Source: Oscillospiraceae bacterium
Lineage (GTDB): Bacteria; Bacillota; Clostridia; Oscillospirales; Acutalibacteraceae
Assembly (NCBI GenBank): GCA_910574935.1
Contig: CAJTCU010000009.1
Coordinates: forward strand, 1 to 64,000
Direction: 5' to 3'
Length of the DNA: 64,000 nucleotides
Shown here piece by piece: positions 1 through 64,000 of this stretch (positions are counted from its first letter, which is position 1; each line of letters begins with the position of its first letter). The position numbers and the translations under genes were made by a program. The notes under the pieces are model-generated. The model was not told the DNA's origin and made no database searches. It was given only the letters and a program-made list of their open reading frames with translations.

Positions 1-79
1 TTTTCTTGAGCCGTACCACCTGACTGCGTATCTGCTTGAGCCCTTCTTTTCCCACTTTCCGCAAATCGATATATTCCAT
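1..79 (-). CDS. IS630-like transposase, N-terminal fragment (runs off window)
   Basis: Only the first 26 codons are inside the window. They begin MEYIDLRKVGKEGLK and continue into QIRSQVVRLKK. This opening, an IDLR segment followed by a QIRxQVVRLKK helix, resembles the helix-turn-helix start of IS630-family transposases; this is from memory of the family and not a search. A TATAAT-like box and a weak purine stretch lie directly upstream of the ATG, as is common where an IS promoter sits next to the terminal repeat. The terminal inverted repeat could not be assigned because the other end is outside the window. Whether the element is intact is unknown. Confidence 0.5.
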   Translation of the reverse strand, partial: MEYIDLRKVGKEGLKQIRSQVVRLKK

Positions 80-156
80 ATCCCTATTATATCACTCTTC
101 CTCTCTTTTTCCTAGCTTTTTGAGCGGGAGTAATATCATCAAAATGTAAATTTGTG

Positions 157-1524
157 CTATATCCTTTTCTCTTTCTGTTTCATCACAGCCCTTGTTCCCT
201 GCCCGGGTTGGCTCTCTATTTCTAGACACATGCCATGCCGGCGCAGAATTGCCTCTGTTAGCGCCAGACCCAGCCCGGCCCCGCCGCTTTTCCGGCTGCG
301 GGACTTGTCCACCATATATAAGGGCTCGGTCAGCCGCCCCAGCTCCTCTTGGGGAATCCCCCGGCCCTGGTCCTCCACCACAATGGTCCCATCCTGGGCA
401 TACATCCGCACCTGGTTCCCCGGAGCACTGGCCTTTACAGCATTGTCTACCAGGTTAATCACTGCATCGGTCATTAGATCCCGGTCGCCCTCCATTTCTC
501 CAGGACAGGCTTCCATAACCAGTTCTACCCCCTTGCTTTCAGCCTGTGGCAGGCAAGCCCGGCGGGCCTCGCCTAGAAGCTCCTGGAACTCTACCGGCTC
601 TAGGTATAGCTCTGTGTCCAAATCCAGCTCCAGTAGGCGCAGCATCTTTTTAGAAAGCCGGTCCAGCCGCTGGCTCTCTCGGTAAATATAGTCCAGGACC
701 ATGTCCCGGTCCTCCTCATTCAGCTTTACCCGCCGCAGCGTCTGGGCATAGCCGGAAATGGCCGTCAGCGGGGTTTTCAGCTCGTGGGTCAGGCTGCCCA
801 TAAAAAGCGTCTTTTTCTCTTCGCTCTCCTCCACCTGGGCAATGTGTTCTTCCACCGCCTGGGCCATTTTATTAAAGTCCTGCCCTAACTGGCCGATTTC
901 ATCGTTGCGCCCCTCTACTACCCGCATCCCGTACGCCCCAGCCGCAATAGACCTGGCCCCCTGGGAGAGCTGCCCCAGAGGCCGCAGAGAACGGCGCAGC
1001 ATCATCCACAAGAGCAAAATGGCCCCTGCCACCGTAACTAGGGAGATCAGTGCCATACGGCCTGCCATAGCGTACAGGTCCAGGTAGGCGTCCGTAATGT
1101 CGCAGATGTGCAGCAGAGTCAGGCCACTTTCGTGGTTTTGAGAGAATACCAGCAGCCGCCGGCCCCCGTAAAAGTAGCGAGAGCCCGCTATCCCCAGGGG
1201 CGTCTGCACCTCCTCCCCCAGGGGGATCTGGGCCGGGTCTAGGATGGTCTGGTTGTAGACCGTCCTGCCGCCCTCCAGCAGAATGCTGAAATCATCATTT
1301 TGAGATTTTAGGTAATACCTGGCAATGTTGGCGTCGAAGCCCCTGACATTCTCACTGTAGGCCTCAAAGCCCCGAAAGACCTCCTGGGCCTTTTGGGCCG
1401 CGCCCAGGGCGACCTGGTCCATACCGCTTTGAAAGTACATTCGAAAAATTAGGCCCCCGCTAAACAGCGTGGCTAGTAGAATTACCCCGCCGGAAATTAG
1501 CGAAAGCCTTGTCCGCAGCTTCAT
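157..1524 (-). CDS. Membrane sensor histidine kinase (orphan)
   Basis: 455 aa. Membrane segments are seen at about residues 9-29 and 155-175, enclosing an extracytoplasmic sensor region of about 125 residues. A HAMP-like linker follows, then a HisKA dimerisation domain with the phospho-acceptor in SLTHELKTPLT (His247), and a HATPase domain with N box (DNAVKAS), G1 (DQGRGIP) and G2 (GGAGLGLAL). It should autophosphorylate and pass phosphate to a response regulator, but no regulator gene is adjacent. The start is supported by an AGGAA ribosome site. It lies inside the 3' end of the upstream lipoprotein gene, with a 65-nt overlap in another frame, which is unusually long and suggests translational coupling or a deletion junction. 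The signal sensed is unknown. Confidence 0.9.
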   Translation of the reverse strand: MKLRTRLSLISGGVILLATLFSGGLIFRMYFQSGMDQVALGAAQKAQEVFRGFEAYSENVRGFDANIARYYLKSQNDDFSILLEGGRTVYNQTILDPAQIPLGEEVQTPLGIAGSRYFYGGRRLLVFSQNHESGLTLLHICDITDAYLDLYAMAGRMALISLVTVAGAILLLWMMLRRSLRPLGQLSQGARSIAAGAYGMRVVEGRNDEIGQLGQDFNKMAQAVEEHIAQVEESEEKKTLFMGSLTHELKTPLTAISGYAQTLRRVKLNEEDRDMVLDYIYRESQRLDRLSKKMLRLLELDLDTELYLEPVEFQELLGEARRACLPQAESKGVELVMEACPGEMEGDRDLMTDAVINLVDNAVKASAPGNQVRMYAQDGTIVVEDQGRGIPQEELGRLTEPLYMVDKSRSRKSGGAGLGLALTEAILRRHGMCLEIESQPGQGTRAVMKQKEKRI

Positions 1525-2104
1525 ATTGTTCCTGTAGCTCGTTAATCATGCCCTGATAATTTTCCCGGGTCTGCCGGACCGATTCCTCAATCTCCTCCTG
1601 GGTGCTACCGTTTTCCGCCATGGCCTGCCGGTTATAGGCCACTTCTTCTTCCATTTCCCGGCGCAGGTTCGTGATTTCCCTCTCGATATCCGCCTGGGTG
1701 GACACCCGCAGGGCCCGGCCGTCGTACAAAGGCTGGTCGCCCAGCAGCTCTTTGCGCACCTTGTCGATAAAGCTCTGGTCCAGCTTCTTCTGCTGAACCC
1801 GGTAGATGCTCAGCTTTTCCACCTGGGGCACCTCTACCTGGGCGTCTACCTGCGCCTTAATTCCCAGGTTCTCGCTGTCCAGGTTGACCTGATAGCTCTC
1901 GTTGTTTTTGGACACGTCTTGAACGATCTTCCCCGCCTGGACCTTGTCCGGGTCCGAGGCGGCGGCCTGGCTGATAAGCTTATCCATGTCCTTGTGGGCG
2001 ACAATACTACCTTCCGGGTTCTCCTGGCACGCCGCCAAAGAGATAGCTAGCCCAGCGCACAGTACTAGAGCTATGGCGCGTTTTCCACTATTCTGAATCT
2101 TCAT
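1460..2104 (-). CDS. DUF6034-like lipoprotein, apparently shortened
   Basis: 214 aa from the ATG at 2104, chosen because AGGAGG lies 8 nt upstream; a longer frame to 2143 has no such site. A type II signal peptide ends in the lipobox LAAC with the lipidated cysteine at residue 26, so the product should be anchored outside the membrane. The central part (VEVPQVEKLSIYRV, then LLGDQPLYDG) resembles clostridial DUF6034 lipoproteins, followed by a charged coiled-coil-like helix. As I remember the family these proteins are roughly twice as long, so the C-terminal half appears lost. The last 22 codons overlap the sensor kinase start. It may act with the kinase as an external sensory partner; that is inference. 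Confidence 0.7.
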   Translation of the reverse strand: MKIQNSGKRAIALVLCAGLAISLAACQENPEGSIVAHKDMDKLISQAAASDPDKVQAGKIVQDVSKNNESYQVNLDSENLGIKAQVDAQVEVPQVEKLSIYRVQQKKLDQSFIDKVRKELLGDQPLYDGRALRVSTQADIEREITNLRREMEEEVAYNRQAMAENGSTQEEIEESVRQTRENYQGMINELQEQYEAADKAFANFRRGNSTSHAV

Positions 2105-2299
2105 ACTAGGCCTCCTGTTTATTCCTTTTATTGTAGCATACAACAGAGCCCTGCATCAAGTATTCATGAAGATGTAAATATTATGTAAAACCCGCTTGCC
2201 AATCATGGTTTGTTTTAGGCAGCACCATGCCACAAAATATCTAAATATTGTAAAATCACCCATGAATTTCAGGGCATCTATCCAAACAATTTAAATTTT

Positions 2300-2312
2300 T
2301 GACTTTTAGTCA
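2300..2312. promoter_or_regulatory. Operator 1, TetR-type palindrome
   Basis: TGACTTTTAGTCA: five-base arms TGACT/AGTCA around a 3-nt centre, 8 nt upstream of the -35 box. Its exact reverse complement, TGACTAAAAGTCA, occurs at 36747-36759 just upstream of the -35 of the TetR gene. The shared sequence and placement make it a likely binding site for that regulator. Confidence 0.7.
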
Positions 2313-2320
2313 TTTTTATA

Positions 2321-2349
2321 TTGACACTTCCTTTTTTCACTGATATAAT
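2321..2349 (+). promoter_or_regulatory. Promoter of the MMPL/heptad-repeat operon
   Basis: TTGACA (2321-2326) and TATAAT (2344-2349) are separated by exactly 17 nt, a perfect sigma-A consensus. It is bracketed by two palindromes (2300-2312 and 2362-2374), so a strong promoter is probably held off by a repressor. The leader that follows can fold into a small hairpin with arms AAAGGCAG and CTGCCTTT before the ribosome site. The rest of the 338-nt gap (2105-2442) is A+T-rich and shows no further gene. Confidence 0.85.
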
Positions 2350-2361
2350 AAGGGCATAAAA

Positions 2362-2374
2362 TGACTTGTAGTCA
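2362..2374. promoter_or_regulatory. Operator 2, TetR-type palindrome
   Basis: TGACTTGTAGTCA, with the same arms as operator 1 and one different central base. It lies 12 nt downstream of the -10 box, where a bound repressor would cover the transcription start. With operator 1 it brackets the promoter at a centre-to-centre spacing of 62 nt. Confidence 0.7.
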
Positions 2375-2442
2375 TTAATTAATCTCATAAAGGCAGATGT
2401 CCTGGAGCTCCTGCCTTTGCAAGAAAGGAACGTGATCACACA

Positions 2443-4611
2443 ATGGAACGATTAGCGCGCGGAATTGTCTGCCACCACAAGCTGGTCCTGTTTTTGGCTG
2501 TGCTGCTACTCATCCCTTCCCTTTTCGGCATGGTCGCCACCCGTATCAATTACGACATTCTCACCTATCTGCCCCCGGAGCTGGACTCGATGATCGGCGA
2601 AGTTGCTCTAGAAGATGACTTCAACCTGGCCTCCACTGCCCTGGTTACTGTAGAGGGCCTTCCCACTGGTCAATTGCTGGAAATGAAAGCGCAGATGGAG
2701 CAGGTTCCTGGCGTAGAGCAGGTGTTTTGGCTTAGTGATGTGCTGGATCCCAACGTTCCCCCGGAGATGCTGCCTGACGTCATTCGAAAAGCCATGTATG
2801 GCGAAGAGAACTCTACCATGATGATGGTCCGGTTCTCCGAGCCCGCCGCCAGCCAGAGCACTATGGGGGCTATTGCTCAACTGAAGCCTCTTTTACGAGA
2901 ACAGTGCTTTATGGGCGGTATCAGTGTTATTTTGCAGGATACAAAGGCTCTGGTAGATAAGGAAATGCCTTTATATATTCTCTGTGCCGTAGGGGCCAGC
3001 CTGCTGGTACTGTTTCTAGCCATGGAGAGTACTCTGGTACCCCTACTGTTTATGTTGGGGCTGATCTTCCCCATTCTTTATAACTTTGGTTCCAACGTAT
3101 TCTTGGGGCAGATCAGTTACATCACCCAGGCTCTAGCTACAGTTTTGCAGCTGGGAGTAACCATGGATTTCTCCATTTTCTTGCTTCACCGATATGAGGA
3201 AGAAAAATCCCGTACCAGCGATAAAATGGAGGCCATGGCCCGGGCCATTACCAATACCTTCACCTCTATTACCGCATCCAGCCTGACTACCATTGCCGGT
3301 TTTTTGGCCTTATGTACCATGCGCCTGACCCTGGGCCGGGACATTGGTATTGTAATGGCCAAGGGTGTGGCCCTGGGCGTAGTCTGTACGATTACTGTAC
3401 TACCCTCTCTGATGCTCACCTTTGAAAAGGCTATGGACCGCCACCGTCACCGAGTTCTGATTCCCCAGCTAAAGGGCGCAAGCCATTTTATTTCTAAACA
3501 TCCCGGGCCGGTGCTGGCTGTTTTCTTGGTACTAATGGTTCCCTTCATCCTGGCCCAAAGTAAGGTAGAGGTGTATTACACCCTCTTTGACAGCCTTCCC
3601 CAGAACCTGACCGGCATTGTGGGCACCAACAAGCTAAAAGAAGATTTTGGCATGACCACCTCCCATTTTATTCTAGTAGACGATGCGCTAACCGGAGGTG
3701 AAGTGAGCCAGCTGTGTGAAGAGCTGGCTCATGTGGAGGGCGTCACCCAGGTGATCTCTGTGGACCAACTGCTGGGTCCAGGTGTGTCCTCAGACTTTTT
3801 ACCAGAGGACATCAGCCAGCTGGCCCAGTCTGGCGGGCGTAAGCTGATACTGGCAAACAGCGCCTATAAAAGCGGTACCACGGAACTTGGAACGCAGGTG
3901 GCTGAAATGACCCGTCTGGTCAAGCAAGCGGATCCCGAGGGGGTCATTACTGGAGAAGGAGCTATGACCGATGACCTAATTGCCATTGCAGACACTGATT
4001 TTGCCAATGTAAGCGTGGCCTCTATTCTGGCGGTGTTCGTGATTATCGCCTTGAGCTTTAAGAGCCTCTCGGTACCTGTTTTGCTGGTAGTCGCCATAGA
4101 AAGCGCCATCTTTATCAATATGGGGATCCCTTACTTTACCGGCAGTACCCTGCCCTTTATCGCCAGCATCGTTATTGGGACCATTCAGCTGGGCGCTACG
4201 GTGGATTACGCAATTCTGATGACCTCCCGCTTCCGGGAGGAACGGGCAGCGGGCCACAGCCCCAAAGAGGCCGCCCAGCTCTGTTGCCAGTATTGCAGCC
4301 AGAGTATTCTTTCCAGCGGTCTCACCTTTTTTGCCGCCACAGTCGGCGTGGCCACCATTAGCAAAATGGAGTTGCTGAAAAGTATCTGCCTACTGATCTC
4401 CCGGGGCGCGCTGATTAGCATGGTTGTGATTATTCTTGTGCTGCCTTGTCTCTTAATGCTGCTAGAACCCGTCATTCGCCACACCACACTGCATTGGGTG
4501 AAGAATAATCAGAAAGCAAAAAGAAACACCTATGAGGATTTAAGTGGTATTCCATCCACAACCGTAGATGACTCGGCGGATGGAACCGAACAGCCCCTAA
4601 GACAAATTTAA
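2443..4611 (+). CDS. MMPL/RND-family membrane exporter
   Basis: 722 aa, in the size range of bacterial MMPL transporters. The architecture repeats twice: one membrane helix (about residues 13-30 and again near 350-370), a large extracytoplasmic domain, then a five-helix bundle. The second-half signature IQLGATVDYAILMTSRFREER and first-half LQLGVTMDFSIFLLHRYEEE are typical of the family, with the conserved Asp in the proton-relay helix. It probably uses the proton gradient to move lipids or other hydrophobic compounds; the substrate is not deducible. It is followed after 48 nt by the heptad-repeat protein gene, an arrangement often seen in Clostridia. Expression is probably repressed by the TetR protein encoded at 36827. 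Confidence 0.92.
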   Translation: MERLARGIVCHHKLVLFLAVLLLIPSLFGMVATRINYDILTYLPPELDSMIGEVALEDDFNLASTALVTVEGLPTGQLLEMKAQMEQVPGVEQVFWLSDVLDPNVPPEMLPDVIRKAMYGEENSTMMMVRFSEPAASQSTMGAIAQLKPLLREQCFMGGISVILQDTKALVDKEMPLYILCAVGASLLVLFLAMESTLVPLLFMLGLIFPILYNFGSNVFLGQISYITQALATVLQLGVTMDFSIFLLHRYEEEKSRTSDKMEAMARAITNTFTSITASSLTTIAGFLALCTMRLTLGRDIGIVMAKGVALGVVCTITVLPSLMLTFEKAMDRHRHRVLIPQLKGASHFISKHPGPVLAVFLVLMVPFILAQSKVEVYYTLFDSLPQNLTGIVGTNKLKEDFGMTTSHFILVDDALTGGEVSQLCEELAHVEGVTQVISVDQLLGPGVSSDFLPEDISQLAQSGGRKLILANSAYKSGTTELGTQVAEMTRLVKQADPEGVITGEGAMTDDLIAIADTDFANVSVASILAVFVIIALSFKSLSVPVLLVVAIESAIFINMGIPYFTGSTLPFIASIVIGTIQLGATVDYAILMTSRFREERAAGHSPKEAAQLCCQYCSQSILSSGLTFFAATVGVATISKMELLKSICLLISRGALISMVVIILVLPCLLMLLEPVIRHTTLHWVKNNQKAKRNTYEDLSGIPSTTVDDSADGTEQPLRQI

Positions 4612-4659
4612 TAAGCGTTCTATATCCACCCTACATTACTTAAAGGAGTGTAATCCATA

Positions 4660-6801
4660 ATGAAAAAACAAGTTCAGCAGATCACCAGTCTGGCCCTTTG
4701 CGGCGCTTTGTCCCTCTCTTTGGGAATACCCGCTTTTGCCCAGGAGGCTTTGGAAAAAAGCGAAACCATTTATACGGTCCTTAGTCCTGACGGTTCTATG
4801 GAAAGCCAGAGCGTCAGCGTACACCTCCATCGAGAAAACGGTTTAAAAGGTGCGGCGGATGAAAGCGAACTGACCAATATTCAGTGCACCCAGGGCCAGG
4901 GGGGGTTTACCCAAAACGGCGAGTCAATTACTTGGAATGTGGAAGAAAGCGAGGCCTATTATAAAGGGGATTCAGACCGGACTGTTCCGGTCAGCGCGGA
5001 TATTACCTATAGCTTGAATGGTCAAACCGCACCCTTGGAACAGTTGTTGGGGAAAAGCGGCCGACTGAAGATCACCATAGACCTAGCCAACCATGAGACC
5101 ACTACCACCCAGGTAAACGGCGAGTCTCGTACAGTCTGCACCCCCTTTGTCACCGTGGTGGCGGCCATTCTGGACAGCAGCTGTAAAAATCTTACCGCCG
5201 AACACGGGAAGATTGAAAGTCTTAGCAGTAACCAGGTTGCGGGCTTTGTCTGTCTGCCCGGGGTAAGAGACAGTCTGGAGGGGCTGATCCCCCAAAAAGC
5301 GGCGGGGCTAGAAGATTATTTACTGGATCAGGTGGTTGTCGAAGCCGATGTAGAAAATCTCTCGGCTCCCACCGTGCTGATTGCCTGCGCCACCGATCCG
5401 GCGGAGCTGGACCAGGAAACCCTGGACCTAGAGGAATTAGAAGACCTGCCCGAAAACCTGGACCGGCTGGACAATGCTATGGCAGAGCTTATTGATGGAG
5501 CTGTTCGCCTAACAGACGGTACCCTACAGCTTGGTAATGGTGTTGGACAGCTGAAAGTGGGCGCCGGACAGCTGGATGATGGAGCCGTTCAACTGAACCA
5601 GGGCGTGCAGGCCCTGCGGGAGGGAGCCAGTGCCCTACACGCAGGCACCGCTTCCGCTAAAGACGGGGCCGGTGCCCTGAAAACAGGTGCGGACCAGCTT
5701 TCCGCCGGGCTGGACATCTTGAAGGATGGAGCCGGCGCTCTGGCTGGAGGATATCAGCAACTAAAGGCCGGCAGTGAGAGTCTGAGTGTGGGACTAAACA
5801 CATTAAACGAAAACAGCGTATCTCTTACCCAAGGAAGCAAGCAGGCCTTAGAGGGCGCTACCGCTCTAGTAGAGGCCCAAGGCCAATTAACCACAGGGTC
5901 TGCCACATTTGCCGGGTCTTTGGACACCGTGACAGCCCAGGGGAATGCCGCTGTGCAGCAGCTCCTCACCCCTGAAGCCTACGGTCAGTTGTTAACCTCT
6001 CTTCCGGCAGAACAGCAGACACAGCTCTTGGCTGCCTACAGTGGTACCTACCAGGCAGCCGTGGAGCTGACCGCGGGACTGAACCAGCTGAACCAAGGCT
6101 ATGCCCCCATCAACAGTGGAATTCAACAGACCGGGCAGGCCAGTGTGTCCTTACAGCAGGGTCTGGAATCTTTAAATCAGGGAATTACACAGTATACGCA
6201 AGGAGTGGCCTCTGCCCATCATGGTGCTAGTCAGCTGGACACCGGTCTAGGCCAAATGGGCCAACAACTGCCAGGGTTAACCAGCGGTGTAGAAAACCTG
6301 GCGGCAGGCGCCAACCGCCTGAGTGCAGGCGCGGAGCAGCTTCAGAGCGGCAACACTGCCCTGGCCAACGGCGCAGCCCAGCTCTCCTCAGGCTTAGAAG
6401 AACTCTCTGGGGGCAGCGTACAGCTAACCGATGGCATCAAGGCCCTGGTAGCAGGAACCCTAGAGCTGGAAAGCGGCGTTAGCCAGGTGAGCGACGGAGC
6501 TGGACAGTTGGAAAATGGTCTGCGGCAATTTGACGAAGAGGGCCTCTCTACGCTTACTGAAGGATTGGATCCAGATCAGCTTAAAGATCTTAAGGACGTC
6601 ACAAACATGATGAGGGAACAGCTGAAAGAATATGGCAGCTTCTCCGGTGCGGCCGAAGGTACGGAAGTAACTACCAAGTTTATTATGAAAACCACCCGGC
6701 CAGAGGATTCTCAAAACAAACCGGAAGCTGAAGAGACCTCTGCCAGCACAGAAGAGAAGGAAAGTTTCTGGGATCGTCTGATCAGCCTGTTCGGTTTCTA
6801 A
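4660..6801 (+). CDS. Secreted heptad-repeat (YhgE/Pip-like) envelope protein
   Basis: 713 aa with strong AAAGGAG ribosome site. A signal peptide (residues 1 to about 26, ending AFA) is followed by an extracytoplasmic domain of about 240 residues. A long run of seven-residue units with Leu and Gly at fixed positions (patterns such as QLKVGAG, QLDDGAV, QLSAGLD) then spans roughly residues 270-610, interrupted by a less regular stretch near 400-470. Such repeats occur in YhgE/Pip-type proteins coded beside MMPL transporters and probably form an elongated rod. Unlike classic YhgE proteins it ends in a short acidic linker and an amphipathic tail (SFWDRLISLFGF) with no clear membrane helix. It probably acts as a periplasm-facing partner of the MMPL pump; that is inference from co-transcription. 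Confidence 0.85.
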   Translation: MKKQVQQITSLALCGALSLSLGIPAFAQEALEKSETIYTVLSPDGSMESQSVSVHLHRENGLKGAADESELTNIQCTQGQGGFTQNGESITWNVEESEAYYKGDSDRTVPVSADITYSLNGQTAPLEQLLGKSGRLKITIDLANHETTTTQVNGESRTVCTPFVTVVAAILDSSCKNLTAEHGKIESLSSNQVAGFVCLPGVRDSLEGLIPQKAAGLEDYLLDQVVVEADVENLSAPTVLIACATDPAELDQETLDLEELEDLPENLDRLDNAMAELIDGAVRLTDGTLQLGNGVGQLKVGAGQLDDGAVQLNQGVQALREGASALHAGTASAKDGAGALKTGADQLSAGLDILKDGAGALAGGYQQLKAGSESLSVGLNTLNENSVSLTQGSKQALEGATALVEAQGQLTTGSATFAGSLDTVTAQGNAAVQQLLTPEAYGQLLTSLPAEQQTQLLAAYSGTYQAAVELTAGLNQLNQGYAPINSGIQQTGQASVSLQQGLESLNQGITQYTQGVASAHHGASQLDTGLGQMGQQLPGLTSGVENLAAGANRLSAGAEQLQSGNTALANGAAQLSSGLEELSGGSVQLTDGIKALVAGTLELESGVSQVSDGAGQLENGLRQFDEEGLSTLTEGLDPDQLKDLKDVTNMMREQLKEYGSFSGAAEGTEVTTKFIMKTTRPEDSQNKPEAEETSASTEEKESFWDRLISLFGF

Positions 6802-6810
6802 AAGATAGTA

Positions 6811-6852
6811 AAAAGCCCCAGCAGAATTTCATCCTGCTGGGGCTTTTTCTTA
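6811..6852 (+). terminator. Rho-independent terminator of the MMPL operon (bidirectional)
   Basis: The arms CCCCAGCAG and CTGCTGGGG enclose a short loop and are followed by TTTTTCTT. The opposite strand also ends in a T run, so it can serve the leftward ACT-gene operon as well. Confidence 0.9.
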
Positions 6853-6899
6853 GAACCTGTATTCATAAGCAGCGTTCAACGCCTATGAATATAGGTTCT
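6852..6899. repeat. Long hairpin, REP-like palindrome
   Basis: Sixteen-base arms, AGAACCTGTATTCATA and TATGAATATAGGTTCT, pair with one mismatch. The loop itself contains a second stem, GCGTT/AACGC. No T run follows on either strand, so it is not a typical terminator. It sits directly between a terminator and the end of the ACT gene. It may be a small palindromic repeat or an mRNA-end stabiliser. Confidence 0.6.
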
Positions 6900-6905
6900 T
6901 ATATT

Positions 6906-7340
6906 TTATAGCTGCACGATGCTCTCCTGATTTACCAGACGGATACCTTTTGCCGCCAGGGCCGCGCCCGCCGCCTTGGGGTCCTGCACCCGAAAAATCA
7001 TATAGGCGTGGTCCACATCGCCGCCGCCCAAAAATGCGTACATATACTCTACGTTCACCTGGGCCTGGGTCAGCACCTCCAGCACCTTGTGCAGCCCGCC
7101 GGGCTCATCGGGAATCATTACCGCCAGCACAGGGGTTAGCTGGTGGATAAAGCCTCCGTCTTTCAAGACAGTAGTGGCCTTGTATACATCGTCCACAATC
7201 AGCCGGACAATGCCAAAATCATTGGTTTCGGCCAGACTTAGGGCCCGCATGTCGATATGGTTTTCCGCCAACAGACCAGTCATAGCGGTCAGGGTACCGG
7301 GCTTATTCTCCAGAAATACGGAAATTTGGTTGACTGTCAT
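6906..7340 (-). CDS. Double ACT-domain amino-acid-binding protein
   Basis: 144 aa, two consecutive ACT domains (about residues 4-68 and 70-140). The first begins ISVFLENKPGTLTAMTGLL and the second VLAVMIPDEPGGLHKVLEVL, both with the ligand-loop pattern xNKPG/DEPG. No catalytic domain is attached. Proteins of this kind often sit beside phenylacetate-CoA ligase and iorAB genes and probably sense an aromatic or branched amino acid. AAGGAGG lies upstream of the start. It is the last gene of the leftward cluster. Confidence 0.85.
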   Translation of the reverse strand: MTVNQISVFLENKPGTLTAMTGLLAENHIDMRALSLAETNDFGIVRLIVDDVYKATTVLKDGGFIHQLTPVLAVMIPDEPGGLHKVLEVLTQAQVNVEYMYAFLGGGDVDHAYMIFRVQDPKAAGAALAAKGIRLVNQESIVQL

Positions 7341-7353
7341 AGGGGTGCCCTCC

Positions 7354-7974
7354 TTATAAAGGGAAAACTAAGTTGATTGTTTTATCTTTCGAAAATTCGT
7401 CCGCAAACCAATAGCTATGCTCCGCGCCAAAAATGACCAAAATCTTCTTGCCGGATTTTTCAGCCATGACCTTCCGAATGTTTTCCGTAATGCGGCAGTT
7501 GCGCTCTATCCAAATCTGCCGGTGGGTCTCGGGACTCATGGCGCCCTGCATCTCGTGCTTGTACCGGGCGATGTCGTTAAATTCCACTGAGTTGAAAGGG
7601 ATTTCCGCCCTAAGGCCTGCTTCCATGAACTGATTCATCATGGCCTCCCACTGCTTTGCCCCTTCCGAACCCTCGGGCAGCTTGGCCTCCAGAATATCCC
7701 CCTCCTTCTGGGAAAGCTGGTAGTCCTCCTCCGTCCAATAATCACAGGGGACAAAGGGAACGCCCCGGCTCTTGCAGTAATCAAAGATGTATCGCTCGTA
7801 CTCGCTGGGATATTTTTTCTCGCCTCCCACCAAATCCTCCGGCCGCACTTCCCCGCAGACCACGTCCGGCTGGAAACGGTCAAAGGCCGCGATGGCTTTT
7901 TGGTCGTCCCATTTGCAGGCCTCCAGCAGCTCTTTCCCGCCGTGCACAGAGCTGAAAATGCCGATTTTAGTCAT
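7354..7974 (-). CDS. Unknown protein, possibly TraB/ChaN-like fold
   Basis: 206 aa from the ATG at 7974, which has AGGAG upstream; the frame could extend to 8046 but would overlap the upstream gene. It begins with a beta-strand-like MTKIGIFSSVHGG and ends with KILVIFGAEHSYWFADEF. The late 'GAEHSYWF' motif recalls the C-terminal histidine motif of TraB/ChaN-type proteins, but the resemblance is weak and I do not assign a function. No signal peptide or membrane segment is seen. It lies 19 nt downstream of the phenylacetate-CoA ligase gene and 13 nt upstream of the ACT gene, so it is almost certainly co-transcribed with them. Confidence 0.7.
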   Translation of the reverse strand: MTKIGIFSSVHGGKELLEACKWDDQKAIAAFDRFQPDVVCGEVRPEDLVGGEKKYPSEYERYIFDYCKSRGVPFVPCDYWTEEDYQLSQKEGDILEAKLPEGSEGAKQWEAMMNQFMEAGLRAEIPFNSVEFNDIARYKHEMQGAMSPETHRQIWIERNCRITENIRKVMAEKSGKKILVIFGAEHSYWFADEFSKDKTINLVFPL

Positions 7975-7993
7975 ATGTACGCTCCTATTCCTT

Positions 7994-9295
7994 TCATATC
8001 TTCCGCTTGTCAATGACGCGTACGGCCTTACCCTCGCTGCGGACAATTGATTTGGGCGCCACCAGGGTTACCCGGGCAGTGAGGCCCAGCATAGAGCGCA
8101 GACCTTCCACCAGCTCCTTCTGGCGGGCGGCGACGTCGCCCAGGTTGTCTGTGAACATCTCGGGGGTCATCTCCACCTGCACATCCAGGGTATCTGTATT
8201 CTTTACCCGGTCCACCACAATCTGGTAGTTGGCCGGATAGCCGTGATTCAACAGCACGGTCTCGATCTGAGACGGGAACACATTCACGCCCCGGATAATC
8301 AGCATATCGTCCGTACGGCCCTGGGGCTTGGTCATCTTTACATGAGTACGCCCACAGGGGCAGGGCTCTCGGGTAAGCGTGCAAATATCTCGGGTACGGT
8401 AACGCAGCAGCGGGAACGCCTTTTTGGTGATGGAGGTAAATACCAGCTCGCCCTGGCTGCCCTCTGGCAGCACCTCGCCGGTCTCGGGGTCAATGATCTC
8501 GGCGATAAAGTGGTCCTCGTTGATATGCATACCAGTCTGAGCACTGCACTCAAAGGAGACCCCTGGACCCGAAAGCTCAGTGAGGCCGTAAATATCATAG
8601 GCCTTAATACCCAGGGTCTGCTCAATATCCCGGCGCATCTCCTGGCTCCAGGCCTCAGCGCCAAAGATGCCGGCCTTTAGCGGAATGTCGTCAGGTCCTA
8701 GGCCCATTTCCTTCATCGTCTCGCCAATATAGGCCGCGTAGGAGGGGGTACAGCAGAGAATGGTGGCCGATAGATCCTGAATAAACATAATTTGCCGCTC
8801 TGTGTTGCCAGAGGAGGTGGGAATGGTCAGACAGCCCACCTTGTGGCTGCCTCCGTTCAGGCCTGGGCCACCGGTGAATAAGCCGTAGCCATAAGAGACC
8901 TGGCACACATCTTCATTGGTACCACCCGCCGCCATGATAGCCCGGGCGCAGCAGTCCTCCCATAGGTCAATATCCGCCTGGGTGTAAAAGGCTACCACCC
9001 GCTTACCCGTGGTGCCGCTGGTGGACTGAATGCGTACGCAGTCCTTCAAGGGTACGCCCAATAGGCCGTATGGATAGGCCTCCCGCAGGTCCGCTTTAGC
9101 AATAAACGGCAGCTTATAGAGGTCGTCCGAGGACTTCACGTCAGCAGGAGTCAGGCCCTTCTCCTCCATCTTTTTGCGGTAATAGGGCACATTGTCCCAC
9201 ACATGGCGCACCTGTTCTACCAGGCGCTGGTCCTGTATGGCCTTGATTTGTTCCCGGGAGGCGCACTCCATCTCGGGCTGGTAATACCTTTCCAT
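7994..9295 (-). CDS. paaK: Phenylacetate-CoA ligase (AMP-forming)
   Basis: 433 aa, the usual family length. The adenylation loop STSGTTGKRVV is at residues 91-101, and YGLTELSGPGV marks the acyl-adenylate pocket. RTDDMLIIRGVNVFPSQIE marks the hinge and C-terminal domain. In anaerobes this enzyme interconverts arylacetates and arylacetyl-CoA. With the iorAB genes upstream it would work in the fermentative direction, making ATP from arylacetyl-CoA, or in activation of arylacetates. The IorAB product feeds this enzyme directly, which fits the gene order. Confidence 0.92.
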   Translation of the reverse strand: MERYYQPEMECASREQIKAIQDQRLVEQVRHVWDNVPYYRKKMEEKGLTPADVKSSDDLYKLPFIAKADLREAYPYGLLGVPLKDCVRIQSTSGTTGKRVVAFYTQADIDLWEDCCARAIMAAGGTNEDVCQVSYGYGLFTGGPGLNGGSHKVGCLTIPTSSGNTERQIMFIQDLSATILCCTPSYAAYIGETMKEMGLGPDDIPLKAGIFGAEAWSQEMRRDIEQTLGIKAYDIYGLTELSGPGVSFECSAQTGMHINEDHFIAEIIDPETGEVLPEGSQGELVFTSITKKAFPLLRYRTRDICTLTREPCPCGRTHVKMTKPQGRTDDMLIIRGVNVFPSQIETVLLNHGYPANYQIVVDRVKNTDTLDVQVEMTPEMFTDNLGDVAARQKELVEGLRSMLGLTARVTLVAPKSIVRSEGKAVRVIDKRKI

Positions 9296-9314
9296 AGGGT
9301 TCAGTCCTTTCGGT

Positions 9315-9343
9315 TATATAGAATTTCTGGCGTATGCCAGCAA
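9315..9343 (-). promoter_or_regulatory. Possible internal promoter for paaK
   Basis: On the minus strand TTGCTG and TATATA are 17 nt apart in the 113-nt gap before paaK, the only sizeable gap in the cluster. An upstream hairpin with AACGC/GCGTT arms could attenuate read-through. Both assignments are tentative. Confidence 0.4.
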
Positions 9344-9408
9344 AACACAATCGCAAATAAGTATTCTTCCACCCGCGTTCCATGGGGCAAAACGCTTTTG
9401 CGCGGCGT

Positions 9409-9933
9409 TTAAAAATGGTTGTAGAACACCGTCTCCTCCAGGGGCTTTTTATCTCTATGGCGGGGATTTGGGGCGGCGTCCGGGGCCGGGTAGCCCATGG
9501 CCAGCAGGCTGACGGGCTCCCAATCCTCCGGCAGTTGGAACTCCTCCCGCACCGCCTCGGGGATAAAATGCATCACCCAAGTGGAGCCCACCCCCAGGCT
9601 GGCCGCTGCCAGCATCATATGCGTCGTCACAATGGCAGCGTCAATGTCCCCGCTGGGCTTACCATCATATCCGCGCTTCCAGCATTCGCCGGTGTCGCAG
9701 CAGGTGAGAATGGCCAAGGGGGCGTTAAAGTGGCAGTGGGTGCACCGGCGGTATTTTTCCAAAGCCTCCGGCGACTGAATCACCAGCACCCGCTGGGGCT
9801 GCAAATTACAGGCCGTGGGGGCTGTTTGTCCAGCCCGCAGAATAATGTCCAGCTTTTCCGGTTCCACCGGCCGGTCCTCGAAGCCGCGCACGGAAAAACG
9901 GTTCTGGACTAATTTTAGAAAGTCCATATCCAT
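9409..9933 (-). CDS. Nitroreductase-family flavoprotein
   Basis: 174 aa. The FMN-binding start FLKLVQNRFSVRGFEDRPV carries the family RxSxR pattern, and APTACNLQPQRVLVI follows at the position of the usual APSAxNxQPW segment. The C-terminal part has SLGVGSTWV and LLAMGYP. The extra cysteines in the middle (CTHCH, TCCDTGEC) are notable for so short a member. It probably reduces a nitro, enoate or quinone-like substrate with NAD(P)H. Its place between iorB and paaK suggests a role in aromatic acid metabolism; the substrate is unknown. Confidence 0.88.
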   Translation of the reverse strand: MDMDFLKLVQNRFSVRGFEDRPVEPEKLDIILRAGQTAPTACNLQPQRVLVIQSPEALEKYRRCTHCHFNAPLAILTCCDTGECWKRGYDGKPSGDIDAAIVTTHMMLAAASLGVGSTWVMHFIPEAVREEFQLPEDWEPVSLLAMGYPAPDAAPNPRHRDKKPLEETVFYNHF

Positions 9934-9943
9934 CTGTCTTTTC

Positions 9944-10132
9944 CTACCTTTCCTCCAAAAACTTCAGCGCCCGGGCCACGCCCAAAGAGTGGGGGCCAAA
10001 GCCGAAAAGTCCCATGAAACTGTACCCGCCGGAGTGGAAAACGGCGGTAGGGCTTAGGGCGCTCATGAACTTCAAAATGACAAAAAGCACTGTTAGAGCT
10101 AGCGTAAGGACCCAAAGGCGGTCAACGCACAC
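9944..10132 (-). CDS. Small membrane protein, unknown
   Basis: 62 codons from a GTG at 10132, with no convincing ribosome site. One hydrophobic segment (LWVLTLALTVLFVILKF) is followed by a glycine-rich amphipathic stretch. It fits neatly between iorB (15 nt) and the nitroreductase gene (10 nt), and its stop region carries the nitroreductase ribosome site. I recognise no family. It could be a short translated spacer only. Confidence 0.4.
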   Translation of the reverse strand: MCVDRLWVLTLALTVLFVILKFMSALSPTAVFHSGGYSFMGLFGFGPHSLGVARALKFLEER

Positions 10133-10147
10133 AATACAATATAATCT

Positions 10148-10732
10148 TCATAGGCGGTTTGCCCCCTGCCCTAGGGCAAAAGCCTTGCGGTTGAGATCCA
10201 GAAACTTCACCGGCACACAGGCCCCAATGGCCTCCTGCCAAGCGCTTTCTGGGAAGTCAAAATAGTGGCTAAGCCGCCCCAGCAGCACCAGGTTTACGGC
10301 CTTGGCGCTGCCTGCCTCCTCGGCCAAAGAGAGGCAATCAATAGCGTCCACCTGGGCTCCAGCGGATGTCATTTTATCCACCAGGTTCTCTGGGTACACA
10401 GCAGTGCCGGTAATCACCGGCATGGGGTCAATTTGCTGGGTATTGGTAACCACTCGGCCGGCCGGCTTTAGGTATTCCAGCCAGCGGGCGGCCTCCAACA
10501 GCTCAAAGGAGACAATGGCGTCCGCTTGGCCCTTGTCAATGACCGGCGAGGCCACTCGATCCCCGTACCGCACAAAGGTGACTACACTGCCCCCCCGCTG
10601 GCTCATGCCGTGGACTTCGGAAACCTTTACGTCATAGCCCTGTTCCAGCAGCAGATGGCCCAAAAGCTTACTGGCCAGCAAAGACCCCTGGCCCCCTACG
10701 CCGACAATCATGATATTTTTCGTTTCCATCAT
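10148..10732 (-). CDS. iorB: Indolepyruvate:ferredoxin oxidoreductase, beta subunit
   Basis: 194 aa. The N-terminal nucleotide-loop IMIVGVGGQGSLLASKLLG and the SEVHGMSQRGGSVVT segment are hallmarks of the gamma-type 2-oxoacid oxidoreductase domain in IorB. With IorA it converts arylpyruvates (indolepyruvate, phenylpyruvate, hydroxyphenylpyruvate) and CoA to arylacetyl-CoA and CO2, reducing ferredoxin. The start overlaps the iorA stop (ATGA type), so the two subunits are translationally coupled. A second in-frame ATG one codon later is also possible. Confidence 0.93.
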   Translation of the reverse strand: MMETKNIMIVGVGGQGSLLASKLLGHLLLEQGYDVKVSEVHGMSQRGGSVVTFVRYGDRVASPVIDKGQADAIVSFELLEAARWLEYLKPAGRVVTNTQQIDPMPVITGTAVYPENLVDKMTSAGAQVDAIDCLSLAEEAGSAKAVNLVLLGRLSHYFDFPESAWQEAIGACVPVKFLDLNRKAFALGQGANRL

Positions 10733-12483
10733 TGGCCCTCCTTCAACGCGTCGAACTTACACAGCTGTCCGCAGACCCCGCAGCCCACGCACTGGGTGGC
10801 GTCCACAACGGCAACGGCCCTGCCATCCGCTTTCCCTTTCCGAATGGAGATGGCCGGACAGCCGATCTTCATGCAGGCCTTACAGCCCTTGCACGTTTCC
10901 GGGTTTACAAAGAGGGCGGGCTGGCGCTTTACATGTTTCAACAGGGCGCAGGGCCGCCGGGAGATGATTACTGAGAGCTCCGGCGCGGCCAGCTCCTCTT
11001 CCACTGCCGTCTTACAGGCGGCCAGGTTGTAAGGATCCACTACTCGCACCCGGTTAATGCCCATGGCCCGGCACAGGGCCTCCAGGTCGATCTTTCCCGC
11101 CGGGTCTCCCCTCAGGTTAAAGCCGGTGGTGGGGTTCTGCTGGTGGCCAGTCATGCCAGTGATGGAGTTGTCCAGAATAATCACCGTGGAGCCCGACTGG
11201 TTATAGGCCGCGTTAGCCAGGCCCGTCATGCCCGAGTGCACAAAGGTGGAGTCGCCAATCACGGCCACCGCGCGGCCCTGGCTCTCTTTGCCCAGCGCCT
11301 TGTTAAAGCCGTGCAGGCCACTGATGGATGCCCCCATGCACAGGGTCATGTCCATAGCTGAGAGAGGCGGCATGGCCCCCAAGGTGTAGCAGCCAATGTC
11401 TCCCAGCACTGTACACTTTGCCTGGGCCAAGGTATAAAACAATCCCCTATGGGGGCACCCGGCGCACATTACCGGCGGGCGGCTGGGCAGCGGCTCTTCC
11501 AGGGCTTGGCCGGCGGGAACCGGCAGGCCAAGCTTTTCGGCGATAAGGTTCTGGCTCAGCTCCCCGGTCAGGGGGAACACGTCCTTGCCGGAAAGGGCCA
11601 GACCCAAGCCCCGGCAGTAGTCCTCAATAAAGGAATCGCCCTCTTCCACTACCACCAGCAGGTTCACCTTTGCGGCGAAGTTCTTGATTAAGGTCTCAGG
11701 CAGGGGCCAGACCATGCCCAGCTTCAACACAGGGAACTTCTCTCCGCAGGCCTCTTTCACGTACTGATAGCAGGTGCTGGACGCAATAATGCCCACGCGC
11801 CGGTCTTTGCCCTCCTCCTCTCGATTGATGGGGGCGGACTCGGCCCACTGAGCCAAATCCTTTAGCCGTGCTTCCACTACTGGGTGCCGGCGCACCGCAT
11901 TAGCGGGGGCCATTACGTACTTTTGGGGATTCTTCTCATAGGGGCGAGAGGTGGGCCGCAGGCGCTCTCCCAGCTCCGTCACGGATTGAGAGTGGGCCAC
12001 CCGGGTGCACATTTTCAGCAGCACGGGGGTGTCGAACTTCTCTGAGAGCTCATAGGCCAGCTTGGTAAAGGCCAGGGCTTCGGCAGAGTCAGAGGGCTCC
12101 AGCATCGGCAGTTTGGCGGCCTTGGCGTAGTGGCGGGAGTCCTGCTCGTTCTGGGAGGAGTGCATGGCCGGGTCGTCGGCCACAGCAATGACCAGCCCCC
12201 CATTGACCCCAGTATAGCTCATGGTAAAGAGAGGGTCGGCCGCCACGTTCAAACCCACATGCTTCATGGCGCAAAAGGAGCGGCGCCCAGCCAGGCTGGC
12301 CCCAAAGGCAGTCTCCATAGCCACCTTTTCGTTGGGAGCCCACTCACAGTAGATTTCGGGAAACTTAGCAGCCTCCTCTGTAATTTCTGTGCTGGGAGTT
12401 CCGGGGTAGCTGGAGGCCACTGTACAACCTGCCTCAAACAGTCCCCGGGCCACCGCGGCATTTCCCAAGATCAATTTTTTCAT
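10729..12483 (-). CDS. iorA: Indolepyruvate:ferredoxin oxidoreductase, alpha subunit
   Basis: 584 aa, normal length. An N-terminal pyrimidine-binding domain starts GNAAVARGLFEAGC and includes SSYPGTPSTEI. The thiamine-diphosphate domain follows with GDIGCYTLGAMPPL and GDSTFVHSGMTGL. The last 60 residues hold two ferredoxin-type clusters, CKGCKACMKIGCP and CVGCGVCGQLCKF. Together with IorB it oxidises aromatic 2-oxoacids from Trp, Phe and Tyr. A GGAGGT site lies 11 nt before the ATG. Confidence 0.95.
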   Translation of the reverse strand: MKKLILGNAAVARGLFEAGCTVASSYPGTPSTEITEEAAKFPEIYCEWAPNEKVAMETAFGASLAGRRSFCAMKHVGLNVAADPLFTMSYTGVNGGLVIAVADDPAMHSSQNEQDSRHYAKAAKLPMLEPSDSAEALAFTKLAYELSEKFDTPVLLKMCTRVAHSQSVTELGERLRPTSRPYEKNPQKYVMAPANAVRRHPVVEARLKDLAQWAESAPINREEEGKDRRVGIIASSTCYQYVKEACGEKFPVLKLGMVWPLPETLIKNFAAKVNLLVVVEEGDSFIEDYCRGLGLALSGKDVFPLTGELSQNLIAEKLGLPVPAGQALEEPLPSRPPVMCAGCPHRGLFYTLAQAKCTVLGDIGCYTLGAMPPLSAMDMTLCMGASISGLHGFNKALGKESQGRAVAVIGDSTFVHSGMTGLANAAYNQSGSTVIILDNSITGMTGHQQNPTTGFNLRGDPAGKIDLEALCRAMGINRVRVVDPYNLAACKTAVEEELAAPELSVIISRRPCALLKHVKRQPALFVNPETCKGCKACMKIGCPAISIRKGKADGRAVAVVDATQCVGCGVCGQLCKFDALKEGQ

Positions 12484-12518
12484 AGAATATGTACCTCCAA
12501 ATGGTAATGAGCGGTGGG

Positions 12519-12725
12519 TCAGTCCGTCTTTTGGAACCGCACGGTCTGCTCTTTCATAGATATTTTTTCCACCTGCCAGCCGTATCCGGCCAGCTCTTTT
12601 TTATATTTTAAGAAGGAATGGTCCAGCGGGACCCCGGCAATGCGGCCGATCTCCGCAAAGCTTAGCGAAAGCCAAGGCCCCGGGGCCCTTTGCAGATATT
12701 CCCAAAGGGGGGTATATTTGCTCAT
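12519..12725 (-). CDS. Small DUF7662-like protein
   Basis: 68 aa. It has the pattern KYTPLWEYL, then SFAEIGRIAGVPLDHSFLKYKKEL and a C-terminal KISMKEQTVRF strand, resembling the DUF7662 family of small proteins, often found alone or fused to restriction-related genes. No catalytic residues are evident. The ribosome site is weak (AAGAAAAGCGG). It lies 12 nt after the Dabb gene and 35 nt before iorA, so it is probably translated from the same mRNA. Its role in the cluster is unknown. Confidence 0.7.
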   Translation of the reverse strand: MSKYTPLWEYLQRAPGPWLSLSFAEIGRIAGVPLDHSFLKYKKELAGYGWQVEKISMKEQTVRFQKTD

Positions 12726-12737
12726 AGGCCGCTTTTC

Positions 12738-13028
12738 TTAAAATTCGTAGTCGATGCAGGCCCGGCTCTCCCGGATGCCGCCCACGAATTTTCCAAACTC
12801 CACGTGCTCGGGGCTCACCTGGTAGGCATTCAAGCCGTCCAGGGAGTGAAAGTCAAAGATAAGGGCCACGTCGTAGTTGGCGTTGGGCGCACCCTGGGTA
12901 CAGCGCACTACCCGACCGCTTTGGACGGCGGAAAGCTTGCAGAGCTCCTCTCCCCGGCTCAGAAATTCGGCAATATTTGCCTCTTTGTTCTCTTCCTTTA
13001 ACGAAAACATGCAGATATGGCGTATCAT
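12738..13028 (-). CDS. Dabb (stress-responsive alpha/beta barrel) protein
   Basis: 96 aa, the single-domain size of the family. It begins MIRHICMFSLK, the usual histidine-containing first strand, and includes YDVALIFDFHSLDGLNAYQVSPEHVEF, the Dabb core. Members form dimeric ferredoxin-like barrels and include a few polyketide/olivetolic acid cyclases, but most have no known substrate. Its position between an acyl-CoA ligase and the iorAB genes hints at an aromatic or acyl substrate. Confidence 0.88.
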   Translation of the reverse strand: MIRHICMFSLKEENKEANIAEFLSRGEELCKLSAVQSGRVVRCTQGAPNANYDVALIFDFHSLDGLNAYQVSPEHVEFGKFVGGIRESRACIDYEF

Positions 13029-13075
13029 GATTTTCCTCCAAAAAGCGAATATATTTCTATGTTCTCCACCCGGTT

Positions 13076-14710
13076 TTATCCCCTGTTCTGAGCTTCCACC
13101 AGCCGCACGCCACAGTACTGCTCCCGCAGCTTGGGCTTTTCGATTTTTCCAGTGGCGTTGCGGGGCACTGGGGCAAAGAGGATCTTCCGGGGCCGCTTAT
13201 ACCTGGGCAGGCCTTCGCAGAAGCGAAGGATCTCCTCTTCGGTACAGCTCTCCCCCTCTTTGATCTGGATGATGGCTGCCGCGATCTCCCCCAGCCGCTG
13301 GTCCGGCAGGCCAATGACCGCCACGTCGTGGACCTTGGGGCACCCGGCCAAAAAGGCCTCTATCTGTACTGGGTACAGGTTTTCTCCGCCGGAGATGACC
13401 ACGTCCTTCTTCCGGTCCACCAGGAAGATAAAGCCATCCTGGTCCTGTTGGGCCATGTCACCGGTGTGCAGCCAGCCATTTTCCAGCACCTGTTTGGTGG
13501 CCTCTGGGTCGTGGTAATAGCCAACCATCACCCCGCCGCCCTTTACGCACAGCTCACCCACCTGGCCCTGCTCCACGGACTGGCCCTGTTCATCCACAAT
13601 CTTCACCTTCCAGCCATAGCCGGGCACCCCGATGGCTCCCACCTTGTGGGGGTTCTCCACCCCCAGATGCACACAGCCTGGGCCGGTGGACTCGGACAAT
13701 CCGTAGTTGGTATCATATTTATGGTGAGGGAAATAACTCCACCAGTGCTTCACCAAACTGGGCGGCACTGGCTGGGCCCCTATGTGCATCAGCCGCCACT
13801 GAGAGAGCTGGTAGTCAGCAAGCTTTATCTCCTCTCGGTCCAGGGCCGCCAGCAGGTCCTGGGCCCAGGGCACCAGCAGCCAGACGATGGTGCAGCCCTC
13901 TGAAGAGACCGCCTCCAAAATAGCCCGGGGGCTGTTGCCCTTCAGCAGCACAGCCTTTCCCCCGGTAAACAGAGAGCCAAACCAGTGCATTTTGGCGCCG
14001 GTGTGGTACAGAGGCGGAATACACAGGAACACATCCTCGTGGGTAGTCTCGTGGTGCAGGGCCTCCATGCGGGCAGACTGCATCAGCGCCGAGTGCCGCA
14101 GCAAAATGGCCTTGGGAAAGCCCGTGGTGCCGGAAGAATAGTAAATAGCCGCTTCGTCCTCGTCATCAATAAGCACCTTAGGCGGGGCGCTGGAGCAGTT
14201 TGCGGCGGCCCTGTGATAGTCCTCCCCAAAGGAGGGGCAGGCGTCGCCCACAAAGAACAGCAGACGGTCCTGAGACATAGTGGCAGCGATAGACTCTACC
14301 CGGCCGATAAACTCGGGACCAAAGAAAAGAATGTCCGCGTCGGCCAAGCGCACACAGTAGTCAATCTCCTCGGCCGTATAGCGAAAATTTAGGGGCACGG
14401 CCACCGCTCCGGTTTTCAGAATGCCAAAATAAATAGGCAGCCATTCCAGGCAGTTCATTAATAGAAGGGCCACCTTCTGGCCCTTTCGGATCCCCCGGCT
14501 GAGCAGCAGATTTGCCACCCGGTTGGCCTTTTCGTCAAATACGGACCAGGTGATCTCTCTCCGGTAAGGGGCCGGGCCGCCAGGCTGTATCAGTTCATAT
14601 TCCCGCCAGGTCACCCGCCGGGGCTCCTGTATCTCAGGGTTGATCTCCACCAGGGCGGTTTGCGGGCCATAAAGTTTACTATTTCGTTCAAGTAGATCCG
14701 TAATAGGCAT
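13076..14710 (-). CDS. Acyl-CoA synthetase (ANL superfamily, fatty/aryl acid-CoA ligase type)
   Basis: 544 aa from the ATG at 14710, which has AGAGGAG 8 nt upstream; a GTG three codons earlier would lie on the ribosome site. The phosphate loop IYYSSGTTGFPKAI, the NYGLSESTGPG motif, the hinge DRKKDVVISGGENLYP and the C-terminal lysine in RNATGKIEKPKL show a complete AMP-forming ligase. It resembles medium-chain or substituted-acid-CoA ligases; the substrate is not deducible. As first gene after a strong promoter it heads the cluster that contains iorAB and paaK, giving the operon two distinct acid-CoA ligases. Confidence 0.92.
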   Translation of the reverse strand: MPITDLLERNSKLYGPQTALVEINPEIQEPRRVTWREYELIQPGGPAPYRREITWSVFDEKANRVANLLLSRGIRKGQKVALLLMNCLEWLPIYFGILKTGAVAVPLNFRYTAEEIDYCVRLADADILFFGPEFIGRVESIAATMSQDRLLFFVGDACPSFGEDYHRAAANCSSAPPKVLIDDEDEAAIYYSSGTTGFPKAILLRHSALMQSARMEALHHETTHEDVFLCIPPLYHTGAKMHWFGSLFTGGKAVLLKGNSPRAILEAVSSEGCTIVWLLVPWAQDLLAALDREEIKLADYQLSQWRLMHIGAQPVPPSLVKHWWSYFPHHKYDTNYGLSESTGPGCVHLGVENPHKVGAIGVPGYGWKVKIVDEQGQSVEQGQVGELCVKGGGVMVGYYHDPEATKQVLENGWLHTGDMAQQDQDGFIFLVDRKKDVVISGGENLYPVQIEAFLAGCPKVHDVAVIGLPDQRLGEIAAAIIQIKEGESCTEEEILRFCEGLPRYKRPRKILFAPVPRNATGKIEKPKLREQYCGVRLVEAQNRG

Positions 14711-14881
14711 GGCGGTCACTCCTCTTGACCTGTGGGGTGCTAATGCGTTAAATGAGCAAAACGCAAAAAGCCCTTTCCCGCCAGATCATCGTTTTATGCA
14801 AATCATCTAGAATCTTGTGGGAAACACCGGGAATTTCTCCTCTGTCCCGGCAGTTCTACAAAATACACGCATTGCTTGTAC

Positions 14882-14910
14882 ATTATATCTTGTTTTTTTG
14901 TTAAAGTCAA
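14882..14910 (-). promoter_or_regulatory. Main promoter of the aromatic-acid cluster
   Basis: On the minus strand TTGACT (14905-14910) and TATAAT (14882-14887) are separated by 17 nt. The transcript would start near 14875 and carry a leader of about 165 nt with a hairpin (CCGGGA/TCCCGG arms) around 14820-14860. No known riboswitch was recognised there. Confidence 0.85.
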
Positions 14911-14989
14911 TAACAGGGTTGGGGCGGAACACGTTGACAAACCAAGGGTCCGGCGGCGGAACTACAAAATTTTTGTTAGGTCCGGTTGC

Positions 14990-15604
14990 CTACACGATCT
15001 CCATCCCCGCCATCTGGGCGATGCCGACCGCCTGGTACCCAGTGATCTTCGCCCCTCTTAGCTCTGCCAGAGTTTCTGACACCACAATCCCGTCTATCTC
15101 ACAGTCTGAGAGGTCCATCCCTTTTAAGGAGGTTCTAAAAAACTCCGCGCCTATCAAACTGACCTCCACAAGCTTTACTTTTTTTAAAACTGCTTGATGA
15201 AAGCTGGCGGAACGGCACCGGGTATCTTGCAGGAGCAAGCCGTCTAACAGGGCCTCGGAAAAATTTGCGTAGCAAAGAGACGAATGCAAAAATTGACATT
15301 GCTTTAATCCTGCCATAGCAAAATTGGCCCCATCCCCTTTGCAGTCACTTACAAGGCATTCCTTCCAGTAACTTTCGCTAAAGCTGAGGTTGGAAAAATC
15401 ACAGTTAACAAACTCACATTGATAAAAATTGGCCCTGGTAAAGTCGCAGCCAGTAAAGCGGCAACGCTCAAAACGCATCTTTTCCAGCTCAATATTTTCA
15501 AAACTCAGCTGGCACAGCGCTTCTCCTTCCAGTTTTGCCGCTCTAATAGAATCACCTGTAAGCTTTGCGGCCTTTACTAGGCTTTTTAAGTCCTGATAAT
15601 TCAT
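14990..15604 (-). CDS. Pentapeptide-repeat protein
   Basis: 204 aa from the ATG at 15604, which has AGGAGG at ideal distance. From about residue 35 the sequence follows five-residue units with central Leu or Phe (for example FERCRFTGCDFTRANF and YQCEFVNCDFSNLSF), the pattern of a right-handed quadrilateral beta helix. No catalytic or membrane part is present. Some relatives bind DNA gyrase and confer quinolone tolerance (Qnr-like), but this protein lacks clear Qnr features, so no function is assigned. It follows the metK terminator region and is probably read separately. Confidence 0.85.
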   Translation of the reverse strand: MNYQDLKSLVKAAKLTGDSIRAAKLEGEALCQLSFENIELEKMRFERCRFTGCDFTRANFYQCEFVNCDFSNLSFSESYWKECLVSDCKGDGANFAMAGLKQCQFLHSSLCYANFSEALLDGLLLQDTRCRSASFHQAVLKKVKLVEVSLIGAEFFRTSLKGMDLSDCEIDGIVVSETLAELRGAKITGYQAVGIAQMAGMEIV

Positions 15605-15616
15605 AATTCCTCCTGT

Positions 15617-15660
15617 AAGGAAACGGCGCATGAAGCCTCTTCTTCATACGCCGTTTCCTT
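15617..15660. terminator. Probable terminator of metK
   Basis: A hairpin of about 19 base pairs (arms AAGGAAACGGCG...ATGAAG and CTTCAT...CGCCGTTTCCTT) follows the metK stop. The T-rich part lies inside the stem end, not after it, so termination may be partial. The ribosome site of the pentapeptide gene starts immediately downstream. Confidence 0.65.
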
Positions 15661-15682
15661 ACTATCTGTTTTGGATAAAATC

Positions 15683-16864
15683 TTATACGTTTTCCACCGC
15701 TTCGCGAAGGGCCTCGGTACGGTTAATCTTTTCCCAAGAAACATCCAGGTCTTCCCGACCCATATGGCCGTAGGCAGCCAGCTGGCGGTAGATGGGGCGG
15801 CGCAAGTCCAGCTCTTTAATAATAGAGGTGGGGCGCAGGTCAAAGACTTTTTTCACCGCCTCGGCCAGACATTCGTCACTAACTGTGCCTGTGCCAAAGG
15901 AATCTACCATAACGGAGACAGGCCGGGCCACGCCAATGGCATAGGCCAGTTCCACTTCTGCCTTGCGGGCCAAACCAGCCGCCACGATGTTTTTGGCCAC
16001 CCAGCGGGCCGCGTAGGCAGCGGAACGATCCACCTTGGTGGGGTCCTTGCCAGAAAATGCCCCGCCGCCGTGCCGGCCATATCCACCGTATGTATCCACA
16101 ATAATCTTACGCCCGGTCAGGCCGCTGTCGCCTACAGGGCCGCCCACCACAAAGCGCCCGGTGGGGTTAATATAAATACGAGTGGCGGAATCCACCAGTT
16201 CAGAGGGGACCACTGGCTTGATCACATGCTTAATCATATCCTTCTTCAGCTTATCCAGCTTCACCGACTCATCGTGCTGGGTGGAGATTACAATGGCATC
16301 AATGCGCTTTACCTGGTCCCCATCATACTCCACAGTCACCTGGGTCTTGCCATCGGGCCTTAGGTACTTCAGCGTGCCGTCCTTGCGCACCTTTGCCAGC
16401 TGCTTGGCCAGCTTGTGGGAAAAGGAAATGGCCATGGGCATATACTCGGGCGTCTCGTCACAGGCGAAACCAAACATCATCCCCTGATCTCCCGCGCCAA
16501 TGAGACTGTTTTCGTCAGTCTCGCCATTTTTCGCCTCTTGAGACTCATTAACACCCATAGCAATGTCCGGGGACTGGGCATCAATGGAGGTTAACACGCC
16601 ACAGGTCGTTCCGTCAAAACCGCACTCCGGGTTGTCGTAGCCGATTTCCTTGACCACCTGGCGGGCCACATTGGCAATGTCCACATAGCAGGTGGTGGAG
16701 ATCTCCCCCATCACATGGATTACGCCGGTAGTCGCTGTGGTCTCACAGGCCACGTGGGCCTGGGGGTCTTGCTGAATAATGGCGTCTAGCACCGCGTCGG
16801 AGATCTGGTCGCATACTTTGTCTGGATGCCCCTCGGTAACGGATTCGGAAGTAAATAGTTTCAT
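15683..16864 (-). CDS. metK: S-adenosylmethionine synthetase
   Basis: 393 aa from the ATG at 16864 (AAAGGGG upstream). The N-terminal [20 protein letters not shown] and the central [12 protein letters not shown] are signature motifs; [19 protein letters not shown] forms the phosphate-binding loop. It makes SAM from methionine and ATP. Expression is controlled by an S-box riboswitch in the leader, so high SAM shuts the gene off. Confidence 0.98.
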
Positions 16865-16912
16865 AAATGGATACCCCTTTCTTGGATTTGATGTCAGGAT
16901 AAATCCATACCG

Positions 16913-17075
16913 AAAAATAAGGACCACTCGAAAAACGAGGGTCCTTACTGCGCCTCATCTTTCGGGAGAGTTGCCGTCAGCAGCTCTTATACTCCGCAGG
17001 AATTAGCACCTTGCAGCTCTCGCCACAGGTTGCCGGGCATCATAGGGCCTGTCCCTCCGCCACTCTTGATAAGGA
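16913..17075 (-). promoter_or_regulatory. SAM-I (S-box) riboswitch with terminator, controls metK
   Basis: Read on the minus strand, the aptamer (about 17075 to 16951) starts CTTATCAAGAG, continues GGAGGGACAGGCCCTATGA and CCCGGCAACC, and ends GAAAGATGAG; these are the conserved P1, P2 and kink-turn blocks of the S-box. The expression platform (16947-16913) is a terminator with arms AAGGACC.TCG and CGAG.GGTCCTT followed by ATTTTT. SAM binding should favour the terminator. Confidence 0.95.
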
Positions 17076-17093
17076 TTTATTCTGTTTTTTTGT

Positions 17094-17122
17094 ATTATAG
17101 CATCCCGCGAGCCTGATGTCAA
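17094..17122 (-). promoter_or_regulatory. Promoter of the riboswitch-metK transcript
   Basis: On the minus strand TTGACA (17117-17122) and TATAAT (17094-17099) are exactly 17 nt apart, a perfect consensus. Transcription would start just before the SAM aptamer. Confidence 0.9.
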
Positions 17123-17138
17123 TGGATATAGAGAAAAA

Positions 17139-17927
17139 TTATATACCGCCAAAATATTTTTCAACAACAGCCCGCAGATCTTCAAAGATTGCCGGACTAC
17201 CTGCCAGTACCGGCATTCCCTGCTCATAGCTTAATGGCCGACCGCCCAAGGTACCCGACAGCGCCCCGGCCTCTTTCAAAATCACCGAAGCCGCGCAGTA
17301 GTCCCAGGGGGACAGGCGGGCCTCGAAAAATCCATCGGCCCGGCCCGCCGCCACAGTACACAGATCAATGGCCCCAGAGCCCGAACGCCTCACATCCCCA
17401 CACTGAAGAAAGATCTCCCGCAAGGCGGCAAAGGTTGTCTTTGCCAGTTCCCGGTAATAGGGCGCAGTTCCAAACACAATAAGAGCGTTCTCCATGGGGA
17501 CTTCCGCCGCGTGAATAGGTTCGCCGTTACAAAAAGCACCGCCTCCCTGTATAGCAGAGAATAGCTCGTTCCCCCACACATCGTACACCAGCCCCATCAC
17601 GCCTATGCCGTCCTCTACCAGCCCCACAGATACCGCACAGGGCCGGTAGCCCCGCATAAAGTTGGTAGTACCGTCTATGGGGTCCACAATCCAGTTGTAC
17701 CCTGGGAGCAGGACATTCTCCTCCTGCTCCTCGGAAAAGAAATGAGCCTGCGGCAGCAGCGCGCCGAGGCTCTCCAGTAAGAATTTCTGAGAAGCCAGGT
17801 CGCCCTCGGTCACAAAATTAGCATGTCCCTCTTTGGAGTAGACCTTTGGGTGACACAGGCTGCGGATCATAGCCCCGTCTTCCCGGATAATTTGAGCCGC
17901 CTCTATAGCCAGCCTCTGAAGATCCAT
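17139..17927 (-). CDS. Inositol monophosphatase-family phosphatase
   Basis: 262 aa. The metal-binding signature DPIDGTTNF is present, with the upstream Glu in SEEQEE and the late segment SPWDYCAASVILKEAGA, all three metal-ligand regions of the family. It removes phosphate from inositol-1-phosphate or related small sugar or nucleotide phosphates (Mg-dependent, lithium-sensitive in characterised members). The start lies 1 nt beyond the rarA stop, so it is translated from the same mRNA. The natural substrate is uncertain. Confidence 0.92.
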   Translation of the reverse strand: MDLQRLAIEAAQIIREDGAMIRSLCHPKVYSKEGHANFVTEGDLASQKFLLESLGALLPQAHFFSEEQEENVLLPGYNWIVDPIDGTTNFMRGYRPCAVSVGLVEDGIGVMGLVYDVWGNELFSAIQGGGAFCNGEPIHAAEVPMENALIVFGTAPYYRELAKTTFAALREIFLQCGDVRRSGSGAIDLCTVAAGRADGFFEARLSPWDYCAASVILKEAGALSGTLGGRPLSYEQGMPVLAGSPAIFEDLRAVVEKYFGGI

Positions 17928-17928
17928 A

Positions 17929-19272
17929 TTATCTGCCCCCTTTTTCTTCTAATCGTCTGTGCTCTGCCTTCCACTCCAGAATCTGCCGCAGCCGTTCCCC
18001 ATACCGAGCCTCGTTGCCCTGGGTGGTGGGGAGATAGTACCGCTTATCCTTTAGGGAATCCGGCAGGCACCGCATCGTGGTCAGCTTGGCCTCATAGTCG
18101 TGGGCATAGCGGTAGCCCTTGCCATAGTCTAGCTCCTTCATCAGCCTGGTAGGAGCATTGCGGATGACCAGGGGCACCGGCTCGGCCAGCATCCCTTGGG
18201 CATCGCCCGCAGCGGCCATGTAGGCGCTTTCCAAAGCGTTGGACTTGGGCGCAAGAGACATATATACCACCGCATGGGTCAGATTTACCGAGCACTCCGG
18301 CATACCAATAAAGTGGCTGGCCTGGTATGCCGCCACGGCTACCTCTAGAGCGTGGCTGTCCGCCAGGCCCACGTCCTCACTGGCAAAACGAATCAGCCGC
18401 CGGGCTACGTACAGAGGGTCCTCCCCTGCCTCCAGCATCCGGGCCAGCCAGTACACCGCCGCGTCGGGATCGCTGTTGCGCATAGATTTGTGCAAAGCGG
18501 AAATCAGGTTATAGTGTTCCTCTCCTTTTTTATCATATAATAAGGATTTTTTATTAATACACTGTTCAATAATCTCATTTGTCACCGTCACCCGGCCCTC
18601 CTGCCGGGGGGCGTTTAGTACAATCATCTCCAGGGTGCCCAAGGCTGTGCGGGCATCTCCGTTGGCAAAGTTGGCTACAATCTCCAGCATTTCTTCCGGC
18701 ATATCGATCTCTTGCCCGCCAAATCCCCGGGGGTCGGTGAGGGAGCGGCCCAAAAGGCTAGTGAGGTCTTTGGCCGAAAGGGCCTGCAAAACAAACACCT
18801 TGCACCGGGAGAGCAGCGCGGAGTTCACTTCAAACGAAGGATTTTCTGTGGTGGCGCCTATTAGGATAATACTCCCCCGCTCTACAAAGGGCAAAAACGC
18901 GTCCTGCTGGGCCTTATTAAAACGATGGATCTCGTCCACAAACAAAATAGTGCGCTCTCCCAAAAGCCGGATACGCTCGGCCTCGTTCATAACCTCTTTG
19001 ATCTCCTTGATGCCACTGGTCACCGCGCTAAAATTAATAAAAATGGACTGGGTCCGGCCCGCGATAATTTGGGCCAGGGTGGTTTTTCCAACCCCTGGCG
19101 GGCCCCAGAAGATCATAGAGGGCACCCGGTCGTTATCAATTAACTGCCGCAGCACCTTGCCACTGCCCAATAGATGCGTCTGCCCCACAAATTCCTCCAG
19201 GGACTGAGGACGCATCCTAGTGGCCAGCGGCGTGTCTGCCGGGTCTGTCTCAAAAAATGTCCGCTGCCTCAT
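17929..19272 (-). CDS. rarA: Replication-associated recombination protein A (AAA+ ATPase)
   Basis: 447 aa, typical length. Walker A is GPPGVGKT (57-64) and the Walker B region reads TILFVDEIHRFNKAQQDAFLP. The C-terminal tetramerisation part contains MEAGEDPLYVARRLIRFASEDVG, diagnostic of RarA/MgsA/WRNIP1. It acts at stalled replication forks. Its start overlaps the stop of the AraC gene (ATGA), an odd pairing of a regulator with a housekeeping repair gene. Confidence 0.96.
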   Translation of the reverse strand: MRQRTFFETDPADTPLATRMRPQSLEEFVGQTHLLGSGKVLRQLIDNDRVPSMIFWGPPGVGKTTLAQIIAGRTQSIFINFSAVTSGIKEIKEVMNEAERIRLLGERTILFVDEIHRFNKAQQDAFLPFVERGSIILIGATTENPSFEVNSALLSRCKVFVLQALSAKDLTSLLGRSLTDPRGFGGQEIDMPEEMLEIVANFANGDARTALGTLEMIVLNAPRQEGRVTVTNEIIEQCINKKSLLYDKKGEEHYNLISALHKSMRNSDPDAAVYWLARMLEAGEDPLYVARRLIRFASEDVGLADSHALEVAVAAYQASHFIGMPECSVNLTHAVVYMSLAPKSNALESAYMAAAGDAQGMLAEPVPLVIRNAPTRLMKELDYGKGYRYAHDYEAKLTTMRCLPDSLKDKRYYLPTTQGNEARYGERLRQILEWKAEHRRLEEKGGR

Positions 19273-20189
19273 GTCTCTCCCCTTTCCTGCCTATGCTGTT
19301 CTTTTTCTGTCAAGGCCTCCTTGCGGTAGTGGCTGGGCAAGCGCCCGGTTCTCTCTCGGAAAACTTTAGAAAAATAAGATGCATCTGAAAAGCCTGCCTG
19401 ACGGGCAGCGTCAGAAACCGAAAGCCCCCTTTTCAAAAAAGAAATGCTCCGGCCAGTGCGATAGTCTAACAAATAATTAAATAAAGACATCCCCATTTGC
19501 CGCTTAAAAAACCGACAGCACTCACTTCTGCACAGTCCCGCCTGACGGGCCACTTCTTCCAAGGTAAGCTTTTCCCCATAGTGTTCGTGAATATAGGACA
19601 AAATTATCCGCAGCCGCCGAAGCCGTTCCGGGTCCTCCTGGGGAGCACTGCGCACCTGCTCGGCACATCGATCATAGAGGAGCGCCCAAATCTCAGTCAA
19701 CAGACGCTGGACATGTAGCTCATAAAGCGCGGGCCGCTGGGTGGTCAGCCGGTATACTTCCTCCAAAAGAGGCAGTGCCCGTCCTTGCCAGAGCTCCGCT
19801 CCATCCAGCGGCAATGCGGATAAAGACTTGCTTTCTACCACAGGGTAGATATACTTTGCCCCGGCCGCACTGCCTTCAAAGCCAGCCAACAGCCGGGGAT
19901 GGAAGGTTAGAGAAATATAGTCGCAGTCGCCCTTTACCATCCGGCCTGCGTGCAGTGCGCCGGAATTACAAAACAGACCCTGTCCAGAGGTCAAAATGAA
20001 TTTGCTTTCGTTTACTTGATACTCAATCTGCCCTTCTTTTACCAAGGTAAACTCCACTTCATCATGCCAGTGCCAGGGAAAAGACCCGGTAGGATAAGAA
20101 GAAAGCAGTTTTCTGTCCGCATAAACCGGAAACGCATATGTTCCGTGTAATTTTAGCTCCCGATTTTGTCCATCTAGGCTTAGCTCCAT
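19269..20189 (-). CDS. AraC-family transcriptional regulator
   Basis: 306 aa from the ATG at 20189; a purine run (AGAGGG) lies 6 nt before it but touches the alternative ATG at 20195. The N-terminal half is cupin-like (FPWHWHDEVEFTLVKEG, a histidine-rich ligand-pocket motif). The C-terminal hundred residues carry two helix-turn-helix units, LTLEEVARQAGLCRSECCRFFKR and LSVSDAARQAGFSDASYFSKVF. Such regulators usually sense sugars or cell-wall sugars. It is the first gene of an operon with rarA and the inositol phosphatase and is divergent from the Fic-like gene. Confidence 0.9.
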   Translation of the reverse strand: MELSLDGQNRELKLHGTYAFPVYADRKLLSSYPTGSFPWHWHDEVEFTLVKEGQIEYQVNESKFILTSGQGLFCNSGALHAGRMVKGDCDYISLTFHPRLLAGFEGSAAGAKYIYPVVESKSLSALPLDGAELWQGRALPLLEEVYRLTTQRPALYELHVQRLLTEIWALLYDRCAEQVRSAPQEDPERLRRLRIILSYIHEHYGEKLTLEEVARQAGLCRSECCRFFKRQMGMSLFNYLLDYRTGRSISFLKRGLSVSDAARQAGFSDASYFSKVFRERTGRLPSHYRKEALTEKEQHRQERGET

Positions 20190-20319
20190 AAACATCCCTC
20201 TTTTTTGTATTATACTGGAAACTGGACAGAAAAGCAAGTATTAGCCTGTGAATAAAGCGCTTTAGCACTCTTGTGTGCAGATAACTCATGCTTATAAACA
20301 GCACTTTTTTAGTTTCCCA

Positions 20320-20375
20320 TTGCTTCTCTCACAATAATTTGCTATAATATATGCAAATACACTTTTGCATATATT
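20320..20375 (+). promoter_or_regulatory. Promoter and palindromic operator of the Fic-like gene
   Basis: TTGCTT (20320-20325) and TATAAT (20343-20348) are 17 nt apart. A perfect inverted repeat, AATATATGCAAA and TTTGCATATATT with a 6-nt spacer, covers 20346-20375, overlapping the end of the -10 box and the expected start point. A repressor bound here would block transcription. The protein encoded downstream has a winged-helix-like end and could be the repressor itself. Confidence 0.8.
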
Positions 20376-20392
20376 CAACACGGGGGCAGCTT

Positions 20393-21283
20393 ATGAAAAA
20401 TTTTGACTATTCTTTTCTTCACCATCTGTCTCTTCCCCAAGGTCTTGCCAGTTTGGTTGCCAATATTGATCTAATCAGTGAAAATCTTTCTAAGCCAGCT
20501 TACCTTCTGCGCTATAAACGAATTCAGCGGGAGACGGTAGATCGTTCCGTTCAGGCAATCCAGCAGTTGGCCGGGAGCTCCTGTCTCGGCTACCGGACTG
20601 CTCTTGAAGAGATCTCCATAGCGATCCAGCCCTTTACCTGGACGCCAGAACTGTATTTTCGTATACTTGCCTCTGTTTTCCCTGAAGAACGCGCTGTTAC
20701 GATGGCAGAATTCCCTATATCTACAGCTCTTTCTGCCTATAAAAAAGAGAGAGAGGCCTCTGCCTCTCCCCTTCTGCTTATTTCTTGCCTTACCTTAGAT
20801 GTTATCTGCACATTCCCCCATGCTTCCTGGACCTCTGGACTTCTCTTGGCTCGCACGTTACTGGAGGCTGAGGGTTATTCTATATGCAAATATATTTCAA
20901 TCGAATCAAATATATGCAAATATTTCTATTTTTATCACCAGGCCTATGTTTCTGCCGCTGACTATTGGGAAGAAAACGGCAACGAATATCTGCCTTTTAT
21001 TGAGATGTTTCTCTCCCTGCTTTATCTGAGCCTTCAAGAGCTAAAAGCGCCTGCTGCTGGCCGCCAGCTAACCAAGCGGGCACGAATTGAGAAGTTTGTC
21101 CAGACAAGCCTAGATCCCATTTCAAAGGCTGAAATCTGCGCCGCGTTGCCGGACATCAGCCCCACTACGGTAGAGGCCGCCTTAGGCGCTATGGTAAAGA
21201 ATGGCTCCATCTTACGGCTAGGAGCTACCCGTGGAGCAAAATATGTTAAGGCGTCTCAAACTTCAGAGTTCCAAGCTCTCTAG
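20393..21283 (+). CDS. Degenerate Fic-like protein with C-terminal winged helix
   Basis: 296 aa from the ATG at 20393 (GGGGG upstream). The start FDYSFLHHLSLPQGL and the segment GYRTALEEI resemble Fic proteins with an N-terminal helical domain. GYSICKYISIES (161-172) and PFIEMFLSLLYLSLQEL match the helices that follow a Fic active site. The catalytic HPFxxGNGR loop itself is gone: the corresponding place (about 139-154) reads CTFPHASWTSGLLLAR. AMP transfer is therefore not expected. Residues 228-286 (RIEKFVQTSLDPISKAEICAALPDISPTTVEAALGAM, broken here as one stretch of helices) look like a winged-helix DNA-binding domain. It probably acts as a transcription regulator. Its own promoter holds a perfect palindrome. 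Family placement is by eye. Confidence 0.6.
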   Translation: MKNFDYSFLHHLSLPQGLASLVANIDLISENLSKPAYLLRYKRIQRETVDRSVQAIQQLAGSSCLGYRTALEEISIAIQPFTWTPELYFRILASVFPEERAVTMAEFPISTALSAYKKEREASASPLLLISCLTLDVICTFPHASWTSGLLLARTLLEAEGYSICKYISIESNICKYFYFYHQAYVSAADYWEENGNEYLPFIEMFLSLLYLSLQELKAPAAGRQLTKRARIEKFVQTSLDPISKAEICAALPDISPTTVEAALGAMVKNGSILRLGATRGAKYVKASQTSEFQAL

Positions 21284-21683
21284 CGGCCTGCGCGTTATAC
21301 CTACACAGCAACTCATAGGAACAGAGTCCTTCTTTGGCCCAGCGGCAGCGGTGGCATACCTTCTGGAAATCCGTCCTATTCAACTGGCCCATTAGGCTGA
21401 CCATCTTTGGCCAAGTGATTTCCTGTCCTACCTCTAGATTAAGTACCTCCAACGCGGCCTTATCCCGGCATAAAACGTCCTCTGTTCCTAAAGCGCAGCC
21501 TCCGCCCGCTTCCCTATTGGGACAGGCCTCACAAATACAGTCCTGCTTTATGCACAGTGTCAATTTTTCCCCGTTCTTTAATCCCCTAATCACCGCGTCC
21601 ATATTTTCAGTAAAGGCCTGGCTATATCCGTGGCCAGTATACAAGGATATGCAAAACAGGTGGTGCCCCCGCAAATTTTTCAC
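21246..21683 (-). CDS. DUF1284 protein
   Basis: 145 aa from a GTG at 21683 whose last two bases begin the bioY stop (GTGA overlap); GGGGGAG lies 4 nt upstream. The start KNLRGHHLFCISLYTGHGYS and the following FTENMDAV match DUF1284. Eight or more cysteines (CIKQDCICEACP, CALG, CHRC) suggest metal or Fe-S binding. Function is unknown. The 3' end overlaps the convergent Fic-like gene by 38 nt. Co-expression with birA and bioY might hint at a link to biotin, or only to operon structure. Confidence 0.8.
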   Translation of the reverse strand: MKNLRGHHLFCISLYTGHGYSQAFTENMDAVIRGLKNGEKLTLCIKQDCICEACPNREAGGGCALGTEDVLCRDKAALEVLNLEVGQEITWPKMVSLMGQLNRTDFQKVCHRCRWAKEGLCSYELLCRYNAQAARELGTLKFETP

Positions 21684-22234
21684 GCTTCTCCCCCAAATCC
21701 AGCCTTTTTTAGAGAAACAATAATTGCCAGGGCCATCAAATAGGCCATTATCACCGAAATAGCATCCTTGACCAAAAATGGCACGGAGACCGCCAAAAGA
21801 GCCTGCCAAAACGGCGTAGCGCTCAGCATTGCATACTGTGCCGCGCCAAACAGATGGCACACCGCCAGGCCTAGCAACCCAAGGGGTACCACATAGAGCT
21901 TTTTACCCAGCCAGATTCCCAGTCCGCACAGAAACGCCATTGGCAAAAATCCCCAAAGAAAGCCACCGGTCACCCCCAGAAAACTTCCAAAGCCACTGGA
22001 AAACCCTGCGAATACCGGAATGCCTACCGCGCCCATTGCCAAATAAACCCCCACAGCCGCTGTACCCAGGGCTGGTCCCAGCATAAAGCCGCAAAGCGCC
22101 ACACCAAAGGTTTGCAGCGTAATGGGCACACCGATTGGCAACGGAATCGAGATGAGAGAAAGCACCGCAAGAAGGGCTGCCATAACACCTGTTATCACAG
22201 ACTTTTGCATAGAATTTTTCAGTTCCAATTTCAT
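21680..22234 (-). CDS. bioY: Biotin transporter BioY (ECF S component)
   Basis: 184 aa from the ATG at 22234. Six hydrophobic segments are visible, with the family motif PITLQTFGVALCGFMLGP near the second and VGIPVFAGFSSGFGSFLGVTGG in the middle (signature GG near the substrate site). It binds biotin and works with an energy-coupling module coded elsewhere. The gene starts 4 nt after birA and should be repressed with it when biotin is plentiful. Confidence 0.95.
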   Translation of the reverse strand: MKLELKNSMQKSVITGVMAALLAVLSLISIPLPIGVPITLQTFGVALCGFMLGPALGTAAVGVYLAMGAVGIPVFAGFSSGFGSFLGVTGGFLWGFLPMAFLCGLGIWLGKKLYVVPLGLLGLAVCHLFGAAQYAMLSATPFWQALLAVSVPFLVKDAISVIMAYLMALAIIVSLKKAGFGGEA

Positions 22235-22238
22235 AAAC

Positions 22239-23261
22239 TCATTCCACCTTTTCTTTATTTTGCATATGATGTAGATTTGGCAAAAAACTGCTTTTGACCA
22301 CAGATACTTCTCCAGCCCCGAACGCCCTATTGCTGCCATCCGGCAAACGAAGAATCAGTCTGGCCTGGTGGTCCACGCCCTGTACAGTGCCCTCCCACTG
22401 GCAGCTTCCTTGCTGTAGAATAATTTCCATGCCAGTCAGCAGAGAGCGTTTTTGATATTCCGCCATAAAAAGACGTTCTGGTAAGGCCTTATAGTAGGTA
22501 AAGAAGCGGTTGATAATCTCCGCTGCCAGCCGGGTCCGTGCGCCCGCCGGCAGCATTTCTTGAAATATTGCACCTGCTACCTCTTGAATTTCCTCCGGAA
22601 ATCCCCCGGCTGGTTCTTGAAGATTAACTCCAATTCCCAGCACGGCATAGTTTAGCTTTCCGTTTTCAAAGTCGATAGAGGCCTCTGTAAGGATACCGCA
22701 AACCTTTTTACCGCGAAAATAGACGTCGTTCACCCATTTAATTTGCGAACGCTTCCCAGTTACCGCGTCGATTGATTCTGCCACAGCTACTGCGGCGGCT
22801 GTGGTAATACACAGGGACTCCTCTGGTGAAAATGCTGGCCGCAGCAGCACACTCATATAAAGCCCATTGCCTCGCGGCGAATAAAACGACCGTCCCAGTC
22901 GCCCTTTTCCCTGCGACTGGCGTTCAGCAATCATCACCATTCCCTCGCGTCCGCCTTTTTCCGCCAAGGCCTTTAGCACCGTATTGGTTGAGGTCACCTC
23001 CTCCCGCACGTCAATGGCAATGGTCTCTGGCAAGGGCAGCAGCTGCCGGCGTATATTCTCTGGGCTGAGCACATTACTTTCTGAAATAAATCGGTATCCC
23101 TTATTAGTGGCGGCTTCGATCTCATACTCAGCCTGCCGGAGTTTTTGCACCGCTTTCCATACAGAATTACGGCTAATTCCTAATTTTCCAGCTAGCTCTT
23201 CCCCAGAAACCGGGCCCTGGGCTTCTCGCAAATACTGTAATACTCTATCTGCTACACTCAT
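22239..23261 (-). CDS. birA: Biotin-protein ligase / biotin repressor
   Basis: 340 aa. The N-terminal winged helix (SGEELAGKLGISRNSVWKAVQKLR, residues about 19-42) marks the bifunctional, DNA-binding class. The catalytic biotinyl-AMP loop is GKGRLGR (118-124), followed by SPRGNGLYMSVLLRP. It attaches biotin to carboxylases and, when loaded with biotinyl-AMP, represses biotin genes. A BirA-type operator overlaps its own promoter at 23499-23531, so feedback on birA-bioY is likely. Confidence 0.96.
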   Translation of the reverse strand: MSVADRVLQYLREAQGPVSGEELAGKLGISRNSVWKAVQKLRQAEYEIEAATNKGYRFISESNVLSPENIRRQLLPLPETIAIDVREEVTSTNTVLKALAEKGGREGMVMIAERQSQGKGRLGRSFYSPRGNGLYMSVLLRPAFSPEESLCITTAAAVAVAESIDAVTGKRSQIKWVNDVYFRGKKVCGILTEASIDFENGKLNYAVLGIGVNLQEPAGGFPEEIQEVAGAIFQEMLPAGARTRLAAEIINRFFTYYKALPERLFMAEYQKRSLLTGMEIILQQGSCQWEGTVQGVDHQARLILRLPDGSNRAFGAGEVSVVKSSFLPNLHHMQNKEKVE

Positions 23262-23475
23262 CTTTGCACTTCCTCTCTTAGAAAAACTATTGAACGCTCA
23301 ACACATTTCCCTAATACCGAATCACCTGTTGAGGTTTAGCAAACCAAAAATTGATTTTTAATCAGGTCTGTGTTTCGCCAAGTGAACCTTTTGCAAATAG
23401 TCTTTTGATCCCTCTGGAGATGCTTTGATATACTGGTAAAACGTATGGGTATGTACGCCATTTTGCCCTATTTGC

Positions 23476-23531
23476 ATAATAGCATGTGGCGCCGCTAATT
23501 GTCAACTATATTTTCTGATGCAAGGTGACAA
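23476..23531 (-). promoter_or_regulatory. birA-bioY promoter with BirA-type operator
   Basis: On the minus strand the promoter is TTGACA (23505-23500), 18 nt, TATTAT (23481-23476). An inverted repeat TTGTCACCT, 15 nt, AGTTGACAA covers 23531-23499 and includes the -35 box. Its arms match the known BirA consensus TTGTAAACC-N14/16-GGTTTACAA at 6 and 7 of 9 positions with the right spacing. The leader between here and the birA start is about 200 nt and shows no recognised structure. Confidence 0.65.
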
Positions 23532-23540
23532 TCTTGTGTC

Positions 23541-23574
23541 AAAAAGCCTCTGGGAACTTGTGTCCCAGAGGCTT
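23541..23574 (-). terminator. Terminator of the gltX-glnS operon
   Basis: Arms AGCCTCTGGGA and TCCCAGAGGCT followed on the minus strand by TTTTTG, directly after the glnS stop. Confidence 0.92.
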
Positions 23575-23581
23575 TCACTCT

Positions 23582-25273
23582 TTATTTTCCCGGCTTAAAG
23601 CTGTCTTTCAGCTTGACAGAACGGTTGAACACCAAATGTTCCGGGGTACTGTCTTTGTTGTCCACACAGAAATAGCCCTGTCTCATAAACTGATAGCTCT
23701 CCCCCGACTTGGCTGTTTTCAAGGCCGCTTCCAGCTTACAGCCTGTAAGGATCTGTAGGGAATCGGAGCTCAAATAATCTAAGAAGTTCCCCTCGTCGGG
23801 GTTTTCCACTGTAAACAAATTGTCATACACCCGCACCTCGGCGTCCAGGGCCGTCTTTGCGTCCACCCAGTGCAGGGTAGCTCCCTTTATCTTGCGGCCA
23901 TCAGCAGGGTCGCCGCCCCGGCTATTGGGGTCGTATTCTCCATAAACACAGGTGATGCGCCCTGTCTCGTCAGCTTCGTAGCCGGTACACTTTACAATAT
24001 ATGCTCCCTTCAACCGGCACTCCGGTCCCTCGGGGTACAGGCGCTTATACTTGGGCACCGGCTGGGGTAAGAAGTCCTCAGCCTCTATCCATAGTTCCCG
24101 AGAAAAGCTGACTTCCCGTTCCCCATCCTCAGGACGGTTGGGATTGTTCTCTACCATGAAAGTCTCGGTCCTATCCTCCTGGTAATTGGTAATCACCAGC
24201 TTTACTGGGTTCAGCACCGCCATGACCCGCTGAGCTGTCTCGTTCAGGTCCTCCCGCAGGCAATACTCCAAAAAGGCATACTCCACTGTGGAAGCGGCCT
24301 TAGATACGCCGTTCCTCATCGAGAAGTTTCGAATGGCCGCAGGTGTATAGCCCCGCCGGCGTAAACCGCAGAGGGTGGGCATACGGGGATCATCCCAGCC
24401 ATCTACATATCCGTCCTCCACCAGAGTACGCAGCTTTCGTTTGCTCATCACCGTGTTGGTAACGCCCAACCGGGCAAACTCAATCTGCCGGGGCTTAGAG
24501 GGTAAAGTTACGTTCTGAATCACCCAGTCGTAAAAGGGCCGGTGGTCCTCAAACTCCAGGCTGCACAGGGAGTGGGTAATGTGCTCCATAGCGTCCTCAA
24601 AGGGATGAGCATAGTCATACATGGGGTAAATGCACCACTGGTCCCCGGTTCTGTGATGACGGGTGTGGTTGATCCGGTAGATTACCGGGTCCCGCATGTT
24701 AAAGTTGCCGGAAGCCAGGTCGATCTTTGCCCGTAAAGTCATGCAACCATCCTCAAACTCCCCAGCCCTCATCCGGCGAAACAGACTAAGGCTTTCTTCC
24801 CGAGGCCGGTCCCGATACGGGCTTTTAGCGGGAGTGGTTAGATCACCGCGCATCTCCCGCATCTGCTCCTGAGTCAACTCGCACACATAGGCCAAGCCCT
24901 TTTCAATGAGCTCCTCGGCCCCTTTGTACATCTCCTCAAAGAAGTCGGAGCCGTAGTAAAACCGGTCCTCCCAGTCATAGCCCAGCCAATGGATATCCTC
25001 CTTAATAGCGTTAACATACTCCACATCCTCTTTGGTGGGGTTTGTGTCGTCCATACGCAGGTTGCAGATGCCGCCAAAGCGCTCCGCTGTGCCAAAGTCT
25101 ACATAAATGGCCTTAGCGTGGCCAATATGCAGGTAGCCGTTCGGTTCAGGGGGAAAACGGGTATGCACCTGCATCCCAGCGGTGCGCCCCCCTGGGGCCA
25201 TGTCCTCCTTAATAAAATCGTCAATAAAATTGGTGCTAACTACCTCCGCGCTGTCTCTCTTATTCTCGCTCAT
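23582..25273 (-). CDS. glnS: Glutaminyl-tRNA synthetase
   Basis: 563 aa from the ATG at 25273 (GAGGGA upstream). The class I HIGH motif is PPEPNGYLHIGHAKAI, and the KMSKS-like motif is VMSKRKL. The C-terminal anticodon-binding beta barrels (VKLVITNYQ onwards) are of the GlnRS type. It charges tRNA-Gln directly, which is notable because many Firmicutes use the GatCAB amidation route only. It is the third gene behind gltX and a GNAT gene. Confidence 0.97.
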   Translation of the reverse strand: MSENKRDSAEVVSTNFIDDFIKEDMAPGGRTAGMQVHTRFPPEPNGYLHIGHAKAIYVDFGTAERFGGICNLRMDDTNPTKEDVEYVNAIKEDIHWLGYDWEDRFYYGSDFFEEMYKGAEELIEKGLAYVCELTQEQMREMRGDLTTPAKSPYRDRPREESLSLFRRMRAGEFEDGCMTLRAKIDLASGNFNMRDPVIYRINHTRHHRTGDQWCIYPMYDYAHPFEDAMEHITHSLCSLEFEDHRPFYDWVIQNVTLPSKPRQIEFARLGVTNTVMSKRKLRTLVEDGYVDGWDDPRMPTLCGLRRRGYTPAAIRNFSMRNGVSKAASTVEYAFLEYCLREDLNETAQRVMAVLNPVKLVITNYQEDRTETFMVENNPNRPEDGEREVSFSRELWIEAEDFLPQPVPKYKRLYPEGPECRLKGAYIVKCTGYEADETGRITCVYGEYDPNSRGGDPADGRKIKGATLHWVDAKTALDAEVRVYDNLFTVENPDEGNFLDYLSSDSLQILTGCKLEAALKTAKSGESYQFMRQGYFCVDNKDSTPEHLVFNRSVKLKDSFKPGK

Positions 25274-25293
25274 ATTTTCAGTTCCCTCTTTCT

Positions 25294-25815
25294 CTAGGAT
25301 ATAAAAGCATCCGATCCACTTATAGAATAGTATACACAATGATGGGTCTTACCACGGTACGCAATATCCTCTTCCCGCCGGGTGCGGGAAAGACCGGCCT
25401 TTTCCATGACCCGAAAGCTGGCTGCATTTTCCTCAAAAGCTCCGGCGCAGACCTCTTGAATTCCTTGACCGAGCAAGGCCTCCACCGCCGCCCGGAACGC
25501 CTCGGTGGCATAGCCTTGTCCAAAGCAGCGGGGATGCAGAGCATACCCCAGCTCTACCCGGCCTCCCTCTATCTCCACGTCATTGATAAAGCCAATCAGG
25601 TCCCCGCCCCGGTAAATGCCCGCCGTATAGTGCTCTGGGCTTTGGGAAAGGTCCCGCAGCCGCCGGAACAGCTGGTCCGCCAGCTCTTCGCTGTCGATAT
25701 CCGGCACCATGTAGGTCTTTTTGACCACATCGTCTTTCAATATCTCCACCACAGCGTCCCGGTCTCCGTCCGCCATAGGCTTCAGCTCCAGCCGTTGAGT
25801 TTTTGTTATAATCAT
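25294..25815 (-). CDS. GNAT N-acetyltransferase (RimJ/RimL type)
   Basis: 173 aa. TQRLELKPMADGD at the start and the acetyl-CoA loop LHPRCFGQGYATEAFRAAVE identify the family; ENAASFRVMEKAGLSR is the usual last helix. It acetylates an unidentified amine or peptide N terminus. It lies 3 nt after gltX and 20 nt before glnS in the same operon. Confidence 0.9.
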   Translation of the reverse strand: MIITKTQRLELKPMADGDRDAVVEILKDDVVKKTYMVPDIDSEELADQLFRRLRDLSQSPEHYTAGIYRGGDLIGFINDVEIEGGRVELGYALHPRCFGQGYATEAFRAAVEALLGQGIQEVCAGAFEENAASFRVMEKAGLSRTRREEDIAYRGKTHHCVYYSISGSDAFIS

Positions 25816-25818
25816 GGC

Positions 25819-27267
25819 TCACCCCGCCAGCTTGTCCAGACCGGCCCGCAGCCTGCCCAGGGCCTCTTCCCGGCCCAACACAGCTAATATCTCCATGGCG
25901 CCGCCTGGGGTCACCAGGGTCCCCGCTGCCGCAATGCGCACCGGCCACAGCAGAGTGCCATTCTTCACACCCAGGGTCTGAGCCAATTCCATTAAAGCTT
26001 TGTGTATGGCGTCTAGCTCCCAGCAAGGAAGCTGCTCCAATACGCCCAGCGCTGCCTTTAACATCTCTGGAGAGTTTTCTAAGTTGGTCTTGCTCTTTTT
26101 GTTCACAAAGAAATCCGCCGGGTAATCCGGCAACTTTTTGAAGAAGCCCAGCAGCTCTGGAATCTGGTTAAATTTAGTCAGCCGGGCCCGCAAAATGGCG
26201 TCCAGTACCGGCCAAGGCTTCTCTGCATCGCCAAAGACCTCTTGATAATAGGGCATAGCCTGGGAGCGGAAAGATTCTTCTCCCATAGCCTTGATATACT
26301 CTCCATTAAACCAGTTGAGCTTATCATAATCGAATACCGCCGGGGATTTGCTAATACCCTCCACAGAGAAGCGCTCTACCAACTCCTCCAGGGTAAACAC
26401 CTCTTGGTTATCCTTTGGGCACCAGCCCAGCAGGGCGATATAGTTCGTGATAACCTGGGGCAGGTAGCCATCCGCAGCCAACCCTTCAAAACTGGTAGAG
26501 CCATGGCGCTTGGAGAGCTTGGAAACACTGCCATCCTCATTCTTACCCATAATCAAAGGCAAGTGGATGTAGGTGGGGATCTCCCAGCCAAAGGCTTCAT
26601 AGAGCAGATTATATTTGGGAGTAGAGGTCAGGTACTCACAGCCCCGAACCACGTGGGTAATCCCCATCAGGTGGTCGTCAATCACGTTAGCAAAATTGTA
26701 GGTGGGGTAGCCGTCCGCCTTTAGCAGCACCTGGTCCTCAATTTCTTTATTCTCAATGGTGATGTCCCCAAACACCGTATCGGAAAAGGCGGTGGCCCCC
26801 TCCAAAGGAACTTTTTGCCGGATTACATAAGGCGTGCCGGCCTCTAGCAACCGCCGCACCTCCTCTTTAGGCAGCTCTCGGCAATGGCGGTCGTATCCGC
26901 CAAACCCATCGGTATGCAGGCCCTCCAGCCGTTCCTTAGTACAAAAACAGTAGTAGGCCTTTCCCTCTTTCACCAGCTGCTCCGCGTAGGGCTTATAAAC
27001 GCCCATGCGTTGGCTTTGGATATAAGGGGCGTATGCGCCGCCCACGTCCGGGCCTTCGTCATGTTGCAGCCCCACCTGCTGAAGCGTTTTGTATATTACC
27101 TCTACCGCGCCCTCTACCAGACGCTCCTGGTCTGTGTCCTCAATGCGCAAGACAAATTGTCCCCCCTGGCTCTTAGCCACCAAATAGGCATAAAGCGCTG
27201 TGCGCAGATTCCCCACATGCATAAACCCTGTGGGGCTTGGCGCAAACCGTGTTCTTACTGCTCCCAT
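25819..27267 (-). CDS. gltX: Glutamyl-tRNA synthetase
   Basis: 482 aa. The HIGH-type motif is RFAPSPTGFMHVGNLRTALY, and KMSKS-type is KLSKRHGSTSFEG. The C-terminal helical anticodon-binding domain is complete. With a separate glnS in the same operon the enzyme may be discriminating for tRNA-Glu; the key anticodon residue was not assigned. The 302-nt gap upstream contains the divergent symporter promoter and no T-box-like element that I could see. Confidence 0.97.
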   Translation of the reverse strand: MGAVRTRFAPSPTGFMHVGNLRTALYAYLVAKSQGGQFVLRIEDTDQERLVEGAVEVIYKTLQQVGLQHDEGPDVGGAYAPYIQSQRMGVYKPYAEQLVKEGKAYYCFCTKERLEGLHTDGFGGYDRHCRELPKEEVRRLLEAGTPYVIRQKVPLEGATAFSDTVFGDITIENKEIEDQVLLKADGYPTYNFANVIDDHLMGITHVVRGCEYLTSTPKYNLLYEAFGWEIPTYIHLPLIMGKNEDGSVSKLSKRHGSTSFEGLAADGYLPQVITNYIALLGWCPKDNQEVFTLEELVERFSVEGISKSPAVFDYDKLNWFNGEYIKAMGEESFRSQAMPYYQEVFGDAEKPWPVLDAILRARLTKFNQIPELLGFFKKLPDYPADFFVNKKSKTNLENSPEMLKAALGVLEQLPCWELDAIHKALMELAQTLGVKNGTLLWPVRIAAAGTLVTPGGAMEILAVLGREEALGRLRAGLDKLAG

Positions 27268-27481
27268 AACAGAACTCCCTCTTCCTATATAAATCTTGGT
27301 AAAGACCTGCCAGCGCGGCCTTTCCAGGCAAAAATACTGGTACCATCACACTCGCATTTTCAGTACGGCCACTTACCTATAGCAATGGGTTCATTATACC
27401 ACATATCCCATATTTTGCAAGAGTCAACACATGGTAATTCGTTTTCCCAGTGCAAAAAATGAATTTTTTGTGAATTTCCTC

Positions 27482-27510
27482 TTGTGTTCTCATGAAAATC
27501 ATGGTAAAAT
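27482..27510 (+). promoter_or_regulatory. Probable promoter of the sodium/solute symporter
   Basis: TTGTGT and TAAAAT, 17 nt apart. The spacer contains the near-palindrome CATGAAAATCATG, a possible operator. The remainder of the gap 27268-27569 shows nothing else. Confidence 0.5.
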
Positions 27511-27569
27511 TTGAAACAGTCAAAAAAATTTTGCAAGTTGATGCGTTAATTTGCTAAAAGGAGTGGACA

Positions 27570-29057
27570 ATGGACAAACAACTTACCATCTGGATTGTTA
27601 TAGGTATTTATGCCATTTTCATGTTAACTGTGGGCATTCTCTATTCCCGCAAAGGGAATGACATGTCTGCGTTTACAGTAGGCGGACGCAGCGCGGGCGC
27701 CTGGATTTCCGCGCTCTCTTACGGCACTGCCTACTTCTCGGCGGTTATGTTTATTGGCTATTCCGGCGGCTCTGGATGGAGCTACGGCCTTTGGAGTGTG
27801 TTGGTAGGCTTGGGCAACGCCGTTTTTGGCTCGTTGCTGGCCTGGTTGGTGCTGGCGAACCGCACCCGAGAATATACCCGCCGCCATGATATTAAATCCA
27901 TGCCTCAGCTCTTTGAAAAGCGTTTTCAAAGCCCGGGGATGCGGCTGTTTTCCTGCGTAGTGATCTTTCTATTTCTTATCCCCTACTCCGCGTCTGTTTA
28001 TAAGGGGCTTACCAGCGTCTGCTCGGTAATTCTAGGCATCAACGAGCAGGTTTGTATGGTAATTATTGCCATTGCCTCGGCCATGCTGCTGGTGCTGGGT
28101 GGTTACATTGCCACCTTAAAGGCGGACTTTATTCAGGGGTTTGTTATGATGATCGGTGTTTCCGCCCTGATTGTTCTGGTGGTGCTTTCCCCTCAAGTAG
28201 GCGGTCTTGCCACCGGTCTTTCCAACATGATGGAGTATATGAAGTCCCACGAGATGGCCCCCCTGCCCGCTGGGTCTGCCGTGGCCCTTGTCTCTACCCT
28301 GCTGATGACCAGCTTTGGCACCTGGGGCTTGCCCCAGATGGTACATAAGTATTATGGCATCCGCGATAAACAAGAGGTCCGCCGGGGTACTGTTATTTCC
28401 ACTGTGTTCGCCCTGCTGGTGGCCGGGGGCGGGTATTTTATCGGTTCACTGTCCCATCTGTTTTTCGGCGAGACCATGCCGGAAGGCGGCAAAGACTTTA
28501 TTGTCCCCCTAATGCTGGACTCCGCGGGTCTGCCCAATCTATTGATTGGCGTTATTCTGGTTCTGCTCATCTCCGCCTCGGTCTCTACTCTTTCCAGCAT
28601 TACCCTAACAGCTTGCTCTACGGTCTCTATGGACCTGGTCCAGTCTAACCTGGCCAAAAAAATGGATGACAAAAACCTAGCCGCTTTCACGCGAATTTTA
28701 TGTCTGGCCTTTGTGGTCCTCAGCTATTTTATTGCCAACTACCCTACACCAATCCTGGAAATGATGTCCTACTCCTGGGGGATTATTTCTGGTTCTTTCT
28801 TAGCTCCTTATCTGCTCTCTCTGTACTGGAAGGGCATTAACCGTGCAGGCGCCTGGGCAGGTATGCTGGGCGGCTTCTTCACTGCGTTTCTACCGGCGGT
28901 CCTTTCTGGATTTACTACTCCCAACGGCCCCTTGTATGCATGCTTGGCCATGGTGGTTTCCTTTGTTCTGTGCTTTGTGGTAAGCAAAGTTGCCACTATA
29001 TGTAAGTTTCCTGGCAGCGAACCTAATGATAGTTTTTACACCGCTTCGAAAAGCTAA
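27570..29057 (+). CDS. Sodium:solute symporter family transporter
   Basis: 495 aa with about 13 membrane segments. The early motif DMSAFTVGGRSAGAWISALSYG and the GGYIATLKADFIQGFVM segment are typical of the SSS family (PutP/PanF group). AAAGGAG precedes the ATG. The solute (proline, pantothenate, a short-chain acid or other) cannot be told from sequence. It stands alone between its own promoter and a strong terminator. Confidence 0.93.
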   Translation: MDKQLTIWIVIGIYAIFMLTVGILYSRKGNDMSAFTVGGRSAGAWISALSYGTAYFSAVMFIGYSGGSGWSYGLWSVLVGLGNAVFGSLLAWLVLANRTREYTRRHDIKSMPQLFEKRFQSPGMRLFSCVVIFLFLIPYSASVYKGLTSVCSVILGINEQVCMVIIAIASAMLLVLGGYIATLKADFIQGFVMMIGVSALIVLVVLSPQVGGLATGLSNMMEYMKSHEMAPLPAGSAVALVSTLLMTSFGTWGLPQMVHKYYGIRDKQEVRRGTVISTVFALLVAGGGYFIGSLSHLFFGETMPEGGKDFIVPLMLDSAGLPNLLIGVILVLLISASVSTLSSITLTACSTVSMDLVQSNLAKKMDDKNLAAFTRILCLAFVVLSYFIANYPTPILEMMSYSWGIISGSFLAPYLLSLYWKGINRAGAWAGMLGGFFTAFLPAVLSGFTTPNGPLYACLAMVVSFVLCFVVSKVATICKFPGSEPNDSFYTASKS

Positions 29058-29090
29058 GCGGTAGATTGTAAATTGAATAAATAAAGAGTT

Positions 29091-29137
29091 AGACTGCGAA
29101 ACCAAAAGGCTTTTGCCTGTTTCGCAGTCTATTTTTT
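29091..29137 (+). terminator. Terminator of the symporter gene
   Basis: Arms AGACTGCGAAAC and GTTTCGCAGTCT with a loop of about 17 nt, followed by ATTTTTT. A second small palindrome, TTGACG/CGTCAA with a 5-nt centre (29164-29180), lies just downstream and may belong to the next gene's control. Confidence 0.92.
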
Positions 29138-29262
29138 GCAAAATACTGAAAGCTTCCCTTAACTTGACGGTTTTCGTCAAAAAAATGAGGCACACCTCCT
29201 GGTAGTATACCTCATGTGTTGATAAGATTTAATATTATCATTACAAAAAAGGGATGCTTCGC

Positions 29263-29532
29263 ATGAGAAAATTAAAATCACAGTCAAAAGCTTATCTGCA
29301 TTATTATGTCAAACAAACCCGTAAGCAGCTAGGACTTACTCAGGAAGAGATGGCCGCGCGCTTATCCATGTCCACTCGCTCCTATAGCGACATTGAGCGG
29401 GGTAAATCCGGGTTTTCCGCCACGACCCTACTCCTTTTTCTTTCCTTGCTACAGGATGACAAAGAGATTTTAGACATTGTCCATGGTTTTGCAAAACAAG
29501 TCTTAGACCTGGAACGAGAGGAAGTGGCTTGA
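29263..29532 (+). CDS. XRE-family helix-turn-helix regulator
   Basis: 89 aa from the ATG at 29263; AAAGGG lies 9 nt upstream and directly abuts the alternative ATG at 29254. The domain QTRKQLGLTQEEMAARLSMS followed by RSYSDIERGKSG is a standard Cro/CI helix-turn-helix, with a short helical tail. GATAA/TTATC half sites with a 9-nt centre lie upstream (about 29221-29240). It precedes by 1 nt a small unknown gene, a layout like that of regulator-partner pairs. Confidence 0.88.
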   Translation: MRKLKSQSKAYLHYYVKQTRKQLGLTQEEMAARLSMSTRSYSDIERGKSGFSATTLLLFLSLLQDDKEILDIVHGFAKQVLDLEREEVA

Positions 29533-29533
29533 C

Positions 29534-29797
29534 ATGACGAAAGAGGAAATTATAAACGCCTATCTGTCCTGGCTGGACCGGCAGCCAGGACGCAGTATCC
29601 ATCCATTTATTCCTTTTACCAACGAGGACGTGTTTGAGGACAGCACTCGAGTGATCAACCGGCTTTACTACGTTTTTCCTAAGTGGACCACCAACAAGGT
29701 GGAATGCTTTATCGTTTATGAGGAAAACGAATTTAAGAAAGATGCCAATGGCGACTTATTCCTAACCCATACTAGTTTCCACTTTCAAAAAGAATGA
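29534..29797 (+). CDS. Small hypothetical protein next to XRE regulator
   Basis: 87 aa, no recognised family. It is polar, with an amphipathic N-terminal helix and a hydrophobic core RVINRLYYVFPKW followed by CFIVYEENEFKKD. The start is 1 nt after the XRE stop, so it is translationally coupled. A toxin-antitoxin role is conceivable from the layout but there is no motif to support it. Confidence 0.6.
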   Translation: MTKEEIINAYLSWLDRQPGRSIHPFIPFTNEDVFEDSTRVINRLYYVFPKWTTNKVECFIVYEENEFKKDANGDLFLTHTSFHFQKE

Positions 29798-29886
29798 TGC
29801 CCAGAAGGTGGAAACTGCCTGATAAATATTAATCCCCGTCCCCGGCGCTGACCTTTGAACCATGATTTTCTGTTTTAAAACAGAGT

Positions 29887-30396
29887 CTAGAGCAGCTCTT
29901 TTATCATGATAAAGTCATCCATCACATACCCCCGGCCAATATCAGTAGTGACCGCGTCTACCGTTTCAAAACCGTAGTGAGAATACACCTGCGCAGCATG
30001 GCGGTTTCCCTTGTTCACGGTTAATCGAATCCGAGAAAGCCCTTCTTGCCGGCTGCGGTCCTCCGCCAACTTAAAGGCCTGCCTAACCCCACCCTGGCCC
30101 TGGTACTGGGGCAGAATGTATACCTTACTAAGAAACATCTCTTCCCGTCCTTGATATCGGGCTGCAAATCCCACAAACCCCCCGGGCTGATGGTCGAAGC
30201 AGATCAGGTAATACTCATAATGCTCCTTGGCCATCTGCTCTTTTACCGCCTGGGGAGACTGGAACTTTTCCACCATATAATCTACTTGTCCCTCTGGCAG
30301 CAGTTTGTCATAGGTCCAGTGCCACACCTGTTCCGCAATAGCGCACAGTGTGCCAATCTCCTCTTCTGTTGCCGCTCGTTTCAAAAGAATCTCCAT
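29887..30396 (-). CDS. GNAT N-acetyltransferase
   Basis: 169 aa. The acetyl-CoA loop is VYILPQYQGQGGVRQAFKLAED and the last part reads NRHAAQVYSHYGFETV, both standard for GNAT enzymes. The substrate is unknown. It starts 12 nt after pheA and is probably co-transcribed with the aromatic amino acid genes. A perfect 16-nt palindrome (TCTGTTTTAAAACAGA) at 29869-29884 follows the stop. Confidence 0.9.
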   Translation of the reverse strand: MEILLKRAATEEEIGTLCAIAEQVWHWTYDKLLPEGQVDYMVEKFQSPQAVKEQMAKEHYEYYLICFDHQPGGFVGFAARYQGREEMFLSKVYILPQYQGQGGVRQAFKLAEDRSRQEGLSRIRLTVNKGNRHAAQVYSHYGFETVDAVTTDIGRGYVMDDFIMIKELL

Positions 30397-30408
30397 AAAG
30401 CCGCTCCT

Positions 30409-31554
30409 TCACATCAGTGGGTCAGAAATTTCCCGGTAATTCCCTAAAAAGGAGAACCTGGGCAATTCCTGATTTAGGGCACAAATAAGGTCCAGGGTTT
30501 CGGGGTGATGGATATTCCCGGTGAAGTCCAGGTAAAAGTCGTACTCAAATTTACTGCCTGGAATAGGGCGGGACTCAATCTTTGTCAGGTTCAATCCACC
30601 TGCGGCAAATCGCTGCAAAACCCCATGCAGCGAGCCCGTGCTATGAGGCAGAGAGAAGCAAAGACTAATTTTATTAGCCTCTTCTGGCAGGCAGACCTCT
30701 TTTGAGACTGCTACAAACCGGGTGGTATTATTTTCCACATTTTGAATCCCCCGCTGTAAAATGACCAAGCCATAGCGCTGGGCCGCCTCTGCCGAGCAAA
30801 TAGCCGCTGTTCCCGCCGGACGCTTCTGGGCCACATATTCCGCTGCCGCCGCTGTATTGGAAAACTCCACTGCCTTCAAACCATGGGTGTTGATATAATC
30901 GGAACACTGAGAAAGAGCTTGGGGGTGGGAGAGAACCTGGGTCACTGGGGCATTGCTATCTGCTACAGCAACGCAATGCTGGGCACGTACATCTACCGCG
31001 CCAACAATATAGAAGCGGTATCGCAACATAAGGTCATATACGGCGGTTACCGAGCCTGCCGCTGAATTCTCTACCGGCAGCACCCCTATAGCCCCAGCGT
31101 CCACTTCTTTAAACACCTGGCTAAACTCTGGAACAAATTCAATGACTGAGCCATCAAACAGCTTTCGTGCCGCTTGGTGGGAGTAAGCCCCCCGCACGCC
31201 CTGACACACCACACGCTGGGGCCTGGGCTCAGTCCGCTGGGCAGTACGTTCCAGCTCCCGCAGGGCCGTACCCCCTTCTAAAAGTCCATGTTCTCTGGCA
31301 CGGCTAATCGCCATCAAGCTTTGGAAAAAAGCCACCGCGCTGCCGCCGAACTCTCCGGCCTGGGAACGGACCCTTTCTAAAATTTCCTGTTCCCTTTGGA
31401 CGTTTCGCACTGGCGCGCCTACTTGCCCTTTCAGCTTTGCCACCCGCTCTACACACCCCATCCGTTCTATAAACAGCGGTAACAGCTGGCTGTCGATATG
31501 GTCAATCCGTTCCCGTTCCTCTGCCAAACGGGCCTGGTATTCCTGTTCTGTCAT
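30409..31554 (-). CDS. pheA: Chorismate mutase / prephenate dehydratase (P-protein)
   Basis: 381 aa from the ATG at 31554 (GAGAGGA upstream). The N-terminal AroQ-type mutase helix bundle (IDHIDSQLLPLFIERMGCVERVAKLK, given here in outline) is followed by a prephenate dehydratase domain starting GVRGAYSHQAARKLF with the catalytic Thr in NTTRFVAVS. An ACT domain follows with LPHSTGSLHGVLQRFA and ESRPIPG. The enzyme turns chorismate into phenylpyruvate and is normally inhibited by phenylalanine through ESRP. It lies 139 nt downstream of aroC. Confidence 0.96.
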   Translation of the reverse strand: MTEQEYQARLAEERERIDHIDSQLLPLFIERMGCVERVAKLKGQVGAPVRNVQREQEILERVRSQAGEFGGSAVAFFQSLMAISRAREHGLLEGGTALRELERTAQRTEPRPQRVVCQGVRGAYSHQAARKLFDGSVIEFVPEFSQVFKEVDAGAIGVLPVENSAAGSVTAVYDLMLRYRFYIVGAVDVRAQHCVAVADSNAPVTQVLSHPQALSQCSDYINTHGLKAVEFSNTAAAAEYVAQKRPAGTAAICSAEAAQRYGLVILQRGIQNVENNTTRFVAVSKEVCLPEEANKISLCFSLPHSTGSLHGVLQRFAAGGLNLTKIESRPIPGSKFEYDFYLDFTGNIHHPETLDLICALNQELPRFSFLGNYREISDPLM

Positions 31555-31693
31555 GTGGTACCGTCCTCTCCGTTTATACTCAAACCAATTTAACACTAAC
31601 ACATCAAATCTGTGATTCCAAACATCATACTGTCTTGCTTGAAAGGTCTATCAAAGCAGCGGGATCTCTGGCAAAGCGGTCCCAGGTTCTGTT

Positions 31694-32797
31694 TTAGGCC
31701 GATGGCCTATCCAAGAGTCCGCTTTGGGCCAATAATTCCAGCACCGCCACACAAGCGGCAGCCTCTACCGCCACTGCGGCCCGGGGCACGATGCAGGGGT
31801 CATGCCGGCCGGTAACAGTCAGCTTACTTGGGGTCATAGAGGTCAAATTTATCGTGTCCTGTTCTCTGCCAATGGAGGGCGTTGGCTTGAACGCCGCCCG
31901 GAAAATTATGGGCATCCCATTGGTAATGCCCCCTAAAATGCCCCCCGCGTGGTTGGTGCGGGTCTTGACTTTATCACAAGATAGAAACATGGAGTCATTA
32001 TTCTGGCTGCCCAGCAGCTCCGCCACGGAAAAGCCCGCGCCAAACTCCACTCCCTTTACAGCCGGGATGCCGAACACAAGGGATGCAATGAGATTTTCCG
32101 TCCCGCCGAACATAGGATTTCCCACCCCCACCGGCAAGCCGGTCACAGCACACTCTACCACACCACCTATGCTGTCTGCCTGTAGCCGGGCCCGCTGAAT
32201 CTCCTCCCGCATTGTCTCTTTAGCCCTTGGGTCAATCACCGGAAAATACTCTTTACTCAGTCGCTCCAGCAGCTGGGGAGCGGGCTCCACTGGGTCAAAG
32301 GGCTGGTCCACCCCCCCGCCCACCCGGGAGACGTGAGATGCCACCAGAATCCCCCGCCGGGCCAGCATTTGCCGGGCTACTGCCCCGGCAAAGACCAGGG
32401 GCGCGGTCAACCTTCCGGAAAAGTGCCCGCCCCCGCGAACATCGTTGTGCCCGCCGTATTTTATAAAGGCTGTGTAGTCCGCATGACCAGGACGGGGCAG
32501 CACCCTTAGCTGGCTGTAATCTTTAGAGCGCTGGTTGGTATTTTCAATGATGGCGCACAGCGGCGCGCCCGTGGTTACCCCGTCTATTAGGCCGCAGAGC
32601 ACTTTCGGCTGGTCGGTCTCCCGACGGGTGGTAGCGGTAGGGTCTTGTCCCGGCGCACGACGGGACATCTGCACCAGAACTTGCTCCCAGTCCAGTGCTT
32701 CTCCGGCAGGAAGACCGTCCAAGTTGACCCCAATGGCTGTGGTATGGCTACCGCCAAAAATGGACATCTTAATTCTTTCACCCCAGGTGGATGACAT
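31694..32797 (-). CDS. aroC: Chorismate synthase
   Basis: 367 aa. GESHTTAIG-type start appears as FGGSHTTAIGVNLDGLP, with RPGHADYT and RGGGHFSGRLTAPL as flavin/substrate motifs and THAGGILGGITNGMP near the C terminus. It converts EPSP to chorismate with reduced FMN. Its first codons overlap the aroA 3' end by 20 nt. Confidence 0.96.
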   Translation of the reverse strand: MSSTWGERIKMSIFGGSHTTAIGVNLDGLPAGEALDWEQVLVQMSRRAPGQDPTATTRRETDQPKVLCGLIDGVTTGAPLCAIIENTNQRSKDYSQLRVLPRPGHADYTAFIKYGGHNDVRGGGHFSGRLTAPLVFAGAVARQMLARRGILVASHVSRVGGGVDQPFDPVEPAPQLLERLSKEYFPVIDPRAKETMREEIQRARLQADSIGGVVECAVTGLPVGVGNPMFGGTENLIASLVFGIPAVKGVEFGAGFSVAELLGSQNNDSMFLSCDKVKTRTNHAGGILGGITNGMPIIFRAAFKPTPSIGREQDTINLTSMTPSKLTVTGRHDPCIVPRAAVAVEAAACVAVLELLAQSGLLDRPSA

Positions 32798-34079
32798 TCG
32801 CCTCGCCTCCTATTTGACGTAAATCTTCATAAAAATTCGGGTAGGTCTTCTGGATGCTCCAGGCGTCAGTCACCCGGACCGGCCCTGTGCTCCGTAGGCC
32901 TGCTCCTGCCAGGGCCATTACCACCCGGTGGTCGTTGCAGCCCTTAGCCACCCCGCCGGAACAGTTCTCGACCCCTTGGATCACCAGTTGGTCCTCTGTA
33001 GAGAACGCATGCCCACCCAGGGCGTTAATAGCCTCCTCCATAGCGGCCAACCGGTCGCTCTCCTTTAGGCGCAGCCGGCCGGCATTGATCATCCGGGTCT
33101 CCCCTTGGCTTAGGGCCGCACAGACCGACGCAGCCGGTACCATGTCGGTAATCTGAGATACATCTATCTCCTGTCCCCGCAGCCCACCAAAAGGCTGAGC
33201 AAAATGCTTATTTTGAGCTACCAAGCAGCCGGCCTCCCAATGTAGGTCTAGCCCAAAACCACCGAATACCTCCACACAAGCCCTATCTCCCTGTAAGGAG
33301 TGAGGAGATAGGCCAGCGATCTCCAGCCTTGCCCCAGTGGGTGAGAGCGCCGCCAGATTTAGGAAAAACGCCGCCTGTGACCAATCGCCCTCCACTGTGT
33401 ACTCCATGGGCAAGTATCTCTGTCTCCCCGGGACTCGCCATCCCTGGGCAGTGGGCGTTACCGTAATACCGAAATCCTTCAGAACAGAAAGGGTCATATC
33501 CACATATCCACTGGACTCTAGGGGCGAAGTAAGGGACACTTCACTGTCCTCAGAAAGCAGCGGCAGGGCAAAAAGCAGCCCCGTTACAAACTGCGAGCTG
33601 ATATTTCCTGGCAACGCGAAAGTTCCTGGGGTCAGTTGGCCCTCTATTTCCAGAGGAAGCCCGCCCTGGGTGCGAAATGTCACGCCATGAGCTGGCAGCA
33701 GGTCCGCATATACGCCAATCGGTCTCTCCGGCAAACGTCCCCGGCCAGTGAACCGCCATCTTCCCCCCAGCGCGGCGGCAATGGGTATGATAAACCGCAG
33801 CAAAGAACCGGATTCCCTGCAATCGACCTCGCCCCTCAAAACAGGCGCCCCAGGCTCTACCACTACCTCTTGAGAGTCCCGGTCAAAGTTGGCGTAAGCA
33901 CCCAGTGCCCGCATTGCCCCCATGGTGGCAGAGATGTCTTCGCTGGCCGCCATATTGCCCAGTCTGCTTTTTCCCCCGGCCAACGCCGCACAAAGAAGCG
34001 CCCGGTGGGCGGCACTTTTACTGGGAGGTATATTCACTCGTCCACCCAAAAGACTTCTCCCATATTGCACCTGGTACAT
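32778..34079 (-). CDS. aroA: EPSP synthase (3-phosphoshikimate 1-carboxyvinyltransferase)
   Basis: 433 aa. The shikimate-phosphate lysine is in VNIPPSKSAAHRALL, with DCRESGSLLRFIIPIAA and LRLKESDRLAAM as further signatures. It joins shikimate-3-phosphate and PEP. The segment around residues 90-100 (ESGSLLRF where many have GNAGTAMR) points to the glyphosate-tolerant class II-like type, which is a family-based inference. AGGAGGA precedes the start. First gene of the aroA-aroC-pheA-GNAT operon. Confidence 0.96.
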   Translation of the reverse strand: MYQVQYGRSLLGGRVNIPPSKSAAHRALLCAALAGGKSRLGNMAASEDISATMGAMRALGAYANFDRDSQEVVVEPGAPVLRGEVDCRESGSLLRFIIPIAAALGGRWRFTGRGRLPERPIGVYADLLPAHGVTFRTQGGLPLEIEGQLTPGTFALPGNISSQFVTGLLFALPLLSEDSEVSLTSPLESSGYVDMTLSVLKDFGITVTPTAQGWRVPGRQRYLPMEYTVEGDWSQAAFFLNLAALSPTGARLEIAGLSPHSLQGDRACVEVFGGFGLDLHWEAGCLVAQNKHFAQPFGGLRGQEIDVSQITDMVPAASVCAALSQGETRMINAGRLRLKESDRLAAMEEAINALGGHAFSTEDQLVIQGVENCSGGVAKGCNDHRVVMALAGAGLRSTGPVRVTDAWSIQKTYPNFYEDLRQIGGEANVIHLG

Positions 34080-34250
34080 ATTGTCCTCCTCTATTCAAAA
34101 TTTACGATTTTTATGATTCATTATAGCAGTTATCCCGCTTGCTTGCAAGAAAAATCGGGGTAAGTCTGAGCTTGGGCGCTCTCTTTATTATACTCCATCT
34201 TGCTTTTTAGCTTATATTGCAGTAAAATGAGAAAAAAGGAGGCCGTACTT

Positions 34251-34898
34251 ATGACAAATGAAGAAGCAAAAATTTCTGCCGGAGTCCTGTTTTGTCCCGG
34301 CGACCCAGAGCTACGGGCCATTAAGCGGAAAGCCCATAACCTAAATACCCAGTACAACGCTACCTTTGAGGATGAAACCGAAAAGCGGGCGGAAATTCTA
34401 AAGGAGCTGGTGGGAGAAATGGGAGAGGGCTCCTTTATTCAAGGGCCTATTGCCTTTCACTATGGCATACATACCCATATTGGAAAACGATTTTTTGGCA
34501 ATTTCAACCTGACCATCCAGGACGACGCTTCGGTGACCATTGGGAACGACTGCAATTTTGGTCCCAACGTCACAATTGTCACCCCTATTCACCCTCTGCT
34601 TCCAGAGGAAAGAAAAGTACTCTACAACAGTGCCGGCGAACCCAAACGCCTATGCTATGCCAAGCCTGTGGTAGTGGGCAGCGACTGCTGGTTTGGCGCC
34701 AACGTGGTGGTATGTCCCGGGGTAACGATTGGAGACGGCTGTGTAATCGGCGCTGGAAGCGTGGTTACCCGTGATATACCGGCCCACAGCTTTGCCGCCG
34801 GGAATCCCTGCCGGGTTATTCGCCCCATTACCCAGGAAGACAGTATGGAAAATAAGCCAGAAATCGCCGCCGGTTATACCGCCAAAAAGCCCGAATAA
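34251..34898 (+). CDS. Sugar O-acetyltransferase (maltose acetyltransferase type)
   Basis: 215 aa from the ATG at 34251 with AAGGAGG upstream. The N-terminal helical Mac domain (LCPGDPELRAIKRKAHNLN-like) is followed by a left-handed beta helix of hexapeptide repeats, ending VVCPGVTIGDGCVIGAGSVVT. The catalytic His lies in TPIHPL. It transfers acetyl from acetyl-CoA to maltose/galactoside-like sugars; the natural acceptor is unknown. It has its own terminator and stands alone. Confidence 0.92.
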   Translation: MTNEEAKISAGVLFCPGDPELRAIKRKAHNLNTQYNATFEDETEKRAEILKELVGEMGEGSFIQGPIAFHYGIHTHIGKRFFGNFNLTIQDDASVTIGNDCNFGPNVTIVTPIHPLLPEERKVLYNSAGEPKRLCYAKPVVVGSDCWFGANVVVCPGVTIGDGCVIGAGSVVTRDIPAHSFAAGNPCRVIRPITQEDSMENKPEIAAGYTAKKPE

Positions 34899-34899
34899 T

Positions 34900-34945
34900 G
34901 AAAAGGCCGCAGAATGCTTTTATGAAACATCTGCGGCCTTTTTCA
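34900..34945. terminator. Terminator between convergent genes
   Basis: Arms AAAAGGCCGCAGA and TCTGCGGCCTTTTT with a 16-nt loop. T runs on both strands let it serve the acetyltransferase gene and the convergent dockerin-like gene. Confidence 0.93.
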
Positions 34946-36439
34946 TTAGAGATTATCATCTTTTTCAGCCAGCCGGACAATTAAGAGCAGATCTACCAGC
35001 CTAAGTTCGCCATCATTGTCCACATCCGCCGCCTCCCAGTGCGCCTGTGTTCGGAAAGTAGTCGCGCCTAAAAAGCACCTCTGCGCCAAAAGAACGTCCT
35101 CCCGGTCCACCTGGCCAGAGCCATCGCAGTCTCCAAATATGGCAATTTGTAGCCGCTGGCCTGTAATACTGTTTTCTACCATCATACCGGTTTTCATCTT
35201 ACCGCCGGTTACCAGAACCTCCCCGTCGGTATAGACCAAAACCGGCTCTGGGCCACAGAGCTCCCGGACCTGGGTCAGTGTAGAACCACTGGGCAACATC
35301 AGGAAATTACCGTCAATGCGGGGTTCTCTGGCATTTGCAAGAATATCTGGGCTAGGTTGTCCATCATCAGGGGTAGGGCTCGGTTCCAGAGAAGGCCCCG
35401 CACTGGGAGAAGGTTCTTCCGTAGGCTCATTGGTAGGCGTAGGGTCTGTGCTGGGCTCAGGCTCTACTGTAGCTGGTGGGCTGGGTACCTCCTCTACGGG
35501 AGAAAATACACCCTCCACTATCTGAAACATCCCGTTTTCCATGGTCAAGATATAGGGGCCAGCCACTGCAATCACCCGGCCGTTTACCGCACAGGCCTCC
35601 TCCTGTTTTCCTTCCCAAGAGTACTTCCAAACCGTACTGTTCCCATCAGAGAGGTAAAAGCCTTCTTCTCCGCCCCAGCAGAAGTCCGGGTCCATCGCTG
35701 CACCGCTGAGCACCGGAACTATCTCTCCTTCTTCCAGCAGACAGATCGAACCGCTTTCATCCACGAAAGCCTCATCACCCAAAAGCTTTACCGGACTCAG
35801 GCAGGAATATCGTTCCATTTCCTCTTCTTGTCCACTTTTCCAACGGCAAAGAATCTGGTTCGAATAGGCATAAATCCATCCCCCAGGACTCACCGCCAGG
35901 TAGTCTATACAGTCCAAAGAGCTTTCCGCGCCGGTCTCATCCCCTGGGTAATAGGTAGTAAAGGATCCTTCCTGTACCGCTACGTACAACTCACCGCTGG
36001 AAGAAAACGCACATTGCTCTTCACTTCCCAGAGGCGCAAGAAAAAACTGGGTATATTCCGCGGCAGCGTCCATATCCAGACCTGCGTCCAAAGGAGTCAA
36101 AGTTTGTAGACCGTCACCAGCATTTAGCACCCATAGCTTTCCGCCAGAAACCGCGAGCTCTCTGGGAGAGTCTGTTAGCTGTAAAGGGTCGAATAGCCGG
36201 TCCGTCCCGTATACAGTGGCCCCATCTCCCTCTTGAAAAGCCAGAAAAAACTTGTCCTCAGAGCAGTCAAATAAAAGGAGCCTTTTCCCTTCCGGGTCTA
36301 TGACGGCAAGAGGCTCCAAGTTCACCGGTCTGACCGTCCCCTGAAACAAAGCAAAGACCATCACTAGAAGCCATAATATCGCTAACTTTATCTTGGCCTC
36401 AAGCCTTGGCACCCTCTCTGTGGTGGTTCTGTCTTTCAT
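34946..36439 (-). CDS. Membrane-anchored protein with dockerin-like C terminus
   Basis: 497 aa. An N-terminal membrane segment (LAILWLLVMVFALFQGTV, about residues 18-36) anchors it or acts as an uncleaved signal. Residues about 45-330 form repeated beta-strand units (for example LAVSGGKLWVLNAGDGL, VSPGGWIYAYSNQILCRW, EEGFYLSDGNSTVWKYSW) that look like a beta-propeller. A Pro/Ser/Glu-rich linker of about 50 residues follows. The last 60 residues hold two EF-hand-like calcium loops, GDCDGSGQVDREDVLLAQR and DVDNDGELRLVDLLLIVRL, the layout of a type I dockerin. No cohesin is visible in the window. Partner and function are unknown. Confidence 0.75.
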   Translation of the reverse strand: MKDRTTTERVPRLEAKIKLAILWLLVMVFALFQGTVRPVNLEPLAVIDPEGKRLLLFDCSEDKFFLAFQEGDGATVYGTDRLFDPLQLTDSPRELAVSGGKLWVLNAGDGLQTLTPLDAGLDMDAAAEYTQFFLAPLGSEEQCAFSSSGELYVAVQEGSFTTYYPGDETGAESSLDCIDYLAVSPGGWIYAYSNQILCRWKSGQEEEMERYSCLSPVKLLGDEAFVDESGSICLLEEGEIVPVLSGAAMDPDFCWGGEEGFYLSDGNSTVWKYSWEGKQEEACAVNGRVIAVAGPYILTMENGMFQIVEGVFSPVEEVPSPPATVEPEPSTDPTPTNEPTEEPSPSAGPSLEPSPTPDDGQPSPDILANAREPRIDGNFLMLPSGSTLTQVRELCGPEPVLVYTDGEVLVTGGKMKTGMMVENSITGQRLQIAIFGDCDGSGQVDREDVLLAQRCFLGATTFRTQAHWEAADVDNDGELRLVDLLLIVRLAEKDDNL

Positions 36440-36746
36440 GCCCAGCCCTCCTTACTTTCCCATTCACGGTCATTTTCCCGGGCATCCCCTAATCAGCCAA
36501 AATGGCCAAAGATTGGCGGTTGACCTACAAGGCGCTTCTGCCTGGATTAACGGAATGGAATGCTACCGAAGTTGATATGAAGATTGCTTTTCAAACAGAG
36601 TAGAAACCCGTCAACAATTACCAAATGCAATACTGTCATAAGTATATTTTTAGTTTATATGCTATTCCATTTCTTGTCAAGCAGTCAACACGATTTTTCT
36701 TCTCATTTTTTGTATAATGTGATACATTTTCACAAATTCAATAAAA

Positions 36747-36798
36747 TGACTAAAAGTCAAATTTATCTCTTGCGCGAAGGACAAACCTGCGTTATAAT
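36747..36798 (+). promoter_or_regulatory. TetR gene promoter with operator palindrome
   Basis: TTGCGC (36770-36775), 17 nt, TATAAT (36793-36798). The operator TGACTAAAAGTCA (36747-36759) ends 10 nt before the -35 box. It is the exact reverse complement of operator 1 at the MMPL promoter, at nearly the same distance from the -35. The preceding part of the gap (36440-36740) holds only A+T-rich sequence with no supported gene. Confidence 0.8.
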
Positions 36799-36826
36799 AG
36801 AGGAAAAACTGGAAGAGGGCGATACC

Positions 36827-37411
36827 ATGGGAAAAGTGCAGGAAAACAAACAGCAAAAGCGCCAGGCCCTGTTGGACGCCGCATACGACCTGTTTTTAGA
36901 GCAGGGACTGAACAAGACCAGCATTGACAGTATTGTTCATCGCGCAAAGGTGGCAAAGGGTACCTTCTATTTGTATTTTTCCGATAAGGACGCCATTTTG
37001 CAGGCTCTCATGTGGCGCATCAGCGAACACATCTTTGACGAAGCCTTAGCAGAGGTTGCCAAACTGGGACAAGTTCCTTTTAGCCAAAAGGAGCTTGCTC
37101 TTGTAGACTACATCATTGAGTACCTGCGCCGCAACTCTTTCTTGCTGCGGCTTATCCGCCACAGCCTGCGCTGGCCCAGCATCGACCAGTTAGACAGCGG
37201 AGAGCCGCCCGCTCTATTTGCCAAAGTGTTTCATGTAATTCGAGCCTGTCCAGAAATGGCAGGCCGAAATGAGCGAGAGCTCTACCAGCGGCTGACCGCC
37301 ATTGTCAGCATGTGTATCAGCGTCTGCTATGGATGCGTTATTGAGCATAGTCCCGACACTCTGGACAACATGAAGCCTGTGCTGTATGACATTATCAAAA
37401 AGAGCCTTTAA
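36827..37411 (+). CDS. TetR-family regulator, probable repressor of the MMPL operon
   Basis: 194 aa from the ATG at 36827, downstream of the promoter; the longer frame to 36584 would start upstream of it. The helix-turn-helix is ALLDAAYDLFLEQGLNKTSI and AKVAKGTFYLYFSDKDAIL (residues about 11-55), typical of TetR. The C-terminal ligand domain is helical and ends with a cysteine-containing segment (IVSMCISVCYGCVIEH). TetR proteins of this kind usually sit next to the MMPL/heptad genes they control; here the gene is 34 kb away but shares the operator. It precedes the methionine-sulfoxide reductase gene by 10 nt. Confidence 0.9.
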   Translation: MGKVQENKQQKRQALLDAAYDLFLEQGLNKTSIDSIVHRAKVAKGTFYLYFSDKDAILQALMWRISEHIFDEALAEVAKLGQVPFSQKELALVDYIIEYLRRNSFLLRLIRHSLRWPSIDQLDSGEPPALFAKVFHVIRACPEMAGRNERELYQRLTAIVSMCISVCYGCVIEHSPDTLDNMKPVLYDIIKKSL

Positions 37412-37421
37412 GGAGATTTTT

Positions 37422-37883
37422 ATGAATTATCCTCTTCTGTTAGCCCAGGCTGCTGCCCTAGTGGAGAACGAACGCTACCCAGTGCCGAACCTAGCCAATC
37501 TTTCCGCTTTGCTTTGGGAACACATGGACGGTATCAACTGGGCGGGGTTTTACCTTACTGTGAGGGAGGAGCTGCTTTTGGGCCCTTTTCAGGGAAAACC
37601 AGCCTGCATCCGTATTCCCTGGGGGCAGGGTGTTTGTGGCGCGGCAGCCGCGCAAGGGAAGGTTTTAGTAGTGCCAGATGTGCACTCCTTCTCCGGACAC
37701 ATCGCCTGTGATAGCTCCAGCCGTTCGGAAATTGTCGCGCCACTGCTATATGAGAACCGGGTGGTGGGAGTGCTGGACATAGACAGTCCCATGTTAGCTC
37801 GTTTCACACCTGAGGACGCGGCTGGACTGGAGCAACTAGCCCAGTTGGCTGCGGCTGCCTGCGACTGGAACCTATTCGCGTAA
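37422..37883 (+). CDS. Free methionine-(R)-sulfoxide reductase (GAF domain)
   Basis: 153 aa from the ATG at 37422 with AAGGAG. The pattern NWAGFYL, LLLGPFQGKPACIRIPWG, GVCGAAA and DVHSFSGHIACDSSSRSEI is that of fRMsr enzymes. The three active-site cysteines lie in PACIRI, GVCG and HIACD. It reduces free methionine-R-sulfoxide using thioredoxin. It is probably co-transcribed with the TetR gene and so may fall under the same control. Confidence 0.94.
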   Translation: MNYPLLLAQAAALVENERYPVPNLANLSALLWEHMDGINWAGFYLTVREELLLGPFQGKPACIRIPWGQGVCGAAAAQGKVLVVPDVHSFSGHIACDSSSRSEIVAPLLYENRVVGVLDIDSPMLARFTPEDAAGLEQLAQLAAAACDWNLFA

Positions 37884-37990
37884 TGCGGGGAATTCTAGAG
37901 AGGGTCTCCCCCACCGCCAAGCTGGCTCTAATTTTGTGCGCCGCGCTGGACAAAACATTTGAGCAGCTTTCTATTTTGCCGGCTGACGCT

Positions 37991-38731
37991 TCAGCTGCCT
38001 CTTCTTCGCCGAATGGCAAGCGGGCAACAGTACATCACGGTCCATAGAACTCCCGCGATTAGCGGAATTCCCAGCAAATATCCTGGACTGCCCAGCCAGC
38101 TCTCGAACCAAGCCAGAGGGTTGTTTTCTCCAGCCCGGGCCAGAAACATAAAATTGGTCCCAAACGCCTGGTTGAAAAAGTAGATTCCTACCGCCACTAA
38201 AAAAGCGACCGGAAGCACTTTTGCCAGCCGCTGAAAGCAGGGCGAAAATCCTCCGCAGAGCAGTAAAACTGGATATAATAACAGCAAAATATGGGCGGTA
38301 AAGCTATGAATGCACAGCGCGTTGGCCAAGGGCAGATAGGCCCAGCCTGGAAATATCAGAGCTAGCAGCGCCCCAGGCAGACACACAGCATACAGTACCT
38401 CTCGCAGGCACTGGCTAGGGCGAATGGCGTCTGTTGCAATGAGAAAAATATTAACGCTGCATAAGTGCAGCGGAAGAAACGACAGACGAAAGTTTCCGCT
38501 GCGCAGGGCAATATAATATTTAAGCAGTTCATCAGCCACCAGAAGAACCGCCACTGCCCGCCGCGCGGTCCGGCGGAAGCTTTCTCCCCAACCGCGGTAA
38601 AGCCTGCCTAAAAACAAGCACAGGCCAAAGGCCAGGGCGATCCATAAAAGATGTCCGACGCACCAGGGACGAAAGCCCGCCCCTGGCGGTATAGTATATT
38701 CTGTATCCCAAAAAAATGATGTGTTTATCAT
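37991..38731 (-). CDS. YwaF/TIGR02206-type integral membrane protein
   Basis: 246 aa from the ATG at 38731. Seven hydrophobic segments are visible. The pattern LPLHLCSVNIFL in the third helix and the C-terminal GTNFMFLARAGENNPLAWFESWLGSPGYLL match the YwaF family. The histidine and polar residues inside helices suggest transport or enzyme activity in the membrane, but function is unknown. Confidence 0.85.
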   Translation of the reverse strand: MINTSFFWDTEYTIPPGAGFRPWCVGHLLWIALAFGLCLFLGRLYRGWGESFRRTARRAVAVLLVADELLKYYIALRSGNFRLSFLPLHLCSVNIFLIATDAIRPSQCLREVLYAVCLPGALLALIFPGWAYLPLANALCIHSFTAHILLLLYPVLLLCGGFSPCFQRLAKVLPVAFLVAVGIYFFNQAFGTNFMFLARAGENNPLAWFESWLGSPGYLLGIPLIAGVLWTVMYCCPLAIRRRRGS

Positions 38732-38954
38732 AGCGAATAGGTCTCCAGCCTTTGCTCCCTTACACCGGGGGGAAGCACCCCTCACTTTTTTACATGAATG
38801 CGGCAAACACAGTTGAAGAAAAAAAGAAGCGTTTCCTTTTTACACAAATCTTTAAGATGAGAGCGCCGCACAAAGAACTTCCTCTCTGTACGACGCCCTC
38901 TCTTTTATTATTGGCAAATTAGACCCGCTCTATGCTTTTTTGAAAGCCTCTATT

Positions 38955-39806
38955 TTAGGCACAGCAGCACTGTTTCGTTAGGATAACTTCTCCTGTACAG
39001 CTGGGCTCGTCGCGGATGATTTCTCCCACACAGGGCACATAGATGCGGCCGGACTGCGGATTTTTAACGCTTACAATCGGCGCCGTCAGAGTAGCCTCAA
39101 CTTGGGAGCGCTCAAAGCTCAAGTCTGTGTCAACCATCTGGCAATTTACAAGCTTTAGGCCCTTGCAGTAGCACAAAGGCTGGGTGCCGATGATCTTACA
39201 ATTTTCAAAGGTAACGTTCTCGCAGTACCAGGCCAAATACTCGCCCTTTATAGTACTATTTCGTACCGTCACATTTTTTGCGTGCCAAAAAGCGTCTTTG
39301 GTATCAAACTTACAGTTTTCAAAGCTGGAATTCTCAATGTACTGGAAAGAGTACTTGCCCTTTAGGGTGACTCCGTCAAAACGCAGTCCGTCAGAGCGCA
39401 TCATAAAATATTCGCTCTCTGCCCTACAGTCCTTCATCTCCACATCATGAACCGACCAGCCGAACTCTGGGGAAATAATATCGCAGTCCCGCATTTTGAT
39501 GTCTCCACATTCCCGCAGGGCTTTGATTCCGTGAAGTTTGGTGCGGGTCATCTCCACATGGTGGGAATACCACAGCGCCGCCCGACACAGCGGGGTCATT
39601 TCAGAGTCTGTGATGGTTAGGCTCTCATCATGCCAAAAGGGATAGCGCAGGTTAAAAAAGCAATGCTCCACCACAATGCCGCAGCCTTCTTTAAAGGCGC
39701 TTTCTCCATCGGCGGGTCCGTCAAAAGCACAGTTTTTTACCAGCATATCTCGTGCGCCATATAAAGCGCGTTCTTGGTCAAAGGTTTTATTCTCTACAGT
39801 GGTCAT
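38955..39806 (-). CDS. DUF3737 beta-helix protein
   Basis: 283 aa. Repeated units such as VKNCAFDGPADGESAFKE, VEHCFFNLRYPFWH, FENCKFDTKDAFWHAKNV and FENCKIIGTQPLCYCKGL give a pectate-lyase-like right-handed helix. The start and the YGARD segment match DUF3737. No signal peptide is seen, so it is cytoplasmic. Related genes often accompany conserved metabolic regulators; function is unknown. It stands alone. Confidence 0.88.
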   Translation of the reverse strand: MTTVENKTFDQERALYGARDMLVKNCAFDGPADGESAFKEGCGIVVEHCFFNLRYPFWHDESLTITDSEMTPLCRAALWYSHHVEMTRTKLHGIKALRECGDIKMRDCDIISPEFGWSVHDVEMKDCRAESEYFMMRSDGLRFDGVTLKGKYSFQYIENSSFENCKFDTKDAFWHAKNVTVRNSTIKGEYLAWYCENVTFENCKIIGTQPLCYCKGLKLVNCQMVDTDLSFERSQVEATLTAPIVSVKNPQSGRIYVPCVGEIIRDEPSCTGEVILTKQCCCA

Positions 39807-39930
39807 GACAACGCTCCTTTTTTCAGCTGGATATAAGTCAGCATTTTTTAATGTCTACCATTATACTCCACTTTCACAAAAAATGCAAATGCTTCTCTCT
39901 TATACTTTGTCATGCTCTGTAGGCATCGTT

Positions 39931-40923
39931 CTATTTTTTCTCTTGATCCTCTTCCCTTTCCGCCTGAGAGACCTGAGCCCTCCGCTGTTCTTTTTGCATA
40001 TCTTGTATCAGTTTCTTTTGCTGTTCCCGGCGCTCCCGTGCCTGCCGGCGAGGCCGAGCTGTGCACAAAAGGATAATACCCACAATGGCCAAGAGGAGAG
40101 CTAGGGTGGGCAGATGCACCACCAAGAACAGCCCCAGCTCCTGGAAAAACCTTCCCAGATCCCGGGCGTTCCCTTTCATGCCAGACCACGCCCTGCTCAT
40201 CCAGCTTTCTGGCTCGGGCTGGGTTAGGTCCGCCACCTCCCGCAAGTTTAGATAAACCGTGCTGTAGTCGATCTGATTGTCGTAGACCCGTAAGGTGGAT
40301 TCATAGCTTTGCAGCTGGGCCCGCACCGTGGCCAGCCTGTCCTCTATATTGAGGATGTCCTCCAGACTTTTGGCCTCCTCTAGCAGCTCCAAAAGCCGGC
40401 CTTCCTCTACCCGCAGAGCCTGACGGTAGCTCTCTGCATCCACATAGTTCAGGGTTACGTCCTCTTCCTGGCGGGAACGGGTAACAATATTACAATTTTC
40501 TCCCACAGTTTCCAAAAAATGATTCAGCTGCTGGGCGGGCACCCGCAAGGTCATCTGACAGCTGCGGTTATGACTACCATAGGAATCCATCTCCGAAGAT
40601 TCCACATAGCCTTCTACCTGTTGCAGCTCTTCCTCCAGCCAGATAAGAAAGCTATCATATTCTTTGGTCTCTGCGCCTAAGTGCACAGTAGTAATCAGCT
40701 TTCGATGATCTCGGGGACGCACCCCTTCTGTAGATTCAGGCGTGGACTCAAATCCCCGTTCCACCTCCTCCACAGCGGCCGAGCTGGTACTGCCGGTTTC
40801 CTGGGCCGCATATGCGTTGCTCTTGTCCCCACCGTTTCCTGCACAGGCGGAGAGGCTGAACACCAGCAGAATTACCAGACTCATCCCCAGGACAGCTCTT
40901 AATTGCATCAGACACTTTCTCAT
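39931..40923 (-). CDS. DUF4349 lipoprotein
   Basis: 330 aa from the ATG at 40923 (AAAGGAG); a GTG two codons earlier is also in frame. A lipobox (SLSAC) lies near residue 27. The domain LITTVHLGAETKEYDSFLIWLEE and the coiled-coil LLELLEEAKSLEDILNIEDRLATVRAQL match DUF4349. One membrane segment near residues 265-290 (LFLVVHLPTLALLLAIVGIILL) is followed by a basic, charged tail in the cytoplasm. Being both lipidated and membrane-spanning gives a hairpin topology. Function unknown; related proteins are linked to envelope integrity. Confidence 0.9.
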   Translation of the reverse strand: MRKCLMQLRAVLGMSLVILLVFSLSACAGNGGDKSNAYAAQETGSTSSAAVEEVERGFESTPESTEGVRPRDHRKLITTVHLGAETKEYDSFLIWLEEELQQVEGYVESSEMDSYGSHNRSCQMTLRVPAQQLNHFLETVGENCNIVTRSRQEEDVTLNYVDAESYRQALRVEEGRLLELLEEAKSLEDILNIEDRLATVRAQLQSYESTLRVYDNQIDYSTVYLNLREVADLTQPEPESWMSRAWSGMKGNARDLGRFFQELGLFLVVHLPTLALLLAIVGIILLCTARPRRQARERREQQKKLIQDMQKEQRRAQVSQAEREEDQEKK

Positions 40924-41037
40924 AAGCACACTCTCCTTTTCTTGATATTCTCACCAAAAGTATAGCAAGACAGGAGAATCTTTTCAACACAAATTGCAGG
41001 ATTGTAACCTAAACTTACTAAATTGTAATGAGTCCCT

Positions 41038-41415
41038 TCAAAACTTTACCTTGTGCTTATGGTTGGCTCCTAAAACGCCGCCGATAACTCCGCCCAGCAG
41101 CACGGCCGCGGCCTTTCCCGCGCCGCCCAGGCCTGGCTGTACCTGATACAAGCATACTGAAACTAGCGCGGCGCACACCAGCAGCAAGGCGCCTCCTGAC
41201 AAGCCCAGCAGTAGGCCCTTCTCTCGAACGGAAAGAGAAGACAGGAACCCGCCCAAAAAGGCCGCAACACATCCTATTAGGGTGGTAATCAACGCTAAAC
41301 TTCCCCTGGGCAGAGATGCGGAGCGGCACACAAAAAAGGCCGCAACAGCCAGCAGCAGCGCACTAATCCCCAGGGTAATAAACGCGGAGAGAAGAAATGC
41401 CTTGAACCATTTCAT
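41038..41415 (-). CDS. TIGR04086-family membrane protein
   Basis: 125 aa with four hydrophobic segments: KAFLLSAFITLGISALLLAVAAFF, ALITTLIGCVAAFLGGFLSSL, LLLGLSGGALLLVCAALVSVCL, AVLLGGVIGGVLGA (each given in outline). In Clostridia this family lies between yajC and the scfAB (SCIFF) genes. Here yajC is in place but no SCIFF gene follows. Function is unknown. Confidence 0.85.
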   Translation of the reverse strand: MKWFKAFLLSAFITLGISALLLAVAAFFVCRSASLPRGSLALITTLIGCVAAFLGGFLSSLSVREKGLLLGLSGGALLLVCAALVSVCLYQVQPGLGGAGKAAAVLLGGVIGGVLGANHKHKVKF

Positions 41416-41527
41416 AACAAAAAGACCTCACAGCTTTTTTAGTATGGTACATACGCTAAGTATGATACATCCTTATGAGCTGCGGGGCCCTCTTATTCAT
41501 AAAACCATCAAATCATTTTACAAGCTT

Positions 41528-41860
41528 TTAGGCATCGTCTTCATGCACAGTCTCTACGCTGCCAATGGCCCAGCGCTTCACCCGCAGCTTTGATTTATCG
41601 CTGCCTGTTTCGATGATTACAGACTCAGACTCATCCTTTACCGCGACGATGCGTCCGCAGATTCCGCCAATGGTAGTAATCTCGTCTCCCACCTGGGCGT
41701 TTTTGCGCATTTCAGCCTCTTTTTTCTTCTTTTTGTTCTGCGGGCGGAAAAAGATAAAATAAAGCGCTACAAAAAACAGGCCATACACCAAAAGCATAAT
41801 GATCAGGCTCATTCCACCGCCCTGTGCCGCCGCCGCGTCCAATAGATTCAGGTTAGACAT
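41528..41860 (-). CDS. yajC: Preprotein translocase subunit YajC
   Basis: 110 aa from the ATG at 41860 (GGAAGGG upstream). One membrane helix (LIIMLLVYGLFFVALYFIFF) is followed by RPQNKKKKKEAEMRKNAQVGDEITTIGGICG, the family signature. It is an accessory part of the Sec/SecDF machinery. It follows tgt as in many bacteria. Confidence 0.95.
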   Translation of the reverse strand: MSNLNLLDAAAAQGGGMSLIIMLLVYGLFFVALYFIFFRPQNKKKKKEAEMRKNAQVGDEITTIGGICGRIVAVKDESESVIIETGSDKSKLRVKRWAIGSVETVHEDDA

Positions 41861-41963
41861 TTTGTTTTGTACACATCCCTTCCAATGATTACAACTGATT
41901 ATAGCAGGAAAGCCTGAAACATGCAAGTAAATTTGTAAAAATCCACTTTTGTTTTTCCCACGG

Positions 41964-43094
41964 CTAAATCCGACGGGCCAAGGGCCCTATGTTCGCATTG
42001 AAAAATTCTTCAAAGCGGTCCTGGTCCAGAGCATCACGTATCTGCCGTAACAAATTATTATAAAAAAACAAATTATGCATCACTGTTAACCGCAAGGCCA
42101 GCATTTCTCCCGCCTTGAATAAATGGTGGATATACGCCCGGGTAAAGCGTCTGCACACCGGGCACTGGCAGTTTTCGTCTAGGGGAGCTTGGTCCAAAAC
42201 ATACTTGGCGTTCATCATGTTCCGGCACCCCTGCTGGGTAAAGGCATGACCGTGGCGGGCGTTACGGCTAGGCATGACACAGTCAAACAAGTCCACTCCC
42301 CGGCGGACCGCCTCCAGAATATTGGCCGGGGTGCCCACGCCCATCAGATAGCGGATCTTGTCTTTCGGCATATAAGGCTCAATGGCCTCAATCATAGCGT
42401 ACATTTCTTCTGTGGGCTCCCCTACCGCCAGGCCGCCGATACCATAGCCATCCAACTCCATATCCGCGATGCGCTTCATATGCTCTACCCGCAGGTCTGC
42501 AAAGGTGCAGCCCTGGTTAATGCCAAACAGCAGCTGCTGGGGGTTGAGGGTACCCTCCAGGGCGTTTAGCCGGGCCATCTCTGCCTTGCAGCGTTCCAGC
42601 CAGCGGGCTGTGCGGGCACAAGAATTTTTGGCGTATTGATATTCCGCCGGATTCTCCACACACTCGTCAAAGGCCATAGCAATGGTAGATCCCAGGTTAG
42701 ACTGGATACGCATACTTTCCTCTGGCCCCATAAAAATTTTGTGGCCGTCAATATGGGAGGCAAAGGTGACCCCCTCTTCCCGGATATTCCGAAGCTTGGC
42801 CAAAGAGAACACCTGAAAACCGCCGCTATCGGTAAGCACCGGACCGTCCCAGCCGGTAAACTGCCGCACGCCCCCCAGCTGCTTCACCACCTGGTCTCCT
42901 GGACGCAGGTGCAGGTGATAGGTGTTGCACAGCTGCACCTGGCAGTCCAGCTCTTTCAGGTCATAGGCGGACACCGCCCCTTTAATGGCCCCTGCGGTGG
43001 CCACGTTCATAAAAGCTGGGGTTTGTATCGTCCCATGAACTGTTGAAAACTCTCCCCGCCGGGCTTTGCCAGCATTTTTGATTAGTTTGTACAT
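41964..43094 (-). CDS. tgt: tRNA-guanine transglycosylase (queuine)
   Basis: 376 aa from the ATG at 43094, with AAGGAG. TDSGGFQVFSLAKLR holds the catalytic Asp and substrate pocket, GGLAVGEPTEEM and RYLMGVGTPANILEAV follow. The zinc site CQCPVCRRFTRAYIHHLF is intact. It inserts queuine or preQ1 at position 34 of GUN tRNAs. No queuosine-biosynthesis gene is in the window. Confidence 0.97.
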   Translation of the reverse strand: MYKLIKNAGKARRGEFSTVHGTIQTPAFMNVATAGAIKGAVSAYDLKELDCQVQLCNTYHLHLRPGDQVVKQLGGVRQFTGWDGPVLTDSGGFQVFSLAKLRNIREEGVTFASHIDGHKIFMGPEESMRIQSNLGSTIAMAFDECVENPAEYQYAKNSCARTARWLERCKAEMARLNALEGTLNPQQLLFGINQGCTFADLRVEHMKRIADMELDGYGIGGLAVGEPTEEMYAMIEAIEPYMPKDKIRYLMGVGTPANILEAVRRGVDLFDCVMPSRNARHGHAFTQQGCRNMMNAKYVLDQAPLDENCQCPVCRRFTRAYIHHLFKAGEMLALRLTVMHNLFFYNNLLRQIRDALDQDRFEEFFNANIGPLARRI

Positions 43095-43178
43095 AAAAGA
43101 ACTCCTTATCACAATTTATCTTTTCTGTCATCCAGCTATGGTATCTATCTAATATCAGGGCTGGTCTTTCTCTACATT

Positions 43179-46100
43179 CTAAAATAAGCTCATCTGCTTT
43201 CCTTGCTCTCGGCTCTTCCCCATACGGGCTTCTCCTCTATCAACCAGTTCCTGGGGCAGTTCATGGAGAAACGCGGAAGGCTCTTGGGTATAGGTCAGGA
43301 TTAGTGCCTCCTTTGCCCTGGTAAGGCCCACATAAAACAAGCGGCGCTCTTCCTCCTCATCTGCAAGGTCTTTACCTCCGCTAAAGGGGACCAGCCCTTT
43401 CTTCGCCCCATAGAGCATCACCACCGGGAATTCCAGCCCCTTTGCGCCGTGAAGCGTCATTAAAGTAACCGCCCCTGCTTTATACTGTTTTCCTCCACAG
43501 CGTTTTAGGTCGCCCTCTGTTCCAGTCTCCAGAGCTTCCAAAAGCTCCGGCATCTCCTGATAAAAAATCGCGGTTTGATGCAGCTTTTCCATTTCCTTTT
43601 TCTGTTCCAGCTTCATCTCTTTCATCCATTCCTCCAAAAGCTTTTGGGGCTTTTTCCGGTTTAGCTGTGGTTTATACTTTTCTGCCAGCGCCCCATAAAA
43701 GTCCATTGCCGCGTTTTCCTGCTCTCCTTTCCACAAAAGCCTCTGGGCCGTCTGGACGGCCAGCCTATCCTCTGGCCGTAACAGGGCCTTGAAAAAACAG
43801 ATGGTCCCCCGCACGGTCTCTTCTTCCAAAAAGGAGTCCCGACCCGCCACCACGTAGGGAATCCCCTCTCTGGTCAGGCATTCTTCCAGCAGCCCGGCCT
43901 GGCGGTGGGTCCGGTACAGCACGGCAATGTCCTCAAATCCCCAAGCGTTCCCCTCTCTTGCAGGGAACAGCTCTTGGGCCTCCAGCATCCCAATTCCTCC
44001 AGCAAGACGGTTGATCTCCTTTGCCACAAAAATGGCCTCCGCTTTTTCGCTATCCGCCTCTATCACCCGGACTGCCGCGCCCTTGGGCCGGTGGGGGCGC
44101 AGGCTCCTTTTCCCGCCCGGATTGTGAGAGATTACCTGGGCGGCCGCTGCCAGAATTTGTGGTGTAGAGCGGTAATTTTCCTCCAGGACAACCTGGAACG
44201 CCTCTGGAAAATCTTCTATAAGCTTCTGAAAACATCTGGCGTCCGCCCCTCGAAACCCATAAATTGCTTGGTCCTGGTCGCCAATGACAAATAGCTCTCT
44301 GCCACCTTGGTTCCATGCTTGGAGCAGTTGGTATTGCAAGGGACTAATGTCCTGAAACTCGTCCACCAGGAGATAAGAAAACGAATTAAGCCCCTTGCTT
44401 CCCCTTTGAAGATTTTCTTTTTTAGCCATATCCAGCGCTTTTAGCAAAATGTCGTCAAAATCCAAAACGCCCCACTCTCTCAGGCTGTTTTCATACGCCT
44501 CCCATATCTTTTCATCCAAAGCGGCCGTCTGCTGGTACATTTCATTTTTATAATTCGATATTTGGGTAAGAAGCTGGGTTGCGGACTGTTTCAGCTTATA
44601 TTCCTTTCGTATTTTTTCGGCAAGTTCTCTCGTCTCCATCTCTCCTGCCAGAGAAAACTCTATACACTGGTCTTTTAAGAGCTTCCATGCAATAGAGTGG
44701 AAACTTCCCACCTGTAGCCTTTTCGCCGCTGCCCCTCCCAGCTGCTTCTGAATCCGTTCCCGCAGTTCTTTAGCCGCTTGGTTGGTAAAAGTTACCGCCG
44801 TGATGCAGGAGGGTTTTACCCGCCTAGTCTCTATCAAATGGAGAATGTGTCCAGCCAATGTTCCCGTCTTTCCAGTACCAGGCCCGGCCTTTACCACAGT
44901 AACCCGCTGGATAGACTCAATGGCCTGCCGTTGCTTTTCATTCCAAACAGGTTCTTTTCCCATGCTCTTTTCAGGCGAAACCGCTAAAACGCCGCTGAGA
45001 TTCTTGGCATTTCTCATAGACAGCGCGGGGGCCTTTACGTTTTGCGGCTCGTCTGCTCTCTCCAAATTCCCACTATGCTTTGACGGAGTTTCCTCCGGCA
45101 TATCCGCTTGTCCTTCAAACAAGCTTATCTGCCCATCCAGCCGCTGGATTTCCCCGGGCGCAAAAAGGCGGAGGCTCCCGTATTCACCGTCAAAGCCGGG
45201 CCGCCATGTCACCTTGCCTTTCCTTAAGCGCCCCACCCCTTCTGCAATCCGCTTTTCAGATACTCCAGAGATTTCTTCCAAGGGAATCTCCCTCAGGATG
45301 GAAAACTCAGACCCCAGTTTTCGAAGCATGGTCTGATATATTTTCCCCACTTTAACACTGGCTGGGGAATACCCTAAAGACGCGCCGATCAGCTCTGGCA
45401 ACGGAACCAGGCTTTCAAACCCCACTGCCTGTGATCTCTGGTACCCCTCCGGACGGTCCGCCAGCTGCTCAATACGGTGGGAGACTCCTATGGTCAGCTT
45501 TCGGCCGCATACCGGACAAATCCCTCCATATTTTATCGTCTCAGAGGGCGAAAGACAGAGTCCGCATTTTCGGTGTCCATCGTAGTGATATTTCCCTTCC
45601 TCAGGAAAAAACTCAATCGTTCCCACCAGGCCTTGCCCGGTCTGAATGGCTTTTCTTAGGGCCTCATAGGACAGATTTATATCCAAAAGATTTGCCTCTC
45701 TGCCCAGCTTTGCTGGTGAGTGGGCGTCCGAGTTGGAAAGGAGCTGGTAATGGTCCAAGGCCGAAACCCGCCAGTTCATAGGAGGATCTGAGGAAAGCCC
45801 TGTTTCCATGGCACAGATATAACGCGACAGATCGCCAAAGCATTCCTCCACGGAATCAAAACCGGAAAACGCCCCAAACAAAGAAAAATGCGGGGTCCAG
45901 ATATGAGCTGGAACATAAACAGCATCTGGGCAGATCTCTAAAAGGATCTCCAGCAGATCGTGGCAATCCAGTCCTAGTATAGGCCTGCCGTCAGAATGAA
46001 TATTCCCTATGGTCTCCAGCTTGCAAGCAACCTGTTCCGCCTCCTCCAGCCCAGGCAGCAGAATCAGGCTATGTACTTTCCGGACCCGACCATTCTTTTT

Positions 46101-46379
46101 ATAGATGGAACTGATTTCTCCTGTAATGACAAAGCGCGGCTGTATGCCCCCCATATCCGTATGAATCCGATGCTCTTTTTTCAGCACATAAAGTCCGTCT
46201 TCCGCTGGCTCCAGCTTTTCTGCTAGCTCCTGCCGCCATGCCGGGTGCGTGAAGTCCCCGCTTCCGACAATACCAATTCCTTTACGCCGGGCCCACAGGT
46301 CTAAATATTCCGGTGCGCAGTCCTTACTGGTTGCGCGGGAATAGTGGGAATGAATGTGTAAGTCCGCAATATAATTCAT
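43179..46379 (-). CDS. EndoQ-like PHP endonuclease fused to UvrD/Rep helicase
   Basis: 1066 aa. Residues 1-330: PHP domain with metal motif DLHIHSH (6-12), further ligands in DFTHP and SNSDAHS, and a zinc knuckle C272-x2-C275 / C288-x2-C291; this is the endonuclease Q family, which nicks DNA 5' of deaminated bases in characterised archaeal members. Residues 330-420 complete the EndoQ unit and end with QISLF (417-421). A linker leads to a full superfamily 1 helicase: Walker A AGPGTGKT (498-505), DEFQD, GDQDQAIYGFRGAD, HGAKGLEFPVV and VGLTRAKEAL. The protein ends in QMSLF. Both pentapeptides fit the bacterial sliding-clamp binding consensus. It probably couples incision at deaminated bases to strand unwinding at the replisome. 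It heads the run leading to tgt. Confidence 0.9.
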   Translation of the reverse strand: MNYIADLHIHSHYSRATSKDCAPEYLDLWARRKGIGIVGSGDFTHPAWRQELAEKLEPAEDGLYVLKKEHRIHTDMGGIQPRFVITGEISSIYKKNGRVRKVHSLILLPGLEEAEQVACKLETIGNIHSDGRPILGLDCHDLLEILLEICPDAVYVPAHIWTPHFSLFGAFSGFDSVEECFGDLSRYICAMETGLSSDPPMNWRVSALDHYQLLSNSDAHSPAKLGREANLLDINLSYEALRKAIQTGQGLVGTIEFFPEEGKYHYDGHRKCGLCLSPSETIKYGGICPVCGRKLTIGVSHRIEQLADRPEGYQRSQAVGFESLVPLPELIGASLGYSPASVKVGKIYQTMLRKLGSEFSILREIPLEEISGVSEKRIAEGVGRLRKGKVTWRPGFDGEYGSLRLFAPGEIQRLDGQISLFEGQADMPEETPSKHSGNLERADEPQNVKAPALSMRNAKNLSGVLAVSPEKSMGKEPVWNEKQRQAIESIQRVTVVKAGPGTGKTGTLAGHILHLIETRRVKPSCITAVTFTNQAAKELRERIQKQLGGAAAKRLQVGSFHSIAWKLLKDQCIEFSLAGEMETRELAEKIRKEYKLKQSATQLLTQISNYKNEMYQQTAALDEKIWEAYENSLREWGVLDFDDILLKALDMAKKENLQRGSKGLNSFSYLLVDEFQDISPLQYQLLQAWNQGGRELFVIGDQDQAIYGFRGADARCFQKLIEDFPEAFQVVLEENYRSTPQILAAAAQVISHNPGGKRSLRPHRPKGAAVRVIEADSEKAEAIFVAKEINRLAGGIGMLEAQELFPAREGNAWGFEDIAVLYRTHRQAGLLEECLTREGIPYVVAGRDSFLEEETVRGTICFFKALLRPEDRLAVQTAQRLLWKGEQENAAMDFYGALAEKYKPQLNRKKPQKLLEEWMKEMKLEQKKEMEKLHQTAIFYQEMPELLEALETGTEGDLKRCGGKQYKAGAVTLMTLHGAKGLEFPVVMLYGAKKGLVPFSGGKDLADEEEERRLFYVGLTRAKEALILTYTQEPSAFLHELPQELVDRGEARMGKSREQGKQMSLF

Positions 46380-46902
46380 TGAATTCCTCTTTCACTCTAT
46401 CATGCGCTTCTCAAGAAAAACTTTTGAATAACTATTTTCTTCATGGCCACACCGATACGATGTGTTCGAACATGAATCTTCTGAAAAGAATTCTGTTCTA
46501 CGCATAGCACGAATATTGCATTTGGAAAAAACGAGCGGTGCGGGGACACCTTCCCTGCACCGCTTTTCTGTACCTTTAAATAATAGCAGATTGAGATGTA
46601 AAAGTCAATACAATGAGAAAATTTTGTGTTTGTAGCCAAGGCGGTTTTTATTCGCATCTACAGCATCTACCTTTTTCGCTATAGATGCGGCTCTAGCTGC
46701 CATAGCTCCACAGCACTCCCCCTCTGTGGAGTGAGTTGGCGTGTACCACAGGGCTCCCGCGCAAATTCATGGGCAGATGACAGCAAGTTCCATAATCCCC
46801 CGCACGGTCATCGAGTCTGGCTTGCCAGGGCCGGGTCAAAGGTCATGTTGGTTGCTTCGCCTGCTTTCCTCACCTCTCTGTTCACGCGGGTTTTATGCCT
46901 GG
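46380..46902. other. Non-coding or decayed stretch
   Basis: Besides the terminator and the promoter region of the fusion gene, 46620-46900 contains only short frames on both strands with no recognised domain. Base composition is patchy and looks like eroded coding DNA. No RNA gene was recognised. Confidence 0.4.
46531..46568. terminator. Hairpin terminator, upstream of the fusion gene
   Basis: Arms AGCGGTGCGGGGA and TTCCCTGCACCGCT with a CACC loop. T-rich tracts on both strands (CTTTTCT and CGTTTTTTCC). It probably ended a gene now lost from the decayed region to the right. Confidence 0.75.
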
Positions 46903-47133
46903 AATATTATGCTGTCATTTTCCAACACTCTTTATAGAGAACTCAAAGGGACAGATATAAAAATAACGTTACTTTGCCCCGGAGCAACAGAAACAGAACT
47001 TCCAGCAAATGCAAATAATCAAGACGCCATTGCTATTCAAATATGCAGTTATGAAGCCGGAAGGGGTAGTAGAAATCGCTTAGTCAACGTTGATGAAAGG
47101 GAAAAGATTCGTTATTCTATGCATATATTTTAA
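46903..47133 (+). pseudogene. Short-chain dehydrogenase fragment
   Basis: The frame contains MLSFSNTLYRELKGTDIKI followed by TLLCPGATETEL, which matches the region after the catalytic Tyr-x3-Lys of SDR oxidoreductases (the usual SFSEAL..EL..G..V..LCPG..xTE). The Rossmann fold and active site upstream are absent. The N-terminal part of this frame (from 46741) is not SDR-like. It is a 3' remnant. Confidence 0.65.
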
Positions 47134-47302
47134 GAACCTTTTCTATTGGCGTAACCAATATCCTAACTTTATTTATAAAAATGAGATCGCGAAACTGGAC
47201 GGATAATCAAGGGGCAATAGACAAAATGCTACCGCCTCTTTGAAATATCATTGTAACCGTAAACCAAACACCGCCCCATGTAGGAGAAAGAAGGATAATG
47301 GC

Positions 47303-47713
47303 ATGAAAAAGGAATATATCATCCCCATCTGTTTTATTCTCGTTGTGGCAGTAGGAATTATCAGCTTTTAATCTGCTGACCCGGCCTAAGAATTAGGTAA
47401 TATGAGCAATGAGTATTCAAAGCCAGTCCCCACAACATCTGATATTTCTTTCATGGAAAAATCTGGCAACCGGATAAAGTTTGCTTTTGAATCGAATGGT
47501 ATCAGCAGAAATTTGGACACGACCTTATACGATTTAGAGGGTAATGCTGTTTATACCTTGGATAATGCAAAAGAGTTGGTAACCTACTTTATCCTTGAAC
47601 GTTCCACCACATATACATAGGTTGCTAGATGCGATCAGTTTGTCGGAACATATAAAACCTTTGTATATTTAGACCAAGCAAACACATCAACAGATTCCAG
47701 TTTATCGGTCTGA
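47303..47713 (+). pseudogene. Small membrane/lipoprotein gene with three in-frame stops
   Basis: Starting at ATG 47303 (AAGGAT upstream), a single frame runs MKKEYIIPICFILVVAVGIISF, stop (47369), a short stretch, a second stop, then a 72-residue polar stretch from 47402, a third stop (TAG, 47618) and DQFVGTYKTFVYLDQA before the final TGA. No frameshift is needed to join the parts. An N-terminal signal-like helix followed by a polar beta-rich domain suggests a secreted small protein. It is most likely a nonsense-decayed gene. Confidence 0.6.
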
Positions 47714-47769
47714 TCAAAGTCCAAAACAGGGCGGCGGGGCAGATGTTGACCATCCTACCGCCCTGTCTG

Positions 47770-47925
47770 TTATTGCTCCATATCCTGCTTTCTGTGGGGC
47801 TGCCGTTCCTGCCGCAAAATATTGTAAACGCTCTTTCTGATTTTCTCGACTTCTTTTACTTCCTCTCTTAACGCAAGATATCTCTGACTGAATGTTTTCC
47901 TCTTGGCGGTCAGTTCGTTTGACAT
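47770..47925 (-). pseudogene. C-terminal remnant of a mobilisation protein (relaxase?)
   Basis: 51 codons ending QERQPHRKQDMEQ after a charged helix LREEVKEVEKIRKSVYNIL. This tail recalls C termini of relaxases from clostridial conjugative elements, from memory only. Nothing upstream (to the right) continues it. It could also be the end of another element-borne protein. Confidence 0.35.
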
Positions 47926-47984
47926 ACTTGGTTTTCCATGCCTTTGTCAGGATTGTGGACTTGCCTTTCATCACGCCTTTAAGC

Positions 47985-48039
47985 TAATGGCAACACCGCA
48001 CAATTCGCGGCTGGCGTCTTAAGCACCGTATTGCCTAAT
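47985..48039. repeat. Internally deleted copy of small element family 1
   Basis: GGCAACACCGCACAATTCGC followed by GGCTGGCGTCTTAAGCACCG and TATTGCC corresponds to the two ends of the elements at 50191, 57318 and 58720, with the middle missing. Confidence 0.65.
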
Positions 48040-48078
48040 CTTTCGCCGCCGTAAGCAGGATTTGCTCTGCCATCCTCG

Positions 48079-48590
48079 CTACGAGAGGTGGGTCAACGGA
48101 CTTTTCCTTGCCTCCACATGCATGGCAACAAGATCATTGCTCTCGACACCCAGCAAAATTTCCACCTGATGGAATATTTCCTTGTACTGCTCTATCTGCC
48201 CCTGGGGCAAGGAAATGAAGTCGTCCAGGCCCGCCTGGCTGAACGCCTTATACTCTTCATCCAGCCACCGGATCCGCGCCGAAACTGCCGTTTCCTCTTC
48301 CTTCAGCTCCGCCGCCCGCTCCCGCTTCAGCCTGCGGATAGTCCGCTCAATCTGTCGTTGCTTCTGGGTGACCTTGTACTGGGTGTAGGTCTTGCCCTCA
48401 AACGCAAAAGGCGGCGGGTCGATCTCTTCCAGCTCTTCATCCGTGTAGGAGCGCTACATGACGCCCTCCACAAACGCGAAAAAATTATAGCGGTAGTTGG
48501 CCCTGCCGATGCCCGTGACAGAACCATAACCACAGGGCTCTACAAAGGCGGGGTAGCTTGGTTTCGCGATGTCTCCGAAAAGCCCCCTTG
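48079..48590 (-). pseudogene. Phage minor capsid protein remnant
   Basis: On the minus strand one frame reads YPAFVEPCGYGSVTGIGRAN, then YRYNFFAFVEGVM, a TAG stop, and RSYTDEELEEIDPPPFAFEG followed by KTYTQYKVTQKQRQIERTIRR. This order (GIG..NYRH.F..F.EGV, YTDEEL..IDPPPF, Y.ATQ.QR..E) is typical of Gram-positive phage minor capsid (min_cap2-type) proteins. The N-terminal part is missing and a nonsense codon interrupts it. No other phage genes are left nearby. Confidence 0.7.
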
Positions 48591-48690
48591 ACCTTCTCTC
48601 GTTTTTCGAGTACAATCATACTAGAATATAGTAAAGTCGATTTTCTGATTTTCATCTGATTCCTTTAAGGTTACGCCTCCTCCGCAAAAA

Positions 48691-49098
48691 ATGAAATCTC
48701 AATCCGTCCCTCAAAGCTCTCCCCGGCCCAGCAAACAAAACACGGATCAGCCATCTCGAGACGCAGACACAGGTCCTTTTGGCGATTATGGGGTGGCTAT
48801 CTTAGGTGCCCGTAGCGCTACTGACTATGAGAGCAAGCCAGCCCTCATTGCAAGTTATAAGTCTACCAATCATAGCGGAGAAAATAAAATGTTTATGGCC
48901 GCCATTTAGCGACAAGGTATTTCAAAACGGCTCCCAGCATGAAACCGCCATCATTTCCGGTTCAGACGAAACCTATAATGCTCAAAATTCTATAAAAAAG
49001 ATCCGGTCAGAAGGGGCTTGGAGGTAGAACAGGCCTATCTTTTGCAGGATGTGACCAGCAATGTTACCATAAAAGTCACGGAGTCTTTTAATGAGTGA
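48691..49098 (+). pseudogene. DUF5067-like secreted protein, frameshifted
   Basis: Three frames in succession give YGVAILGARSATDYESKPAL with ENKMFMAAI, then FSDKVFQNGSQHETAIISGS with DETYNAQNS, then LEVEQAYLLQDVTSNVTIKV. Together they match the immunoglobulin-like DUF5067 domain of clostridial lipoproteins. Frame changes fall near 48900 and 49015. No signal peptide remains. Confidence 0.7.
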
Positions 49099-49106
49099 AA
49101 AACTGA

Positions 49107-49385
49107 CAAAAGCATTATGCTCTCCTCATTAACAGCGGGATCAACCTGTTCGTCTTAGCTACTCCCCGGGCGGGCTTTGTTATAAAAAAATATGCCAGGC
49201 AATTCTATGCGCAGCAGGAAAATAAGCAAGCCGTCCCCGCTGCGAAAACACCAAGAGCGGCAAAAGAAACAGACTTTCCCAAAGTGGATCCTCTCCCCAG
49301 AGAATTCACATCATTTGGCTTACAAACCCCGCCCCATAACAAAAGACATTCGCTGTCAGGGGCTGGGGACGTTGGAATAAAATAA
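49107..49385 (+). pseudogene. Unrecognised C-terminal coding remnant
   Basis: An open frame without a start codon or ribosome site runs to 49385 and contains INSGINLFVLATPRAGFVIK, KYARQFYAQQENKQAV and HSLSGAGDVGIK. Composition is coding-like. I recognise no family. It ends 19 nt before the heptad-repeat gene. Confidence 0.35.
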
Positions 49386-49404
49386 CCTAGAAAGGGACAT
49401 AGCA

Positions 49405-49992
49405 ATGAATAACGAAGAGAAAATTTTGAGCATATTGGAAAAGATGGATACGCAGTTTAACCAGATCGATGGGCGGTTTAACCAAATAGACGAGCACTTC
49501 AACCAAATAGACGAGCGCTTCAACCAAATAGACGAGCACTTCAACCAAATAGACGAGCGCTTCAACCAAATAGACGAGCAGTTCGGCCAAATTGACGAAC
49601 ACTTCAACCAAATAGACGAGCAGTTCGGCCAAATAGACGAGCGCTTCAACCAAATAGACGAGCAGTTCAACCAAATTGACAAGCGCTTCAACCAAACAGA
49701 CGAACGCTTCAACCAAATAGACGAACGCTTCAACCAAATAGACGAACGCTTCAACCAAATAGACGAGCAGTTCAGCCAAATAGACGAGCAGTTTAACCAG
49801 ATGGACGTACGGCTTAGCAATCTGGAACAAGGGCAGGGGGAAACTAACGCCAGGCTATCTCACATGGAAGAGGAGGTAGATATCATTAAAGAGGATACTG
49901 CCATTACTCGCACGGCAACCAATACTCTGTTGGATTGGGCAGAGCAGGCAGAAGTGCAGATCAAGATACCTCTTTATCGCAAAGCAGAATAA
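49405..49992 (+). CDS. Coiled-coil protein of 17 near-identical heptads
   Basis: 195 aa with AGAAAGGGA upstream. Residues 1-17 lead into seventeen heptads of the form FNQIDER/H/Q (18-136) coded by 21-bp DNA repeats. An acidic helix follows, then a conserved-looking tail: EEEVDIIKEDTAITRTATNT and LLDWAEQAEVQIKIPLYRK. F and I at heptad positions a and d predict a long parallel coiled coil of about 18 nm. Similar short-start/variable-coil/conserved-tail proteins occur in Clostridia, usually of unknown function. Because the unit is 21 bp, copy number can change without breaking the frame. It is the only intact gene in the decayed region. Confidence 0.8.
   Translation: MNNEEKILSILEKMDTQFNQIDGRFNQIDEHFNQIDERFNQIDEHFNQIDERFNQIDEQFGQIDEHFNQIDEQFGQIDERFNQIDEQFNQIDKRFNQTDERFNQIDERFNQIDERFNQIDEQFSQIDEQFNQMDVRLSNLEQGQGETNARLSHMEEEVDIIKEDTAITRTATNTLLDWAEQAEVQIKIPLYRKAE
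49456..49812 (+). repeat. Tandem repeat, 17 units of 21 bp
   Basis: Unit consensus TTCAACCAAATAGACGAGCRC (with R/C/A variants at the end). Units near the centre are identical over 18-21 bp, while first and last units are more diverged. The repeat also keeps two antisense frames open across its full length, which is a by-product of the period being a multiple of three. Confidence 0.95.
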
Positions 49993-50190
49993 TCCCCCGG
50001 AACAGGAAGGGGAATATATTCATGGGGCGCTAACATGAGGCTTTGTTTAGAAGTCGTTCCAGAAAATGAGTTTAATCCTGTGAAATTCAGCACGAGTTAG
50101 ACAGGGAGAGACCTAAAGCCCTGGCTGCGAGAAATAGCCAAGATTTTAGTACCAATCACAATCAGAATAACGCAATTAATGAATTTGTAA

Positions 50191-50373
50191 AATTAAGGCA
50201 ATACCGCAGAATTCTAAGTACCGTATTGCGCAGTCAGATTTTTCGTCAGAGGCTACAGATTGAGCGCCGCAATCTCACGATTGACAAGCGAAAGCTGTGC
50301 GCTATCACGGAAAATCTGCAAGCAAGACGGTGGTTAAGGCGCCAGCCGCGAATTGTACGGTGTTGCCTTAATT
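50191..50373. mobile_element. Small inverted-repeat element, family 1, copy 1
   Basis: Ends AATTAAGGCAATACCGCA and TACGGTGTTGCCTTAATT are inverted repeats of about 18 bp. The interior contains no frame of note. It matches copy 2 (57318-57497) along its whole length with scattered differences, and copy 3 (58720-58902) at the ends and parts of the middle. Size and structure fit a MITE or a non-autonomous insertion-sequence derivative. Confidence 0.8.
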
Positions 50374-50799
50374 ATACCAATAACAGTCATAACCGGGTAA
50401 CTCTTTGGGGGATAGCCGCTATTTATATGTACCCAAAACTACGTCCCCTCTTAGAGAGGCGGCCGTTATCATTAAAACCCCAATGGCTTTGACATGGTAG
50501 TCAAACTGTCTTGCAACCGGCGTAATCCTTATGCGGTCAGAAAGTAGAACTAATATGGTTAAACACATACCACTCCTGTACAATTCAAACCACTATCAAA
50601 GTAAGTGGTATTATTTACGGTATACAAACTGGGATGTATACTCCTTTCGTTAAATAGAAAAATGGATTTGCGCCGAAAGAGGAAAGCCGCCCATTTATGG
50701 GGCGGCTTTTGATGCTCTTATCCATAGACTTGGCAACAACCGCGCCAAAAAATCTTTCAGCTACTTCAAGTTATTCATTCGTATCTGCGCCACTTCACA
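50374..50799. other. Decayed stretch with one terminator
   Basis: No supported gene. A hairpin terminator (AAAGCCGCCC and GGGCGGCTTTT, loop ATTTAT) lies at 50683-50710. Near 50600-50650 are A+T-rich direct repeats of TATAC type. Nothing else was recognised. Confidence 0.5.
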
Positions 50800-51185
50800 G
50801 CGCTCAGCGACGCCCGGTGGATCCAGCAGTCCACCGCCCTTGCTGTTTATGATGCCGTTTTCCGTTGCCCAGCACGCTGCTCGCAAAATACAAATGCGCA
50901 GGCCCCAATACCTGTTATACCACTGCCAATTTCCAGCTTTTTGATTTCGCTGCGTCGCACAAACCAAGGAGCGGTAGAAGCGCCTTTAGAGTTAGAAGGA
51001 AGAATATTCATAATCTATCATATCCCCGTCCCCGATATTGTAAGCGTCTCCCCCTCATCTAACGTCCATCTCAGATTATCTCCACAAGTACCTGAAATAG
51101 GTAAACCCTCCGCCCCTGCGAGCAGCGGCAAACATCCTGCCAGACAGCACAGTACCAGAACCAACGACAAAAACCGCTTGAACAT
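50800..51185 (-). pseudogene. BspA-like leucine-rich surface protein, N-terminal remnant
   Basis: From ATG 51185 the frame gives a signal peptide (MFKRFLSLVLVLCCLAGC then LPLLAGAEG) and SGTCGDNLRWTLDEGETLTI with SGTG, the opening of many clostridial BspA-like LRR or SLH-anchored surface proteins. A one-base deletion near 51030 produces the stop at 51018. Beyond it other frames continue DMIDYEYSS and then APWFVRRSEIKKLEIGSGIT with GIGACAF, the first LRR unit. The remaining gene is lost. Confidence 0.7.
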
Positions 51186-51198
51186 CTTAAACCCTTCC

Positions 51199-51362
51199 TA
51201 GGGCTGGTTTGAAAATAGAGAAAGTGCCGTCTTTTTGCCCTGGCCGGTGCGGTTTGACGAAGAAAACCGCAAGGAATCCTTTCGTATTACGAGAATTTTC
51301 CACACACAAATCCGCCCGGACCGGGCAAAAAACGGTGTTTGCGATTTTTCAAACAAGCCCTA
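51199..51362. mobile_element. Small inverted-repeat element, family 2
   Basis: Left end TAGGGCTGGTTTGAAAATAG, continuing GTGCCGTCTTTTTGCCC; right end GGGCAAAAAACGGTGTTTGC, continuing GATTTTTCAAACAAGCCCTA. The two are imperfect inverted repeats of about 40 bp. A related end occurs at 57645-57685. No coding sequence. Possibly derived from an insertion sequence. Confidence 0.65.
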
Positions 51363-51612
51363 ATACTCTTTCGCCCGCTTCCATTTGAAGTGAAAGCAAG
51401 ACCCTCTGCTTATTCCTGCCGTGCAACCGGGCAGCTTCCCGCCGCATTTGGGGACCCCCTACTCGCTGCTGGGCTACCCAATCCTAATATTCATGGGCTT
51501 CCGATATGTCAAAAGGCAGTACATTCTGACAGCTGGTTTATTTGCATTCACTATCCCCTATAGTAGATGGCGGTTTGCAACGATTATTTATGAGCCAAAA
51601 GCGGCTACAAGC

Positions 51613-52270
51613 ATGATCAAAAGAACGTTTTGCGGCACGACCAGGAAAAGAGGGAAAACGCTGCTCCTGCTTTTAACCCTGTTCGTGACCTCTATGTTTG
51701 GTCTGCCAGGGCTTTCCATTCTTGCGGCAGCAGCGTCTTTGCAGTAGATTTCTACTTTACTAGCGGTTTCGGACTGGGGAGCAATTACAGCCGCCTCCCC
51801 TCCGTTTCCAATTCCAAGTATTTCAACTACTTCCGAGGAAGCGGGTTTAAGTTGGTGGAGGGACTGCATATTCCCCCGGTGGACGGTCACTCCGTCCTAA
51901 TCCGCAGGTCACTGGCTAAAAGAAACGGTTTAAAGTTGGGCGGCACAATCATCGTTCAACGCTACTATAACACGGGCGGTTATCCTAATATGTCGCTGCA
52001 AGTCATATAAAACGGGTATCCTGCTTTCTATCGGCGTGAACAACGTCAAAATCCTCAGTATATTCTTGAAACGCTGATAATTGCCGTAATTGCTTTTCCC
52101 CCTTCTATATTTTCCAGCGGGGCGATAACACAGGGGACGAGCAATCTGCTATTCAGTCCAGTAGCAGAAACTTATCCCATCCCGGAAATCGAATCCCCTG
52201 ACGATGGACAGAGTATCTGGACATCGCGGACCAGTACATCCCCTACGACACCTCTAAATATGAATTGAAT
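51613..52270 (+). pseudogene. FtsX-type ABC permease, decayed
   Basis: MIKRTFCGTTRKRGKTLLLL and LTLFVTSMFGLPGLSILAAA give the first membrane helix. Another frame then reads GSGFKLVEGLHIPPVDGHSV with LAKRNGLKLGGTIIVQRYYN, typical of the extracytoplasmic MacB/FtsX domain. From about 52012 mixed frames give GILLSIGVNNVKILSIF and SSGAITQGTSNLLFSPVAE, part of the C-terminal helices. Several frameshifts and a large internal deletion are needed to explain it. It is convergent with the intact permease of the neighbouring system. Confidence 0.75.
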
Positions 52271-52282
52271 CTATTTTTTCCG

Positions 52283-54841
52283 CTATTCTTCACACTTTAC
52301 CCGCTCGGTCAGTGACGCTCTGGTGGCGAGCCGGTATGAAAATTCTGCCGCCACACCACCGATGGCAAATAGGAGAAGCAGAATCCCCACCGCGGGCAGG
52401 GATATGGCGGAAACTTTCACGTCGAATACCCGCGCCAGCAGCGCGTTGGATAAAGCTGACCCAACTACAAATGCCGCAAGCCCGAACACCCCGCCCGCGC
52501 TGTTCTCATACACCATCATCCGGCGCAGCTGCCCGCGGGTCATGCCCACGGTCTCCAGCATGGCGAACTCCCTCCGCCGCAGCACCGTGGAGGTGAGGGC
52601 GCTGTTCACCATGTTCATGAGCCCAATTAGGAAGATGATTCCGCAAAGGCTGTAGCCGGTAAGCTGGATGGCCCCCAGCCGTTCCTGCAATGCTTTCATG
52701 TTGGTGAGCTTGCCGCCCACAAGATACTCGAACCTGGTGTCGCCGGAGCCCACGCCGCGCCCCTCTGTCAGGGCCTGAACTTCTTTCAGTAGCGCATCTT
52801 CCATGCCCTCTTTCGCGTTCACGAGTACCGTGAACGCCGGGGCGTCCGGGAACTCCCTCTCAAAGACGCTCTCGGGCAGCAGGAAAAACATTTCCTCCAC
52901 ACCGGCGGAGTTCGCCGTGAGTCTTCCGCAAATCTTTCCCAGCGCCGTCCAGAGGCCGGAGGGCAGCTCCAGGTGAATAACCCGATAATCCTTGCTAAGG
53001 TTGTCTGAGGAGAGCGCGTCTCCGGAGGAAAGGCGCAGATTCAGATAGGCCGTCAGCCCGTCGCTTTCCGTGGAAACACAGAATACGTGCCGGCCGTCGT
53101 ACAGTTCCTCTCCGTCATAGTAAGCTGGATTGAGCCTGTCTTCCTGGGACACGATGATTTCCCGGCAGAGCTCGTCAGGGAGGGAGAGAACTGCGGCTTT
53201 TACACTGCCGGTGTCAAGAATATGCTGGTATTCCTTCCGCACAAAGTCGTATTCCGACCCCGTCATAAAGTCCCTGATTTCCTCCGCCAGCCCGGGGGTG
53301 ATGTCCGCGTCAATCTGTTGGAAGCGCAGGAGCCGCGTTTCCTCCACGTTGTCAGAGCTGGCAAGGCTATCGAGGATATCCGGCTCCACCGCCACGAATT
53401 TTGAGATTTTTGTCAGCTCCTCGGGGATAAGGCCATTGCGGCCCCCGTCCCACAGCCCCAGCTCCACGTCAAACATCCCCAACTGTTTTCCGCCAATCAT
53501 CGTGTCAATTTCCGTGAACGCACCCACTAATATAAACAGCAGCACGGACACCACCGCCGAGAGGGAAGTGACCAGCATCCGGCCACGGCTTCGACGCAGC
53601 CCCGCCATAGCCAGGCTTCTGGGGGAGGCGGGGGCTTCCCTGCGCTTTTCCTTTTTGGGAGCTTTGCTTTCCAGTTCAGCCGAAACCGACTGTATGGGCG
53701 TCATTTTCTTGATACGCGCCAGGGGCCGGAGCGCCGAGAAGAACAGCGTAAACAGCGTAAGCCCCCCGCTGAGCAGGACAATAATCGGGCTGAACCGATA
53801 GGGCAGCACCTCTCCGCTCATGCTCATAAACACAGGGGCGAGCAGCCGGAACCCAATGAAATATCCCAGCAGAAGCCCCACGGGCAGCGCCCCGCAGGCA
53901 ATAAGCCCGGTCTGCATAAGGGTCAGCTTTTTCATCTGCCTATGGGTCATTCCGATGACCTTCAAGAGTCCGAAGGCGCGCATGTCCTGGGTCAGGGCGA
54001 TGGAATAGACATTGTAGATGAGCAAAAACGCCGCAAAGAACAGCACCCCTATCACCAGGAGCATCATCAGGACAATATCCGGCTGGAGGAGGTTGCCCAA
54101 ATCCGCGGCGACAAAGGCGTAGTTGATTTGGCTGCGCCGCTCCTCACCGGGGGTCTCCCACTGTGACAGCCGCTCCACCACTGCGTCCAGCCGCCGGTCT
54201 ATTCCGAAGCTGCTGTGAAACTGCACTATGACGCTCAGTTCCAATTCCTCCGCCACGTGCTCCCCATACAGCGCTACCGCCGGGGGCGGCACGTCCGCGT
54301 CGCTGTGGTAGAAGCCGGAAACGGTGTAGGTTCTCTCCATCGGTTCCGCAACCTTTACGCTCTTAATGAAAAACCGGACCTGGTCGCCAATGGAAAGCGT
54401 GGGGAACACCTCCCGGCAGAGCAGAGTCTCATCCGCCCCTTGGGGGAACCGGCCCTCGGTCAGTGTCATGAACAGGTGGGGGAGAATCTTCTCGCGGTCC
54501 ACAAAAACCATACCAAAGTCTTGCTCTACGTCGTTCGCCTCCGCCGGTTCCACCCAGCGCACAGGCTCAAAGGACATCAGAAATGTCTCCGAAACCTCGG
54601 GGGCTCTTTGAATTTCCTCCCGCAAGGCTTCCCCGGAGATAGAATATCCCATATCAAAAATGGAGGCGTGGATGTCGGAGCCAGACGCCAACATTTTGGA
54701 GAGCTGGATGGAATCCACGAGACAATACGCAATACTAATGACTGTCATGTACAGCACCGCAGCGAGAACTACCGCCACGGCAACAAATGTGGTGCGCATC
54801 CGATGGGAGCTTATCTGCAAGCGTGCAAGCCGGAAAATCAT
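52283..54841 (-). CDS. FtsX-family ABC transporter permease
   Basis: 852 aa. N-terminal helix (about 17-40), a large extracytoplasmic domain, three helices (about 255-390), a second helix and extracytoplasmic domain (about 425-720), and three last helices (about 735-835). Both halves hold an FtsX/MacB core: FLLIYNVYSIALTQDMRAFG with LLKVIGMTHRQMKKL, and MVNSALTSTVLRRREFAMLE with TVGMTRGQLRRMM. This doubled layout is usual for Clostridia permeases adjacent to two-component systems; they export or release peptides/lipids from the envelope. The start overlaps the ATPase gene stop by 4 nt. Confidence 0.93.
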   Translation of the reverse strand: MIFRLARLQISSHRMRTTFVAVAVVLAAVLYMTVISIAYCLVDSIQLSKMLASGSDIHASIFDMGYSISGEALREEIQRAPEVSETFLMSFEPVRWVEPAEANDVEQDFGMVFVDREKILPHLFMTLTEGRFPQGADETLLCREVFPTLSIGDQVRFFIKSVKVAEPMERTYTVSGFYHSDADVPPPAVALYGEHVAEELELSVIVQFHSSFGIDRRLDAVVERLSQWETPGEERRSQINYAFVAADLGNLLQPDIVLMMLLVIGVLFFAAFLLIYNVYSIALTQDMRAFGLLKVIGMTHRQMKKLTLMQTGLIACGALPVGLLLGYFIGFRLLAPVFMSMSGEVLPYRFSPIIVLLSGGLTLFTLFFSALRPLARIKKMTPIQSVSAELESKAPKKEKRREAPASPRSLAMAGLRRSRGRMLVTSLSAVVSVLLFILVGAFTEIDTMIGGKQLGMFDVELGLWDGGRNGLIPEELTKISKFVAVEPDILDSLASSDNVEETRLLRFQQIDADITPGLAEEIRDFMTGSEYDFVRKEYQHILDTGSVKAAVLSLPDELCREIIVSQEDRLNPAYYDGEELYDGRHVFCVSTESDGLTAYLNLRLSSGDALSSDNLSKDYRVIHLELPSGLWTALGKICGRLTANSAGVEEMFFLLPESVFEREFPDAPAFTVLVNAKEGMEDALLKEVQALTEGRGVGSGDTRFEYLVGGKLTNMKALQERLGAIQLTGYSLCGIIFLIGLMNMVNSALTSTVLRRREFAMLETVGMTRGQLRRMMVYENSAGGVFGLAAFVVGSALSNALLARVFDVKVSAISLPAVGILLLLFAIGGVAAEFSYRLATRASLTERVKCEE

Positions 54842-55521
54842 TTTGCCACCTCCCCGCTGTCGGACACAATGCGCCCATCTTCAATACGGATGCGCCGGGC
54901 GGTCATCTGCGCCAGCTCCTCGTTATGGGTTATCATTAAAATGGTCTGGGAGAACTCCCGGTTCAGCTTCTCCAAAAGGAGCATAACCTCCAGGCTGGTC
55001 TTGCTGTCCAGGTTTCCGGTGGGTTCGTCCGCGAGAACGATGTGGGGCTTTGTGGCCAGCGCCCGGGCAATCGCCACCCGCTGCTGCTGTCCGCCGGAAA
55101 GCTGGGAGGGCAGGGCATACCGTTTTTCGTAAATGCCAAGAGTGGAGAGAAGCTGCCCGGTTTCCTCCCGGTTGGCCTTCAGCTTATCCAGCCCCATGGG
55201 CAGCACCACGTTCTCCCAGACGTTCAGGCCGGGGATCAGGTTGTAGCTCTGGAACACAAAGCCGATATAGCGCCGCCGGAAAACCGTCAGCGGGTCGGGG
55301 GCAAGAGAGTAGAGGTCTGTGCCGTCGATGGTCACGGTACCCTCGGTGGGGACGTCGATGCCCCCCAGCAGGTGCAGAAGCGTACTCTTGCCGCTGCCAC
55401 TGGAGCCTACCACAGAGACAAATGCCCCCCGCTCCACAGACAGAGTTAATCCGTCCAACGCCCGCAGCGCGTTCTCTCCGCTTCCAAAAATCTTTGTCAG
55501 TTGATTCGTTTGTATGAGCAT
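54838..55521 (-). CDS. ABC transporter ATP-binding protein (MacB/LolD/Bce type)
   Basis: 227 aa. Walker A GSSGSGKSTLLHLLGG (about 37-52), Q loop FVFQSYNLIPGLNVWENV, signature LSGGQQQRVAIARAL, Walker B HIVLADEPTGNLDS. This is the subfamily that drives FtsX-type permeases. It probably energises the permease encoded immediately after. An RBS GGAAAGGAG precedes the start. Confidence 0.96.
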   Translation of the reverse strand: MLIQTNQLTKIFGSGENALRALDGLTLSVERGAFVSVVGSSGSGKSTLLHLLGGIDVPTEGTVTIDGTDLYSLAPDPLTVFRRRYIGFVFQSYNLIPGLNVWENVVLPMGLDKLKANREETGQLLSTLGIYEKRYALPSQLSGGQQQRVAIARALATKPHIVLADEPTGNLDSKTSLEVMLLLEKLNREFSQTILMITHNEELAQMTARRIRIEDGRIVSDSGEVAK

Positions 55522-55614
55522 AATTACGCTCCTTTCCGGTTAATGTGCTTATTATAACAAACGAATCTTTCCAGACCGCAACGAAGTCTTTCACTTTTGA
55601 AAGAATCATAATTT
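55522..55614 (-). promoter_or_regulatory. Promoter region of the ABC genes, probably activated by the response regulator
   Basis: On the minus strand TATAAT (55556-55551) has no good -35 match (TTGCGG at 19 nt or GCGGTC at 17 nt). Upstream lie an imperfect palindrome CTTTCAAAAGTGAAAG and two copies of GATTC-T/GTT-type blocks. Weak -35 plus repeats is what is expected for a promoter that needs the adjacent regulator. Binding is inference. Confidence 0.5.
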
Positions 55615-56568
55615 TTATTTGGTTGGCAGAAAGATACTGAACTGACACCCCGCGCCCTCGCGATTCTGACAGAATACCCGCCCGTTCTGGGCCTGCACGA
55701 TCATCCGGCAGAGGGTGAGGCCAATCCCCACGCCGGAAGCGTTCCGGGTGGTTTTACCGCGATAGAACCGCTTCCAGATCTCGGGCAGCTCCTCCTCTGA
55801 GATTCCTGGGCCTTCGTCCAAAATGTCCAGCCGGATGTAGGCGTCATATCTCTGGGCCGTGACCACGATTCTCGAATTTCCCGGCGCGTATTTCACGGCA
55901 TTATCCAATATGGTCCCCACCGCCTCCGCAGTCCAACGCAGGTCAAATAGCGCGATCAGTCCTTTAGGGATTTCCGCAGAAAGAACCAGGCCTTTTCTCT
56001 CGGCTTCAGGCACAACGGCCGACAGCGCCTGGGCTGCCAATGTTTCCACCAATTCTTGGACCGGGTGCACATTTTCTGCAATCAGCCCTCCCTCACACCG
56101 GGAGAGCTTCACCAAAGCCTCCAAAAGAAACCGTAGCTTTTCTATCTGTTGTCCGATCGCCGCCGATTCTGGAGAGGCCGGCAGTAATTCGGCATACATG
56201 GCGGCAGCGGTTAGCGGCGTCTTGCATTGGTGTGCAATGTCGGAAACCAGCGCGGCAAGATTACGGTAACTCTCTGTAACACGCTGGTCCCGGGCTTCTT
56301 CTTCGCTGCGCTTTAGCTTCAGCTGCCGTGCAATGGGCGCAAGCTCACTCTCCTTCACCGCAAAATCGTCTTTGCCCTCCAGCGCTTTTTGCACATCGTC
56401 AAGTAGCTTTTTCCGATGGTTTTTCTCATGCAGAACACCCCCCGCGGCAACAAGCCCTGTGAATATTCCATAGCAGACGGTCGGCCATATGCTGCCTATA
56501 TAAAGGCTGTTCACAAAACAGAACGCCAGGGTGAGAAGGATCCAAAACACCAGAAAAAGCAGCGTCAT
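55615..56568 (-). CDS. Sensor histidine kinase of the ABC-linked two-component system
   Basis: 317 aa. Two short membrane segments at the N terminus (about 2-20 and 25-45) with almost no external loop, as in intramembrane-sensing (Bce-like) kinases. The phospho-acceptor is in LVSDIAHQCKTPLTAAAMY. N, G1 and G2 boxes are DNAVKYAP, DEGPGIS and GVGIGLTL. The start overlaps the response-regulator stop by 4 nt. It probably detects transporter activity and not a ligand directly; this is family knowledge. Confidence 0.93.
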   Translation of the reverse strand: MTLLFLVFWILLTLAFCFVNSLYIGSIWPTVCYGIFTGLVAAGGVLHEKNHRKKLLDDVQKALEGKDDFAVKESELAPIARQLKLKRSEEEARDQRVTESYRNLAALVSDIAHQCKTPLTAAAMYAELLPASPESAAIGQQIEKLRFLLEALVKLSRCEGGLIAENVHPVQELVETLAAQALSAVVPEAERKGLVLSAEIPKGLIALFDLRWTAEAVGTILDNAVKYAPGNSRIVVTAQRYDAYIRLDILDEGPGISEEELPEIWKRFYRGKTTRNASGVGIGLTLCRMIVQAQNGRVFCQNREGAGCQFSIFLPTK

Positions 56569-57227
56569 CCCCTATCACCTACCCACATATATCCCAGCCC
56601 GTAAATAGTACTGATGCTTTTCTCACCTAACCGCCCCCGCAACCGGCTAACCGCAACAGACAACGCGTTTTCGTTCAGTTCCTCGCCGCCCTCCCAGAGA
56701 GCGTCCGTTAGTACCGCCCGAGACAACACATTGCCCGCATTTTTCACCAGTACCGCCAGCAGCTTGTATTCCGTGGAACCGAGATACACCTTTATACCGT
56801 CTACAAAAAAATCCAACGATGTAAAATCGAACCGATACCGTCGGTCCACATACAGATCACTTCGCTTTTCCGTGCGTTCCAGCAGGGCGGCGATCCGCTC
56901 CCGCAGCACCATCAGGGAGAAGGGCTTCTTTACGTAATCGCAGGCTCCGGCGCGAAAGGCGGCCACCTCGTCGATTTCTGAATCCCGCACGGTGAGGAAA
57001 ATTACCGGGATCGTCATTTTGCTCATGAGCTCCCGGCAGAAGTCGATGCCGTTGCCGTCGGGGAGGTTGCAGTCGAGAAGCAATAGATTGAACCGCTCGT
57101 TCTCCAGCCGCCGCCTGGCAGAGGCTAAGTCCTTCGAACCCACCGTGTCCAACATGTCAGAAGAAAGCGACTGACAAAGGCCTATGCGAATGGCCTCGTC
57201 ATCTTCAACGATTAGGATTTTTTTCAT
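56565..57227 (-). CDS. OmpR/PhoB-type response regulator
   Basis: 220 aa. Receiver domain with acidic pair EDDEA, phosphorylated Asp in LLLLDCNLPDGNG, Thr/Lys in FLTVRD and YVKKPF. The C-terminal winged helix contains LGSTEYKLLAVLVKNAGNVLS and SVAVSRLRGRLGE. It should regulate the ABC genes downstream. Upstream, TGATCA occurs twice 9 nt apart (57268 and 57277), and small element copy 2 lies 90 nt upstream. Confidence 0.95.
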   Translation of the reverse strand: MKKILIVEDDEAIRIGLCQSLSSDMLDTVGSKDLASARRRLENERFNLLLLDCNLPDGNGIDFCRELMSKMTIPVIFLTVRDSEIDEVAAFRAGACDYVKKPFSLMVLRERIAALLERTEKRSDLYVDRRYRFDFTSLDFFVDGIKVYLGSTEYKLLAVLVKNAGNVLSRAVLTDALWEGGEELNENALSVAVSRLRGRLGEKSISTIYGLGYMWVGDRG

Positions 57228-57317
57228 GTGTTTTCTCCTTGCTTTGTAACATCATTTCGCCCTGCGCTGATCAAGCTGATCAATGGATTTAAACTTTTAC
57301 GTCTTTTGTCCATTTTC

Positions 57318-57497
57318 TTAAGGCAATACCGCAGAATTCTAAGTACCGTATTGGGCAGTCAGATTTTTCTTCAGAGTGTACAGATTGAGCGCCGTCCATC
57401 TCACCATTGACAAGCGAAAGCTGTGCGCTATCACGGAAAATCTGCAAGCAAGACGGTGCTTAAGGCACCAGCCGCGAATGGTGCGGTGTTGCCTTAA
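57318..57497. mobile_element. Small inverted-repeat element, family 1, copy 2
   Basis: TTAAGGCAATACCGCAGAAT at the left and GGTGCGGTGTTGCCTTAA at the right. Nearly the same as copy 1 throughout, including AAGCGAAAGCTGTGCGCTAT in the middle. It lies upstream of the response-regulator gene and may carry or displace its promoter. Confidence 0.8.
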
Positions 57498-57644
57498 ATT
57501 CGCGCTACTAGCAATTATGCCGCTATTCAGTGGAAAATCCAGGTGGGAGTTTGGGTCTTAAGACTTGTTCGAAGATGGAACCAACGATATGCCTTTTCCT
57601 TGCAGAAGAAGCATTGGGCGAACACAATCTTTCCTTGTTCGGGA

Positions 57645-57685
57645 TTAGGCTCTGTTTGAAAAATCGAAAACGCCGCCTTTTGCCC
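57645..57685. repeat. Solo end of small element family 2, in a gene-free gap
   Basis: TTAGGCTCTGTTTGAAAAAT and CGAAAACGCCGCCTTTTGCC match the ends of the element at 51199-51362. No partner end was found nearby. The surrounding 57498-57784 has no supported gene. Confidence 0.55.
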
Positions 57686-57784
57686 AGAAGAGGCCACTTT
57701 CTACGCATTCAAAATCCTTTGGGACCGACAAAAACATAGTAAATCCGCCGACCGTTCTCTATACTCTTAGCTTTTAGTAAACCC

Positions 57785-58687
57785 TCAAGAATCCCTTTCC
57801 TCTAGAAAGGCCTCTACCGCCTGAGCAGTAGGGATGGACGGCAGTGCGCCGGGAACGGAGATGGCTAACGACGACGCGTGAGAAGCCCGCTTTAGCGCAG
57901 CTTCTGGCTGCTCGCCGGCTAAAACCGCTGCCAAAAAATACCCCAAAAAGGTATCTCCCGCAGCAGTAGTGTCTACCACCGAAATAGGAACCGCTATGCA
58001 CCGGCAGCATTGCTCTTTGTCCGCATAAACCGACCCCTCTCCACCTAAGGTCAGTACCACCTTCATATGGGGGTACCGGGCCAGCAGTGCGCTGGCCACC
58101 TCTTGGGGATCCGTCTTTCCGGTAAAGCCCTCCCCCTCGATCTCATTGAGGATAAGCCAGGTCACGCCGGACAGGTCGCAAGCCAAAAGCTCTGGATCAA
58201 TGGGCGATGGGTTTAGGGCCACCCGCATCCCCCGGCGGCTGGCAGCTTTCAACAAATAAGGAAGGTGAGAAATTTCGTTCTGGCAGACTAGCACGTCCTC
58301 TGGGAAAAAGTGTTCCAAAACCGCGTCTATCTCCTCTTGGGTAATCTCTTGATTAGACCCTCCGTCCAGAACAATGCAGTTCTCGCCAGAGTCTGCCCGC
58401 TGAATCACAGCGCTGCCGGTCCTGCCCAAAGAGGACAATAAATAGCGGCAGTCGGCCCCGTTCTCTTCCAGAGCAGCCCGAAGGGGTTCGCCGCCGGTTC
58501 CCAACTTCCCGGCATGGTACACCTGGCAGCCTGCCCGAATCAGGGCAATGGTCTGGTTGAACCCCTTTCCCCCACAAAAGCTCTCTACCTTTTGGGCAGA
58601 GATGGTTTCTCCCGGCCGGGCAATATGAGGCACGCTGAGAACGGTATCTAGGTTTAACGAGCCAAAGTTAATAATTTGGGCCGACAT
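57785..58687 (-). CDS. PfkB-family sugar kinase (ribokinase-like)
   Basis: 300 aa from the ATG at 58687 (AGGAGG 8 nt upstream); the longer frame runs through the inverted-repeat element and is not used. PfkB signature 1 is around GGKGFNQTIALIRAGC, and signature 2 is DTTAAGDTFLGYFLAAV with the catalytic Asp. GGEGSVYADKE is the ATP-site strand. Closest to ribokinases in overall pattern; the sugar is not certain. No transporter is adjacent. Confidence 0.88.
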   Translation of the reverse strand: MSAQIINFGSLNLDTVLSVPHIARPGETISAQKVESFCGGKGFNQTIALIRAGCQVYHAGKLGTGGEPLRAALEENGADCRYLLSSLGRTGSAVIQRADSGENCIVLDGGSNQEITQEEIDAVLEHFFPEDVLVCQNEISHLPYLLKAASRRGMRVALNPSPIDPELLACDLSGVTWLILNEIEGEGFTGKTDPQEVASALLARYPHMKVVLTLGGEGSVYADKEQCCRCIAVPISVVDTTAAGDTFLGYFLAAVLAGEQPEAALKRASHASSLAISVPGALPSIPTAQAVEAFLEERDS

Positions 58688-58719
58688 AAAAACGCCTCCT
58701 GAATTTTGATCGGGTTTTA

Positions 58720-58902
58720 TTAAGGCAACACCGCACAAAGATTGTGCGCGAGATGCGCAGTCAATTTTTTCGTCAGAGTGTACCGATTTGAGCGCCGCCA
58801 AATCTGGCGGTTGGCAGGCGAAAGCCGTGCGCTCTGACAGGAAAAGCGCTAGCAAATCGTGTGCAGAATCCGCAGGCCGGTCCTTGTGCGGTGTTGCCTT
58901 AA
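58720..58902. mobile_element. Small inverted-repeat element, family 1, copy 3
   Basis: TTAAGGCAACACCGCACAAA at the left and CTTGTGCGGTGTTGCCTTAA at the right (about 20-bp inverted repeat). The interior is more diverged from copies 1 and 2 but keeps TTGAGCGCCGCC and GCGAAAGCCGTGCGCT. It ends 33 nt before the ribokinase start, so the kinase must be read from within or beyond it. A TTGACT box near its left end points outward toward the kinase. Confidence 0.8.
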
Positions 58903-58982
58903 TAATTATGAGTTTATCTCTTCACTAAGGCTTTGTCAAGAGGCGGAAATCCCCTTTTCACTGCCCCAGTCGGAAAAAGGAC

Positions 58983-59012
58983 TTGACTTGAGCTTACTCT
59001 AAATCATATAAT
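58983..59012 (+). promoter_or_regulatory. Promoter of the aldo/keto reductase gene
   Basis: TTGACT (58983-58988) and TATAAT (59007-59012), 18-nt spacing, 30 nt before the ATG. Confidence 0.8.
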
Positions 59013-59042
59013 TTATAAAAAAGTACAGAGAGGAGTTCTGTT

Positions 59043-60164
59043 ATGAAAAAATTAGGATTTGGTTTAATGCGGCTGCCTACCAACAGCCCCGCTAATGCCG
59101 GGGACATTGACCTAGAACAGGTAAAGCAGATGGTGGACCTTTTTATAGAAAGGGGCTTTACTTACTTTGACACTGCCTGGATGTACTGTGGCTTTCAGAG
59201 CGAGCCCACTGTTAAAAAAGCACTGGTGGAGCGCTACCCCCGGGATAGCTTTACCCTAACCACCAAGCTGCACTCCGGCTTCTTCAACTCTTTGGAGGAA
59301 CGGGACAAGGTGCTGGAAGAACAATTAGAAAAAACCGGCGCCGGGTATTTTGACTACTATATGCTCCACGGCATTGAGCCGAGCAGCTATCCAAAATATG
59401 AGCAGTTCGATTGCTTTCGCTGGCTACAGGAAAAGAAAGCCCAGGGGGTGGTCCGGTCCATTGGCATTTCCTTCCATGGTCCGGCGGAGCTGCTGGACGA
59501 AATTCTTACCAAATACCCCTTCCTGGAGTTTGCCCAGCTGCAAATTAACTACCTAGACTGGGAAAGCCAGTGGGTACAGTCCCGGCTATGCTATGAAGTG
59601 GCTGTAAAACATAACACGCCCATTATTGTGATGGAGCCTGTAAAGGGTGGTACCCTGGCAAAGGTACCCGCCCAGGTGGAGCAGTTGTTCCAGACCTACA
59701 ATCCTAAGGCTTCCCCCGCCTCCTGGGCCATTCGCTTTGCCGCTGGTCTGCCGGGGGTCAAGATGGTGCTCTCTGGCATGAGCCGCCTAGACCAGATGGA
59801 GGACAACCTAAGCTATATGGAGGATTTTCAGCCTCTCAACGACCAGGAGAAAGCCCTGGTGGCCAAAGCAGCGGAGATTATCAACAGCCAAATTGCCGTG
59901 CCTTGCACCGGTTGCTCTTACTGTACCGAGGGCTGCCCCCAGAAGATTGCTATTCCCCAATATTTTTCTCTTTATAATGAGGATATGCGGGAACATCTGG
60001 AGGAAAAAGGCTGGACCGCAAACTTTAATGTTTATAAGAATTTGGCCAGAACCTTTGGAAAGGCCGCGGACTGCATTGCATGTGGCCAGTGCCAGGAGAT
60101 GTGCCCCCAGCATCTGCCTATTATCGACTACTTAAAGGATGTCTCAGCGCATTTTGACCGCTAA
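59043..60164 (+). CDS. Aldo/keto reductase with C-terminal ferredoxin-like domain
   Basis: 373 aa with GAGAGGAG upstream. The barrel begins LGFGLMRLP, with catalytic Tyr in TYFDTAWMYCG, Lys in LTTKLHSG and His in DYYMLHGIE. The C-terminal hundred residues hold two [4Fe-4S] motifs, CTGCSYCTEGCP and CIACGQCQEMCP. This fusion class is widespread in anaerobes and probably couples ferredoxin-like electron transfer to reduction of a carbonyl compound; the substrate is unknown. Confidence 0.94.
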   Translation: MKKLGFGLMRLPTNSPANAGDIDLEQVKQMVDLFIERGFTYFDTAWMYCGFQSEPTVKKALVERYPRDSFTLTTKLHSGFFNSLEERDKVLEEQLEKTGAGYFDYYMLHGIEPSSYPKYEQFDCFRWLQEKKAQGVVRSIGISFHGPAELLDEILTKYPFLEFAQLQINYLDWESQWVQSRLCYEVAVKHNTPIIVMEPVKGGTLAKVPAQVEQLFQTYNPKASPASWAIRFAAGLPGVKMVLSGMSRLDQMEDNLSYMEDFQPLNDQEKALVAKAAEIINSQIAVPCTGCSYCTEGCPQKIAIPQYFSLYNEDMREHLEEKGWTANFNVYKNLARTFGKAADCIACGQCQEMCPQHLPIIDYLKDVSAHFDR

Positions 60165-60229
60165 TTCTTACCGGATAAACTAAGGAACGGCATCGCCCGC
60201 AGGCCACGCCGTTTCTGAAACAGTTCTAT

Positions 60230-60265
60230 AGGGGGCCAGGCCTTCCAAGGTCCGGCCCTCTTTTA
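60230..60265 (+). terminator. Terminator of the aldo/keto reductase gene
   Basis: Arms GGGGCC.GGCCTT and AAGG.CCGGCCCT followed by CTTTTAT. Confidence 0.8.
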
Positions 60266-60278
60266 TGTTCTCTCACCC

Positions 60279-60785
60279 TCACAATGCCAGCTTGAATTTC
60301 AAAAGGGTGTAGGCCTGGCCATCATGAGGCCGGGTCATGGGCTCTTGGCTGACCAACGTAAAGCCCGCGGCCTTTGCAAGGGCAATGGATGCAGTGTTCT
60401 CCTCCCAGGTGGAGTAGAGGAATCCCCGAGCACCCAGCCTCTTAGCATATGCCAAGAGGCATTGTACGATCTGTTTTCCAAAGCCCCGGCCTACAAAGTC
60501 TGGCCCCAGGCAGATACCCACCTCCTGCCAGGTATCTGGGCCCACCTGTTCTACTCCGGCAAACCCAATGGCCTGGTGGGTAGAACGTAAATACACAATA
60601 TAGGTGTCGTGGCTCTTTTGGAACTCGATAGTCCGGCGCATTCGCTCCTTTGCTTCTGCCTCATTGAGACTAATCTGGGGCAGCATATAGCGGAAGCTCT
60701 CCGGGCGGCTCCAAACATTGCTGTACATGGCCTGCCAGTCCTCCTGTCGGCCTTTGTCCAAAATCAGGTCTTTGGTTTCTAACAT
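60279..60785 (-). CDS. GNAT N-acetyltransferase (RimJ/RimL type)
   Basis: 168 aa from the ATG at 60785 (AAAGGAG). ETKDLILDKGRQEDW at the start, acetyl-CoA loop LGPDFVGRGFGKQIVQCLLAY, end NTASIALAKAAGFTLV. Substrate unknown. It follows the ABC-2 permease genes by 41 nt and may share their transcript. Confidence 0.9.
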   Translation of the reverse strand: MLETKDLILDKGRQEDWQAMYSNVWSRPESFRYMLPQISLNEAEAKERMRRTIEFQKSHDTYIVYLRSTHQAIGFAGVEQVGPDTWQEVGICLGPDFVGRGFGKQIVQCLLAYAKRLGARGFLYSTWEENTASIALAKAAGFTLVSQEPMTRPHDGQAYTLLKFKLAL

Positions 60786-60826
60786 GACGATTTCTCCTTT
60801 CAGCAATATTGTGCGGTCCCACATTC

Positions 60827-61606
60827 TTAAGACCCTGTAGATTTATAACGCCGTACGCCGATGCGCCACACCACCCAGCAGGGCACGACAAACAGGCAGG
60901 CAATCAGCGGCAAAAAAATGCACCAGGGGTCCTCCCTTCGCCCTAAAAGGTACAGCAGCGGATAGTACTGCACCAGGGCGTAGGGCACCACAAAAGTACA
61001 GAACAGCAGCATCCCCCGGCCGTAAATGCCCCAGGGGTACTTGCCGTGCTCCACGGCCCCATAGGTAAACACGTTCATAAACTCCAGCCCTTGCAGGGTG
61101 AAAAAGGCAATGGCCCCGTCCAGCAGGAACAGCGCCGAGAACAGCACTACACCCCCAATCACCATGAAAACGGCTGTCAGCACCCGGGGGAAGTTCCAGT
61201 CCACATGGCAGCTGCAAAGGCCGTAAATCAGCATAACAACACCCTGCAACAGCATACCAACACGCACAAAGTCGATGCGATAGGCCAGTACCTGGAAGAT
61301 CTCATTGCGGGGGCGGCAGAGAATGCGGTCGAACTCTCCGTTGGCAATCATGCTGTCGAACACCTTGAACCCCGAGGCGAACATCTGAGCTATGGAAAAG
61401 CCCATGAGCGTGAAACCGTAGCAGAGCATTACTTGCTCATACGTAAAGTTCTTTACTGTGTGAAAGCGCTGGAACATGAAGAAAATCCCCAAAAATACCG
61501 TGAAGTTGGTGAGAAAGGACCCGACCACCGTGGCGAAAAAGGAACCCTTGTACTGCATAACGCTCTTTAAATGAATGGAAAAATATTTTCTATACAGCCG
61601 AAGCAT
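60827..61606 (-). CDS. ABC-2 permease, DUF990-type (second permease)
   Basis: 259 aa with six membrane segments. The region FKVFDSMIANGEFDRILCRPRNEIFQVLA is the family signature (short cytoplasmic helix after the second segment). The C terminus YPLLYLLGRREDPWCIFLPL is standard. Pairs of such permeases with a DrrA-type ATPase form exporters for cationic drugs or glycolipids in characterised cases; substrate unknown here. Confidence 0.9.
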   Translation of the reverse strand: MLRLYRKYFSIHLKSVMQYKGSFFATVVGSFLTNFTVFLGIFFMFQRFHTVKNFTYEQVMLCYGFTLMGFSIAQMFASGFKVFDSMIANGEFDRILCRPRNEIFQVLAYRIDFVRVGMLLQGVVMLIYGLCSCHVDWNFPRVLTAVFMVIGGVVLFSALFLLDGAIAFFTLQGLEFMNVFTYGAVEHGKYPWGIYGRGMLLFCTFVVPYALVQYYPLLYLLGRREDPWCIFLPLIACLFVVPCWVVWRIGVRRYKSTGS

Positions 61607-61610
61607 TCTC

Positions 61611-62423
61611 TTATCCCCCCTGTACCACTACGCGTTTGAGTTCTATTTGCTCTAAGAACTTGCCCGCTGCCACCAGGGCCACAATCCAAAAGGCTTGCAG
61701 GGCCACCAGCCGCAGCATTTCCTCTCCCCATAGGTCCCCGCTGTAGATGCGCAGGGGCACATTCACCATAGCCGAGAAGGGCAGCAGCTCCACCACCCGG
61801 CGGACCGCGTCCGGGAAAAAGGGCAGGGGGACAATGTCTCCGCTGAGGAAGTCCGCCACGCCTATGGCCATCAGCCGTACCCCCCGGGGGGAAATGGTGT
61901 GGAAGGTAATCATGTACACGATCATGCAAAAGGCCGTGACCACCCCTGTAGCCAGGGACAGGGAGAGAACAAACCAAAAAAATGCCCCCAACCCCGCCGG
62001 GGCCCCCAGGCCGTAGGGCGCGGGAATCAGCAGGGCCACTAGAAGGGGCGGTACGCACCGCAGCATGGCGTTGGAGAGCCGGGTGGCCGCCTGGCGGGTG
62101 AACCACATGCCATACACATCCACCGGACGGCACAGCTCGTAGGCCACATTGCCGCTTTGTATCACGTTAAAGAATTCGCCGTCCATGCCGTTGAGAGTTA
62201 AAAGCAGCAAAAAGGCCTGTTGCAGCCATATGTAGCTAGAAACGGCTTGCATACTCATAGGAAACGCCGCCGGGTCGCTCTCGTAAAAAGCCTTAAAGGC
62301 CAGAATGGCCATGGCGCCCCAAAAAAATTGGCACACCAGGCCGCCCAGGGCCGCGGCCCGGTATTGCAGGCCCATGATGAAGCGCAGCCGAAAAAAAGAC
62401 AGATATTTTTTCATGGTGCCCAC
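61611..62423 (-). CDS. ABC-2 permease, DUF990-type (first permease)
   Basis: 270 aa with six membrane segments. MDGEFFNVIQSGNVAYELCRPVDVYG matches the same signature as its partner; the two are distant paralogues. It starts 1 nt after the ATPase stop and ends 4 nt before its partner. Confidence 0.9.
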   Translation of the reverse strand: MGTMKKYLSFFRLRFIMGLQYRAAALGGLVCQFFWGAMAILAFKAFYESDPAAFPMSMQAVSSYIWLQQAFLLLLTLNGMDGEFFNVIQSGNVAYELCRPVDVYGMWFTRQAATRLSNAMLRCVPPLLVALLIPAPYGLGAPAGLGAFFWFVLSLSLATGVVTAFCMIVYMITFHTISPRGVRLMAIGVADFLSGDIVPLPFFPDAVRRVVELLPFSAMVNVPLRIYSGDLWGEEMLRLVALQAFWIVALVAAGKFLEQIELKRVVVQGG

Positions 62424-62424
62424 C

Positions 62425-63213
62425 TCACACGTCGAACTTTTTGTACAGCTGGGCCACGGTCTCGTCGATCTGCTCCCCGCCCCGGCGGATGTCCTCCAGG
62501 CCGCCGTCCAGCAGGATCTTTCCTTTGCCGATGAGCAGAATGCGGCTGGCCAGAGCCTCGATGTCCTGCATGTCGTGGGTAGTCAGCAGTACGGTGGTGC
62601 GGCGCTCTTGGTTCAGCCGCCGGATAAACTCCCGCACCGCCAGCTTGGAGACCGCGTCCAGGCCAATGGTGGGCTCGTCCAAAAACAGCAGCTTGGGGCT
62701 GTGGAGCAGGGACCCGGCTATCTCGCAGCGCATCCGCTGGCCCAGGGACAGCATCCGTGCCGGGGTGCGCAGCAGGTCGCCCAAGTCTAAAAGCTGGGTG
62801 AGCTCGTCCACGTTTATCCGGTAGGTCTCGGGAGGAATGGCGTAGATATCCTTCAGCAGCTCGAAGGAGTCGATGACAGGCACATCCCACCACAGCTGGG
62901 TCCGCTGGCCAAACACTACGCCGATCTCCCGCACATGGCGAGTGCGCTCCTTCCAGGGGACCCGGCCGTTTACCAGGCACTGGCCGCTGTCCGGGGTAAG
63001 GATGCCGCTGAGAATTTTGATGGTGCTGCTCTTCCCCGCGCCGTTAGGGCCTATGTACCCCACCATCTCTCCATCCCGGATGGAAAAGCTGATGCCGTCT
63101 AAGGCATGGATCAGGTCGTACTCCCGGTGGAACAGCGCCTTTGCCGCCTGGGCAAAGCCCGCGTCCCGCCGGGCCACCCGAAAGGTTTTTCGCAGGTCCT
63201 TTACTTCAATCAT
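62425..63213 (-). CDS. ABC-2 transporter ATP-binding protein
   Basis: 262 aa from the ATG at 63213 (AGAAGGGAG). Walker A GPNGAGKSSTIKIL, Q loop VVFGQRTQLWWDVPV, signature LSLGQRMRCEIAGSLL, Walker B LLFLDEPTIGLD. The FGQRTQLWWDLP motif marks the subgroup that works with DUF990 permeases. First gene of the exporter operon. Confidence 0.95.
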   Translation of the reverse strand: MIEVKDLRKTFRVARRDAGFAQAAKALFHREYDLIHALDGISFSIRDGEMVGYIGPNGAGKSSTIKILSGILTPDSGQCLVNGRVPWKERTRHVREIGVVFGQRTQLWWDVPVIDSFELLKDIYAIPPETYRINVDELTQLLDLGDLLRTPARMLSLGQRMRCEIAGSLLHSPKLLFLDEPTIGLDAVSKLAVREFIRRLNQERRTTVLLTTHDMQDIEALASRILLIGKGKILLDGGLEDIRRGGEQIDETVAQLYKKFDV

Positions 63214-63360
63214 GCAGAACACTCCCTTCTTGTTACAATTTATAGTTATTTTTTTAATCACCCCTCGCGAAGGGCAGGACATAAATTTTACAACAGATTT
63301 TCTCTTAAGTCAACAAATTTTTTTCACAAATTTTCCAGAATAATTCTGTGGAAAGTTACG

Positions 63361-63450
63361 GTATCGCCGCCAGGCAGAGCGGCCTTCGGCGGCCAGGGCC
63401 TTTGCCCCCTGAACCCCTACCACTTTTGGAAAAGTGGACGAAACTTTTAT
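63361..63450. repeat. G+C-rich palindromic block in a gene-free gap
   Basis: GGCCTTCGGCGGCC, then GGGCCTTTGCCCCCTG, then CCACTTTTGGAAAAGTGG with GACGAAAC directly after. This order recalls a short repetitive block common between genes of some Ruminococcaceae; from memory. Only one copy is in the window. The rest of 63214-63577 is the promoter of the next gene. Confidence 0.4.
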
Positions 63451-63514
63451 TGCGTTCCTCTCCTTTTCCTTACTGTGGCCCCCTTAGCCTCTGCCACTTA
63501 TGTCCATTCCTCTA

Positions 63515-63543
63515 TTGACTCTCCTTAACCAAGATGGTATACT
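63515..63543 (+). promoter_or_regulatory. Promoter of the NhaC-type antiporter gene
   Basis: TTGACT, 17 nt, TATACT. The -10 is followed by a second GGTATACT copy (63549-63557), a small direct repeat of GTATACT that could be an operator. Confidence 0.75.
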
Positions 63544-63577
63544 AAATCGGTATACTTTTACTGGGAGGAATTATCTC

Positions 63578-64000
63578 ATGGAAACTCAAAAGCAAACGTC
63601 CCGTTCAGTGGGCTTCTGGCCGGCAGTGACTATGTTTGCCCTGCTGATTACCCTAGTGGTCACCTTTACCGCCCTGCTGGGCAGTGCGCCCCATGTGCCG
63701 CTTTTGATCGCGGCAGTTCTGGCTGCCCTGCTGGGCGCCCTGCACCGCTTCTCTTGGCAGGACATGCTGGAGGGCATTACCAGCGCCATTACCCCCGCGC
63801 TGCCCGCCCTGCTGATCATCATGTCCATCGGCGTCCTTATCGCTGCCTGGATGGATGGGGGCATCATCCCTACCATGGTCTACTATGGCTTGCAGATTAT
63901 CTCGCCCCGGTTTTTTCTGGTAACAGCCCTTTTGCTCTGCTCTCTGGTCTCTCTTTCCATCGGCAGCTCCCTATCCACCATTGGCACGGTAGGGGTTGCT
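63578..64000 (+). CDS. NhaC-family Na+/H+ antiporter, N-terminal part (runs off window)
   Basis: 141 codons inside the window from ATG 63578, with GGGAGGA 9 nt upstream. Membrane segments at about 13-35, 42-60, 72-93 and 105-125. The pattern PALLIIMSIGVLIAAWMDGGIIP and the later SLSIGSSLSTIGTVG match NhaC-type antiporters, which exchange Na+ (or malate/lactate in some) for protons. The gene continues past the right edge. Confidence 0.88.
   Translation, partial: METQKQTSRSVGFWPAVTMFALLITLVVTFTALLGSAPHVPLLIAAVLAALLGALHRFSWQDMLEGITSAITPALPALLIIMSIGVLIAAWMDGGIIPTMVYYGLQIISPRFFLVTALLLCSLVSLSIGSSLSTIGTVGVA

Follow-up and report, generated by a model that had tools for sequence, protein, structure and literature searches.

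The window, a 64,000-nucleotide stretch of the genome of a gut-type Oscillospiraceae bacterium, includes a minus-strand open reading frame (43179–46379) that starts with ATG and encodes a protein of 1066 aa. In this protein, a domain related to endonuclease Q (EndoQ) is followed by a UvrD-like helicase (Table 1). The preliminary description of the locus, which gave no strand, had placed both enzymes in one chain, with the pentapeptide QISLF at residues 417–421 and QMSLF as the very C-terminus. The open reading frame, the match to Pyrococcus furiosus EndoQ (PfuEndoQ) and the Pfam UvrD matches all agree with a single chain, and both pentapeptides are where they were claimed to be. A Shine-Dalgarno-like AAAGAGG is found six bases upstream of the ATG. 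Promoter-like sites (2, against a shuffle mean of 2.7) and terminator-like sites (6, against a shuffle mean of 4.5, sd 2.0) are about as frequent as in shuffled sequence. The predicted model of the fusion has a pTM of 0.60, and the mutual placement of its domains is uncertain.

Table 1. Positions, in the window, of the fusion gene and of the features of its product
Feature	Position	Strand	Basis
EndoQ-UvrD fusion gene, 1066 aa + stop	43179..46379	-	aligned with 96 other full-length fusions
Shine-Dalgarno-like AAAGAGG	46386..46392	-	read from sequence
EndoQ domain, residues 1-404: PHP nuclease core, zinc knuckle, C-terminal domain	45168..46379	-	PfuEndoQ 5zb8 match and Foldseek
Zinc knuckle, C272/C275/C288/C291	45507..45566	-	cysteines present; conservation in 65 sequences
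Motif 1, QISLF, residues 417-421, candidate clamp-binding motif	45117..45131	-	pattern conservation among fusions
Linker, residues 422-475, predicted disordered	44955..45116	-	pLDDT <50; no invariant or nearly invariant column
UvrD-like SF1A helicase domain, residues 476-1050	43230..44954	-	Pfam; PcrA 1pjr; motor residues invariant in 65
Insertion with GG..ML-type signature, residues 785-814	43938..44027	-	length and signature comparison, 103 family members
Shortened, divergent 2B region, residues 855-969	43473..43817	-	length comparison; limits from anchors chosen in this analysis
Motif 2, QMSLF, residues 1062-1066, protein C-terminus	43182..43196	-	pattern conservation among fusions

Two enzymes in one chain

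PfuEndoQ (5zb8) matches residues 5–410 with 32% identity (E 6.6e-52), and the EndoQ half has the same fold (Foldseek TM 0.89, by target length). The catalytic residues of PfuEndoQ are E76, H84 and H139, with G169 and S171 in the pocket (PMC8307549). The catalytic residues correspond to E88, H103 and H159 in the fusion, and those for the pocket and base selection (H139, G169 and S171) to H159, G194 and S196; all are invariant in 65/65 fusions (an alignment of P0001 with 64 of the 73 available references). D218 is equally invariant; it is the counterpart of PfuEndoQ D193, a position that reads Asn in crystal 7k30. All four cysteines of the zinc knuckle are present, with C272, C288 and C291 invariant in the 65 sequences and C275 the majority residue only. 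Whole-length similarity to PfuEndoQ, catalytic and base-selection residues, and the zinc knuckle are shared with endonuclease Q as known from Pyrococcus, Thermococcus, Methanosarcina and Bacillus pumilus. The known enzymes have been described as stand-alone, whereas the fusion adds a helicase in the same chain, with its own terminal motif. The score against TIGR00375 is 168 bits, below the curated NCBIfam cut-off of 326.6 bits, which we do not treat as defining EndoQ because just 1 of 299 genomes of the phylum reaches it. Judged by its sequence, the EndoQ half is expected to nick DNA beside deaminated bases.

The helicase half is matched by Pfam UvrD-helicase (479–725) and UvrD_C (886–1032) and by PcrA (1pjr, E 5.2e-69), and its fold is near that of Deinococcus UvrD (TM about 0.7, by target length). 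The conserved segments that we take to be the SF1 motifs include Walker A (499–505), DExQD (673–677) and motif VI (1013–1021). These three are mostly invariant in the 65 sequences, as are most residues across Walker A, DExQD and motifs III–VI, and the motor motifs are shared with the SF1A helicases PcrA, UvrD and Rep. Outside the motor, it differs from these enzymes. The 2B region is short, with 115 residues (family median 138) versus 158–164 in four other UvrD-type proteins, and contains no GIG motif. A GIG-like motif is found in this region in 9/103 family members but also in only 2/4 other UvrD-type proteins; hence, it is not a sharp criterion. An insertion of 25–49 residues in the 103 family members, with a GG..ML-type signature in 77 of them, compares with 14 residues in three PcrA-type proteins and 25 in the fourth UvrD-type protein. 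Scores are far below the PcrA, UvrD and Rep cut-offs (343 bits for the pcrA profile, with an equivalog cut-off of 911), so the helicase is not an orthologue of these by that measure. A separate PcrA-like gene is found in the host genome. Its product carries an extra C-terminal tail; the fusion has a clamp-type motif where such a tail would be.

The PHP and zinc-knuckle EndoQ proposed in the preliminary description agrees with the PfuEndoQ match and with the conserved catalytic residues, base-selection residues and cysteines. The “full SF1 helicase” of the same description needs qualification: it has the motor motifs, but a reduced 2B region. With a 2B region this short, and with a GIG-like motif missing from it in most of the family, strong unwinding is not assured.

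Clamp-type motifs and their conservation

Both QISLF and QMSLF fit the strict clamp motif defined in a review as Q-aliphatic-x-[LM]-[FL] (PMC11139829), here written as Q[AVILM]x[LM][FL]. A third match in the fusion, QAGLL at 827, is shared by few relatives. In 20,000 shuffles of the protein, the pattern occurred 0.33 times on average, and at least twice in 4.2%; hence, its bare presence says little. However, just 0.03% of the shuffles ended in it, and the tighter Q[LIM][SD]LF, observed twice, had a mean of 0.0033 per shuffle. The fusion is also alone in ending with the pattern among 94 stop-to-stop frames of at least 150 codons in the window, many of which are not genes.

Conservation was scored in 97 full-length fusions, the one in the window included, in which the match begins at query residue 10 or earlier and extends to 1025 or later; this set leaves out split loci and the partial loci L025, L034, L061, L073 and L109–L112, and contains the near-duplicates L032/L090 and L043/L102. 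A loose pattern, Q-x-x-[LMFI]-[FLYIMV], is found at the internal site in 96/97, at the C-terminus in 90/97 and at both in 89/97, compared to about 4% of random 15-residue windows from the same proteins, a null that leaves kinship in. In four of the seven fusions without it at the C-terminus, the frame extends to the edge of the stored sequence. With the set reduced at 75% identity to 78 fusions, the numbers are 77, 73 and 72. An intermediate pattern is found in 67/97 and 76/97 fusions, respectively, with a null of about 1%; these looser patterns were chosen after viewing the alignment. The strict pattern, taken from the review, is found internally in 49/102 and C-terminally in 78/103 fused rows, which include partial rows and L152; L038, L110, L153 and L154 lack a landmark and are unscored. 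Hence, the C-terminal motif is the stronger clamp candidate. Variants of motif 1 that depart from the published motif include QTSLF, QLSFF and QGALF.

In the model, a short, low-confidence helix is predicted across each motif (417–420 and 1059–1065), with a mean pLDDT of 60 for residues 411–420 and 48 for 1061–1066, and both segments are probably flexible rather than buried. The preliminary description had asked whether the pentapeptides are conserved among homologues and whether they are buried in the fold; the alignment and the model are favourable to it on both counts. Its two clamp motifs do not stand equally, the C-terminal one being firmer and the internal one strict in fewer than half of the fusions. 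A conserved, published motif in a probably accessible segment makes the fusion a putative clamp client. The host genome encodes DnaN, and its PolC ends in QVTLF; at this position, B. subtilis PolC has QLSLF, reported as a measured clamp ligand (PMC12309361).

What becomes of motif 1 in proteins without a helicase? Of 43 Bacillota EndoQs scored as helicase-free, not one has motif 1; “helicase-free” means that a helicase is matched neither by the frame nor by the flank that was read, which is short at some loci. (The 43 are 45 “unlinked” rows minus L111 and L112, both of them fusion fragments.) Motif 1 and the helicase are concordant in 99/100 tree rows, the exception being L070, which has a fused helicase and no Gln at the site. 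Independent contrasts are concordant in 4/4 cases (p 0.125, not significant) on a quick tree with SH-aLRT support and a midpoint root, in which long branches meet (L157). Together, these observations are suggestive of an association between motif 1 and the helicase. A rule that motif 1 needs the helicase is weakened by a 2016 report that bacterial EndoQ homologues that stand alone, e.g. those of B. subtilis and Desulfovibrio, have C-terminal clamp motifs; the same paper describes a PIP box in archaeal EndoQ, after the same C-terminal domain that motif 1 follows here (PMC4858679). One truncation event can remove motif 1 and the helicase together.

An alternative explanation, unlikely but worth taking seriously, is that the C-terminal motif is the sole working clamp tether, and that the internal motif, a leftover of the EndoQ C-terminus, is weak or structural and has been retained on other grounds, e.g. 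to pack against the helicase; the enzyme would then be a repair protein with a single tether. The strict-motif counts and the helix predicted at 417–420 are consistent with this, as is the weak binding, about 78 uM, reported even for QMGLF of B. subtilis DnaE (PMC12309361). In contrast, Q417 hardly varies, although no column is conserved in the linker after it. Moreover, at three loci with a separate, adjacent helicase frame, EndoQ terminates exactly in QGTLF, QTMLF or QLEMF, as expected of a motif on a free C-terminal tail. The helicases of these split loci end in QMGLF, QMKLF or QLTIW, the last of which fits poorly.

A proposed nick-and-peel mechanism

The sequences provide a fusion with conserved active sites and conserved motifs in low-confidence settings. 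Published work on relatives provides the EndoQ cut and the ends that it leaves, clamp binding by such pentapeptides, and stimulation of archaeal EndoQ by PCNA. From these, on balance, we lean towards a clamp-directed enzyme that excises deaminated bases and combines, in one chain, a lesion nickase with a strand peeler; the steps that join the known activities, including the strand tracked by the helicase, we infer. The C-terminal motif, probably aided by the internal one, would dock the fusion on the DnaN clamp. The EndoQ half would flip out uracil, hypoxanthine, xanthine or an abasic site and nick 5ʹ of the lesion, leaving a 3ʹ-OH, and a 5ʹ-phosphate on the lesion strand. Loaded onto the intact strand at the nick, the helicase half would then move 3ʹ to 5ʹ along it and peel off the lesion-bearing strand as a 5ʹ flap. 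A clamp-bound polymerase could extend the 3ʹ-OH, and a flap nuclease and ligase would finish. The clamp-tethered repair machine of the preliminary description is partly supported, by motif conservation, motif setting and the EndoQ active-site residues, although its internal clamp motif is less firm.

In mismatch excision by MutH, MutL and UvrD, a nick is likewise followed by UvrD-type unwinding. The proposed order is alike, but the fusion is one chain with no MutH or MutL part, and the deaminated base itself would set the nick. More speculatively, and with considerable doubt, the two motifs might fill both pockets of one DnaN dimer, such that the nuclease and the helicase share a clamp via the flexible, 54-residue linker. 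This would be glycosylase-free nick-and-peel excision by one chain, a bacterial route for deaminated purines in a phylum where EndoV is almost absent. If the proposed mechanism works, it would provide one route from the EndoQ cut to excision, and a single protein in which mutating two pentapeptides could dissect nicking, unwinding and clamp tethering.

We consider it improbable that the helicase comes into action before the nuclease, or that it removes proteins or opens the DNA at forks or sites of transcription, with EndoQ cutting the exposed single strand in replication- or transcription-coupled repair. PfuEndoQ is reported to cut uracil and hypoxanthine in single-stranded DNA (PMC11354406), and monomers of the UvrD family to need activation via 2B by dimers or partners (PMC13238157), a region that is reduced here. 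However, the fusion has no PcrA-like C-terminal tail such as the host PcrA-like protein carries, and it is the conserved C-terminus of PcrA that is described as binding RNA polymerase (PMC3797733); cleavage of single-stranded template would also be expected to risk breaks. We see still less likelihood of a shifted substrate, for instance an abasic site or oxidised pyrimidine, or of an exonuclease in place of a deaminated-base endonuclease. The modest identity to PfuEndoQ and the TIGR00375 score leave room for this, as does the EndoQ tree, in which the fusion clade is on a long branch, apart from most other Bacillota EndoQs. Against this, the three residues (H139, G169 and S171) with which the P. 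furiosus enzyme rejects normal A and T have invariant counterparts, and a cut-off that almost no genome of the phylum reaches says little.

Neighbours, distribution and other repair genes

The gene next to the fusion is tgt. We rejected a conserved operon or defence island, the largest flank cluster recurring in only 7/80 loci (flanks up to about 4 kb). Among 72,556 plasmid and 50,697 phage records, none matches the EndoQ half, which is what one would expect of a housekeeping gene. A defence enzyme, i.e. a nuclease-helicase pair that degrades foreign DNA containing uracil or hypoxanthine, is very unlikely: PADLOC GajB models match the helicase half, the best with 264 bits and almost its full profile covered, the nuclease and UvrD-like helicase recall Gabija GajA-GajB, and one review suggests that bacterial EndoQ may serve antiviral defence (PMC8307549), but the pcrA model scores above GajB, the fusion is a single chain beside tgt, with no phage or plasmid matches and no recurrent flank cluster, and neither the EndoQ half nor any of nine flanking proteins scanned matches GajA. 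PADLOC matches are absent from the EndoQ half and from 6/9 of these proteins; those of the other three are putative cross-matches of coiled-coil, ATPase and kinase-type domains, the best being mad3 (99.6 bits; 54838–55521, about 8.5 kb from the fusion).

The host genome also encodes a uracil-DNA glycosylase (UDG), so uracil repair need not depend on the fusion. In the host's family, at least 28 genomes carry the fusion, whole or in part (24 long, 4 fragmentary), a lower bound since the best three candidate places were scored in most genomes. The fusion as a replacement for UDG is not supported within the family: UDG matches are found in 28/28 fusion-carrying genomes and 158/172 others of the family. 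EndoV was found in none of 200 family genomes, and in 3/299 genomes of the phylum, none of the three with an EndoQ-type match, too few for a test of a trade-off. Relatives of the fusion are common, with at least 80 loci kept in one scan under several phylum labels, and the helicase-fused form is found under eight phylum labels. Hence, the fusion is a widespread design that is not special to the host genome. Earlier work described EndoQ as conserved in certain archaea and in a small number of bacterial genera (PMC4357722); among the 299 genomes of one bacterial phylum, 153 have an EndoQ-type match (TIGR00375).

The fusion protein and its two pentapeptides

The fusion gene lies in a host genome of 4.17 Mb (109 contigs, 99.97% complete). 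Residues 5–410 of its product match P. furiosus endonuclease Q (PfuEndoQ, structure 5zb8; E 6.6e-52), and the predicted model of this part has a TM score of 0.89 against 5zb8, by target length. Residues 479–1032 are a UvrD-type helicase, with PcrA (1pjr, E 5.2e-69) as the nearest solved structure by sequence. Among the matches listed, the closest relatives in a named collection carry the labels Lachnospiraceae or Lachnotalea (72–73% identity). No Pfam model reaches its own cut-off in the EndoQ half, and hence automatic annotation probably names the helicase alone. We found no account of an EndoQ-UvrD fusion in the open-access papers searched; earlier mention is possible in subscription papers, e.g. 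on B. pumilus EndoQ.

Coordinates of the fusion gene, its parts and neighbouring frames
Feature	Window position	Strand	Residues	Remark
EndoQ-UvrD fusion gene	43179–46379	-	1–1066	single gene, 1066 aa
Linker			422–475	predicted disordered
Insertion	43938–44027	-	785–814	GG..ML-type signature
tgt	41964–43112	-		begins 66 bases past fusion stop, by ORF tool's start
Frame after tgt	41528–41926			which we take to be yajC
Repeat ORF	49405–49992	+		195 aa, largely repeated FNQIDE-like unit

The published structures describe PfuEndoQ E76, H84 and H139 as essential, and H139, G169 and S171 as barring normal A and T (PMC8307549). Their counterparts by alignment, E88, H103, H159, G194 and S196, are invariant across 65 fusions; D218, which aligns with D193 (Asn in crystal 7k30), is likewise invariant. 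Since these EndoQ residues and the majority of the helicase motor residues are invariant in the same alignment, the sequences make a dead enzyme unlikely.

The preliminary description placed candidate β-clamp motifs at residues 417–421 (QISLF) and 1062–1066 (QMSLF). Both positions are correct, and both pentapeptides fit the definition in a clamp-motif review, Q-aliphatic-x-[LM]-[FL] (PMC11139829), scored here as Q[AVILM]x[LM][FL]. Shuffles of the fusion protein contain two or more matches to this strict pattern in 4.2% of cases and end in one in 0.03%; Q[LIM][SD]LF occurs on average 0.0033 times. The host PolC ends in QVTLF, in the position of QLSLF, the measured clamp motif of B. subtilis PolC (PMC12309361), so that by analogy the host probably uses a clamp tail of this type.

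A genome-collection scan, in which 584 of 592 stretches encode relatives among the matches listed (80 kept), and a search of the host's family, Acutalibacteraceae, gave 97 full-length fusions, the window's included. The proposed alignment of homologues supports conservation of both pentapeptides: a loose motif, Q-x-x-[LMFI]-[FLYIMV], found in ~4% of random windows, is present at the internal site in 96/97, at the C-terminus in 90/97 and at both in 89/97. After reduction at 75% identity (n=78) the counts are 77, 73 and 72. The strict pattern is present in 49/102 internal and 78/103 terminal sites. Four of the seven C-terminal misses (L024, L057, L062 and L082, but not L035, L047 and L077) have frames that run to within two bases of the limit of the available sequence. 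Between G401 and Q483, the 65-row alignment has a single nearly invariant column, Q417, and past F1037 only Q1062, L1065 and F1066 are nearly invariant.

Motif and helicase linkage

Is the motif tied to the helicase? We examined EndoQ tails at 46 loci from the phylum search (30 + 16), setting aside L152 because it is a fusion and two others, L153 and L154, because they lack the landmark. All 43 remaining helicase-free EndoQs end within ~25 residues of the last domain, and none has the motif in its tail (0/43). At three loci titled Nitrospirae, Deltaproteobacteria and Peregrinibacteria (L065, L067, L076), EndoQ and helicase occupy two neighbouring frames; here the last residues of EndoQ are exactly QGTLF, QTMLF or QLEMF, and those of the helicase QMGLF, QMKLF or QLTIW. 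A tree of 100 EndoQ domains is divided by a long supported branch into 63 rows, comprising the fused and split forms together with eight helicase-free EndoQs, and 37 rows, all of them helicase-free EndoQs. Linkage and motif agree in 99/100 rows. However, we give this association no weight, because the tree holds only four independent contrasts (4/4 concordant, p 0.125) and one truncation could remove helicase and motif together. A strict rule that the motif needs the helicase is also opposed by a 2016 paper describing clamp motifs in stand-alone bacterial homologues (PMC4858679).

Loci L151 and L152 are on one contig (C112 of G200), ~10 kb apart; L152 is fused, and the other is an EndoQ of the same clade that lacks the helicase. 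G346, G379 and G477 each have one long and one short EndoQ frame. In L111 (G124), EndoQ and helicase parts are in differing frames at the domain junction, reflecting a broken gene or an assembly error.

A possible clamp-coupled mechanism

SF1A helicases translocate 3ʹ to 5ʹ. EndoQ cleavage leaves a 3ʹ-OH and a 5ʹ-phosphate (PMC4357722); the downstream strand then carries the lesion at its 5ʹ end. If the helicase started at the nick and travelled 3ʹ to 5ʹ along the intact strand, the lesion strand would be peeled away, with the 3ʹ-OH available to a clamp-bound polymerase. Clamp coupling of the nuclease half is plausible by analogy, since PCNA stimulates archaeal EndoQ via a PIP box (PMC4858679). 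We lean slightly towards this clamp-coupled, nick-then-peel mechanism as a whole.

The 2B region of UvrD-family helicases is regulatory, monomers being activated by its removal or by a partner such as MutL (PMC13238157). In the window's fusion it spans 115 residues, by anchors chosen here, compared with 158–164 in four other UvrD-type proteins, one of which is the host's PcrA-like protein; the median over 103 members of the protein family is 138 (range 76–245). One reading of this short, normally regulatory region is that the fused nuclease, or the clamp, might replace the usual activating partner. A GIG-like motif is present in 9/103 family members and in 2 of the 4 other UvrD-type proteins. 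The GG..ML-type signature is seen in 77/103, and the insertion region is 25–49 residues long in the family, as against 14 in three of the four comparison proteins, those of PcrA type, and 25 in the remaining one.

Distribution and genomic setting

At least 24 of 200 genomes of the host's family carry the long fusion and four more carry pieces; the sole other same-genus genome in this set gave no EndoQ match. EndoQ-type matches are present in 153/299 genomes of the phylum, Bacillota, at least 31 of them with an open frame of at least 982 codons, a proxy for the fusion. Endonuclease V (EndoV) is rare, in 3/299. The frequency of EndoQ-type matches is contrary to the published picture, in which EndoQ is rare in bacteria. 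EndoV matches are also absent from all 200 family genomes and from the host, which has a UDG match. Given this near-absence, EndoQ may be the main hypoxanthine endonuclease in the family and phylum.

Fused tree rows are labelled Bacillota, Pseudomonadota, Latescibacterota, Gemmatimonadota, Spirochaetota, Chloroflexota, Calditrichota and Bacteroidota; by their titles, those outside Bacillota are metagenome-assembled, and single labels may therefore be wrong. Plasmid and phage records searched with the EndoQ half gave no match. The most widely shared flanking cluster is found in 7 of the 80 relatives. In the window, the fusion gene, tgt and the yajC-like frame possibly share a transcript. The repeat ORF is perhaps a coiled coil, and its weak PADLOC matches (37 bits or less) look like coiled-coil cross-matches.
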